The translations under genes and the position numbers were made by a program. Below, one piece after another: positions 1 through 46,917 of a stretch of 46,917 nucleotides of DNA. Source of the stretch: Irineochytrium annulatum (taxonomy: Eukaryota > Chytridiomycota > Chytridiomycetes > Chytridiales > Chytridiaceae); NCBI GenBank assembly GCA_027600665.1, contig JADGJL010000081.1:1-46917 (forward strand). The letters are read 5' to 3'. Positions within the stretch are counted from its first letter, which is position 1. Each line of letters begins with the position of its first letter. The notes under the pieces were generated by a model, which did no database searches, was not told the origin of the DNA, and saw nothing but the letters and a program-made list of their open reading frames with translations.

Positions 1-474
1 CTTGAGGACAATGGAGCCTGGGTGAGGAGTGGGCGAGGGCTGGACATCGGGTGTGGCGGTTGGGGAGTCGCCGGCTGCCAGAGTCTGTCACGGTCCATGG
101 TAAGCTTCAATCCGACGCAGGGCCCTGGGTACCGGGGTACCACTCCACACGTACCAAGGGGTCGCTTGTCATGGCGACGCCAGGCTGCCAGACGTTGCTG
201 CTTGCCTCGTCGTCGAAGTCATAAAAGACGTTGATGCTGTGATCTCCTGCGGACGCCATAGTAGGTTAGGGCCCTGGGTCGAGAAGAACGGAGAAGAGCA
301 GAAGAAATGAGGGGTGGGGGCGCGAGGGGCTGGGAAGGAGTCGGGTTTTCCAGGGGGACACAGCTCACCTCGTGACCTGTGCAGCTGGGCCGTTGATCGC
401 GAGGCTGTGGGCGCGTCATCGGCGCTGTCTTTTCGGCTGCCGGCCATGATCTCCCCCACGGACGCCGTCTCCAT
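1..474 (-). CDS. 5' part of an unrecognised gene (runs off the left edge)
   Basis: Three exons can be joined with matching phase: 474-369 (ATG at 474), 246-155 and 84-1. The introns are 247-368 and 85-154, both GT-AG. The 94 residues seen start METASVGEIMAG, pass through an acidic and aromatic stretch (FYDFDDEASSNVW), and enter a Pro/Ser/Thr-rich segment that continues past the window edge. I see no domain I recognise. The exon model rests on phase agreement at both junctions (phase 1, then phase 0) and an open frame throughout, not on homology. The product cannot be named from this fragment. Confidence 0.45.
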
Positions 475-818
475 CTTCGACCGCGCAGTGTCGTCGTCGG
501 GGGTTATGATCGCCGGTGGGTGGTGGTGCGCGCAACTGCTGATGATGCCCGTTCCTTTTTTCAGTTGGTCTTGCTGGACCCCTCAAGGAAGAGTTTCATC
601 ACGTGAGTACAGATCATGCATAAACAACACCAATACAGGAAATATATGTAAAACAAATAAAAAACAACACGAACAAAAAAAAAAAAGGAATGTATGCGTC
701 GGGTTCCCTCTCAAGGAAACGGGTTTAACGAAATGGCGTAAATATAGAGATTACTATGTTCGGTGCTTGAATTGGAAATCGAATCGCTGTGAATGAGGTA
801 GGGTGTTGCCGCGTCGGG
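475..818. other. Intergenic spacer
   Basis: This spacer lies between the start of the left-edge gene and the stop of the MATH-BTB gene, so it should hold the upstream region of the former and the 3' end of the latter. It contains an A-rich stretch near 655-690. No coding region is supported. Confidence 0.6.
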
Positions 819-3043
819 CTACGACGACGTCAGCAGCTCCGCCAAAAGATCCCGATCGGCATCTTTGCACCCTAAAGAAATCGCATCGATAAGGGTTTGG
901 GTACTAAGTACTGCAAAAAAAAAGGGGGGAAAGGGAACGGGTTTGACTTACAAGCCTTGAACTGCTCGGGGTCCTGAAGCTTTATCTCCGGTAACCTCGC
1001 TTTTGCAAAAGTCATGCAGACATCCCGAAGGGCAGTGCACTCGCCGCCGCCATACAGTGAAGACTGCGCAAGAAGCTATAAACTTCGTTAGCACGCGAAC
1101 GGAAGAAGTAGAGTTAAGCTAACAGCACTCTTTACCTCAAGAACATCAGAGGCATGGAACGTCTGCGTCGTCTTCAGCAATTCCTTCGCCAAATCCTTGC
1201 CGACAACGTTGTGCAACCCGGGAAGCTGCACATTCGTCAGTCAGGCGTCTACAAAAAACCCCAAAAACTTCGAACCTGATATCGATCGGCGATCATCAAC
1301 ACGTCAAACTTCTCCTCCCGTGTCTTCGGATAAAAGCTCGTAACTTTCGATGTGTAAAGATACTGCATCGCGATTAGATCCACTTCCGCTTCAATCAAGT
1401 TCACCTCAAGCATCGACTTAAACGCCGGCAGCGGCACGTCAAAGATGTCAATCGACGACATGTTCGGCTTCTGCCCTTCGGAACCGCACTGTCCGCACTT
1501 TTTCGACGAAGCGCTGCTGGTTTCGATCCCATCCATCGCGCCCCCCGTGCACACGGACCCCGTCGGCTTCCCGCTCCTGCTTCCCGACCGCGTCTTCACC
1601 CCCACCACGTTCTCCATGCTCCCGCTCGCCGACATCCCGCCCTTGGGGGCCGCGACGCCCGCCACGCCACTGCTGCCACCGACCCTCGCCTGCTGACTCG
1701 AAGACGACGTCTCTGCCGCGGGCGGCGACGCCGTGAACCGAAACAGGCTCGACGGGGACGACACAGCATTGTTGTTGACAGACGAGGATTCCCTGAGGCC
1801 GCTCGTAAACATGGTGCGCCAGTACTCGGATCGCAATGCCAGGATCTGACGGTGGGCTGGGATAACTGTGGGGTTGCCGGTGGTCGTGTCCGGAGACTCG
1901 TAGACGCGGAGCTCGATGTCGGCAAGGACGGACGACATGAGGAGAGACCTACTCTCCGTACAGTCCCGCTCGTCGAGGGTCGAGGCAGAAAGGGACTCAA
2001 GGTCGAGCACCGCAAGACCCTGTGGGCACTCTCCCTTAACCTGAGGAAGCACATCGAAATCGTCAATATACACCGGAGCGCAGTCGCCGAATGGCACGCA
2101 AGACGAACCTCCACGTTCAACAACAAAGAACCGTCTGCTTGCAAAGCTTCCTCCAGCCTCGCCCGATCCAAGTACTTCTTCCAGCCCCAACTAAGAGCCA
2201 CCGAACTCTCAAAGACATTCGAGGATGTGCCGGAATACACGTTGCCGGCATCGGCGCCGTCGGCTGGTCGTGTACGTGGAATAGAGATGGTATATCTGAT
2301 AGATCATAGGCAATATAAATTAAAGAATGGTCATATAAGAGCGAAGGGGAGCAGCACAAGCGTACTTGACGGCACGGGTCCACGTGGAAGGTGACGCATT
2401 CCGATCATTCCGAGACTCATTTCTGTCGATAGCTATTTCGCGCTCGGAGCGTACGGCAGCGAGGTAGATGCTGATGTGACCGGAGTTATCAGGACCGTCA
2501 CCTCTCTATTTGGCAAAAGGGATTGCGATAAGAATACAAGCAATGTCAACAAAAGCGGACGGGAGAGAAAAAGCGCAGCGATAAATAGTAGGGCAAAGCG
2601 ACAACCGAACAGGAAGGGCATCAATATCAGCAAACCAAAACCGAACGTACCGGATGCAAGCGAAGCTCCCACATCCATCCTAAACCACGACTCTATTAGT
2701 CTCTTGCACGCAACCAGCGGCCTGATCGAGCGCATCCTTCCCAGAGCTCGAGCTTCTGGACCCCGCCGCACCATCGTCCAGCCCAACTCCCCAGCTTCCA
2801 ACCCAGGCTCCTCCACCGTGAAGCCCTCTCCCCGGTAATCAAGGCTTCAGCGTCGGCGGGTTCCCCTCACTCACCTGGCAGCCCAAAGCGCGGTGACACG
2901 AGAGAGGGGTTGTCCTCCGACTTGAACTTATCCTTGTCGATTTTGAGGCGGAAGTTGGTTATCCTCCAGTTGAAGTTGATGCAGCATGTGTTGGGGGCGG
3001 ACTCCTTGTTGGTGGCCTGCGGGGAGGAGGTCGAGGTGTCCAT
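819..3043 (-). CDS. MATH-BTB (SPOP/RDX-like) protein, probable Cullin-3 substrate adaptor
   Basis: Exons: 3043-2875, an unresolved middle exon within about 2860-2600, 2501-2366, 2295-2109, 2040-1276, 1225-1136, 1075-952 and 910-819. All resolved junctions keep phase. The N-terminus carries a MATH domain: FNWRITNFRLKI in exon 1, GHISIYLAAVRSERE in the 2501 exon, and WGWKKYLDRARLE in the 2295 exon. A BTB domain follows (DIELRVYES, AHRQILALRSEYWRTMF, IDIFDVPLPAF, LYTSKV, VLMIADRYQ). It is split by a roughly 90-residue low-complexity insert with a CGQC pair. The C-terminal helices look like the 3-box/BACK region of SPOP-type adaptors. In that family MATH binds substrates and BTB binds Cul3. The function here is inferred from family. 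The middle exon is uncertain because two frames are open. Confidence 0.82.
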
Positions 3044-3567
3044 GATGGGATCTGTTCACAGATGATAGCAAGCAAGCGAACCGCTTGTTTTTGACCGAGT
3101 TCGATTTCGAGCTCAACTGATCTTGAAGGAATCAGCGATACAGTGCTGGACTACGCGTCCAGGTAGGAGCATTCCAACAAGATGGTCGCGTTGAAGCAGG
3201 CCGAACTGCAGATATTTAAAAAACAAACGATTTTTCTCTGGCGCCCTTTGGAATCAAGTGTTGAAGTGCAAATGCTCGCCACGCATTCATACCTTACCTC
3301 GGCCTTCTTTTATCAAAAAAAAAGATAGAGTACTCGCCGGCACGCGCTCGTGGGACGTGATCCGCTTTCTCGCTAGCTTTTGATAACGGTGTCTGATGTC
3401 TGATGCAACGCGCTGTTGGCCAAATGTTAACACAAAATCGTACCAGATGCACTCCAGAGAAGTTGTGCTTGCTAATAACAATGCGTATTTATGTGGATTA
3501 GTCGCTGAGTGGAACAGTGGCAAATGACCGTTCCGAACAATTGACGGACGGTACACAATCTGCCACG
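3044..3567. promoter_or_regulatory. Divergent intergenic region
   Basis: This 524-bp spacer separates the ATGs of the leftward MATH-BTB gene and the rightward aminopeptidase gene, so it must hold both promoters. An A9 run lies near 3316. I see no clear TATA box or operator and no supported gene. Confidence 0.5.
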
Positions 3568-6500
3568 ATGGCCGCCTCGACACTCCGCGACGTCCTCCCG
3601 GCGTGGGCCTCCCCGACGTCCTACCGCATGCGCATCGTTCCAAACTTCGCCGGTAACGAGCATGCCGTCGAAGGTGATCTGACCGTTCGCAGGTGATTTC
3701 GTTTACAAGGGCCATGTCGAGATCAGTCTCCAGGTCGCCGAGACGACCGATAAGCTCATGCTGAACGCGAATGAGTTGAACGTGACGAAGGCCTCCATCG
3801 CGGTCACGCATGTCAAGACCGAGACTGCACAGGAGGCCACCAAGATCCAGCACGACCGTGAGAAAGAACGCGTGACGTTGACGTTTGGGAACGCCATTCC
3901 TGCTGGAGCCACAGCTGTGCTTTCTTTCGACTTCACGGGCACGCACAACGACCAAATGGCTGGGTTTTATAGGTTCGCGCGTTGATTAAGGCTTAGAGAT
4001 TTTGTTTATTGAAGAACGGAATTGCAGGTCCGTCTACACCGATGAGAATGGTGTCAAGAAGCACATGGTTGTCACCGATTTCGAGCCTTGCAACGCTCGC
4101 CAAGCTTTCCCATGCATCGACGAGCCGGCCGTGAAGGCGACTTTCGATATCACTCTTGTAGTTCCGCTCGAGCTCATGGCCCTATCGAACATGCCCGTCG
4201 CGAGTGAGGAGCTTGTGACGGAGAACGGGCAAAAACTGAAGGCTATCACGTTCGCGACGACCCCGCTCATGAGTACCTACGTATGTATACGCCCGGGCTG
4301 GTTCTCTTTTGTTGGTTTTCTAAAATAATATTTTAAATAGCTTGTCGCAATGGCTGTTGGTGATTTCGGCTTTGTCGAAACGACGGCGAAGCCTAGAGCG
4401 CCGTCCACCGCAAAGCCAATCACCGTCCGCGTCTACGCCGTGAAAGGGGAAGAGGAGAAGGGGCGTTTCGGGCTCGAGGTCGCGGCTCGCTGCCTCGAAT
4501 TTTTCAGCGAGTTTTTCGCGGAGGAGTATACGTTGCCAAAGTGCGATCTTATCGCTCTTCCCGATTTTGCTGGGTACGTTGTCAGCTTGTTTTATTTCAC
4601 TTGAGAGCTGAAGAATGTGTATAGCGGTGCTATGGAGAATTGGGGCCTGGTGACTTACCGCGCTACTAACCTTCTCTTCGACGAGAAGAGGTCATCTGCT
4701 GCGACTAAGCAGAATATTGCTTACATTATTGGCCACGAGCTGGCTCATCAATGGTTCGGTAATCTCGTGTCGTGCGAGTGGTGGAGTGATCTATGGCTGA
4801 AGGAGGGTTTTGCTACTTTCGTCGGCTGGCTCGCTGTTGACCACCTCTTCCCTGAGTGGGATATTTGGACACAGGTGAGAAAAGCGGTGTTTGCTTGCCT
4901 CGTTGTTTGGGGTGCTAACGCACACTCTTAGTTCATAACTGCCGATCACGCAGCAGCGCTCGGATTAGACTCGTTGCTAAGCTCGCACCCGATTGAGGTC
5001 GTCGTTCAATCGCCGTCTGAGATTTTCGAGATTTTTGATGCTATCAGGTGGGTGCTTCCGCTTGAAGCTTAGTTCTAATAAACCGAAAGCTACGAGAAAG
5101 GTGCCAGCGTTATTCGCATGCTGAACGCAGCTCTTGGAGGCGATACCTTTATGAATGGCGTTCGGCGCTACATCCAGAAGTTCAAATACAACTCCGCCGT
5201 TACGACAGATTTATGGAACTCGCTTTCGGAGGTTTCCGATATGGATGTAAAGTCCTTCATGGCGCCTTGGACAACGAAAACCGGCTTCCCGCTCGTTTCT
5301 GTTGTCAGCGAGAAGTATGACGCCTCGAAGGGAACAATGAGCCTCAAGCTCCGACAGTCTCGGTTTTTAAGAAGTGGCGCACCGAAGCCCGAGGATGACC
5401 AGACGGTTTGGTGGATTCCGGTTGTTGTGGCGACCGATCAGTCACCAGAGGGGCACAAGTTCATTATGTCTGAAAGGGAGGTCGAGGTGACGTTTCCTTA
5501 CACGGAGACGGAGCGGTCGTTTTGGAAGCTTAACGGCGGCGTCTCCGGCTTTTTCCGGGTTCGACTGGAGGAGCGCCACATCGCGAAGCTGGCGAACGTT
5601 CTGCGGCTAAATCCGACGGCCTTGTCGGCGAAGGATCGGCTGAACCTTTTGACGGACACGTTCGAGATGTCCGTTGCTGGTTTCGGAAGCTTTACCGGTT
5701 TCCTACAGTTGGTTCAATCGTTGGAAAAAGAGGAGGACTACACGTAGGGACTATCTCACCTTGATATGCCTAACCATGTCGGAAAATAGTGTTCTGAAGG
5801 TCATCTATGAGAAGTTATCGGAAATTAAATCGTCTCACTACTTGGAGTCGGAGACAATTTTGAAGGCTATTGACGCGCTGATATTCAATATGTTTTCGCC
5901 GAAGGTGAAGATTGTAGATCGCACATACCTGTCTAAACGATCTTTGTGTTGAAAAGGTGAAGCGTGTGGGCTGGGATTACCCTGAAGGCGAGCCATTTTT
6001 GGCTTCAAAAAAAAGGACTATTATTATCAACGCGGCGTGTGCTTCAGGTGACGAGACGTAAGTGACGCGCTCATTGTTAATTGATCATATGATCTAATAT
6101 GACCAAGCGTCGCCTCGGAACTTACCCGCCGACTTCGACGCTTTGCTGCTGGGGACCGTTCCGTTCTTGCGCCCGATCTAGTCCTCCGGGCCTGCGTCAA
6201 CCTCCTTCAACACACGTCAGACCCCGACGCCGACTTTGCTCTCGTCGTCTCCATCATGAAGGACCGGACCTTACCGGACGATCAAAGGAAGGTGGCGTTA
6301 TCGTCGCTCGGCGCCGTAAACTCGATGACGCACATCAACGAGCTCCTCAGCTCGTACTTTTTTGACAAGGACGTAGTTCGGGTTCAGGACGTTTACAGCC
6401 TGCTTTACGGCGTCGTGAATAGGAATAACCAGCCAACTGTGGTAAAGCCGGTAGTTTGGGATTGGATTAAGCAAAACCTGGAGAAAATTTATACGCTTCT

Positions 6501-6816
6501 CAAATCCTCACCAATGCTGTTCGAACGCGTCGTTCTCGCGTTCTCTAATATGCATGGGCTGGACCTTGCTGGTGAGTATTGCTAACTGCCATACGTGGAG
6601 GCTTTGCATTCTAATTGTGCAAATTTTCCAGACGAGGTCGAAGCATGGTTTAAGGGTGAAGACGCAGGCTCAGAAGAAGAGAAAGCTAAGCGGGTGGATA
6701 TGCTTAAGGGAGCAAAGAGAGCGATCAGCCAAGGCCTTGAAGAAATGCGGTCGACTACAAAATGGGTGATTAGGGAGCGCCCGCAGATAAGGGCTTGGGT
6801 GGAGGCGAATATGTGA
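3568..6816 (+). CDS. M1-family zinc aminopeptidase (puromycin-sensitive/AAP1 type), copy 1
   Basis: Eleven exons: 3568-3652, 3693-3972, 4028-4280, 4341-4573, 4625-4874, 4932-5047, 5090-5743, 5790-5904, 5957-6057, 6108-6571 and 6632-6816. Every junction is phase-consistent and gives 911 residues, a usual length for the family. The exopeptidase motif GGAMENWG lies at about 284-291. The zinc motif HELAHQW (H321, E322, H325) is followed 19 residues later by the third ligand, E344, in WLKEGFATF. The N-terminal beta domain (about 1-200) contains [20 protein letters not shown]. The C-terminal ERAP1_C-like helical domain runs from about 530 to 900. The enzyme removes N-terminal residues from peptides. 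There is no signal peptide, so it is probably cytosolic. A closely related copy lies 963 bp downstream. Confidence 0.95.
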
Positions 6817-7779
6817 TTATATTGCCTCGTTTTTTTTTGTTGGAAAATGGCGCTTCGTTGCCGTAGGACGAAGGCACTGAGCGTTTATAAGGGGGCGCAA
6901 CGCCGTGGACATACAAGGCGATGCTTTTTGCAATGTTAACCTAGCGTGCGCGTAGTGATGTTTTGCAGGATGATGAAGGGGCTAAAGCGTCAAGAATCGG
7001 CGGGTGAGCTGGGCCCGTGCTTGTTCATAAGTGCGTTTAGCAGATTGTTGCATAAATTTAGTAACATCATTAAATGTTGTCTGCTACTCTTTCCTTTACC
7101 TTTTTTGTACAATATCGGAGAAAGACTAGGAGTGAATCCTATGGGCTCCTTCGCCTTGAACAAAAGTATTTGGAGCCCTGAGGATAGGTGCTTAGGGACC
7201 ATCTTCGCGTTATTTACGTCTGAATTCTCTCTTGAGCAGTGGGTAATCTCAGAAGATGGTAGAAGTTCTGTGCCACCACAAACTCGAAATTCAACTTAAA
7301 CGATGGAAGTCGAGCGACTGCAACTTGTTACCGAGCAGTATCTCCTCGTCCACTACTTGTGATCGCTATTTAAATCTGTAAATCAGCACGGTGTTCCTTA
7401 CTCGCATATGGAAGACAGCTTGTATGCGTGTCTCGGTGGGCGGATTACATGGTATTGGGTGGCATGTTCATTCTGGAGGTGTTACTTGACAGACCATAGA
7501 CCGCATAGACAAGCGGGGTTATTTAGAGAGTTCGCTCTCTCGTTTATGAGTGGTGTTGGCTGCTGACCTTGTTTTCTGACCATTTCGAATTCGAAACCCA
7601 GAAGTGGTGATTTGGACTGTCGCCACAACGCCACTACTTTTTTTGCGGCATTAGGAAATAAAGGTATCTGGACGCCTTATTATACATTTATTATACAACG
7701 TTTGCAAACATAAATATGCGCCGGCGCAACTCTAAACGAAGAGCTTGCGGCGTCAAAAAGTGTTCTGAACATCATCTCC
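6817..7779. other. Spacer between the tandem aminopeptidase genes
   Basis: This 963-bp region is the 3' end of copy 1 and the promoter of copy 2. It is somewhat AT-richer than the flanking genes. I see no recognisable gene, repeat or structured RNA. Short open frames here (for example 6946-7299) have no domain-like content. Confidence 0.5.
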
Positions 7780-10700
7780 ATGGCCTCAACGGAACGCGAC
7801 GTCCTCCCGGCGTGGGCTACCCCAACGTCATACCGCGTCCGCATCGTCCCGAACCTGACTGGTTTGTTGTGAGGACGCACGCACGCGCTAACTGCTCTTT
7901 TACGCATTCTTCCAGGCGACTTCGTCTTTAAGGGCCATGTCGATATTGCCGTCAAGGTCGCGCAGACGACGGACAAGCTCATGCTGAACGCGAACGAGCT
8001 GGACGTGACGAAGGTCTCCATCAAGGTCACGCACGTCAAGACAGAAACGGTCCAGGTTGCCACCTCGGTCACCCATGACAGTGAGAAGGAACGCGTTACG
8101 GTGGCCTTCGGAAACCCCATCCCGGCCGGATCGACGGCCATGATTACTGCCGAGTTCACCGGGACCCATAACGACCGCATGGCTGGGTTCTACCGGTGGG
8201 TGACACGTTCCAAGCGATATGTGTTCTGACGAGAACGTATAGGTCCGTCTACACCGACCCGAAGGGCGAGAAGAAGCACATGGTGGTGACGCACTTCGAG
8301 CCTTGCAACGCCCGCAGGGCCTTCCCGTGCTTTGACGAACCAGCGTTAAAGGTACACGCAATAGCGCGCCCAGTGGCCGATTACTAAATTTGGCAATACA
8401 GGCTACGTTTGATATCACTCTTGTCGTTCCGTTGGAGCTCACGGCTCTGTCGAACACGAACGTCATGAATGAGGAGCTTGTGACGGAGAACGGCCAAAAG
8501 CTCAAGTCTATTACATTCGCAACTACCCCACTAATGAGCACCTACGTAATGTACCAATGCATGTTTGTGGTGTATTGATGCTATTCCCTTTTCCTAGCTG
8601 GTCGCGATGGCCGTTGGTGACTTTGGATACGTCGAAACGATAGCGAAGCCGAAGTCACCGTCAACCGCGAAACCGATTACCGTCCGCGTCTACGCTACAA
8701 AGGGAGAAGAGAAGAAGGGGCTCCTAGGGCTTGAAGTCGCCGCCCGAACGCTCGAGTTCTTCAGCGAATTCTTTAACGAGGAGTATACGTTGCCTAAGTG
8801 CGACCTCATCGCTGTTCCGGACTTTGCAATGTATGACTTCTGTATTCTGTTTTTGTTTAACCGCAGATGTTAGAGGTGCTATGGAGAACTGGGGTCTTGT
8901 GACCTACCGCAACGTTACCCTGCTGTTTGACGAGAAGAACTCGTCCGCTGCGACCAGGATGCGTATTGCTTACATCGTTGGCCACGAGCTGGCTCATCAA
9001 TGGTTCGGTAATCTCGTGTCGTGCGAGTGGTGGAGTGATCTATGGCTGAAGGAGGGCTTTGCCACTTTCGTCGGCTGGCTCGCTGTTGACCACCTGTTCC
9101 CTGAGTGGGATATTTGGACACAGGTGAGAAAAGCGGTGCTTGCTTGCCTCTTTGTTTGAGGTGCTAACGCTCTTAGTTTATAACTACCGATCACGCAGCA
9201 GCGCTCGGATTAGACTCATTGCTGAGCTCGCACCCGATTGAGGTCGTCGTCCAATCGCCGTCTGAGATTTTCGAGATTTTTGATGCTATCAGGTGGGTGC
9301 TTCCGCTGAAGCTTAGTTCTAATAAACCGAAAGCTACGAGAAAGGTGCCAGCGTTATTCGCATGCTGAACGCAGCTCTTGGAGGCGACACCTTTATGAAT
9401 GGCGTTCGGCGCTACATCCAGAAGTTTAAGTTCAAGTCCGCCGTTACGACGGATCTATGGGAGTCGCTCTCGGAAGTCTCTAACGTGGACGTCAAAGCCT
9501 TCATGGCTTCTTGGACCCTGCAGACCGGCTTCCCGCTCGTCACCATCGTTGACGAGCAGCTTAACGCCTCGAAAGGAACTTTAAGTCTCAAGCTCCGACA
9601 GTCTCGGTTCTTGAGCAGCGGACTACCAAAGCCCGAGGACGATAAAACTATATGGTGGATCCCGGTGGTTGTAACGACGGACCAATCGCCCGATGAAGGC
9701 CACAAAGTCATCATGTCCGAGCGGGAGGCCGAGATTACTTTCCCGTACAAGGAGTCGGAGAGCTCATACTGGAAGATCAATGGCGGAGTCTCCGGATTCT
9801 TCCGAGTCCGACTGGAGGGGCGACATACTGCGAAGCTTGGGAAGGTCTTGCAGCATAACCCGACCGCGTTGTCCGCGAAGGATCGTGTAAATGTGTTGAC
9901 AGACGCGTTTGCTATGTCCATCGCTGGCCTGGGGAGTATTACCGGCTTCCTCGAGTTGGTCCGCTCGTTGGAGAAGGAGGAGAACTACATGTAAGACGGC
10001 ATGTGACTCTTTGGTATTGATGTTAGAGGGACAGCGTGCTCAGGACTATCGATGAGAAACTGTCGGAAATCAAGAAGACTCACTATTTGGAGTCGGAGAA
10101 GATCTTGGGAGCCATCAGCGCTTTACTGCTCAAGATATTCTCGCCAAAGGTGTGAGAAGCAAGTCTCGAAGTTTTAATTTTGACTCTTCTGTCGAGGTGA
10201 AACAGGTCGGCTGGGAGTACCCAAAGAACGAGCCTTACCTAGAAACAAGGAAAAGGACGCTTGTGATCACTGCAGCGGCGCAAGCAGGAGATAAAATGTG
10301 CGTTTTTTCTGCTTGTCTTGTAGCGGGGATCTTCGTCTTTTAATTTACGGCAAACAGCGTCACCACTGAGCTTGTCGCCCGACTTCGCCGCTGGGCCAAA
10401 GGGGACCGTTCCGCCCTCGGCCCGGACCTTGTCTACATTGCATGCGTCAGCCTCCTCCGCAGTACTTCGGACCCTGAAGCCGACTTTTCTCTCGTGGTGT
10501 CGATTATGAACGATAGGACCTTGCCGGATGATCAACGGAAGGTCGCGCTCTCGTCCCTCGGCGCGGTGAACTCTGTTCCGCACATCCGCAAGATCCTGGA
10601 CTCGTACTTTTTTGATAAGAACGTCGTCCGGCCCCAGGATGTCACCGCCCTGCTGTACGGCGTCTTGAGAGAGAACAAGGCGACGGTGGTAAGGCCGCTG

Positions 10701-11052
10701 GTGTGGGCTTGGGTACAGAACAATTTGGAGAAGATCCACACGCTGCTGGAGGCGACGCCGTTGTTGTTTGAGGGCATCATTCTCACGTTCGCGGATCTGC
10801 ACGGGCTGGAATTGGCAGGCAAGTTTTGCGCTTTGGAATCGAGGATGCTGTTTTAATGTTTTGAATTTTACAGACCAGGTCGAGGCGTGGTCAAAGGGCG
10901 AGGACACGGGTGCCGACAAGGCCGTGCGCGTCGAGATGCTGAAGGGTGCGAAGAGGGCCATCAGCCAAGGCCTTGAGGCGATGCGTTCGACCACGCGGTG
11001 GGTCATCCGAGAGCGGCCGAACATAAAGACTTGGGTTGAGGCGAATGCATAA
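7780..11052 (+). CDS. M1-family zinc aminopeptidase, copy 2
   Basis: Twelve exons: 7780-7861, 7916-8195, 8243-8351, 8402-8545, 8598-8830, 8874-9123, 9177-9292, 9334-9990, 10035-10149, 10197-10297, 10358-10818 and 10874-11052, giving 908 residues. Motifs match copy 1: [18 protein letters not shown] (H320, E321, H324) and E343. Both copies therefore appear catalytically intact. It differs from copy 1 by one extra intron (8352-8401). Its last intron, 10819-10873, begins with GC where copy 1 has GT. A central block is nearly identical to copy 1, introns included, while the flanks have diverged. The 12-exon architecture otherwise matches copy 1, so the pair arose by tandem duplication. Confidence 0.95.
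10819..10873 (+). other. GC-AG intron in aminopeptidase copy 2
   Basis: The donor reads G|GCAAGT and the acceptor TTTTACAG. Splicing joins ...GLELAG to DQVEAW in the same phase as copy 1, where the matching donor is G|GTGAGT. GC-AG is the usual minor variant of U2-type introns, and the strong AAGT context fits it. Confidence 0.85.
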
Positions 11053-11280
11053 AACACGATTCTATGACATAAACTCGCTTCTGCAGTGACATGAATTTAG
11101 GATAGAGATTTATTGCACCGAGTTCCATCCGTGGGCAGGATGTGGAACAGCATGTCAAAGTGGAGGTCACGTTTCCTTGTTGAGCGGCCCAGGACCGCGT
11201 TTGTCGCGCAGGCCTCGCACTCGCCGCCGTCCTGGCGACGAGCCTCGTTATTGGGCCCGTGACCTGGGACCCCTTCGACA

Positions 11281-12988
11281 ATGACCGAAATGCGGGTCAG
11301 GTCACGGCGGCTTACGATCGCGTTTGTCGTTACCATGGTAGTAGGTACGCGTTGATGCCTTCATTCAAAAAGGAGCGGCTCGGTCTTCTAACTAAGTTTC
11401 ATTCAGTGCCTCTCGGCCTTATCCTGCTGGTATACTTCTTGTCCGTGAAGGTGTTTAACAACACCAACGAATGCTCGACGAGTTATGTTGGAGGAGCGAC
11501 TGCGAGCTCCAGCGATTGCAAGGTTTGTACTAGCACCCTAATCCCACATCTTCCTTATCCCGCACCACAGATCCTAACTGAGGCCGCGGCAGCTTGGGGT
11601 TTCCATGCTTTGAACCAAACTCTGCGCCCCACTGACTGCTGCTTCCCCGGCAGCTCCCTCCTCTCACCTGATTCCTCCTTCTCCGCCGTGAGCGCGGTTT
11701 GCTGCGGCCCAGCGGCCGTACTCGAAATCCACGTCGCAAATCCGCCCACGCCACTACAATCCATCCCGCCTTCCATTTTCAATCTTCGGTACCTGGCGAA
11801 CTTGTCCCTGGCCGCAGCGCTCGAGGGCCCGGCCGCGCTCGCGTCCTTCGAGAGGGGTTTCGTGGCGACTTCGCAGCTCAAGGTTGTCACGCTTCGCGGT
11901 AATGCGACAGCGGGGGTCGTGGTAAACGGCATGATTCCGACAACCGCGTCACTGTGGGTAATGGGACTTAAGAAGCTGGACTTGGAGGGGAATGATCTTT
12001 CTGGCTATGTACCTGCGGACCTAGCCGCATTCGATGGAACCTTGTAAGATACCAAAGTCGTGCATGTCGGTTTAATCTTCTTACCCGGCTGGATGTAGAA
12101 ACCTCAAGAATAATCCGCGACTCGCCGGCCCGCTTCCTAACGCGACCTCGGGACCACCCGTATGGTCCGTCTCGCGGTCGTGCGACTTCAACGGCACGGC
12201 AGTATGCCTCTCGCCAACGTGGAATAATCAACCGGCCTGCCTCGGCCTCGGCGTCGGACTGCCTTACTGCGGTGCAGCCGCCGACGCCATGCGAGCGCCA
12301 CCGAACCCTGCTGTTAACACGACTGGCCCGCAGAGGCCGGACACAGACCCGCTCAGCGTTGATAGCGTCAAAACGGTTGCTTTGGCAGCGGCCGGCGCCG
12401 GTGCGTGGATTTTTCACCACTATTGCTTTTCGCTCACCCGTTTCTCATACTTCCTTCCACCTGTTTCAAAAACAAGTCCTCATCGTCCTCCTCTTCTCCC
12501 TCAACATTTTATGCGCCTCCTTCCTTTCCCGCCTCCGTCATCGACTGACCGGCGGTGACGGGGAATTTAACGCGTCCTCATTCTCGCCTATCTCACTGCG
12601 CGGTGGCTTGTCGGAGGACGAGCGGCGGCGTCGCCACCGCTCGATAGCTGATGTCGAACTTAATGACCTCGCGCGGGCCGAGGCCGCAGGCGCCGGCGCA
12701 GCGTGTAGGAGGCTTGCACGGTTCGCCGAGCTGCCGGTTTACACGCCGGCTTACGAGCCATACGTGGGGATGCCGCCGGTATACGTGGAGGGCGGCGGGG
12801 ACGGAGGTGGAGGGAGCGCAAATGTCGATGGGCGCATTGCGGCCGAGCTGCCAAAGACGGAGGCGGAAGTGTTGGTCGTGGAAGAGGAGCGGGTTGTGGA
12901 AGAGATTGACGTTGCCGACGAGGTTACGGTTGGGCAGGAGATGGATGAGATTGATCTTGGGGAAGTTGAGGTGGTTGAGAGCATTTGA
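11281..12988 (+). CDS. Plant-style leucine-rich-repeat single-pass membrane protein
   Basis: Five exons: 11281-11344, 11407-11522, 11571-12043, 12099-12400 and 12477-12988, giving 488 residues with every phase matching. A basic start (MTEMRVRSRR) and a hydrophobic segment at about 11-35 form a signal anchor or signal peptide. An ectodomain follows with Cys pairs (DCCFPG, AVCCGP) and leucine-rich repeats such as LKKLDLEGNDLSGYVP and NPRLAGPLP, the LxGxxP style of plant receptor-like proteins. A second hydrophobic span (about 310-333, with VLIVLLFSLNIL) is followed by a roughly 150-residue intracellular tail ending in a strongly acidic stretch. There is no kinase domain. A role in surface recognition or adhesion is only a guess. 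The splice at 12400/12477 is essential because it rebuilds the membrane span. Confidence 0.82.
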
Positions 12989-13388
12989 GCTCCCCCCCTG
13001 AATTTGTTCGATGATGACGCACACCATCGGTCTATGCGAAAGTTGTTGTAGCGACAACGACGGCTTTCTCATCCATCGGAACATTAATAATCCTAAGCCG
13101 AGTTTTCCCGTCCTCCTCTTTGTTGTATTGCTGCATGGCGTTGTTAAGATTGAAAATGAATACCTCATTTGAATAATTGTTATTGGTCTGCCATTAACTG
13201 GCCGTGTATTCAAGCAATTTCATTTCGTGCCCAAAAACATGTTACCAAGATATGTGGAGTGAACAAAGGAGGGTGACGAACAAATCACTGGTGTATATGT
13301 ATACAACGCGACCTCCGACGAAGATAACATACACCGACTGTACAGAAATAACAAAAATGTGGACCTATACACAAACAATCGAATAAGA
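12989..13388. other. Convergent intergenic region
   Basis: This 400-bp spacer lies between two convergent stops (LRR protein and DUF2408-like protein) and should hold both 3' untranslated regions. It becomes AT-rich toward 13390. I see no hairpin terminator and no gene. Confidence 0.5.
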
Positions 13389-15277
13389 TCATCGCAATAG
13401 ATCGTACGAGAGAAGATAACACTGTGCCAGAAACAAGTTAGATGAAGAATGACCTGACATGTGACTAAAAGCCGATCACATACCTCCTCATAAAGGCTTT
13501 TCAGCACATTTTGGCCCCTTGGAACGCCGCCCTCATCATTCAAGAAGTTCCCGTCCTCGTCCCGCTGCTCGTCCATCTCATCAAGCGCCGACAGCTGCGC
13601 TCCGACCGCCATCCTCCTCCCGACATGCCCAAACCCGCCTTTATTTTCCTCCGTCTCCTCCGCGAGCCTAGCCGCCTCGTTCCCGTCCCTCTCGTTCCTG
13701 ATCCTCATCAGCTCTCCCTTCAGCTGGAGGAGCCTCTCGTGAGTCTTGGCAAGGCTCGGATCGACCGGGTCGACCCCACCCAAGAGCCGCGACATGCCCG
13801 CGAGCCCCGACCGCGTGAGCGACGCCAGTCGCGACTGCGCGCTTGTCACCGTGCTGGCGACGCCATCCTCGAGCTTCCCCGCCGTGGCCTTGATGTAGCT
13901 GAAGCCTTCACCGAGGGTGTCGCGGAGCGCGGACAGGGCCGAGCTGCCGAGCTCCGTCACGGTGGACTGGTGCTCGTCCGGGACGGTTTTGGTCGCGGGC
14001 TTATCGGTGACCGCCTTCTCGTTTCCGGCCGCATCCAGCGATCCCTCCTGCGCCGTCGCCTCCTTCGCCTTCTCCATCGCGCCGCCGGCTCCGGCAGCCC
14101 CGGTCCTCTTAACGTAATCGGTCACGATATCCTTGACGCTACGCATCCTCTCCAGCAGCACCTCGACCTCGTCCACGGGCTCCTCGCCCTGGCGCGCGTC
14201 GACCTCTATCAGGCACTCGTGGATGAGCTCGTACGCCTCTTCGAGGAGGCCCGTCAAAATCGCCTGGCCCTCGGGGATGATGCCGCGCCCGTCCTCGTCG
14301 AGGAACTTGCCGTCGACGCGAGCCGAGTCGATCTTGTCCACGTGCTCCTGCAGGAGGCGAAGCTCGATAGGGTCGATCGTGCTGCCCGCAAGCAGGGCGT
14401 ACTTGAAGGCCGTTAGGGTCGAGATGATGTTGAGGAGGCGGGACTCGATCGGGTAGAGGTGAGGTGCGACTGATAACGTACGTATTGAATACATGAGCAA
14501 TGCCGCAAGTTATAGAAACATTAAAAAACTCTCACCACCCGGCTCATGCTCTTGCAGCTGCCGGACGAGCTTGTAGCACCTCGCCAAGAGGTTGGCAAGG
14601 ACGGCTTGGCCGCCGGGGACGGGCATGCCAACCTTCCAAGCCTCCGGAACAAACTTTCCATCGACCACTCTCTCGTTCTCAATGGCGTGCAGCTCGGTTT
14701 GCAGGTTAAGAAGTTTGTTCTCGCGGTCTTCGGCCGCAAGGGATGCCATGCTCGGCTCCCGCTCCCTGAGGATACCTTCGCCCTCAATCTGCTGCGACTC
14801 CCCGGCTTTGTCGCCCACGGCGCCTGCCACCGGATGCCTCGCGGCGTCCTGCCACGCCTTGAGCTGCTCGAGCGCCATGCGGGTGTCCGCCAGCCGCTCG
14901 TAGACAGGCACAAGCGCGTCGTCGATCCTCCAAAGCGGGCGAATGAGAACGTCGAAGCCGGCCCAGAGCTCGTCGACCTGTCGGTTGAGCGACTCGCGTT
15001 CGCGGGTGAGCCTCTCAATCTGGGCCTCGGCCGTGACGGTGGCCCTCCAGGTCCTCTCGGCAAGCACCTGGACGTCGGAGAACATCGGGTTGCCATGCCG
15101 CTTCAGGGCGGCGATGTCGTGCGCGACGGTCGTCAGTAGGTTTGCGACGGCGGGCGTTGAGGATCGGGTGGGCGACGATCGGGCGGCGCTGGCCAGATCA
15201 CGCTGGACGCGCCTCATCGAGAAGGTGGCGGCGGGGTTGTCGTCGAGGGCCTGCGCGAAGGTGACAGCGGTGGTCAT
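13389..15277 (-). CDS. DUF2408-like fungal protein with three internal repeats
   Basis: Exons 15277-14536, 14469-13484 and 13421-13389 give 586 residues. The ATG at 15277 begins MTTAVTFAQALDD. An upstream in-frame GTG was not used. Three copies of a repeat can be read: DGKFVPEAW...GGQAVLANLLARCYKL, DGKFLDEDGRG...EGQAILTGLLEEAYEL, and DGNFLNDEGG...RGQNVLKSLYEECYLL. The last is completed only by the 11-codon final exon. This pattern matches my memory of Pfam DUF2408, a fungal family of unknown biochemical function. The region between repeats 2 and 3 is long, charged and helical. No membrane segment or catalytic motif is visible. Confidence 0.78.
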
Positions 15278-15543
15278 GATGCTCACACGCGCGCAAGAAG
15301 AAAACGATGTGGAGAAATCGAACCAGAGTGCTGTGCCTTCCTTCCCTTGGACCCCATCCCGTTTACTTGCAACTCTGCAGTTATGCAGCGTGAAGTCACT
15401 GTTTGTAATTCCCGGTAGATCTCTCGTATACTTCCTTTATTTCATTGTACTGAGAATGACCACCGTTTGTGATAGCCAACGAGCTGATAGCAAAACGAGC
15501 AGAGATAACAGAGGACAGCCATCTATCCCCCTTCCTCCTCCAC

Positions 15544-16679
15544 TTAGTTCCTCCCAAGGTAAGCCAGGATCCTTCTCGGGGCCACAAACGGCCTCCTCGA
15601 GTGCAGGACCTGCTCGTTGTCGATCCAAACGACATCTCCCTTCCTCCACGGCACGCTGACGGCGCACTCGTCCATAATCCCCCTCATGGCCTCAATGTCC
15701 TGCGCGTCGATAACCTTCCCATCCCCCAGCGTCACGGCCTTGGTCGGGTCATTCCTCGAGTCCCTCCAGCCGAGATAAGCGGCCACGACGCTGTTAAACC
15801 ACGTCTTCCTGCCCGTGATCGGGTGCGTCTTGATGGCCGCCAGCACGGGGCTGACGGTCTTGACGTCGCCGGACTCGAGCCACTCGAGCGAGACGTTCAG
15901 GTCGCGGGCGACCTCGACGGCCTTGGCGCGGTCCGAGGTCTGGAAGGTGGAGACCCAGCCGCGGCCAATCGGGGAGCTGGGGTCGTCAATCTCCGGGATC
16001 ACGCGGGTGTAGATAACGCCCTGTTGCTCGACGGAGGTGGCAAAGCTGGGGCGGGACTTGAAGAGACGGGAGACTGCGATGTCGGAGGGACAAAGCGGGG
16101 TCTCGCCACCTGTTTGTGTTGATGCCAGGTAAGATAAAGGGGGAAAAAAAGAAATGGAGTTTTAATGATTTAGGACGTACCCTCCTTCGGCTCCCCATCG
16201 CAGAAAAAGAAGATGGTCTTGGGGTACTTGGGAACCTGCGCCATCTCATGATGGAACGGGATGGGTTGATCCGGCGGGCTCTCGTTCGTCGTGTGCACAT
16301 CCTTGAACACCGTGTTCCTGGGCGCCGCGCCTCCGACATAAGGGAGCGGCAGCACGCCCAGCGCCTCGACGAAGTCGCTGAAGTGCTCCGCGCTCTCCAA
16401 CGGGAACCCCCTGAACAGGATTGCGCCGGCGCTGTGCAGCTGCTCGCGAAGGGCGGCGGCGTTGTCCCGGGCCCAGGTGGCGGCCGCAGCGGCGTTCGAG
16501 AAGGTCGGGGCCGACTCGTTTGCGGGGAGGTTGGGGCTCAGGACAGTCGGACTGAGAGGGGACAGGGCCAAAGGGAAGGTGCGGGAGCCGCCGTTGGGGA
16601 CGTCGTCGCCGTGAAAGGTCTTTTGCTCAGGGAGGGACACGGCGTGGACGCCGGGAAGAGGGAGAGTTGAGGACGGCAT
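15544..16679 (-). CDS. TauD/TfdA-like Fe(II)/2-oxoglutarate dioxygenase
   Basis: Two exons, 16679-16181 and 16109-15544, joined in phase 1, give 354 residues. The fold family is shown by AILFRGFPLES near residue 90, the iron motif PFHHEMAQ (H143 and E145 as ligands), and a C-terminal VLHSRRPF with distal H336. A basic pair at 345-346 can hold 2-oxoglutarate. Family members hydroxylate small substrates such as taurine, trimethyllysine or clavaminate precursors. The substrate cannot be told from sequence. HxE instead of HxD is common in the clavaminate-synthase-like branch. No targeting signal is evident. It is the only member in the window and sits outside any visible gene cluster. Confidence 0.88.
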
Positions 16680-17443
16680 GATGGGTGGGTGAGAGAGTTC
16701 GGGTCGGAGCTGGTGGGCCTTAAAGATCCCCTCGGAAGGACGCGTCGTGGGTGCACAGGCGGCTGATGCAGGCGTTCCGGTTCGGCCGGACTCCCACTGG
16801 CGTGACAAGTGACATCACTGAAGAACGCGATCAAGGAAACTTTGACAACCCTTTGACGCAGTCGAAGGCAAAAAGTTCAACCAACAACCCAGCAAAGTTA
16901 CTTTTACCCATCCACTTCGACAAGCTTTTTTGCTTCAAGTCGCCGTCCTCGACAATACTTTTCCCGTCAAAGACGTGGAGATGCGGCTGCCGGAATACAA
17001 CACAACTTGCCCATCAAGCAAAAATGAGAAGAATAAGAGGTATGCAGCGAACAGGAAGCAGTCAATATGTATTATGATCTACTTTCGGCCGTGGTCGAAC
17101 AGCGTAACCTGCGATGTAACGTTTTGACAGTATATCGACGAAGGAATTTAAAACGTATTGGAGGTATGGATGCATAGTGCAAAAGGAACACACACAACAG
17201 CCGAAAGACGCAGGAAGGAATCTCAAAAGTCGAAAGAGCTAAAGGCAAACACCGCGTTCGACAAAGGAGGGAAAGGGCTTCTTAAGCAGCCATCCTGTCC
17301 TCCTCCACCTACGCTACCACCACCAGCACCACCTCCTCCTCCTCTTCCACGTCTTCGTCGCCTTCCTCGTCGTTCGAATAAGATGTACACGATTCGTTAG
17401 AAATGGACACGGCGCGGCGTCGGCATTCTCCCTGTTCGCGCGA
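16680..17443. other. Intergenic region with pyrimidine-rich tract
   Basis: This 764-bp spacer contains the promoter side of the dioxygenase gene. Around 17296-17372 there is an imperfect CCT/CCA-rich low-complexity tract that gives a proline-rich open frame. I treat that as composition, not a gene. Nothing else is supported. Confidence 0.5.
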
Positions 17444-18019
17444 TCAGGAGTTCCTGAATCCAGCCTCCATGAAGTGATGAACGTTCGAGCGGATCACAGC
17501 CTTCGCAGCTGACTCCCAAGAATCACCTGGCTGGAACACCTTACAGAACATGAGCCAAAATTGAAAGATCGACGAATGATTTTGACCATCGACGAGGGGT
17601 CTGAAGACCAAAACTGGTGGAACACGTCCCGTTAAGGACGTTGCAATGCCAGAAAAATCAACGATTTTTGGAGTAATGCCGTTCAATCCCCATGGCCTTG
17701 CTTGTGTAGTGCCCGCACAATCAAACTTGACCATTTGACAGAACACAGATTTCTCTACATCCGTTTACATGACCGTTTCTACGTGGATGGGGATGATTGC
17801 GGGGTAGGCCCGGGCCAGGTTGATAGCGTGGGCGCGCGACCATCGGAAGCGGATGAGGGTCGGTCAGATGCAGTGCAGGGCCATCTCGTGGACGAGCTCG
17901 ATCATAGCGGGGTTGTGACCATCGTTCGCCTGCGTTTGGATGGCGGTGGCAGTGAGAGGATTGGGCGCAATTTCGGACCTCGTAGTTTGATCGCTGTCGT
18001 CAAAGCCGTTTTTCTCCAT
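17444..18019 (-). pseudogene. Degraded ORF with two in-frame stops
   Basis: One frame stays protein-like from the ATG at 18019 (MEKNGFDDSD...) to the stop at 17444-17446. It is broken by TGA at 17866-17864 and TAA at 17767-17765. The segments look like genuine protein: a 51-residue N-part ending in IELVHEMALHCI, a middle RFRWSRAHAINLARAYP, and a 106-residue C-part with LVFRPLVDGQNHS and FMEAGF. No intron of credible length can remove either stop. The family is not recognised. Its start lies 17 bp from the DPH7 start on the other strand. Confidence 0.5.
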
Positions 18020-18036
18020 CTGCCAACTCCACCTGA

Positions 18037-19547
18037 ATGGCCACCGTCAACCACTGCCGCGTCGATACCCAGCTCTGCGCCGACACCGCCGAGTTCAACC
18101 CGTCCCCGACTCGAAGCGACGTGCTCGCCGTCGGCACTTATCAGGTGCTGCCTTCAGAGCAAAGCCCCGAGTCCAATGCCGAGTCCGACGGCGCCGAGAC
18201 TGAGGCGGCGACCACCCGCAGGACGGGGCGCCTTTTGCTGTATCGAGTGACTTCCGAGGGTGATCAGCACACGATGTGAGCGCGTAAGGCGTGGTCCTTG
18301 GATATAAGAGCGCTGACGCAGCTGCTTCCACAGCAAGGAAACCTTTAGGCGCGAGACGGGCGCGATTCTGGACATGAAATGGTAGGCCATTGCGTTGTGG
18401 GGTTCACGATGTAGAACTGTACATGAAGGTCATCACATGGAGACGATTCCGTCTTGGCCGTCGCGGATGCGCTTGGGCAGGTCGCTGTCTACAAGCTGCT
18501 GGGGGTTGGTAGTCACATGTAATATGGGACCGTCGTGTTCCGCTAATCGCGCTCCTGCAGCAATCGGATTCGTTGGAGGAAATCGCGTGCTATTCGAACG
18601 ATCTGGACAAGGTCCTCTGCTTGTCATTGGATTGGAACTCACGGTTGTCGAAGAGGTATGCTATCGCTTTCTCGATCCAACATCGCGTGATAATGAAAAA
18701 AAACTCCGTAGGACGGAGCAACGCATCATCGTGAGCATGAGCGACGGCTCTCTGAGGCTTTTGCGGCGAAGCCCAACAGAGATTACGGAGGAGACTGCGT
18801 GGAGCGCACACGGATTCGAGGCATGGATTGCAGCGTTTGATTCAAGGGATGAATCTCTTGTATACTCAGGTAGATTGTTAACTACTTCACATTTGGAGCC
18901 TTGGGCTTTAACCCGCCAACCGCAGGAGGGGATGACTGCGCTTTGAAGCGATGGGACCTGCGGGCGGGCACATCCTCGCCGATGTTGAACCTAAAGCGGT
19001 TTGTTCCTTGTGCGTACGGTTTGGCATATTAATTTAAGACAAAAACAGCCATTCTGCGGGAGTGTGCAGCATCGAGGACCATCCATCGAGGGAATACATC
19101 CTAGGGACCGGGAGGTATAAACGAGAATCGATTACATCCTCTTAGTGTATTGTGTGGAATCCACTCAACTCTCCCATCCAGCTACGATGAGCACGTCTTC
19201 ATCTGGGACAAGCGAAGCATGAAATCTCCGTTGCTATCCCACCACACCGGCGGCGGCGTCTGGAGACTTCGCTGGCACCCAACGGATCCGGAAGTCTTGT
19301 TGACGGCCTCAATGCAGAACGGCTTTCACGTTATCAGGATTGCGGACGGTGCGTTAGTGGGCAATTTCTCCTTTCTGGTTAAGAAGTATTGGAGTGTAAT
19401 AATTGAACAGACTTGAGCGCCGAGAACGTTTGCCAGTACGCAGATGAGAAGCATGGGTCGCTGGCGTATGGCGCGAGTTGGCATCATTTGAAAGATTTGA
19501 AGGCGACTTGCTCGTTCTACGATCATTCGATGCACTTATGGACGTGA
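18037..19547 (+). CDS. DPH7: Diphthine methyltransferase, WD-repeat protein
   Basis: Nine exons: 18037-18275, 18334-18381, 18429-18504, 18561-18655, 18712-18869, 18926-18998, 19049-19114, 19182-19348 and 19411-19547, giving 352 residues with all phases matching. Diagnostic family sequences are LCADTAEFNPS and VLAVGTYQVL at the N-terminus, AWSAHGFEAWIAAFD, GGDDCALKRWDLR, HSAGVCSIEDHP, SYDEHVFIWDKR and the C-terminal ATCSFYDHSMHLW. The protein is a WD40 propeller that demethylates methylated diphthine, so that Dph6 can amidate it to diphthamide on elongation factor 2. Most exons are very short, which hides the gene from simple ORF reading. The promoter must lie within or across the adjacent pseudogene. 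Confidence 0.93.
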
Positions 19548-19903
19548 TCCCGCTTGCTGTACTAGCGATAAACGCCTTCGACGGCGTCGTGAGGGAAAAA
19601 ATCCCTTTTCGAAGGATCTCGCGGCGTGTTGGGTTTAGAACGGCGGCGGGTGATGGATGCGAAGCTTGCTAGGACGGCCATGGCCGCAGCACCGAGCAGC
19701 TGCCTCACGGTAGCCGTCGTTATAATGCGCACAGGACGTCGCTTGCTACGCGCCGTTGGCCTGAAGATCCTCAGCAGTCGCTTGTACTTATTTCTCTCGT
19801 ATATCGCTGACTTACATCCCACCTTTCGAATATGTATTGCAGATGTATTTGATAATAAAAAAAAAGAAAACAGGAGCTTTGACCGACATCACATTATAAC
19901 CCA
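19548..19903. other. Convergent intergenic region
   Basis: This 356-bp region lies between the DPH7 stop and the zinc-finger gene stop. An A-rich run is present near 19855-19870. No gene is supported. Confidence 0.5.
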
Positions 19904-20785
19904 TTATAACCCAACCCTACAACCCTTCCTATGCCTCGTTAGCCCGTCCGCCCTCGCGTACACCCTTCCACATGGACACTCAAACACATGCCCCGCGCCT
20001 CCGCCCTCCTGCTCGTTACTCTCCTGCTCGATCGGCTCTGCCGCGAACACCCGATCCCTCGCGTGCAGCCTCGAGTGCCTCTGGCAGTCGTGCTTCCGCG
20101 CGAACCGCCGCGCGCAGACTGGGCACGCGTAGGGACGCGTCAGGGCCTCGATGGCGTCCTGGGCGGGCGATGTGGGGGGCACGGGAGGGGAGCGGCGGCG
20201 GCGGGGTTTGCGTGCTGGGACTGGCACGGGTGATGGCGATGGCGACACGACGGGCGCAGGCGTGAAGGTGGTGGTTGGTAGTGGCTCGGTGATTTGGTGA
20301 GGTTGTGGGAGCGCAAGGAGGAGCTCGAGGGGCGTCACCATCACGGGTGGGGTGCATGGCGGGGAGCAAGGCGGTGAGGTCGCGGGGATGGTGATTGAGC
20401 CCAGGGTAGAGATGGGGCGCGCGATGTGGAGCGGAGGACTTGGCGGCCTGAGGAGCTGAGGTTGCGGGGGAGGGGACAGGGGCCGAAGGAGGTCCTCAAA
20501 TACAGCTGAAGCCCTCTGTGCTGAAGCCCTCTGCGCGACATGGGCTGCTGTTGTAGTTGGTTGGGAATCGTAGGTGGGAATGTCGGCGTTGTTAAAAGTG
20601 TTGGCGTTTGGCCGGTTGTTGTTATTGTCTGCGGTAAGGCTGTAGCCGCCCAGCTCGACCTCCAGCCGTCGCTGAACGACGGCCTGAAGGCGGAGGAGGT
20701 ACAGGACGGACGTGTTGTCGTTCGCGATCGAGGTCAGGAGGGGAGCGACCGGCGGCGACGCGTGCTGGGGGGTCATGAAGTCCAT
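19904..20785 (-). CDS. C2H2-type zinc-finger protein, probable transcription factor
   Basis: A single exon of 293 residues starts MDFMTPQHAS. The first two thirds are low complexity (Asn-, Pro- and Ser-rich, with a basic KPRRRR patch near 190-195 that could be a nuclear signal). Two fingers end the protein. Finger 1, YACPVCARRFARKHDCQRH, has C221, C224, H237 and H241. Finger 2, FECPCGRVYARADGLTRH, has C270, C272, H285 and C289, a C2HC finger with only one residue between the first two cysteines. Linked terminal fingers of this sort are typical of fungal DNA-binding regulators. The target genes are unknown. Confidence 0.8.
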   Translation of the reverse strand: MDFMTPQHASPPVAPLLTSIANDNTSVLYLLRLQAVVQRRLEVELGGYSLTADNNNNRPNANTFNNADIPTYDSQPTTTAAHVAQRASAQRASAVFEDLLRPLSPPPQPQLLRPPSPPLHIARPISTLGSITIPATSPPCSPPCTPPVMVTPLELLLALPQPHQITEPLPTTTFTPAPVVSPSPSPVPVPARKPRRRRSPPVPPTSPAQDAIEALTRPYACPVCARRFARKHDCQRHSRLHARDRVFAAEPIEQESNEQEGGGAGHVFECPCGRVYARADGLTRHRKGCRVGL

Positions 20786-21290
20786 TCTGTTCTGTTATTG
20801 CAGTGGAAGGCGGAAGAGACGCGTGGCCCTATTTATCATGCGAGCCGTCAATATCCGTCTATTCCATGGAGCTTTGGAAGCTTTTCACAACTACAAGGAA
20901 ACGTGCGCGCCCTGATGGCGTTGTGGCACGTCGCGCAGAGAGCTCGAAGGAGCCCGAAGCCGACTGCCGGTCGCATATGCTGTTGAGGGCAAGCGAGGGG
21001 GTGGTGGCAGATTGGCAGTGGCAGTGGCCCGGGTGAGGGTTCTCGTAGCGTGGATGTTTTGACTGAGATTTGAAGGTTGGTTGCGGGCTTCAGTCGTCAC
21101 CACGCGATCACAACTCTCTGACCCATGTTTCCTTCCCACGGTGGGGAAGCACTTCGTTGGATAGGAATGGACGAACCTGTTGCAGAGGTGAAGACATGGG
21201 GGTGCTGCATAGTCTGTCGATTACAAACAATCGAGTCAGATTTAAAGTTATATTAGGCTCGTGATCCATCGGTTTCCATCTACTCTATGG
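20786..21290. other. Intergenic region
   Basis: This 505-bp region upstream of the zinc-finger gene is also downstream of the membrane-protein gene. No gene, repeat or RNA is supported. Confidence 0.5.
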
Positions 21291-22312
21291 CTAAAACCTT
21301 CCGCCTTCGACGAGCCCGTAGCTGCCCGTGACGGCTCCCTGGTACAACAGCGCGACAACAGCGGCCATCCACAACTTGGACACAACAGAATCCCCTTCCA
21401 CCAACATGTACGCGCCGAACGCGAATAGGCCGAGCGCCATCTGTGCCGGAATCGCGTACACGGCCACGATCCCATGGACCGTCCGGTCGATGCGTCCCTC
21501 CTCGCCTATTACTGTCCACAGCCCCGTTGCGTAAGCCGCGACGTTTACCAGCACGTATAGCCCACCCATTGCAACGGCGGCAACAAGCCAGGCCCTCCAC
21601 AACCGTAAATCCACAACGGGTCTAACGCGCGTCGCAGGCGGGGTCGCTGCTCGGCTCCTCAGCCACCCTTCACCAGTGGTTGCCGCTTCCACGTCCTCCG
21701 TCGCCCGAAACCGTACGTCCTCATCCGCCTCCCGCACCGCTAACGCCATCCACAGCCCAAAGACTAGCGGGTACACCCATATGCCGCAATACACGGCCGG
21801 CACGACGCCGCCCAGCATTGGCATCCACTTGCCCGCGGCCGGCGCGAAGGACTTAACCCGCAGCACGGTGCAGAGGAACACGTCGACCCAGGGTAGAAAG
21901 AAGGACACGAGGAGGCAGAAGAGGTGCAGGTCGAGCAGATATGGATTCGACGTGGACGTCGGCGAATCGCTGCGGAGGTTGAGGTGTGCTATGAGGGCGT
22001 TTGGCGCGATCGCCAATAAAATGAGTGATAAATCCCGCATGGTTGAGGACGGGCTGGTGATTGCGATGAGGACAAGAGGCGGAAATAAGGTGAAGAGGTG
22101 CAGGGGGAGCGCGGTTCGGAGGGACGACACTGGAAGTTAAATCATTCGTTAGATCGTGGGGACTACAATGCACGTTTACGGAAAGTCGGCGGATCTGGGG
22201 GAGGCGGCGGCGGGGTCGCTGGGATCCATGACCAGGGCCAGGGCGGCGTTGCTGGGGACGACGTCGGGGCCGGGGCCGGCGTCGGCGGCGGGAGAAGTGG
22301 TGTGCGATCCAT
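21291..22312 (-). CDS. Seven-transmembrane-helix protein of unknown family
   Basis: Exon 1 is 22312-22180 (ATG at 22312, MDRTPLLPPPT) and exon 2 is 22129-21291, joined across a 50-nt intron in phase 1, giving 323 residues. Exon 1 encodes a proline-rich, short cytosolic-type tail. Exon 2 begins directly at a splice acceptor (TTCCAG), which explains why it lacks its own ATG. Seven hydrophobic segments can be counted, including LFTLFPPLVLIAI, LSLILLAIAPNALIAHL, FCLLVSFFLPWVDVFL, VYPLVFGLWMALA, WLVAAVAMGGLYVLV, YAIPAQMALGLFAFGAY and LWMAAVVALLYQGAV. There is a polar loop between helices 4 and 5. I recognise no family motif, so receptor, transporter and structural roles all remain open. Confidence 0.7.
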
Positions 22313-22553
22313 CGCTGGTCGCGTGGTATTTGAAGCCACTTGATAACTTCAAGCCACGTATATGTTTGTTGATTAGGATCAATTTTGATTTACAACTGCT
22401 TCTCGTCGTCGCGCGTGCTTTCCGTGCGAGTAAGACGTAGACAAATCTTTTTCTTTTGACAATATGACTATATTCAGGGGGGCTATACTGCGAAAAACAG
22501 ATTGTGCATTATAAAGCGTCCAAATAAAACGATGATGAAAAACCTTACTCACA

Positions 22554-25500
22554 CTACTGCCTCCCGTTGCCGGTAAGCCTAGCCGAAAACTGCATCACCC
22601 CATTCGGCCCCACCCCACTTTGCGACGACCCAAACATACCGCCTTGCTGCTGCTGCCCCGCCCCGTACGCCATCATCCCACTCATCCCGTCAGCCCCTCT
22701 CATCCCAACAAAGGGGGCCATCGACACCGCGGGCCCGGCGCCTAACCCCTGCAAGCCCGTCATCCCATCAAATCCAGCAACCCCGCCATCCACCTGCATA
22801 GCGCCAGACCCATTCAAGGCCGCCATCATGCTCCCGTGCTGCGGCATCATCGCCCCGCCGCTGTGGCCATCCTGCCCGCCGCCCATCGCCTCCATCACGC
22901 CCCTCGCCACACCGCCGCCACCGCCAAATTCACCGCCGCGCATGCCTCCGCCACCGCCCATACCGCTATTGCCGTCCTCGACGCCTCTCGGCACAGAAGC
23001 GCTGTGGATCAAACCCCTCAATACCGAGTGCAACCGCCCCGCCATGAACCAGTACCTCGCGACCTCCCCCAACGCCGAGGAGTGCACCTCAGCGCTCCTC
23101 CTACTCCGCTCCACGAGCGCCGGGTCACCCGTCGCGACCTGCGTCGCCATGACATGGATCAGCCCGCTTTGGAAAATACAGAATGCCACGAACGCCGTCA
23201 TATGAATCAGACCGGACGTCTGGCCCGGTGCCGTCGTCTGACCCGCGCCCATCTTGACCAATAGGTCACAGACCTCCTGCGCGGACGACCTGCACACAGC
23301 GAAGCTCGGGCTAACGGCGACGGTGCTCGGCTGCTCCCGGACGAGCGTCATCATCTTGGGCCGGTGCAGGAGGATCAGGCACGTGTGGTAGAAGATCTGG
23401 AGGTAGGCGCATCCGAAGAACGCCGTGCGCCTCGTCAGGGTTTGGACGTCGTCCGCCAAAGGCGGCGGGGCCGTGTCGAGGAGGGCCTTCATCCAATGCG
23501 GCGTGGAGGCGTGCCAGTTCCGGAGCGAGGCGTCAAGGATCGACAGCTGGTACTCCTTATCCGTCTCGCCCATTAAGGTCGGGTTACCGGGGACGCCGAC
23601 GACGCCTACTATTGCGCCGTTGGGTTGCGAAAGGGACGGCGATGGGGAGCCTGTGGCGGATCCGCTGGTGGGCTTCGGGGTCTTGTAAAGGTTTGAATGC
23701 TCAATGAGCTTGCCGAAGATCTTGGTCAAAAGGACGAAGTAGCCAAAGGGCGACTGCATCGGAATTCCCGGCGTGAAGGCGGAGGTGGAGGTCAAGACCG
23801 AGACCTGGAACGAAAGAGAGTCCGGCGGCGTCTGCTCCGTCGGCTCGTCGGTTGAGAAGCCCGGAATTGTCTCCCAGACGTCCTCCTTGCACGGAAGGTA
23901 AACCTTACAGTCTGCAAGAATATGCCAAGCGTGTCAGTAAGATAAAACCCATAAGAATGTTTTACCTTTCTCGCTGATGATCATCGACCGATCCGCCGCT
24001 GCGCCCGCATACCGATCCAAGATAAAACAAGTCCACCAAATTCTTCTCCGCTTCTCCCTCTCTAGCCACGTCATCCCCGCCCCGGAAACCCCACCATTTG
24101 CCGCTGGCTGTCCGCCCGGCACACCACCACCGCCCGCCGCGCCGCCGGCTTCATCAAACTCCGGCTCTACATTCAGCTTGATCTCCTGCGCCATTCTAAT
24201 CGCCATCCCCGAGTACATCCACGCCGCCGAACCCCTCCCGCTTCCGGCCGCATACGCAGCGAGGAGCAAAAGGGCCGTCACAGTGCTCGTGTTCGGCACG
24301 TCCATAAAATGATCCACAAGCTCCCTCGCCTTGACGTAGAAAACGTCGCCCGAGCTCCACAGCTGCGGCCCGTCCCCACTTTGCTCGTCCTCCGGCAAAC
24401 CCCGATCGCGGCTCGCGTCGACGGCGGGCGGTGACCCGACGATGGACGGGTGCGAGCTGTACCGGGCCGCGAGGGCATACATAGCGTTCATGAGCAAGGG
24501 GCTTTCGCGTGGGTGGTTGGCGAGAAAGGAGTTGCGGTGGAGGAGCGGCATGGTTGGGTGGACGTAGCGGAAGTAGAGATCGACGAGCTCGCGGACCGCC
24601 TCGGCGGGGATGGGCTGCGGCGGTTGGTTTAAGTTTTGCTGCTGAGTATGATTAGTGTGTTGCGCATATTGCAGCTGATGCGAATGGGACGATTGCGGCG
24701 GGGTCGAGGAGGACTGGGGGTTGCGGGACGCGGCGTTTGGGTTTGACAGGTTGAAGGAGGTAGCCATAAGGGTCGTCGAGTGCGAGTGTTTGGGATTAAT
24801 GCCGTTCGATATATTAGTCGAGCCCGTGAGGGTGTTGGTAAAGGAGCCCTGATGAAATTGTGGCTGTTGGTGGAGAGGATTGGCGATGATAGGTGAGACA
24901 GAGAACGGATTGGAGCCGTCGTCTATCGACGGGGTTGATCCCCAAGAATCCATAAGATTTGAGGGGGCGCCAGCAGGGTTTGCTGGTGCCTGGCCCGGGA
25001 GAAGGTCTGGCTGGAGGGGTTGAAGGAGCGCTTCCATCTCCTTAAGTCGATTTTCCAACGATTCAATGTACCCGGCGCGAGGGCCGCGCTTCTTCGCGCC
25101 ACGGGAGTAAGAACAGGATGAGCTTGACTTCTGACAGTTGTTGCAGGTGGGCTTCTGGCCATCGCACTTCACTTTCTGCGTGAAAAATATGTCACTATCA
25201 AAGGAACCCCAACGATCATGAAAAAAAATCATGTAATACCTTCTTATTACAGGCATCACAGGCCTGAGTAATCCTCTTCCTCTTCAGTGCGGCCTCGTCC
25301 ATATGCCCCGACCCTGACCCCGATCCCGTCCCCGACGAGGCGCCCGCAGCGCCATCGTGATCGCCCTCGCCATGAAAAGGCTGCTGCTGTTGCTGCTCCT
25401 GGTGATGATGCTGGCCCTGATACTGGCCCTGCTGTGAATGACCTCCGCCTCCCATCATCATGCCGTTCATTCCATTCACGGACGGGTCTCCCATCATCAT

Positions 25501-25614
25501 CGGCGCCCCCGGCCCCGACCCCGGTGCCCCCCACATCCCTTGGTGCTGCTGCTGGCCGCCCTGCTGTTGTCCAAAGCTGTTCTGACCGAACGGCGACTGG
25601 TTATAGGGATCCAT
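22554..25614 (-). CDS. Zn2Cys6 fungal transcription factor with Fungal_trans domain
   Basis: Exons 25614-25240, 25175-23966 and 23911-22554 (phases 0 and 1) give 980 residues. The N-terminus is Gln/His/Gly/Met-rich. The binuclear zinc cluster is C119, C122, C129, C136, C139 and C146 (ACDACNKKKVKCDG, then PTCNNC). It is split by intron 1 between K125 and K126. A short coiled-coil linker follows (YIESLENRLKEMEALL). The middle homology region, typical of fungal_trans, has LVDLYFRYVHPTMPLLHRNSF, AYAAGSGRG and EREKRRRIWWTCFILDRY. The C-terminal 130 residues are Gly/Met/Gln-rich. It is a sequence-specific activator or repressor, but its target pathway cannot be read from the sequence. Confidence 0.93.
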
Positions 25615-26771
25615 CGAGGGCAGTGTTGACACGTCGATGATGCCAATGCTGGCGATTTTGACTGAATAGCGCCTCGAGCTGAGAAATTGGCTACAACCTT
25701 GTTTTATACGTCCGAAGCGAATTTCCTTCTCTGTTCTTTCATTGTATATTTCTCTCCACGAATGATAAAGTTTATTCACGTCGTCGTAATCATTTAAACA
25801 GCGCCAGCAATTCCTCTTAGTCTACACAGCTCTCCTCCTGAACCATCTACAGTTCGTCGCTCTATCCGTCCATTAAGTATACAGCAGCAAGGATTCACGC
25901 AGGCGCAAGCGTCTTCTCCAAAAGGGTTTGGTGGCCGCCTGTGTGAGCAACGTCTAGCTTCTTCATCGTGAGCTTCGTCATCTCCGGTATCCACTGGTCC
26001 TGTGCACCACATAGTCAACAGGGCGTTGATCTGTGCGGACATTAAACCTTGAGTACCGCCTTCCGCGTCAGCCAGAGTATAAAGGAGCCCTCCCGCTTCG
26101 ACATCCCTCTGCCCTACAAGCTCTGAAATCCTCAACTGCACGAGGCATTCCACAATGGTGGCATCACAGAGCCATTCTGGCTGGAAGCCAAAATGTTCGC
26201 GCGAGCAGCTTCCCTGATCATGATTTGAAAATGTCACTCGTGCACTCTTCCAAGAGAATAGACATCGCGACGGTAAGCTGGCGGCCGTGGCGAACTATTC
26301 TGAGCACCTTGACAAGAACCTCCTCTGTTCCCTTTCCTCCTGCGGTCGTTTTTGCTCTGGGATGCACTTCAGGACCATTAAATGTACGATACTGCCGCTA
26401 CCGCAGGCTGCGACCAGAGCCAGGTGAAGCCCGGTCCTTGATGGTCTGGTGTGGCGGATCCAACCACCAACCAACTTCAGGTCGCGGAGACGATGTCAAC
26501 TGGCTTGGTTTCGAGGGGTTGCATGCGAGTGGTGTGGGAAACTGTCGAAAAACGGCGAGATTCCAAGACCCCAAGCCGACAAACAGACTGGGGTGCCCGC
26601 TCCCCCATTTCCCGAGCAGCGACGACGACGGAGTCCGTTGAGCATTGCAGGAAGATCGCGAAGTTGGAGACTGCGTGGCTGGACCAGAGAGACGGAGGAA
26701 TTAGGAACGAAGCCAAAGGACTGCCAGATCGCCTTCAGTTGAGGGACGACGGGAACGAAGGTAGTGGAAAA
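25615..26771. promoter_or_regulatory. Divergent intergenic region
   Basis: This 1157-bp region separates the starts of the leftward Zn2Cys6 gene and the rightward RhoGEF gene. It should hold both promoters and long 5' leaders. On the minus strand, 26237-25794 is an open frame (GTG start) of 147 residues with an acidic patch and a Cys cluster (DACACVNPCCC). I do not recognise it and do not call it a gene. Confidence 0.4.
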
Positions 26772-29700
26772 ATGAGACGGCGGAAACGAAGCCCGAGCCG
26801 CCTATCATCCGCCTCCTCGACGGCTTCGTCGGCGTCGTCCCATCAGATGACAGGGGGAGGACCGACGAAGGTGTCGCAGCCGCAACGAAAAATCCAGCTT
26901 TTTCCGTCTGCGCCGGGCGTGAAGATATCATCCCGGCCTGCTGCACCGCCTCCGAAACATCCGCCGCCGTCGGAGCATGCATCGTCGAAGACGCTGATGG
27001 ACTTCTCGCTTCCGACGATCGATATTGGGACGTTGGAGGACTCCATTTTCGGGCACGTCGCGGCTTTTTCGGCGGCGGCTGCGGCAGCAGCCGATGCGGG
27101 CGATCTGGAGACGAATGTGGGGACGGTGGATGGCAGCAGAGCGCGGTCGGAGGTGTCGGAGAACAGTAGCATGCAATCAAAAGGACCGCATCGCCCGCCG
27201 TCGGAACGGGAGACCATCGACGTGGTGCGGCGGTTCTTCTCATGCCCGTCAGCCATTTCCAATAACGTCGACGATTACAACGAGATTGCACCGACGAGCT
27301 CCGCGGCGGAGACTTTGGTTGACGTGGGTTCCAGTAATTCGTGGGTGGCTGCGGGACAGAGGTACGCATCGCCGAGAAGCTCCGTCCTGTCGGCAGAGAC
27401 AATGGAATCTACCGCGGCGGCCTCGGGCGCGCTATCCGCATATCCGCATCAACGGCAACACGAACAGCCACATCAACAGCCACCGCAGCCTCAACCGCAA
27501 AACTCCTTCATCGGTGTTATACCGACGCGGAGCTCGTCCCTCGCATGGTCTGACGCGGAGGTTGAAGGACTTGGCGTTCGGAACGGGAACGGAGGGATCG
27601 GGCACGTCCTTAATACCGACGCACCGTCGCCACCGCCACGCGCCACGCCGTCCCTGGAACGTCGATATCCACAGCAGCGGCCCGTATACCCGCCAAAGCG
27701 CTGGGAGTCTGTCGACAGGCTTTCATCGCCCACTAGCCCCTCCGCCGTCCCACAGAAACGGTTTTCCTCCAGTGCTCTGCCCACATCATCATCAACATCC
27801 ACAATCACCACTTCATCATCCAATCAACCTCGGTTTTCTCCTGCGCCGTCCGTCATCCAAACGCTTAACCCGGCACTTCCCAACCTTCTCTCGCGCATCC
27901 TACACGAGTTTGTCACGACCGAGCGGACGTACGCGACCGAGCTGTCGCGTTTAATTGAGATCTATTTGCTGCCGATGCGTGGCGCGCTGGAGGAGCGCGG
28001 GCACGACAGCAAATGGAGCCAGTCGGTTGTAGCCGGGTTGTTTTCAAACGTTGAGGAGATCGAGGAGGCTCACCGATGCTTGGTGCTGCCGGCGCTGGAG
28101 GCCGCAGTCTCGGGGGAGGTGTGGTGGGATGGCGAAGAGGCGGAGACCGAGGAGGACCAGCCGAGATCGTCATGGGAGCTCGCGCTAAGCCGGTGGGATG
28201 CGGCCGCGGATGTTGACCTGTCGCTGACCTCCCCAGTTGCGACGGGCGTACCGGACGGGGCCGATGAGGTGGAGGAAGGGAACAGGAGGGCGGGACGTGC
28301 GAGGGGCCGGAGTGCGAACAGACGGAGCGGATTGAGCTGGACAAGCGGGGGCAGGGGGCGCAGGACGGGGAGCGCGGGTTCGTCCGTCGCGAGCTCGGCG
28401 ACGTTCGCCAATAGCTCGGTTGCCCAGCAGGCGTCGTCGGCCGTTGGGTCCGCTACGGTAGACCCGAGGGCGTCCATTGGGTCTTCGTTGATGAGGTTCG
28501 GGTGGTCGATCGGTGCGGGCGCAAGGTCGCGGTCGAGGAACAGGCGATCAGGCGGCGTGGTCGGATCTGTCGTGAACTCGCCCGGGACCGGTGTGGTGGG
28601 CATGGGTTCCTTAGGGGTTGGAATGATGTCTAACGCGGGCACCGCGGTGCTAGGGGAGGCGGACATTGGGCGATCGGTCGCGGCGCTCGCGACGTTCTTT
28701 ATCCGGCTGTGCGGATGCGGCGTAGTCGGGCGTTACGAGCACTATATCGCTAGATTGCAGGGCGCGCAGGCGTTAGCTGTGGAGTTACTGGCGATGGAGC
28801 CTGGGTCGTTGGTGGAGGAGGACGGTGACGAGAGGCTTGCGGCGTTTAAGGAGGCAGCGAGGGTGATGAAGAGGGCCGCGGAGGACCCGAGGCATGCGCA
28901 GATTGGGGTGTTCGGGTATTTGGTGCTGCCGCTGCAAAGGCTGACGAGGTGAGCACCATAGATCGACTTCAGTATAATTATTTAGTCTAATGCTTGCATT
29001 TCAGATATTCCATCATGCTCGACCGTCTGTTAGACTCCATCCCGACGGATGGCGGCGACCTCGTCGAACCGATTACCCGCGAACTAGTCGCCGAGGCTGC
29101 CATCGCCGTCCGTCGCGCCGTCGAGTCCTGCAACGAGGCCACTCGCCGCCAGGAGGCCACCCGTAAGGTCCACCATAACCAGCCTCCTTCCCACAAGCGC
29201 AAAGTCGCATCCCCCGCAGTCTCCCAGCTCTCCATCTCGACCGCGACGACGTGCGCGTCCCCGACGGCGTCCCACCCAGCTTTCATCCCGTCCTCGTTGC
29301 AGAAGCCGCAATCCTTCGTCGCCTCCCCAACTCCGATGTCGCCTCGAGCGTCCGTCGCGACGGAGCATTCATATCAGAGCGTTTCCGCCACATCGCAACA
29401 CCATCGTTCGTGGTTTGGCCGGTTTTCGCACACGAACAGTTCGGCAACGACAGCTCCAACGAGCCCAACGGCGGTCTCGTCGCCGCACTATCACCAGCAG
29501 CAGCCACTTTACCTCCCGACTGCCCCCGTGCGGTGTGAGGGCGGCCTGGCGCTCGTCGCGGACGGGCGAGCGGGAGCTGCGCAGGAGGCGAGGCATTCGT
29601 GGGGTGCGTGGGCTACCGGCGAGTCGCGCGCGGCGGCGGGCATGGCAGGTAGCGAGGGCATTCCCGCCGTCACGGTGCAGAGCTTTCGGGACGGAAGCCT

Positions 29701-30265
29701 AGTGGTCAGGAGAATCTTGGCGGAGGGGTGTAGCGGTCCGGGTGTTTCCTGCGTGGACGCGGAGGAGGCGCAAGTGATTGCGGAGAGGGTTGTTGCGGGT
29801 GGGGGTACGCGGATGCAAAGTAGTGCTGGGGTGGATATGAAGGGGAGGAGCAAGAGTTACCGCGGAGGCGAGAAGGACAAGGCAGGGGCGGGGGCCGGGC
29901 CGTCGTCGCCCGTTGTCGTTATTGAGGGTTTGGCTTATACGGTCGCCGGTTGCGGGGGGTCGGTCGTTATGAGGGTGGTCAAGGGCGGGGCGACGCTTGT
30001 TGCTGGTTTATTTGAGCGATGTTCGGCGGCGGAGGCAGCGGAACCGGAGTTGTCGAAGGGTGGTGGAAAGAACCGCAGGATTCGGGTTGTCGGTGAGATG
30101 TTGAGCGGATCTGGCGGGTCGTTAATGAGCTGCGGACCGGAGTTTGGGGGCGGGATCAGCCGGAGGGCAGGCCCGCTTAGGAAGGGCGATTTAAGGGAGT
30201 TAGTTCTCGAGGGTGATCAGGAGTCGATTGTGGGGTGGTGGAAGGTCCTCAACGAGTTGTGTTGA
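26772..30265 (+). CDS. Rho guanine-nucleotide exchange factor (DH domain) with a large intradomain insert
   Basis: Exons 26772-28948 and 29005-30265 give 1145 residues. The ATG at 26772 (MRRRKRSPSR) was chosen because the open frame upstream starts with GTG and reads like leader sequence. A further in-frame ATG exists at 26493. Residues 1-370 are Ser/Pro/Gln-rich and disordered. The DH domain starts near 372 (LLSRILHEFVTTERTYATEL). It is interrupted by about 185 low-complexity, Gly/Arg/Ser-rich residues. It then resumes (FFIRLCGCGVVGRYEHYI) and ends in the conserved helix FGYLVLPLQRLTRY, which the intron splits. The C-terminal region may be a divergent PH domain, ending in a Trp-containing helix. 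The protein should activate a Rho/Rac/Cdc42 GTPase for polarity or actin control. Confidence 0.82.
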
Positions 30266-30986
30266 TGCTGGCCATTCTCCACAACTTTTTCACTTGCCGT
30301 TATTTAACGGTTTTACAATATTCTCCCCTGAAGTGTTATTCTACCTTCTTTTGTCTTCTATTTATTAATGCAAGTTGGAGTTGGGTTTTCTTGACGAACT
30401 AGGTGAGGGGGTCATGGGGATAATCGTATTCGGTATTTTTGTGTTGAGCGTTCTTCTCTCCTGCACAGTCAAATCACATACACCCGGACCTTGACACTTT
30501 TTTGTTATTTTTAACTCTGTTTTTACATGTTGATCTGATCAGTTCACTTACCTGTTCTTTTTCGTTACTTGCATTGTTTATTTCTTCAATTTTTGCCTTT
30601 AATTTTGCTTTGTTATTTACTTGTGTTATTCTATTTTTTTCCCCAGATTTCGAGCGGGAACTAATGATCGTAAATACATGACTTGATATTAAACATTTGC
30701 AAACGCTTGGAACAAGCATTTCTGCACGAACAACAAGGCTCTCTACCCATCTGCAGCAATTTCTCTTGTTCGGTACACTCTTCATCATTTGTAACTCTGT
30801 TATTTTTTCTGTTCTGCTATTTGATTTAAATACTGGTATGCAAGCTGTCGTTTGTCTGCTAAATTGCCAGGCGATAATGGGGCTTTTGCTCGAAATAACA
30901 AAAGTGAAAAAAAAGAGGTCGTTAGAAACCGCAATTGCGAGACATTTGAAGAAAGCAGGAATGGTGGTCAAAGTTATTCCAAGACC
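30266..30986. other. AT-rich intergenic region
   Basis: This 721-bp region is visibly richer in A/T than the coding flanks, mainly 30290-30960. Open frames on both strands here (for example 30971-30474 on the minus strand) follow the base composition and show no domain. The frame of the downstream RT-like gene stays open upstream to about 30825, so that gene could have an earlier start or exon. Confidence 0.45.
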
Positions 30987-32034
30987 ATGAGCATCCCACC
31001 ATCAACCAACGTCCCCGCGACCACGCCGTTCACATTCGCCGCCATATCAGGAAAAAAGGGCGACCGACTTATTTTAAGCAAGATCGCGGATAAGGTTTGT
31101 CGCGCTGTGTTGTTTAATGTCCTTGTACTCATTGCCCAGCAAGCTTAAGCCACGAACGTCACCTCGACCCGTCGAAAAGGACCATCAGGTCTTAAAGGCA
31201 GAGATGTACTTTGAAGATCACCCGCCGGCGTCCGACGACGCGGCTTTTATGACGGAGTCACTGGAGCGAATGCTTGTGTCCGGCGTCATCGAGCCGGTGG
31301 CCGAGGGCGAGGCGGCCCCTGAAGCGTACGCGTACGCGGCCACGGACTCTAAAGGTATGGTCCCTTTTACAAACTAAAGTTTTGAGCGTAAACGCTAGGA
31401 ACCAAAGGCCTGTACTTTAACTTCACATCCCTCCGCGGCCTCATCCCTGAATCCGTCCACCCGATACCCATTCTCCCCGTATCCGTCTCAACGACCTCAT
31501 CAACGCCCCTACGCTCCGACTTGTCGCTCGCGACTTACGACGCGGCGTGGCCTTTCCCTCTGTCGCTCTCAGACCGGCCCAAGACCGCGTTCGCGACGCG
31601 ACTGCCGGCGGGATCGAGACTCGACGGGAGGTACCGGTTTGTGATGGCGCCGATGGACATGCCCGGGACGGGCGCGGCCGTGCAAAGCCTGCTGGAGGAG
31701 GCGCTGGTGGAGGGGCTGTTGACGGAGGAGGGCGGGTTGGTGGCGGTGAGTTCATTTGCTTTTTTTGGTTTGCTGGAGGAGACTTTTCCGGAGGAGCTAA
31801 TTGTTTATATTATAGGTGCGGCTAAACGAGATTCACGTCCACGGCGACGCGACCAATCCCGAGGATCACATGCGGGTCCTCGCGGAGGTGTTCAAGCGCG
31901 TCAAGGTGTCCGGTATGAGGTTCGCGGCGGACCGATGCCGCTTCGGTATAGATCCGAGAACAGGAGAGGTAGCCGAGGGGCTGTCTTTCCCGCAGAAGAA
32001 GGCGCTGGAGGCTTTTAAAGGCATGATAGGATAG
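30987..32034 (+). CDS. Domesticated Ty3/gypsy reverse-transcriptase-like protein, catalytic motif lost
   Basis: Four exons, 30987-31094, 31144-31354 (start could be 31150), 31399-31745 and 31816-32034, are phase-consistent and give about 294 residues. The order of landmarks follows a gypsy RT. These are LERMLVSGVIEPV (the LL..GIIEPS region), LYFNFTSLRGLIPESVHPIP (normally R.CVDYR.LN...YPLP), PKTAFATR, and YRFVMAPMDM then AAVQSLLEEAL (normally Y.F.VMPFGL..AP..FQ). The YLDDI catalytic motif is replaced by VRLNEI (N226, E227). HMRVLAEVFKRVKVSGMRF with DRCRFG and AEGLS follow. The motif-A Asp may survive as D147. There is no protease, RNase H, integrase or LTR. Intact frames with three normal introns suggest a retained host gene. 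The function is unknown. Confidence 0.72.
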
Positions 32035-32351
32035 AAATGAACAGCGACGACGATTTATTCTCGTAAAGGGCCGAAGAGTCGTTCTAACACGTTGGCTTTT
32101 CAAGCGATGGTGGTAATAGAGTATGATTACAGACGATGTTCTTGTTCACAATATTAATTTATTGGTATCGCGTGCAAACTATGAGCAAGTACAATTCATG
32201 CAAGACAATAAACAAGAATACGTACAGACGATAGTAATATACAATAACTGAAAAAGAAGTCACACCATGGTGGTGATCGCGAGATCGAAACCACCGAGCC
32301 CGTGAAGACCGTGGCCAGGGAGATATATCAAGTCGGGGCGCATACGCGTGC
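32035..32351. other. Convergent intergenic region
   Basis: This 317-bp AT-rich region lies between the stops of the RT-like gene and the coiled-coil gene. No gene is supported, and I see no long terminal repeat or polypurine tract. Confidence 0.5.
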
Positions 32352-32909
32352 TTAGACGGTGCCCTTGACGCGGACGAGCGCGTTCTTGATCTTCGCGAGC
32401 CACTTAGGCGAGCTCCGGGAGTTGGCGGACCCGTTGGTGCTGGTCTTCTGCTTAAATGACGAGTTCGACACGACGGAGGTCACATCGCAGAGCGTCCTGT
32501 CGTTGATGTCGCCGTTGCAGGAGCAATTCTCGTCACCTGCTGAGTCGAACGACAGCATGGATGAGGACCGGGAACAGCAGCGCGGGGAGACGTTGGCGTT
32601 GTCCTGCTGCTGAAGGATAAGGTGCTGCTGCTGGAGGACGATGGCCTTAAGGCTCTCAATCTCCGCAATGGAGGAGTCGAGCTTAGCGCGGAGGTGGGAC
32701 GCGTGGCGGGCCGTGAGGTCAAGGCGAGCTTCGACGTCCATCTGGCGCTTGCGGTGGTAGGCTTCGATGTCGGAGAACTGAGCTTGGATACGGAGGAGCG
32801 ACTGGGCCGTGTCCCAAGAATCCCTCTTGTAGAACTGGGCCTCTTCCTCGAGCTTCAGAAAGACGGCAGAGAGGTCACTCGGGCTTGAGGGTGTGGTTGA
32901 GGTAGCCAT
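32352..32909 (-). CDS. Small coiled-coil protein
   Basis: A single-exon frame of 185 residues starts MATSTTPSSPSDLSAVF. Residues from about 13 to 105 are helical with heptad-like spacing (FLKLEEEAQFYKRD, LLRIQAQFSDIEAYHRK, SHLRAKLDSSIAEIESL) and end in a Gln-rich stretch. A Ser/Cys-rich linker (RCCSRSSS, NCSCNG) follows, then a basic C-terminus (PKWLAKIKNALVRVK) that could be an amphipathic helix. No enzyme motif is visible. A scaffold or oligomerising role is likely but unproven. Length, ATG and codon use all support a real gene. Confidence 0.65.
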   Translation of the reverse strand: MATSTTPSSPSDLSAVFLKLEEEAQFYKRDSWDTAQSLLRIQAQFSDIEAYHRKRQMDVEARLDLTARHASHLRAKLDSSIAEIESLKAIVLQQQHLILQQQDNANVSPRCCSRSSSMLSFDSAGDENCSCNGDINDRTLCDVTSVVSNSSFKQKTSTNGSANSRSSPKWLAKIKNALVRVKGTV

Positions 32910-33962
32910 GTCAGAAGGTTGGAGGCTGTCGCGGTGCGAGTATGTAGCGGCGATGGAAGCGAAGGGATGTAGCGACGGCTAGTTATTGGCGTGAGGGAGG
33001 GATGAGGCTAGCAGGGTAGCTTATCAAGAGGAGGAGGGGATCAAATGAATTGCTTGCAGGACGGCCGGGTCGCCAGCCCGTTTATACCATCTCAGGGAGG
33101 CGGTTGTTGGCCCGACCGGTCAGAAAATAGCTGGAATCCAGGCTCGAGCCTCGGATCGGCCCAGGCCGATATTTGGTTTAGTCAGCTAGCGCCGATACGG
33201 CGATCGGGGCGGTCTCCAGAAATAGCGACGGCAAGACGATGTCGGGAAGCCGAAAGGCGGCAGCTTAGGACCCTGGCGAGCTCTGGCTGAACGCCACGCG
33301 AGGGCCAGATCCGCGGCTGATCTCGTACTAATCCTCGTCCGGATTTGCGAGACTTGAGCGATCCAGCTGGTTTGAAGGCCAATGCGCAACTTTGACACTG
33401 CCATCAACAAGGGAGCGCTTTCAGGAACCCACCTAAACTCACGCGTTTGCAGCCATACCGTTATTTTTAGTCTCATTGACCTAACGCGGACTATTCGGAG
33501 CCATAAGGACCTTCTGCATATGAAACTGGCTCGATCTCGCCCATTGGGTACGCAGTAAGCAAAAAAAGTTATCCTGGGAAATGTTGCCGACAAAATCCGA
33601 AGGCGATCTGAAGGAAATCACCGGACCGTGCTGACCAAGAAGAACCTGACGAAGGTCGATTGAAGGCAGTTTGTCAGTGACGAAGTTGATAATTACAACA
33701 CTGTATTTGTAAATGCCAAAGCAGGTGTTTAAAGCAGAAGCGAAGACGACGCAATACGATAATTTTAAGCAAATGTTCGTTCAGACTGTACGCAGAGTGA
33801 ACCAATCCACCACCGCACGGCATTAACAAGCTACATGAACAAAGGATCAAATCCAGAAAAACCCTCATGGTGGGCAATTCCCAAAAACCCAACCGTCTTC
33901 CCGCCTCCATAAAAAGTCACCGCAAAAAATACACACAACCATGCCCCTTCAAGCGACGATAA
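32910..33962. other. Intergenic region
   Basis: This 1053-bp region holds the promoter of the coiled-coil gene (GC-rich, with TTTATACC at about 33079) and the 3' end of the dioxygenase gene. A 135-codon minus-strand frame (33593-33186) is Arg/Ser-rich, lacks domain content and is not called. Confidence 0.45.
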
Positions 33963-35626
33963 TCAAGCCGAGGTCACATCCTGACCCGTGAACTTCGCCT
34001 TCAGCTGCGCTACCTCCCTCTCGAGAATCCTGGCCTGGGCGTCGCCGCGGGCAGTGAGCTCCTGCGCGAGCGCGCGGTGGTAGGGCGTCAGGCGCTCGTG
34101 GTCGATCTTGGCGCCGACCTCGACCATGGCGTTAAGGACGACGGAGAGCTGGTTAGGGAGCCAGGTGGTGATCGGGCTGCCGCCGGTCGCGACGGGGTGG
34201 GACGAGTGCTTGATGATGTACCTAAGAGAACATTTGGTAAGCAATCTTTGCATGAATGAAAAGGATGTGAGGGAAGTACTTACTCCTTGGTGAAGTTCCA
34301 GTGGCGGCCACGGAATTCCCTGACCTGGTCGAGGAGGGCGAGGTACAGGACGGCGGAGTTGGAGTCGGCGGCAGCGAACTGCCTGACGTTGAGCTCCGCG
34401 GCCCTCCTCTCGAGGTACGCAAGCCACTGGTTGTGGTTCGCGGGTCTGTAGGACCTGAAGTCCCTGAGGATGTCCGTGAGCGGGTTGATGGGCATGCGGT
34501 CAGTGAGCTGGAGGAGGTTGTCGCATGTCGGGATGATGGAATCGTTCGCACCGGACTCGCCTCGGTAGAACGTGGCCTGGTCCGAGACGCCCTCGTAGAC
34601 GACGCCCTTGGGGAACATGGGCTGGTTCTTGGTGCCCATGATGAAGGTGCGGAACTTGAGGTAGTCCTCCGTGGCCGAGTGGGCCCACATCGTGTCCATG
34701 GTCGAGTTGATCTTCTGCATCGTCGTCAGCATGCCCTTCATCTCCTCGTCCAGACCGGCGCGGTCGTTGCGCTCGACGGCCGCTAGTGTGCCGAGAGTGG
34801 ACTTGACAAGGTCGCCGGTATGTGCGACCATAGCCACGTGGACAATGATGAATCCGTGCTCAGAGGGCATGCCAGAGAACTTGCGGATGAGCTCCATATT
34901 TTCGTACTGGAGGCCTTGGGAGGGGTCCTTCCGCTTGTAGTTGTAGAGGGCGTAAGACTGGGCATACTCCATGAACTAGTGACGTAAGATGGGTAAATGC
35001 ACGCGCCATGACAAGAATGCAGGAGAGAATCAACTCACGGGCTTGGAGCCGATCTTCTCGGAGATCTTAGCAAGAGGTACGGCCAGGTTCTTGGGAAGAA
35101 CATCCCTGCCGAGCCCGTACTCGCCCTTCTTCTTGTTCAAAATGTCACAAGGCTCAAGAAGGTATGCCGAGGCAGCGAAGGTGTAGTCGCGGAACAAGGC
35201 TGTCATTGAAGTGAAACGTCAGTCGTAAGCCTCAAGGCGGCATGCAACCATTGCCAACTCACCAGTCAGCACCCGCTGGTCCGTAATCGAGTCCACGTCG
35301 ATAAGCGGAAGCTCCTTGTTGACGGCATCACCAAAGGTCCCCTTCGCAAGCAGGCCTTCGGACCCATCCTCCTGGATCACAGACATCCGAGTGAGCAAGC
35401 TCTCGAGCGGCGCAAACTTCTCCGGCAGCTCTACGAGTGGGTCCTGCCGGGGAAGGAAGCCGTTCCGTGTGCCGACGATGAACTGCGGCTGGTTGTTTTG
35501 GTCCTCGGCCAGCGAGGCGAGAGCCCGGCGAGGCACGCGTGGGGTTGAGTAGGAGCGGGCCTGGTTGATCATCGCCGCCCGGGAAACGAGCGACGGCATG
35601 CGGGATGCGGGACGGAGGAAGAGCAT
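33963..35626 (-). CDS. BNA2: Indoleamine 2,3-dioxygenase
   Basis: Exons 35626-35263, 35199-35039, 34975-34284 and 34221-33963 (phases 1, 0 and 2) give 491 residues. Family hallmarks are YLKFRTFIMGTKNQPMFPKG followed by VVYEGV, FYRGESGANDSIIP, and LVDxLR-like LLDQVREFRGRHWNFTKEYI, where H400 is the expected proximal heme ligand. HPVATGGSPITTWLPNQL follows. The enzyme opens the indole ring of tryptophan to N-formylkynurenine, the first step toward NAD. The first 30 residues (MLFLRPASRMPSLVSRAAM) are basic and lack acidic residues, so mitochondrial targeting is possible. That would be unusual for a family normally described as cytosolic. An alternative start at M10 would shorten but not remove this segment. 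Confidence 0.95.
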
Positions 35627-37228
35627 GCTGTTGTTGCGAGTGCGATGCGGCTGGTGATGACGGGAAACAGCTGGGGGCAACAACCGGACAGGGAATCGCT
35701 GTTCAAATACGGTGCGGAATGAGGGTTGTGAACTATGAAGGAGCCAAAAAAATCACGGAGTTCCGTCAATGGATAGGAAGGTCCTCACGCTATCGAGACA
35801 GCTGGGCGGGCGCCGAGACATGTTGTTTCGTGGTGAGCGCGCCCGCCTCCTGCGGAAACGGGGAATGAAGCGGGAGTGGACATGAGCGAAACGTTTGACT
35901 GCCCCATCAGCCTGACCACGTCAGTATGGCGCAAAAGCTCCAGGCCAGTTCTTCCCTTCGCGTTGAAGAGGCAGTCGACCAGAGTGGCCTATATAACGCA
36001 TGCCGCCGGATCTCTTTTTTGGAATCTCACCAGACGATGTAATCGACCTTTGAAAAGACATCAGAAATTCTTGCTAAGTAACGACCCAAAAAAACAAATC
36101 TTCAATTATCTTTCTTTGTCGCAAACCTGACGTGATCCCGCGGCAACGTATGCGACCTGGAGGATGTTGACTAAAAGCAATAAATTGCTGATATCCAAAT
36201 TACTGCCCGAAGGTTCTGCCTTTGGCTCGAGCGCAACCGATCAGCGCCTTTGTGTTGCTTGCTACTGTCGTAGTTCATACACCATAATAATCCCTCACAG
36301 TGATTGCGTAAAGCTCGTGCTGCACGACGGCTGACAAAGTGTTCGATTTAGATTGAGCTCTCTCATGCCCTTTGTTTATCTTAACCACACTTGAAGTTGC
36401 TCCAGCGGTCTTCAAGCCACTTTAGCCAACGTCCTACACGTCAACATCAAGATCGCTGAATGCGCAATCATGGGTGCAGCGACGTGGAAACTGGCGAAGT
36501 TGTGCGTGCAGGCGAACAGGGGGTAGATGATTGCATGAGCACAAGCGTTCTCACTGCCGTCAAGGAGACACTCCATCTCCAGGCGCGTCCACCGACATGG
36601 GCTGCCGTCTGCGATCATTCCATCATCTGTCCTAACTCCGACATTACTACGCGGGCAGCAAGAGCCTTGACTAGAAGCACGTCGCTGGGTTGTTTCGGAG
36701 CGCAAAGACACTGCATCAAGGATAGTCTCGCGCGCGATCATCCTGGCGTCGGCATGTCTGTCGTCCGCGATTTGGCTCCGTGGGCCGGTCCGTGGATGTC
36801 GTGGATGCGCTCATGAGGCTCCGGAGGCGGCACCTTGGCCTGCAAGTAAAATGACGGGCTCTGTGGGCCTCGTTGACCTAAGTTGTAAATACGGCAGAAC
36901 GCGTCCCATCGACGGCGCGCTGCGCAAACTTATGCGCGGGCCACCATGGGCAGTGTATTTTGTGTGTGGTTGTGAATGATGTGTGCTATTTGCTGCAGGA
37001 AGCCGGGTTTCACGACTAGCACATATCTCGGCCTTTTTTTATTATTCCGCGGTCTACCTGCAGCTGCTAAGCCCATCAGAAGCCACAACCACGCTTCACA
37101 CGCACGTCGCCGCCCGCCACTCGTATCAAACCGCCACTCGTATCAAACCAATTCATCGTCCACTCTGTTTGGCTCGCCATCAAAACAGATTTCGCAATAT
37201 CCCCTAGTTAAGACCACTACCATAACGT
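35627..37228. other. Intergenic region with coding-like fragments
   Basis: This 1.6-kb region holds the dioxygenase promoter and the 3' end of the SFI1-like gene. A TATATA sequence lies at about 35987. Between 36395 and 36845 short protein-like stretches appear in different plus-strand frames (for example HVNIKIAECAIMGAATWKLA, and later VDVVDALMRLRRRHLG). Stops and frame changes break them. They may be a gene relic. No gene is called. Confidence 0.35.
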
Positions 37229-40200
37229 TCAGTAAGCCCTGAAAGACGAATCCTCCGCTCTCTTCATCACAACGTCTCTCTGCCATGCCCGCCACGCGTT
37301 CAACACCTTCTTCTTCAATGATTTCTCTTGAAATGTCTTCACGTAAATCTAATTTGAGCACGTAAGTAACCAGGTTCTCCACACGAAATGCCAAAGACTT
37401 AAGACCATCTTCCTATGCCACTCAAAGAGCCGATTTCCGAACCAACGTTTGAGCACGGACCGCAGCAAGAGCCTCTCCCTCGTGGCGTCGGCCTGATCCT
37501 CGAGGAAGGCGACGGCGGCATTCCTGTTAGCCCAGTCCCTAAACACCCGAAACTCCAGATTTAATCTATACGCACGGACTGCCATCGAAGCAGAATGCCA
37601 ATAGAGCAATGTCTGCATTAATTTAATAAGTAACGATAGTGGCAAAGTATCAAAATGCGCACCTTGCGTTTCAAAGCGGCATTCGTTCGAAGCGCTTCTC
37701 TCCTAGCCAGCGTCTCCTTCCACCGCGAGAAAAGCCGGCGGCGAATGCAACGTTCGTAAATGACGGCAGATATGCGGAGAGTCGATGCCTTGCGCCTCCA
37801 ACTCCGAAGATATCTCGCCAAGATGCATCGCTTCAGGGTTGCGTTGACGAAACGGTTAAGCTGCACCGCTCGCCTCCATTCATGAAAAGTCTCTTCCTTC
37901 AGCTTTAACCCACGCCAGTCCCTCAGCGAGACTTGAGCATTCGTCGAAAAGGCACTATCGCGGAGATGGTGAGCAAGAAGAAGCCGCTCCCTTTCCCGAA
38001 GGGACGATTGAAGCCGCGCGTATCGAAACCATGCTACCAATTATTAAAATTTCTTCAGGTCAGCTTCTCCAGTTACCTCGGAATCGCTTCCGCATCAGCA
38101 CCTCCATAACTACAGACCGCAACGTTTCCACTCCTAAAGTAACCCGCATTCGATGCCTGCACTGTAAGACCCATGCCGCAAAGCCGGAGCGTAAAGTGTT
38201 TCTGTTATTGACGACGAGTGCCCGTTGGTGCATCCGCCGCAGCTTCAGCGCCTGCCGCCAGGCCATCAGGGTGCTCCGATATATTCTCAAAAAACTGTAA
38301 ACGCCAGCCTTTACTAGCAACTGCCGTCGAAGGACCTTTTCCGCCGCATGGATCGTCCATTGCACAAAAACCTTTCGAACTTGGAAAGTTATGGCCGCAT
38401 CCGCGGCTTTAGCTGCGTTCAGCATGTTGAAGTGGACCCTCGAAACCCAGCACCCAAAAGTTGAGGCCAGAAGTCCGATTTTTCTTCTCCTCAGCATTTG
38501 ATTAAGCGTTATAGCCCGCAACCGCTGTAAATGAGCTCTGTATCTCCAGCCCGAAAAATAATTCCTCATCATCGACGTGCTCGAAATAGCGGCCGCCCTT
38601 TCGGCGCGCTCCTTTGCTATTCGGAAGGCCTGGCACCATCTTTGAATTGCGCACCGCTGAAGCATTGAGTTTCGGGTTGATTCTATGACCCCTGCGAACA
38701 AGACATTCAGCGGGTTCAAATACAAAAAAAATAAGTGTCTCACCACTATTGCATTCTGTTAGTGAACCCACAAAATCACCCGCACAATACCTGTTGACTG
38801 CCAAGTATCTCATTTTTGAGCGCAACGTAGAGTAGTGCACAAACCGCCCTTGCCAATGCTGAAAGACGTCAAACTTAATCGCGTGGCGGCATTTTACCCT
38901 AAAAACCGACGAGCACAGCAATGCATTCTTATAACTTGCAAAATCGTTCAAAGCTGCCTGAAGCTTCCGACGATTTGAACGGACTTCTTCCCCTCTTCGC
39001 TTCCAAGTCCTTAGGAAGCGTCGCAGCATCGACGCTCTCTCAAATTGGCGCGTCGCTGTATGAACGCTCGTGACGTTTTCTTTAAGGGCGCGAAGGGCAA
39101 CATTAGCTCGATGCACCTGCCGAGTATCAGCGCGCAAAGCAGTAACATAGACAATATCCGAATGTACCTGTCTTGCGCGCAGCTTCGCAATCCATAAATG
39201 GACACAGCCTTTAAGCTCCCTTGCTTTCCAACGCTGGGATGCTATCAGCATCGGCCGCGACCACTTCACGGAAGCGTGAGCTCTCCAACACGAAAAGCAC
39301 TTTTTCATAGTCGATAAAGTCATGAAGGCAACCGCGGCCTTAGCGCGCTCTGCTGCCGTGACTAATGCCTGAATCCATATCTTGACGGCGCACCGAAGAA
39401 GCAACGAATCCCGAGCTGATTCGATTGCCCCTTCAAGAAAACGTGTTCGTTAGTGGCTAATGAAACCATCGCCAGAGATATTCTGTCTTACCCCTGAAAC
39501 ATCGTGTTAGCAGACAAAATAAATAGACAAGGCAAACCTGTTCTGTTCAAGGTATCTGATTCTTGCACGAGTCGATGAATGGTGCAAAAATCGTTTGCAC
39601 CAGTGCTGACCCACGTTAGAAGAGCTTATTTGCGGGAATATCGAGTTACATTTAATGCAGAGGAGCATAACCGAAAATTTCGTCGTCGAATAACGGCGTC
39701 AAAACCTGCTTCGAGCCGTCGACGTTTCGCACGGATAGCCACAGCCAATCGTTTCCATCTTAAGAATGGCTGCCGAAGCCGAGATTTCCTTTCAAATTCG
39801 CTTGTTGCCATGCGGACACTAAGGGCGTTCTCTTTAAAGGCCCGGATAGCCGTACTAGCTCGGCTAAACTACAAAAGTCAGCAACAAAACGGTAGTTAAG
39901 CATCTCAGTACCCGTCTAGATCTTAATTTTGCAATCCATAAACGAACAGAGAGCGTAATCTGCCTCGCTCTCCACTGCTCCAATGCAAACGACAACTCCA
40001 TGCTCCGCAACGAGATGTAGGCGGCACGACCGCTCCATAACGCAAAGCACTTCCTCAACATCGATAAACTCGAATGAGTAGTCGCAAGTTTAGCACGCTG
40101 CCTTGCTGTGCGCATGGCCTGGATCCATAATCTGATCGCGCCCCGAAGATGTAAGGAGTTTCGTGTTGATTCCATAGCACCTTCAAAACATGCTTAAGTT

Positions 40201-40886
40201 ATTAAAAGAGAAGACAACGTGCATAACACCTCTTTTGAATTCGTTAGTTTGGTAACATAAGAGGAAAAATACCTGTTAACCTCCAAATACCGAAGCCTTG
40301 CGCGGATCGACGAGTGCTGAAGGAACACTTTCGTCCAATGCTACAAACGTCAACACAGAGTCAAAGCTGTCCGCTAACCAAGAAAACCGATGAGCACAAC
40401 AAGAACTTGCGATACTCCGTGAAAGTGTCAAAGGCCACCTCAAGCCTGCGACGTTTCGTCCGGGCGCCCACGTCCCTTTGCCTCCACAGAGCGAAAAAGC
40501 GCCGAAGCTTGGAACCCCGCTCGAACTGCCGCACCGCCGTCTGTACACTCAGAGCGTTGTCTCTGAGCGCGCGGATTGCAATCCTGGCTCGGTTCGCCTT
40601 CGCACATTTCAGCATCAAATCAGTAGCAAGCACAACGCCCATACCCGGATTGCTCTAAATTTCATAACCCACACGCGGAGGGAGAGCGTGAGCTGCCTCA
40701 ACCGCCAATGTTCCAGTGCGAAGAGCCACTGGACGACCAGCCGATTGCGGCGCTTCCTGTTGTGGATAACAAATCTGTTCGCGCCCGTCTAAGTAAGGAG
40801 GACGTTCCCAATCGAATCTACCTTCGCCAGGCATTGAATATCAGTCGCAGATGTCGCGTTGGAGTTGTCATGACAGTCGTGACCAT
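37229..40886 (-). CDS. SFI1: SFI1-like centrin-binding repeat protein
   Basis: Exons: 40886-40822, 40774-40645, 40597-40379, 40340-40273, 40231-40230, 40180-39912, 39868-39650, 39605-39538, 39493-39492, 39430-39168, 39116-38898, 38858-38791, 38745-38744, 38691-38077, 38033-37663, 37612-37385 and 37324-37229, about 967 residues. Many Sfi1-type helices (aliphatic-x3-F-x2-W) are visible: LRLIFNAWR, MLRKCFALW, MKKCFSCWR, LRRFLRTWKRR, RLFSRWKE, LKRWFGNR. Such helices bind centrin/Cdc31 along the spindle-pole-body half-bridge or centriole. A block of exons recurs three times. Three 2-nt microexons are needed to keep frame. The first ATG (40886) and the final splice (37385 to 37324, weak donor) are the least certain parts. 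Upstream sequence reads like another helix (LWHNFLGTW) but is separated by a stop. Confidence 0.8.
38744..38745 (-). other. Predicted 2-nt microexon 3 (SFI1-like gene)
   Basis: Microexon TG lies between a 45-nt intron (38790-38746, with CACTAAC and acceptor AATAG) and a 52-nt intron (38743-38692, donor GTGAGA, acceptor CGCAG). It has the same position and phase role as the other two microexons. Confidence 0.55.
39492..39493 (-). other. Predicted 2-nt microexon 2 (SFI1-like gene)
   Basis: Microexon GG lies between a 44-nt intron (39537-39494, with TGCTAAC and acceptor TTTCAG) and a 61-nt intron (39491-39431, donor GTAAGA, with CACTAAC). Both introns have strong signals. The frame of the following exon requires these two bases. 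Confidence 0.6.
40230..40231 (-). other. Predicted 2-nt microexon 1 (SFI1-like gene)
   Basis: Microexon AG lies between intron 40272-40232 (branch-like ACTAAC, acceptor AAAAG) and intron 40229-40181 (donor GTGTTA). It converts the phase-2 end of exon 40340-40273 to the phase-1 start of exon 40180. Without it the next exon is read in the wrong frame. Confidence 0.55.
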
Positions 40887-42743
40887 CGGACTTTCTATCA
40901 AGCCACCTTTTCAAGCCCACGTTCCCAAGAAATTATGCCACAATGCCTTCGACACTGGTCATAAGCTTTCTGCAAGTTCTGTCGTCAGAGTTAATTCGAT
41001 ACTTGGGTGTTTTTTGCTGAAATCTGATGTTTCAACGCCTGCAGGCCTAGTCCGCTATCATCCTCAACAACGATGATTCCGCATGATTTTAGGATGGTTA
41101 AATGTAGGTGGAGATCTTTGGCTGAGGGACACTGGCGGCAAGCATGCGGCGCTCGAACTCGTTCAATTGGCCAGGCCCACCCTTTATTCTAAGACGGCTG
41201 TTTTCTGCGCGTAGCATGGCGTCATAAGGCGACGTCACAATATGTTGGGCTCAATATCTGAAGGGCAGAACTTCCCCGCGCCGCTACGGTCGAACCTTGA
41301 TCAACTCGACGTGGCAACGCCGCGGCGAGCTGGCGTAACGGTTGAAGAAATATATGGGTCCACTGAGATACGGTGTAGATTGATCACACTGGCACTGGCA
41401 CTTCGAAACTCTTGCCTTCGGCATTCTTGGGCATCTGGACGATTATGGTCCACTTCGGTAGCAAGCACGGCGTTAACGTCTGGAATGAGTGATTCGAAGC
41501 CGCTTAAGCTTCAATGACATCCCTCAGTTAGTCACCATGCGTTAGGCGCATGATTATGAAGGAGGCGCAATAGCTATTGCGTGCAAGAATGGCATTGGAA
41601 GCAATGTTTGGGCTTCGCTGCGTTGCTCGGCATATGATTTCTGTACGTACCTGGTGACCTGGAGGCGATTCAAAAGCGACGTTTTGCGCAATAGAAGCCG
41701 CTGTTACGGACCAGAGGAAAAGCTCGGGGATTACCGGCGTACGACGGCTGGAAGTCTACGAAAGATTTTGCGGCTGGCAGTCTTGCCGGTATCGACACTT
41801 AAGAGTTTCGATTTTGACCCTTTAAATAGCGGCGTCGCACTAAACACGCTTAAAGAGCTTTCATCGCGCATGCCGACGTGTTTGGCCGGATGTGCACTTG
41901 CTATCAGATCACTGATTGATGTGCTGGCCACGCCGGATTTTGAAGAAAATCAACCTCAACGCGACGATGACGACCGAGCTAAGGCTATTGTGTTACTTCA
42001 GCTTTAAATCGTGACGTCTCTTGAGAATCTTGCTTCACGATTGGTTAAGGAGTATTTGGATGACCTTCGAAGTAATCTTCAGGGCATAACCTGCCTCAGT
42101 TTATGTGGCACAGCCCTTAGTCGTTGACTTCGCTTGTTACGAACCTCTTTGGGGCTGGAGAACCAGAGCGAAGGCACTGACACTTCGTAATATCCCGCTC
42201 AACAAAGTTGAACACTTTAGAGCTGAAGCGGTAACGCTGAAAGCGGACCAAGCGGGATGGGGTTTGCTTTGGACCTCTTCATCATCTTGGGGTCGGTCGT
42301 CATCGTCAGGTTTCTCCCTTTAAATGTTTCCGAGCATGCAGAAGGTGCTGGCCCCTCGGCTGTGCAATAAGGGGCTCTTTTGAGTCTCGAGTATGCTGTC
42401 GAAGCGAGAGTAGGAGAGGGCAGGGGCATCGTCGGTACCATTTCCCAATGATCTCACTTCGGCGATGTTTCGTCGATTCAAACTTTGATAACCTCAAGGT
42501 AGTCAGATTATGTGCCAAACGAAATCTTTTTGTTCGATCTCGTTTGCATGATTTTACAATGGGGTAAATGTCATATACTTGGTCGCGGAGGAATATCTAC
42601 TACATTTGCGAGACGACGCGGGGGGAAAGGTGAAGTCCAGGTGAAGCGAGGGCAGGTAAGTAAAGAATGGAAGTAACGGAGAGATTGGCAGAGAAAGGGA
42701 AAGAAAAGTAAGTGGAAGCGGACTTAGCAGCTTGCAGGAGAAC
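40887..42743. other. Intergenic region containing a probable gene relic
   Basis: This 1.86-kb region lies upstream of the SFI1-like gene and downstream of HEM1. Apart from the relic at about 41240-42350 (listed separately) I see no supported gene. The last 250 bp before 42743 (42500-42743) are AT- and purine-rich and should hold the HEM1 3' end. Confidence 0.45.
41240..42350 (+). pseudogene. Possible decayed gene, family unrecognised
   Basis: One plus-strand frame (codons starting at 41489, 41492 and so on) stays protein-like for over 600 bp. It carries in-frame stops TAG at 41543-41545, TAA at 42005-42007 and TGA at 42125-42127. Coding-like pieces are AHDYEGGAIAIACKNG, GVALNTLKELSSRMP, LAIRSLIDVLATPDF and, just past the TAA, SLENLASRLVKEYLDDLRSN. 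Other frames upstream (ETLAFGILGHLDDYGPLR near 41400) and downstream (DLFIILGSVVIVRFLP near 42280) look like shifted pieces of the same gene. A real gene with unrecognised introns is the alternative. Confidence 0.35.
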
Positions 42744-44544
42744 TTAAGCGAAGGCGGCGACCTCCCTCGGCTGCGTCACGAAGGGCATCTCGATTCTCAT
42801 CTCATCCGTCCTCACCAACTGTTCGACCCTCCTTCCTTCGCCAACGCCAGCCCTCCCACCCATCTCCTCCCAGTCCGACACCCTCTTCAGCCCCCTCTTC
42901 CTCCAGATTCCCTCCAAAGCCCCGACCAGCACATCCATGTGCTCCTCCTTATGACCCGGCGTGGGCGTGATCCTCAGCCTCTCCTCGCCCACCGCCACGG
43001 TCGGGTAGTTGATGCTCTGCACGTAGATGCCATGCTCGGACAGCAGCTCGTCCGAGACCCCGCGGGCGAGCTCGGCGTCACCGACGAGGACGGGCACGAT
43101 GTGGGACGGGTTCGGGACGGCGGGGATGCCGAGCGCGCCGAGGCGGTCCTTCAGGAGCGCGGTGTTGAACTGCTGCCCCGCGCGCTCGACCTGTGACTCG
43201 CGGAGGTGGCGGACCGACGTCAGAGCGCCGGCGATGACGGGCGGCGGGAGGGAGGTGGTGAAGATGAACCCGGGCGCGTAGGAGCGGATGAGGTCGACCA
43301 GTGACGCCGAGGCGGCGATGTAGCCGCCGACGACGCCGTAAGCCTTGCCCAGGGTGCCCGTAATGATGTCGATGTCATGGTGGGAGTTAATGTGGGACGC
43401 GACGCCGGCGCCCGTGGGACCGTACATGCCGACGGCGTGGACCTCGTCGAGGAAGGTGATGGCGTTGTATTTTTTAGCCAAGGCGGCGATCTCGGCGATG
43501 GGGCCAATGGAGCCGCACATGGAGTAGACGCTCTCGAAGGCGATAATTTTGGGAGTGGAGATCGGGTGGGCGGAAAGGAGCTCTTCGAGGTGTTGGACAT
43601 CGTTGTGGCGGAAGATCTCTTTGCGAGCGCGGGAGTTGCGGATACCCTGGATCATGGAGGCATGGTTCGAAGAATCGGAGAAGATGACGCAACCGGGGAG
43701 CTTTGAGGCGAGGGTGGAGAGGGTGGCGTCGTTGGCAACGAAGCATGAGGAGAAGACGAGGGCCGAGTCCTTGGAGTGAAGGGAGGCGAGCTCGCGCTCG
43801 AGAGAGAGGTGAAGCTGGGCGTTGCCAGCAATGTTGCGGGTACCGCCAGCGCCGGCTCCATACTTGTCGAGCGTTTCCCTTTAAAAAATTACCAGATTAG
43901 TATGTGAGGTTACCGCAACGACAGCGCTTTCGAGGAATTGCACTCACTTCATGGATTCAACCACTTTGGAGTGCTTCGACATGCCCAGGTAGTCGTTGCT
44001 GCACCAGACCGTCACACGGTTAGCCTCGTCGGCTGTGTGGGCCTTCGGGAACTCCTGGGCCAGGCGGTTGATGTTGTTAAAGTACCTGTTCAGCACAAGA
44101 ACTCGTTAAAACCCCATCATCTATACTAATAACCGGCAGTGACACGTACCTGTACGATTTGTCCTGGTGCTTCTTGTCCAGCTGGGCCGCAAAGTACGCC
44201 TCGTAATCAAAGTGGCCTCCGGTGGTCTTGGGTGCGAACACCTGCGGTGCCCTCTTGGGCTTATGGACACCCCCAACAGCCGAGGGGACGCCAACGCGGG
44301 GCAGGAACGACGGCGCCGTCGGCTGGGGCGTATCCACCAGCGTGGCCATTCCCTTAACGGGCGTCGAGTGGAATGAGCGAACCTGGCGCGTCTGCATGGC
44401 CCTGCCGAGCATAGGACACGACATGGCAGCGCGAACGAGAGGGCTTCCGCTTGCTTGGGGGACCGAGAGTTGGCGAAGGCGGGCCACCGAGGCCGTGGCC
44501 AGGAACGGGCAGGAGCGCATCGCGGTCTTGAGGGTGGACTCCAT
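42744..44544 (-). CDS. HEM1: 5-aminolevulinate synthase, mitochondrial
   Basis: Exons 44544-44150, 44085-43948 and 43878-42744 (phase 2 at both junctions) give 555 residues, the usual length. The enzyme condenses glycine and succinyl-CoA to 5-aminolevulinate with PLP, the first step of heme synthesis, in the mitochondrial matrix. Evidence includes [60 protein letters not shown] and the PLP lysine in [15 protein letters not shown] (about K356). The presequence is basic and carries two heme-regulatory CP motifs, SCPFL (C12-P13) and SCPML (C43-P44). Heme is therefore likely to restrain import or stability. The start at 44544 ([10 protein letters not shown]) is the first ATG. Upstream frame extension has only non-ATG starts. 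Confidence 0.97.
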
Positions 44545-46009
44545 GATGATCGACGAGGACGCGGACTGGGGACGGGACAGGATGCGAAGAGACAGGAAAC
44601 GTCGCGCTGCCTTTTGTTTGCCGTTTCGGCCGTTTTGCCTGGCCAAGGGGCCAAGAGTTACAGTCGTTTTGGACCAATTACTCTATATGAATGCGTAGCA
44701 TAAAAGCGCGAATGCCTGTCTGGCAACACAGCTCGATGGCAGCCGCAGGGAACAGGCAGTTGAAACGCGTCGCTGATTGCTGCAGGCGCATAGTATCACT
44801 GCGCTCGCTAGCATTCATTGAACGTCTTTCTTGGTGGGGATTTCCGCGGAGTATTACTATTCAATGTTAAAATCACAAAAAAACAATTCGTCCGCTAGGC
44901 CGTGCTGTCCATCACAAAGCTCGGGATCATTTCGTCAGCTGTCGTCGAGTCAGTCAGTTTTAATAATGCGCCATCTGTTCCCTGCCCTCTTCTCTACGAA
45001 GTTATTGAGCTTAGCTTGGAATAAAAAAACAAGGAATAAAAAAAACAAGGAAAATTCCTCTTGCCAGAACGTTCCGCGACTCAATATTTTCACGGACCTC
45101 GGCGCATCCGCTGGAAGGGCGTCGGTGACGCCCGGGCGTGATTAGCAGGGGGAGACGTGGAAGCTATCTCCTCATGAAGGCTGATTGAAACCCATGCTCG
45201 CATCTGACTACAGTCCGTATCAGCTTAATGCGAACCAAACACCGGGCTGCCAACACTTTGCCGCCGATTTCCGGAATAAACTTAATTTTGTTCAGATCGG
45301 TCGCAGCAGGGGCGCTCGTGTATCGTGTAGTGCACCTGGTGGCTTGTGAGCGGAGTCCAAATCCGTCGTTAGCCGATTGTGGACGTAATCGGCCAAGTTG
45401 AAGTGCGGTGTCGACGCAACACCCACGAGTCCTCGCCTAAACTGCCTTCCTTCTCATTTCCTGGGATTTCTCGCGAAGTTTCTTCGCCTTGCCAGTTGCT
45501 TCCCTCTAGACCGTAGAGGTACGCAGTGCTCGCCAGGTTCTCCATTGCACACAGTTTATCCGCTAGGACCCTCGTCACATCTACATCTACGCGGCCGGTG
45601 AATTTAAAGCGGCCCTGCATGCACACTAAATTGTTGCTCCAACAAAAAGAGTTGGTCGAAGCTTTATTTATCGTTCGGTGGTGAAGGAAAATGTCGCAAG
45701 GATGTGTGACTTCTTGCTGAATTGGTAAAGAAAAGAGGATGGAAGCACGCGGTGGGTCGACCGCACAGCTAGGATAACAAGGATGGACCCACTGTCGACC
45801 AATGGTTGCTGGCCAGAAGCCCCCGAACAGCATGCTTGATGGCGCTGAGACGCTGATTGAGACCGGAATGTTGCCGCCACAGTTTCAACAGGTGTGGTCA
45901 CCAAGCCCAGTGACGCGATGGGCTACACTGAAGCCTTTTAAAGGCCGCCATACTTACACATCCCAACTACTCTTTCATTCCCACACTCAGCCAGCACTTC
46001 AACCGCAAA
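44545..46009. other. Intergenic region
   Basis: This 1465-bp region holds the HEM1 promoter on the left and the secreted-protein promoter on the right. A minus-strand frame with an ATG at 45620 (84 codons to 45369, charged, MQGRFKFTGRVDVDV) reads plausibly but has no recognisable domain and is not called. An A-rich stretch lies at 45020-45055. No repeat or RNA gene is seen. Confidence 0.45.
45934..45944 (+). promoter_or_regulatory. TATA-like element upstream of the secreted-protein gene
   Basis: CCTTTTAAAGG lies about 65-75 bp before the ATG at 46010, followed by a pyrimidine-rich leader with CA-rich start-site-like sequence (CACACTCAG). The position fits a fungal TATA-type core promoter. 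This is inference from position and sequence only. Confidence 0.35.
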
Positions 46010-46567
46010 ATGTTCACCTCGCTTTTCCTCATCGCCTCCGCGACCGCGGCCATGGCTCTTCCCGCCGCCTCCCCCGTCGCAGCCACTGGCCTCGCCACCG
46101 TCACGGGCACGTTCAAGTCCGGCTACATGCCCGGCGGCTGGTGCAGCGCCGCCGGCCAGCTCACGACCCAGCTTTCGATGATCGTCCAGGTCAGCGCGAC
46201 GAACGTGCCAGCCAACACGGCCTGCCCCTCCACGTTCGCGCACCTCCCCATGGCCGAGTGCGGCCTCCCGACCTTCGCCGTGTCCGTCACGCAGAACGGC
46301 GCGCCCGTGCAGATCGTGAGCTACAACGGCGTCGGCAGCGTCGTGGCAGGCAACATGTTCATGATGACCCTCAAGGACGACAACCCGTACTACGGCGGCA
46401 CGCTCGTGATGGCCATCCCGTGCAGCTACACGGGGGCCACCACGCCGGCTCAGGCGGGTGCCGGCGTGACGTTCAGCTACACGGTCGCCAACCCGAGCAT
46501 TCAGGTCCAGCTCACGGATGGGACCACGGTGCCAGGGACGTTCGCCATCAGCCCTGCATCGAACTGA
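46010..46567 (+). CDS. Small secreted protein, family unrecognised
   Basis: A single exon of 185 residues starts MFTSLFLIASATAAMALPA, a clear signal peptide with cleavage likely near residues 16-21. The mature part is rich in Gly, Ala, Val and Thr with beta-type alternation. It has four cysteines (GGWCSAAG, NTACPSTF, AECGLP, IPCSYTG), which suggests two disulfides in a compact beta fold. The sequence is strongly C-biased at third codon positions, typical of a highly expressed gene. A TATA-like element and a C/T-rich leader precede it. It could be a wall-associated or effector-like protein. No catalytic motif is visible. Confidence 0.75.
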   Translation: MFTSLFLIASATAAMALPAASPVAATGLATVTGTFKSGYMPGGWCSAAGQLTTQLSMIVQVSATNVPANTACPSTFAHLPMAECGLPTFAVSVTQNGAPVQIVSYNGVGSVVAGNMFMMTLKDDNPYYGGTLVMAIPCSYTGATTPAQAGAGVTFSYTVANPSIQVQLTDGTTVPGTFAISPASN

Positions 46568-46917
46568 GGGAGTTCGTTCCCTTGGGTCCATCCTATCCCC
46601 GTTTACATCGCTTTGGCGTTGCTCTCGACGTATTGTATCTCACTTCTTTTTCCGCTTATCCCTTTTTGATATACCGCGTTTTCTTTGTCCTTCTGCTACG
46701 ATAGACCTTTTGTCCTTTGTCTGCTCACCTTTAACTGCTTGCTTCATACCCTCCAATTGTAGTCTTTCCACATCTTTGTAAGTCGCTCCTCGGTTCTTTT
46801 CATGCAAATTACACCTTTTACCCTTGCTCACACCTCTGTTATACCTTTGATCCCTTCCGTTCTTTTTCCCATTAAAATTGAAAATTTCTCACACTTATAC
46901 CCCCCTCTTCCCCCGCC
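46568..46917. other. 3' region of the secreted-protein gene
   Basis: This 350-bp region is strongly pyrimidine-rich on the plus strand (runs of CTTT and TCCTT) with ATTAAAATTG near 46872 that could act in polyadenylation. No gene is seen before the window ends. Confidence 0.45.

What the first reader, a model, noticed from the sequence alone, without database searches (positions are those of the whole stretch)
30987..32034. Intron-bearing host gene made from a Ty3/gypsy reverse transcriptase with the YxDD motif destroyed
Sequence shows the RT landmarks in order (GVIEPV, FNFTSLRGLIPES, PKTAFATR, YRFVMAPMDM, DRCRFG, AEGLS), with VRLNEI exactly where YLDDI should be. The frame is open across four exons with three phase-consistent introns, and protease, RNase H, integrase and LTRs are absent. 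A dead transposon would collect stops. An active one would keep the two Asp and lack introns. I infer exaptation for a non-enzymatic role such as nucleic-acid or protein binding. I know of no described fungal gene of this form.
Basis: partly seen in the sequence, partly recalled or inferred. Interest (0 to 1): 0.88.

Follow-up and report, generated by a model that had tools for sequence, protein, structure and literature searches.

The report
Dead reverse-transcriptase palm in fungal gene
A probable fungus with a swimming stage appears to carry a single-copy, intron-bearing gene made from a piece of a retrotransposon's copying enzyme whose catalytic residues are lost; it looks like a real gene, but no relative was found in the searches made, so its use to the host is unproven.

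Summary
The observation largely holds. A 291-residue product can be read from 30987-32034 (+). Its C-terminal half (residues 148-264) is homologous to Ty3-type reverse transcriptase (profile score 65; highest of 200 controls 26.8). At the YxDD site it reads RLNE, and the first catalytic Asp is Ala or Ser in the best alignments, so it should not polymerise. The N-terminal half is collinear with RT but not significant alone. Intron 3 is well supported, intron 2 fairly; intron 1 and exon 1 are uncertain. Codon usage of exons 2-4 is like that of neighbouring long ORFs (0.157 bits per codon; 2000 shuffles at most -0.029), GC3 is 0.76, and inferred introns have 0.37-0.47 GC. It is single-copy, with no LTR-like repeat or other Ty3 domain found. 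An open model alone is weak evidence (19 of 126 other stretches allow one). No relative was found, so selection is untested, and structure prediction was uninformative. Best reading: a host gene built from a polymerase-dead RT palm, perhaps a protein-interaction module or inhibitor of resident Ty3 elements. A dead RT domain is known in mammalian RTL1, so this is a new variant of a known kind.

The parts
30987..31094 (+). possible exon 1 (36 codons), uncertain
   Evidence: open, ATG in a good start context (by eye); codon score -0.144 bits/codon, lower than 12 of the 13 neighbouring stretches
31095..31143 (+). possible intron 1 (49 nt; donor GTTTGT, acceptor AAG), uncertain
   Evidence: a GTTTGT donor and an AAG acceptor also appear in introns inferred by paralogue comparison in a tandem gene pair (read by eye); GC 0.47
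31144..31354 (+). exon 2: RT fingers-like segment (FMTESLERML..GVIEPV)
   Evidence: codon score 0.24 or 0.22 in frame, GC3 0.69; collinear with Ty3 RT but not significant alone
31355..31407 (+). intron 2 (53 nt, or 44 nt ending at 31398)
   Evidence: exons 2 and 3 are in different frames; GC 0.40; the 53-nt version keeps an ungapped RT alignment (by eye)
31408..31745 (+). exon 3: from LYFNF through KTAF to YRFVMAPMDM
   Evidence: residues 148-218 (31530-31742) match the Ty3 profile alone, score 40.1; codon score 0.094 in frame, but antisense 0.105
31476..31562 (+). 29-codon stretch where codon usage does not tell two frames apart; includes the place of the first catalytic Asp
   Evidence: -0.27 in frame and -0.28 two bases on; the parallel frame reads DLRRG, not significant at the RT register
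31746..31815 (+). intron 3 (70 nt, GTGAGT..TATAG)
   Evidence: GC 0.37; the splice joins exon 3 to exon 4 at the YxDD strand without a break in the RT alignment
31816..32034 (+). exon 4: VRLNEI (YxDD site) to CRFG, then a tail that does not match RT, and stop
   Evidence: residues 219-291 score 28.8 alone, just above the highest control 26.8; codon score 0.10 or 0.07, GC3 0.74

Best explanation
A single-copy protein-coding host gene whose C-terminal half derives from the palm of a Ty3-type reverse transcriptase. The copy lost the rest of the element, all three catalytic Asp in the best alignments, and the thumb, connection and RNase H parts, and gained spliceosomal introns. The product should not polymerise. 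It most likely works through protein contacts of the remaining palm fold. The most specific form of this is that it associates with RT or Gag-Pol of the genome's own Ty3 elements and hinders them, as truncated Gag pieces do for Ty1. Shown by computation: RT ancestry of residues 148-264, loss of the active site, host-like codon usage of exons 2-4, intron-like gaps. Inferred: expression, selection, fold, function. I give about 0.85 to a real protein-coding gene, 0.65 to a retained host function, and 0.2 to inhibition of resident Ty3 elements.
For: Homology: hhalign against a profile of Ty3 RTs (121 rows: the genome's own and the 120 listed of 2915 hits) gives probability 96.5 and score 70.3; controls reach at most 26.8 (60 whole-protein shuffles, 80 half-protein shuffles, 60 sampled window ORFs). 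HMM score is 20.7 bits against 2.9 for the best of 1000 shuffles. Smith-Waterman score against the genome's own Ty3 ORF is 95; 500 shuffles reach 69 at most. Active site: 22 of 75 strongly conserved Ty3 columns are kept, 50 differ, 3 are gaps; D-D becomes N-E and the first Asp is not Asp. In S. cerevisiae Ty3 the D213N change ends polymerase activity and all triad mutants tested were lethal for transposition (PMC5371799, passages). Gene-likeness: exons 2-4 score 0.157 bits/codon and 2000 shuffles at most -0.029; 12 neighbouring stretches score -0.0 to 0.30; GC3 0.76; inferred introns 0.37-0.47 GC. One copy, no LTR-like repeat, no other Ty3 match in the window above chance.
Against: No relative in any collection searched, so no dN/dS or synteny. 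The open frame alone is weak evidence. The N-terminal half has no significant RT signal alone. Exon 1 scores poorly and antisense of exon 3 scores as high as sense (0.105 and 0.094; the best antisense frame of 12 host stretches is 0.04). In 31476-31562 the frame is ambiguous. A 13th neighbouring stretch (38600-39440) scored -0.286 and was dropped from the codon model. Unspliced exons do not stand out in a six-frame profile scan: exon 4 has E 0.085, exon 3 0.79, and an unrelated antisense ORF 0.076. Pfam gives no family. AlphaFold pLDDT is 35 without and 41 with an alignment, exon 3 only. Nothing bears directly on function.
Confidence: 0.62

Rival explanations
1. A decayed Ty3 fragment (pseudogene) that by luck, GC-rich sequence and generous choice of introns can be read as open.
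For: With at most 3 introns, 19 of 60 simulated decayed RTs give an open model at equilibrium GC 0.60, 9 of 60 at 0.50 and 1 of 60 at 0.39, the last near the GC of local introns and intergenic DNA. Frame ambiguity in 31476-31562. No relatives found.
Against: Codon usage and GC3 (0.76) of exons 2-4 are like those of live genes. Simulated decay ends at GC3 0.42-0.60, though the simulated start was itself only about 0.60, so a GC3-rich element that died recently is not excluded by this. Base composition drops in the inferred introns. RT alignment runs collinear through two inferred splice joints.
Confidence: 0.22
2. A host gene that kept only a short RT-like palm piece, the N-terminal part being host or newly formed sequence (a chimera).
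For: Residues 1-147 alone score as shuffles do (19.5 against 22.3), and the tail after CRFG lies outside the RT match.
Against: The best hit of exon 2 alone lies at the collinear RT place (57-83 of the profile), and the whole protein aligns from residue 71.
Confidence: 0.12
3. A live retroelement RT of unusual lineage.
For: RT homology.
Against: The D213N equivalent ends Ty3 polymerase activity (PMC5371799, passages). One copy only. No LTR-like repeat and no protease, RNase H or integrase match found; only 317 and 721 bases to the neighbouring long ORFs.
Confidence: 0.02

Closest known systems
Ty3/gypsy (Metaviridae) reverse transcriptase, including copies in the same genome (L001, C540)
   Same: palm motifs KTAF, the following hairpin strand and P, the strand at YxDD, the H of the following helix, C-x-F, in order
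   Different: D-D is N-E, first Asp lost; 50 of 75 strongly conserved columns differ and 3 are gaps; no RNase H or integrase match found; introns; single copy
RTL1/PEG11 of placental mammals
   Same: domesticated Ty3-type gene with an RT domain described as likely catalytically inactive (PMC11011659, passages)
   Different: RTL1 keeps capsid, protease and RNase H as well; this one is a short RT-only piece with introns
Drt2 and p22/p18 of yeast (Ty1 restriction factors)
   Same: short retrotransposon-derived proteins in a fungus; Drt2 is called an endogenised restriction factor (PMC12530519, abstract)
   Different: capsid-derived, poison the capsid lattice; here RT-derived and untested
Fission-yeast Cbp1 family and Cbt proteins
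   Same: fungal genes domesticated from mobile elements; 4 of the 6 Cbts keep a DDE or DDD triad (PMC10085805, passages)
   Different: derived from pogo DNA transposases, not RT
RVT genes
   Same: domesticated RT genes (PMC5718144, passages)
   Different: separate long RT branch with a large loop 2a; catalytic state and copy number not looked up here

Membership tests
Ty3/gypsy reverse transcriptase domain | sequence homology over the palm | tested here: met
   score 65 for residues 148-291, 200 controls at most 26.8
Ty3/gypsy reverse transcriptase domain | homology over the fingers | tested here: inconclusive
   residues 1-147 score 19.5, 40 shuffles up to 22.3; place is collinear
Ty3/gypsy reverse transcriptase domain | catalytic Asp triad | tested here: not met
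   YxDD site reads RLNE; first Asp is S146 in MAFFT, A148 in the ungapped reading by eye
Ty3/gypsy reverse transcriptase domain | curated Pfam match | tested here: not met
   no Pfam family at E up to 10; the PF00078 search of the genome lists 15 matches, none on C884
Ty3/gypsy retrotransposon | LTRs, protease, RNase H, integrase, several copies | tested here: not met
   the query set was chosen for RT, so integrase coverage is limited
Domesticated retroelement gene | single copy without transposon ends | tested here: met
Domesticated retroelement gene | coding signal of the host | tested here: met
   0.157 bits/codon for exons 2-4; exon 1 does not show it
Domesticated retroelement gene | conserved in place in relatives under purifying selection | not testable with these tools
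   the genome has no relatives in the held set (note); no homologue found
Domesticated retroelement gene | spliced transcript and protein | not testable with these tools
   no RNA data
RTL1 | capsid plus protease plus dead RT in one protein | tested here: not met
   product of about 291 aa with no Pfam match
RVT genes | loop 2a insertion, own RT branch | not tested
   only passages seen

The most novel reading that the evidence does not exclude
A stand-alone, intron-bearing host gene consisting of little more than a Ty3-type RT palm with all three catalytic Asp lost, kept by a zoosporic fungus as a protein-binding factor, possibly a decoy subunit that limits its own Ty3 elements.
Probability: 0.35. 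Interest if true: 0.68.

Novelty: new variant of a known kind. Interest (0 to 1): 0.45.

Why it matters
Most domesticated LTR-element genes that I know of descend from gag, integrase or envelope (recalled, from no call). An RT-only gene with a dead active site would show that the RT palm itself can be kept as a non-enzymatic fold, and would give a fungus with few Ty3 copies a possible RT-based brake, which is testable in the yeast Ty3 assay. If it is only a lucky open relic, it is a useful caution: open multi-exon models around dead RTs are not hard to draw in GC-rich sequence.

Tried and rejected
Relatives: protein searches with the product (5232 candidates, none at E up to 10) and with exon 3 (24 candidates, none); viral-contig scans with exon 3 and exon 4; a genome-contig scan with exon 3. 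None found a relative. The two nucleotide collections are weak tests: viral contigs gave no relative of the genome's own Ty3 RT either, and genome contigs holds bacteria and archaea. The protein database does hold eukaryote records (one search lists named proteins of Calcarisporiella, Riccia and Closterium), so that absence is informative, within the limits of its 5-residue-word and length filters.

A compensated frame change in 31476-31562: the frame two bases on reads DLRRG, like the first-Asp motif. At the register that fits RT it scores -35.5 against a shuffle mean of -42.0, s.d. 6.6 (best of 14 registers in each of 2000 shuffles); its best register (-27.5) lies between the 95% and 99% points but is two residues off the motif; the model frame scores -36.1 there. 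The frames tie in codon usage. Left open.

Openness as proof of constraint: rejected (note that simulated decays were allowed a stop in the last 200 bases, shuffles and other stretches in the last 60). The stop count without introns overstates the case.

Structure: exon 3 alone, pLDDT 35 without and 41 with RT rows; no fold search was run on such models. The whole spliced product was not submitted because the tool counts only letter-for-letter window products as the window's own.

Closer kinship to retroviral RT: two loop lengths fit HIV-2 RT without gaps up to the YxDD site (E 0.35); too weak to use.

Organism by rRNA: searches gave no answer. A radial-spoke gene points to a flagellated organism.

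Full report
What is there. The window is contig C884 of a 26.9-Mb genome in 1082 contigs. The genome holds a radial-spoke gene (best match E 9.5e-51), so the organism very likely has flagella. Together with a Zn-cluster-like and other fungus-like neighbours (read by eye, no family search) I take it for a zoosporic fungus. Between a long ORF ending at 30265 (+) and one ending at 32352 (-) lies the finding. A product of 291 residues can be read from four pieces, 30987-31094, 31144-31354, 31408-31745 and 31816-32034.

Is the RT likeness real? Against a profile of 121 Ty3-type RTs (the genome's own and the 120 listed of 2915 hits) the product scores 20.7 bits; the best of 1000 shuffles scores 2.9. 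hhalign gives probability 96.5 and score 70.3 over residues 71-264. Among 200 controls (60 whole shuffles, 80 half shuffles, 60 sampled window ORFs) the highest score is 26.8. Split up, residues 148-291 score 65, residues 148-218 of exon 3 score 40.1, residues 219-291 (exon 4 and one residue) 28.8, and residues 1-147 only 19.5, no better than shuffles. So the palm half is homologous, and the fingers half only by position. Results the other way: the unspliced exons do not stand out in a six-frame profile scan of the window (E 0.085 and 0.79, with 0.076 for an unrelated antisense ORF), and Pfam finds nothing.

The active site. In 75 columns conserved at 90% or more among the Ty3 RTs, the product keeps 22, differs in 50 and has gaps in 3 (columns of the uncertain N-terminal half included). 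The YxDD site reads R-L-N-E. The first Asp falls on Ser146 in the MAFFT alignment or on Ala148 if the stretch up to KTAF is aligned without gaps (by eye). A nearby Asp151 could take its place only with a three-residue gap. In S. cerevisiae Ty3, D151N and D213N abolish polymerase activity, D214E keeps some in vitro, D213E is partly tolerated, and all tested changes were lethal for transposition (PMC5371799, passages). The product has the D213N and D214E equivalents and lacks the first Asp in the best alignments, so it should be dead as a polymerase.

Is it a gene? Exons 2-4 score 0.157 bits per codon on a codon model from 12 neighbouring coding stretches (long ORFs picked by eye), and 2000 base shuffles of the exons score at most -0.029. 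The 12 stretches score -0.0 to 0.30 when each is left out of the model. A 13th stretch, 38600-39440, scored -0.286 and was dropped. GC3 is 0.76. The inferred introns have 0.47, 0.40 and 0.37 GC and the flanks 0.37 and 0.43. The genome's Ty3 pieces have GC3 of 0.60-0.71 in four readings (L001, L014, L016, L017; L015 was read on the wrong strand and is left out); L018 has 0.57, and two RT frames of another kind, L005 and L007, have 0.75. So GC3 alone does not part host genes from transposons here. Intron lengths and site types resemble introns read by paralogue comparison in a tandem gene pair in the window (by eye). Weak points: exon 1 scores -0.144; antisense of exon 3 scores as well as sense (0.105 against 0.094), where the best antisense frame of the 12 host stretches is 0.04; and in 31476-31562 two frames tie.

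Openness. Without introns, none of 1800 simulated decayed RT sequences (three base compositions, four levels of decay) kept a 291-codon frame open. With up to three introns of 40-80 bases allowed, 1, 9 and 19 of 60 did at equilibrium GC 0.39, 0.50 and 0.60, as did 3 of 60 shuffles and 19 of 126 other stretches of this gene-dense window; with up to two introns the numbers are 0, 1 and 7 of 60, 0 of 60 and 9 of 126, and the real region is open with two. So the open frame counts for little alone; codon usage, composition and collinearity carry the case.

Surroundings. The stretch 30266-32351 was found once in the genome, and the product has no other match there (only best candidates are scored). 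In 28500-35000 no direct repeat is longer than 28 bases. tblastn with 120 Ty3 proteins and the genome's own transposon ORFs finds only the RT exons above chance (best E 1.8e-6; best elsewhere 0.004). The genome has a few Ty3-type RTs: C540 without stops in the RT frame, C206 with one, pieces on C1039 and C922, and a weaker match with three stops on C30.

How it may work. With only about 28 residues after the palm, no thumb or RNase H fits, and conserved fingers positions are replaced, so strong nucleic-acid binding is not expected (inference). Ty3 RT works as an asymmetric homodimer on its substrate (PMC5371799, passages), and yeast uses element-derived fragments to poison Ty1 assembly (PMC12530519, abstract). 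A dead palm that joins Ty3 RT or Gag-Pol and hinders it is therefore the most specific testable role; I give it 0.2. A protein-interaction role unrelated to Ty3 is as likely.

Known or new. RTL1 of mammals carries a likely inactive RT (PMC11011659, passages), so a dead domesticated RT is not new in kind. A short RT-only gene in a fungus was not met in seven literature searches bearing on it (listings, with passages of three of the papers), which cover open-licence papers only. I file it as a new variant of a known kind, with selection unproven.

Noticed in passing
window:31476-31562: The frame two bases on from the model reads a peptide with DLRRG, loosely like the first-Asp motif of Ty3 RT; not significant at the fitting register, but codon usage cannot exclude it.
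   Followed up: partly
L018 (G000:C455:9563-10084): A second, very different RT with a 528-aa open frame and an intact MDD motif followed shortly by IKGP.
   Followed up: no
L014 (G000:C206:5373-6233): Ty3-type RT with one stop in an otherwise long frame; the C540 copy (L001/L013) has none in the RT frame.
   Followed up: no
window:3574-11046: Two tandem paralogous genes, peptidase-like by eye, with conserved exons and diverged short introns, some with an unusual donor (GTTTGT) or AAG or GAG acceptors (by eye).
   Followed up: partly
window:31530-31840: Spacing of the hairpin after KTAF and of the helix before the YxDD site fits HIV-2 RT without gaps, while the genome's Ty3 RT needs gaps of 7 and 4 residues.
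   Followed up: no
G000:C1052:36272-38313 (L027): Radial-spoke gene, marking the organism as flagellated.
   Followed up: no
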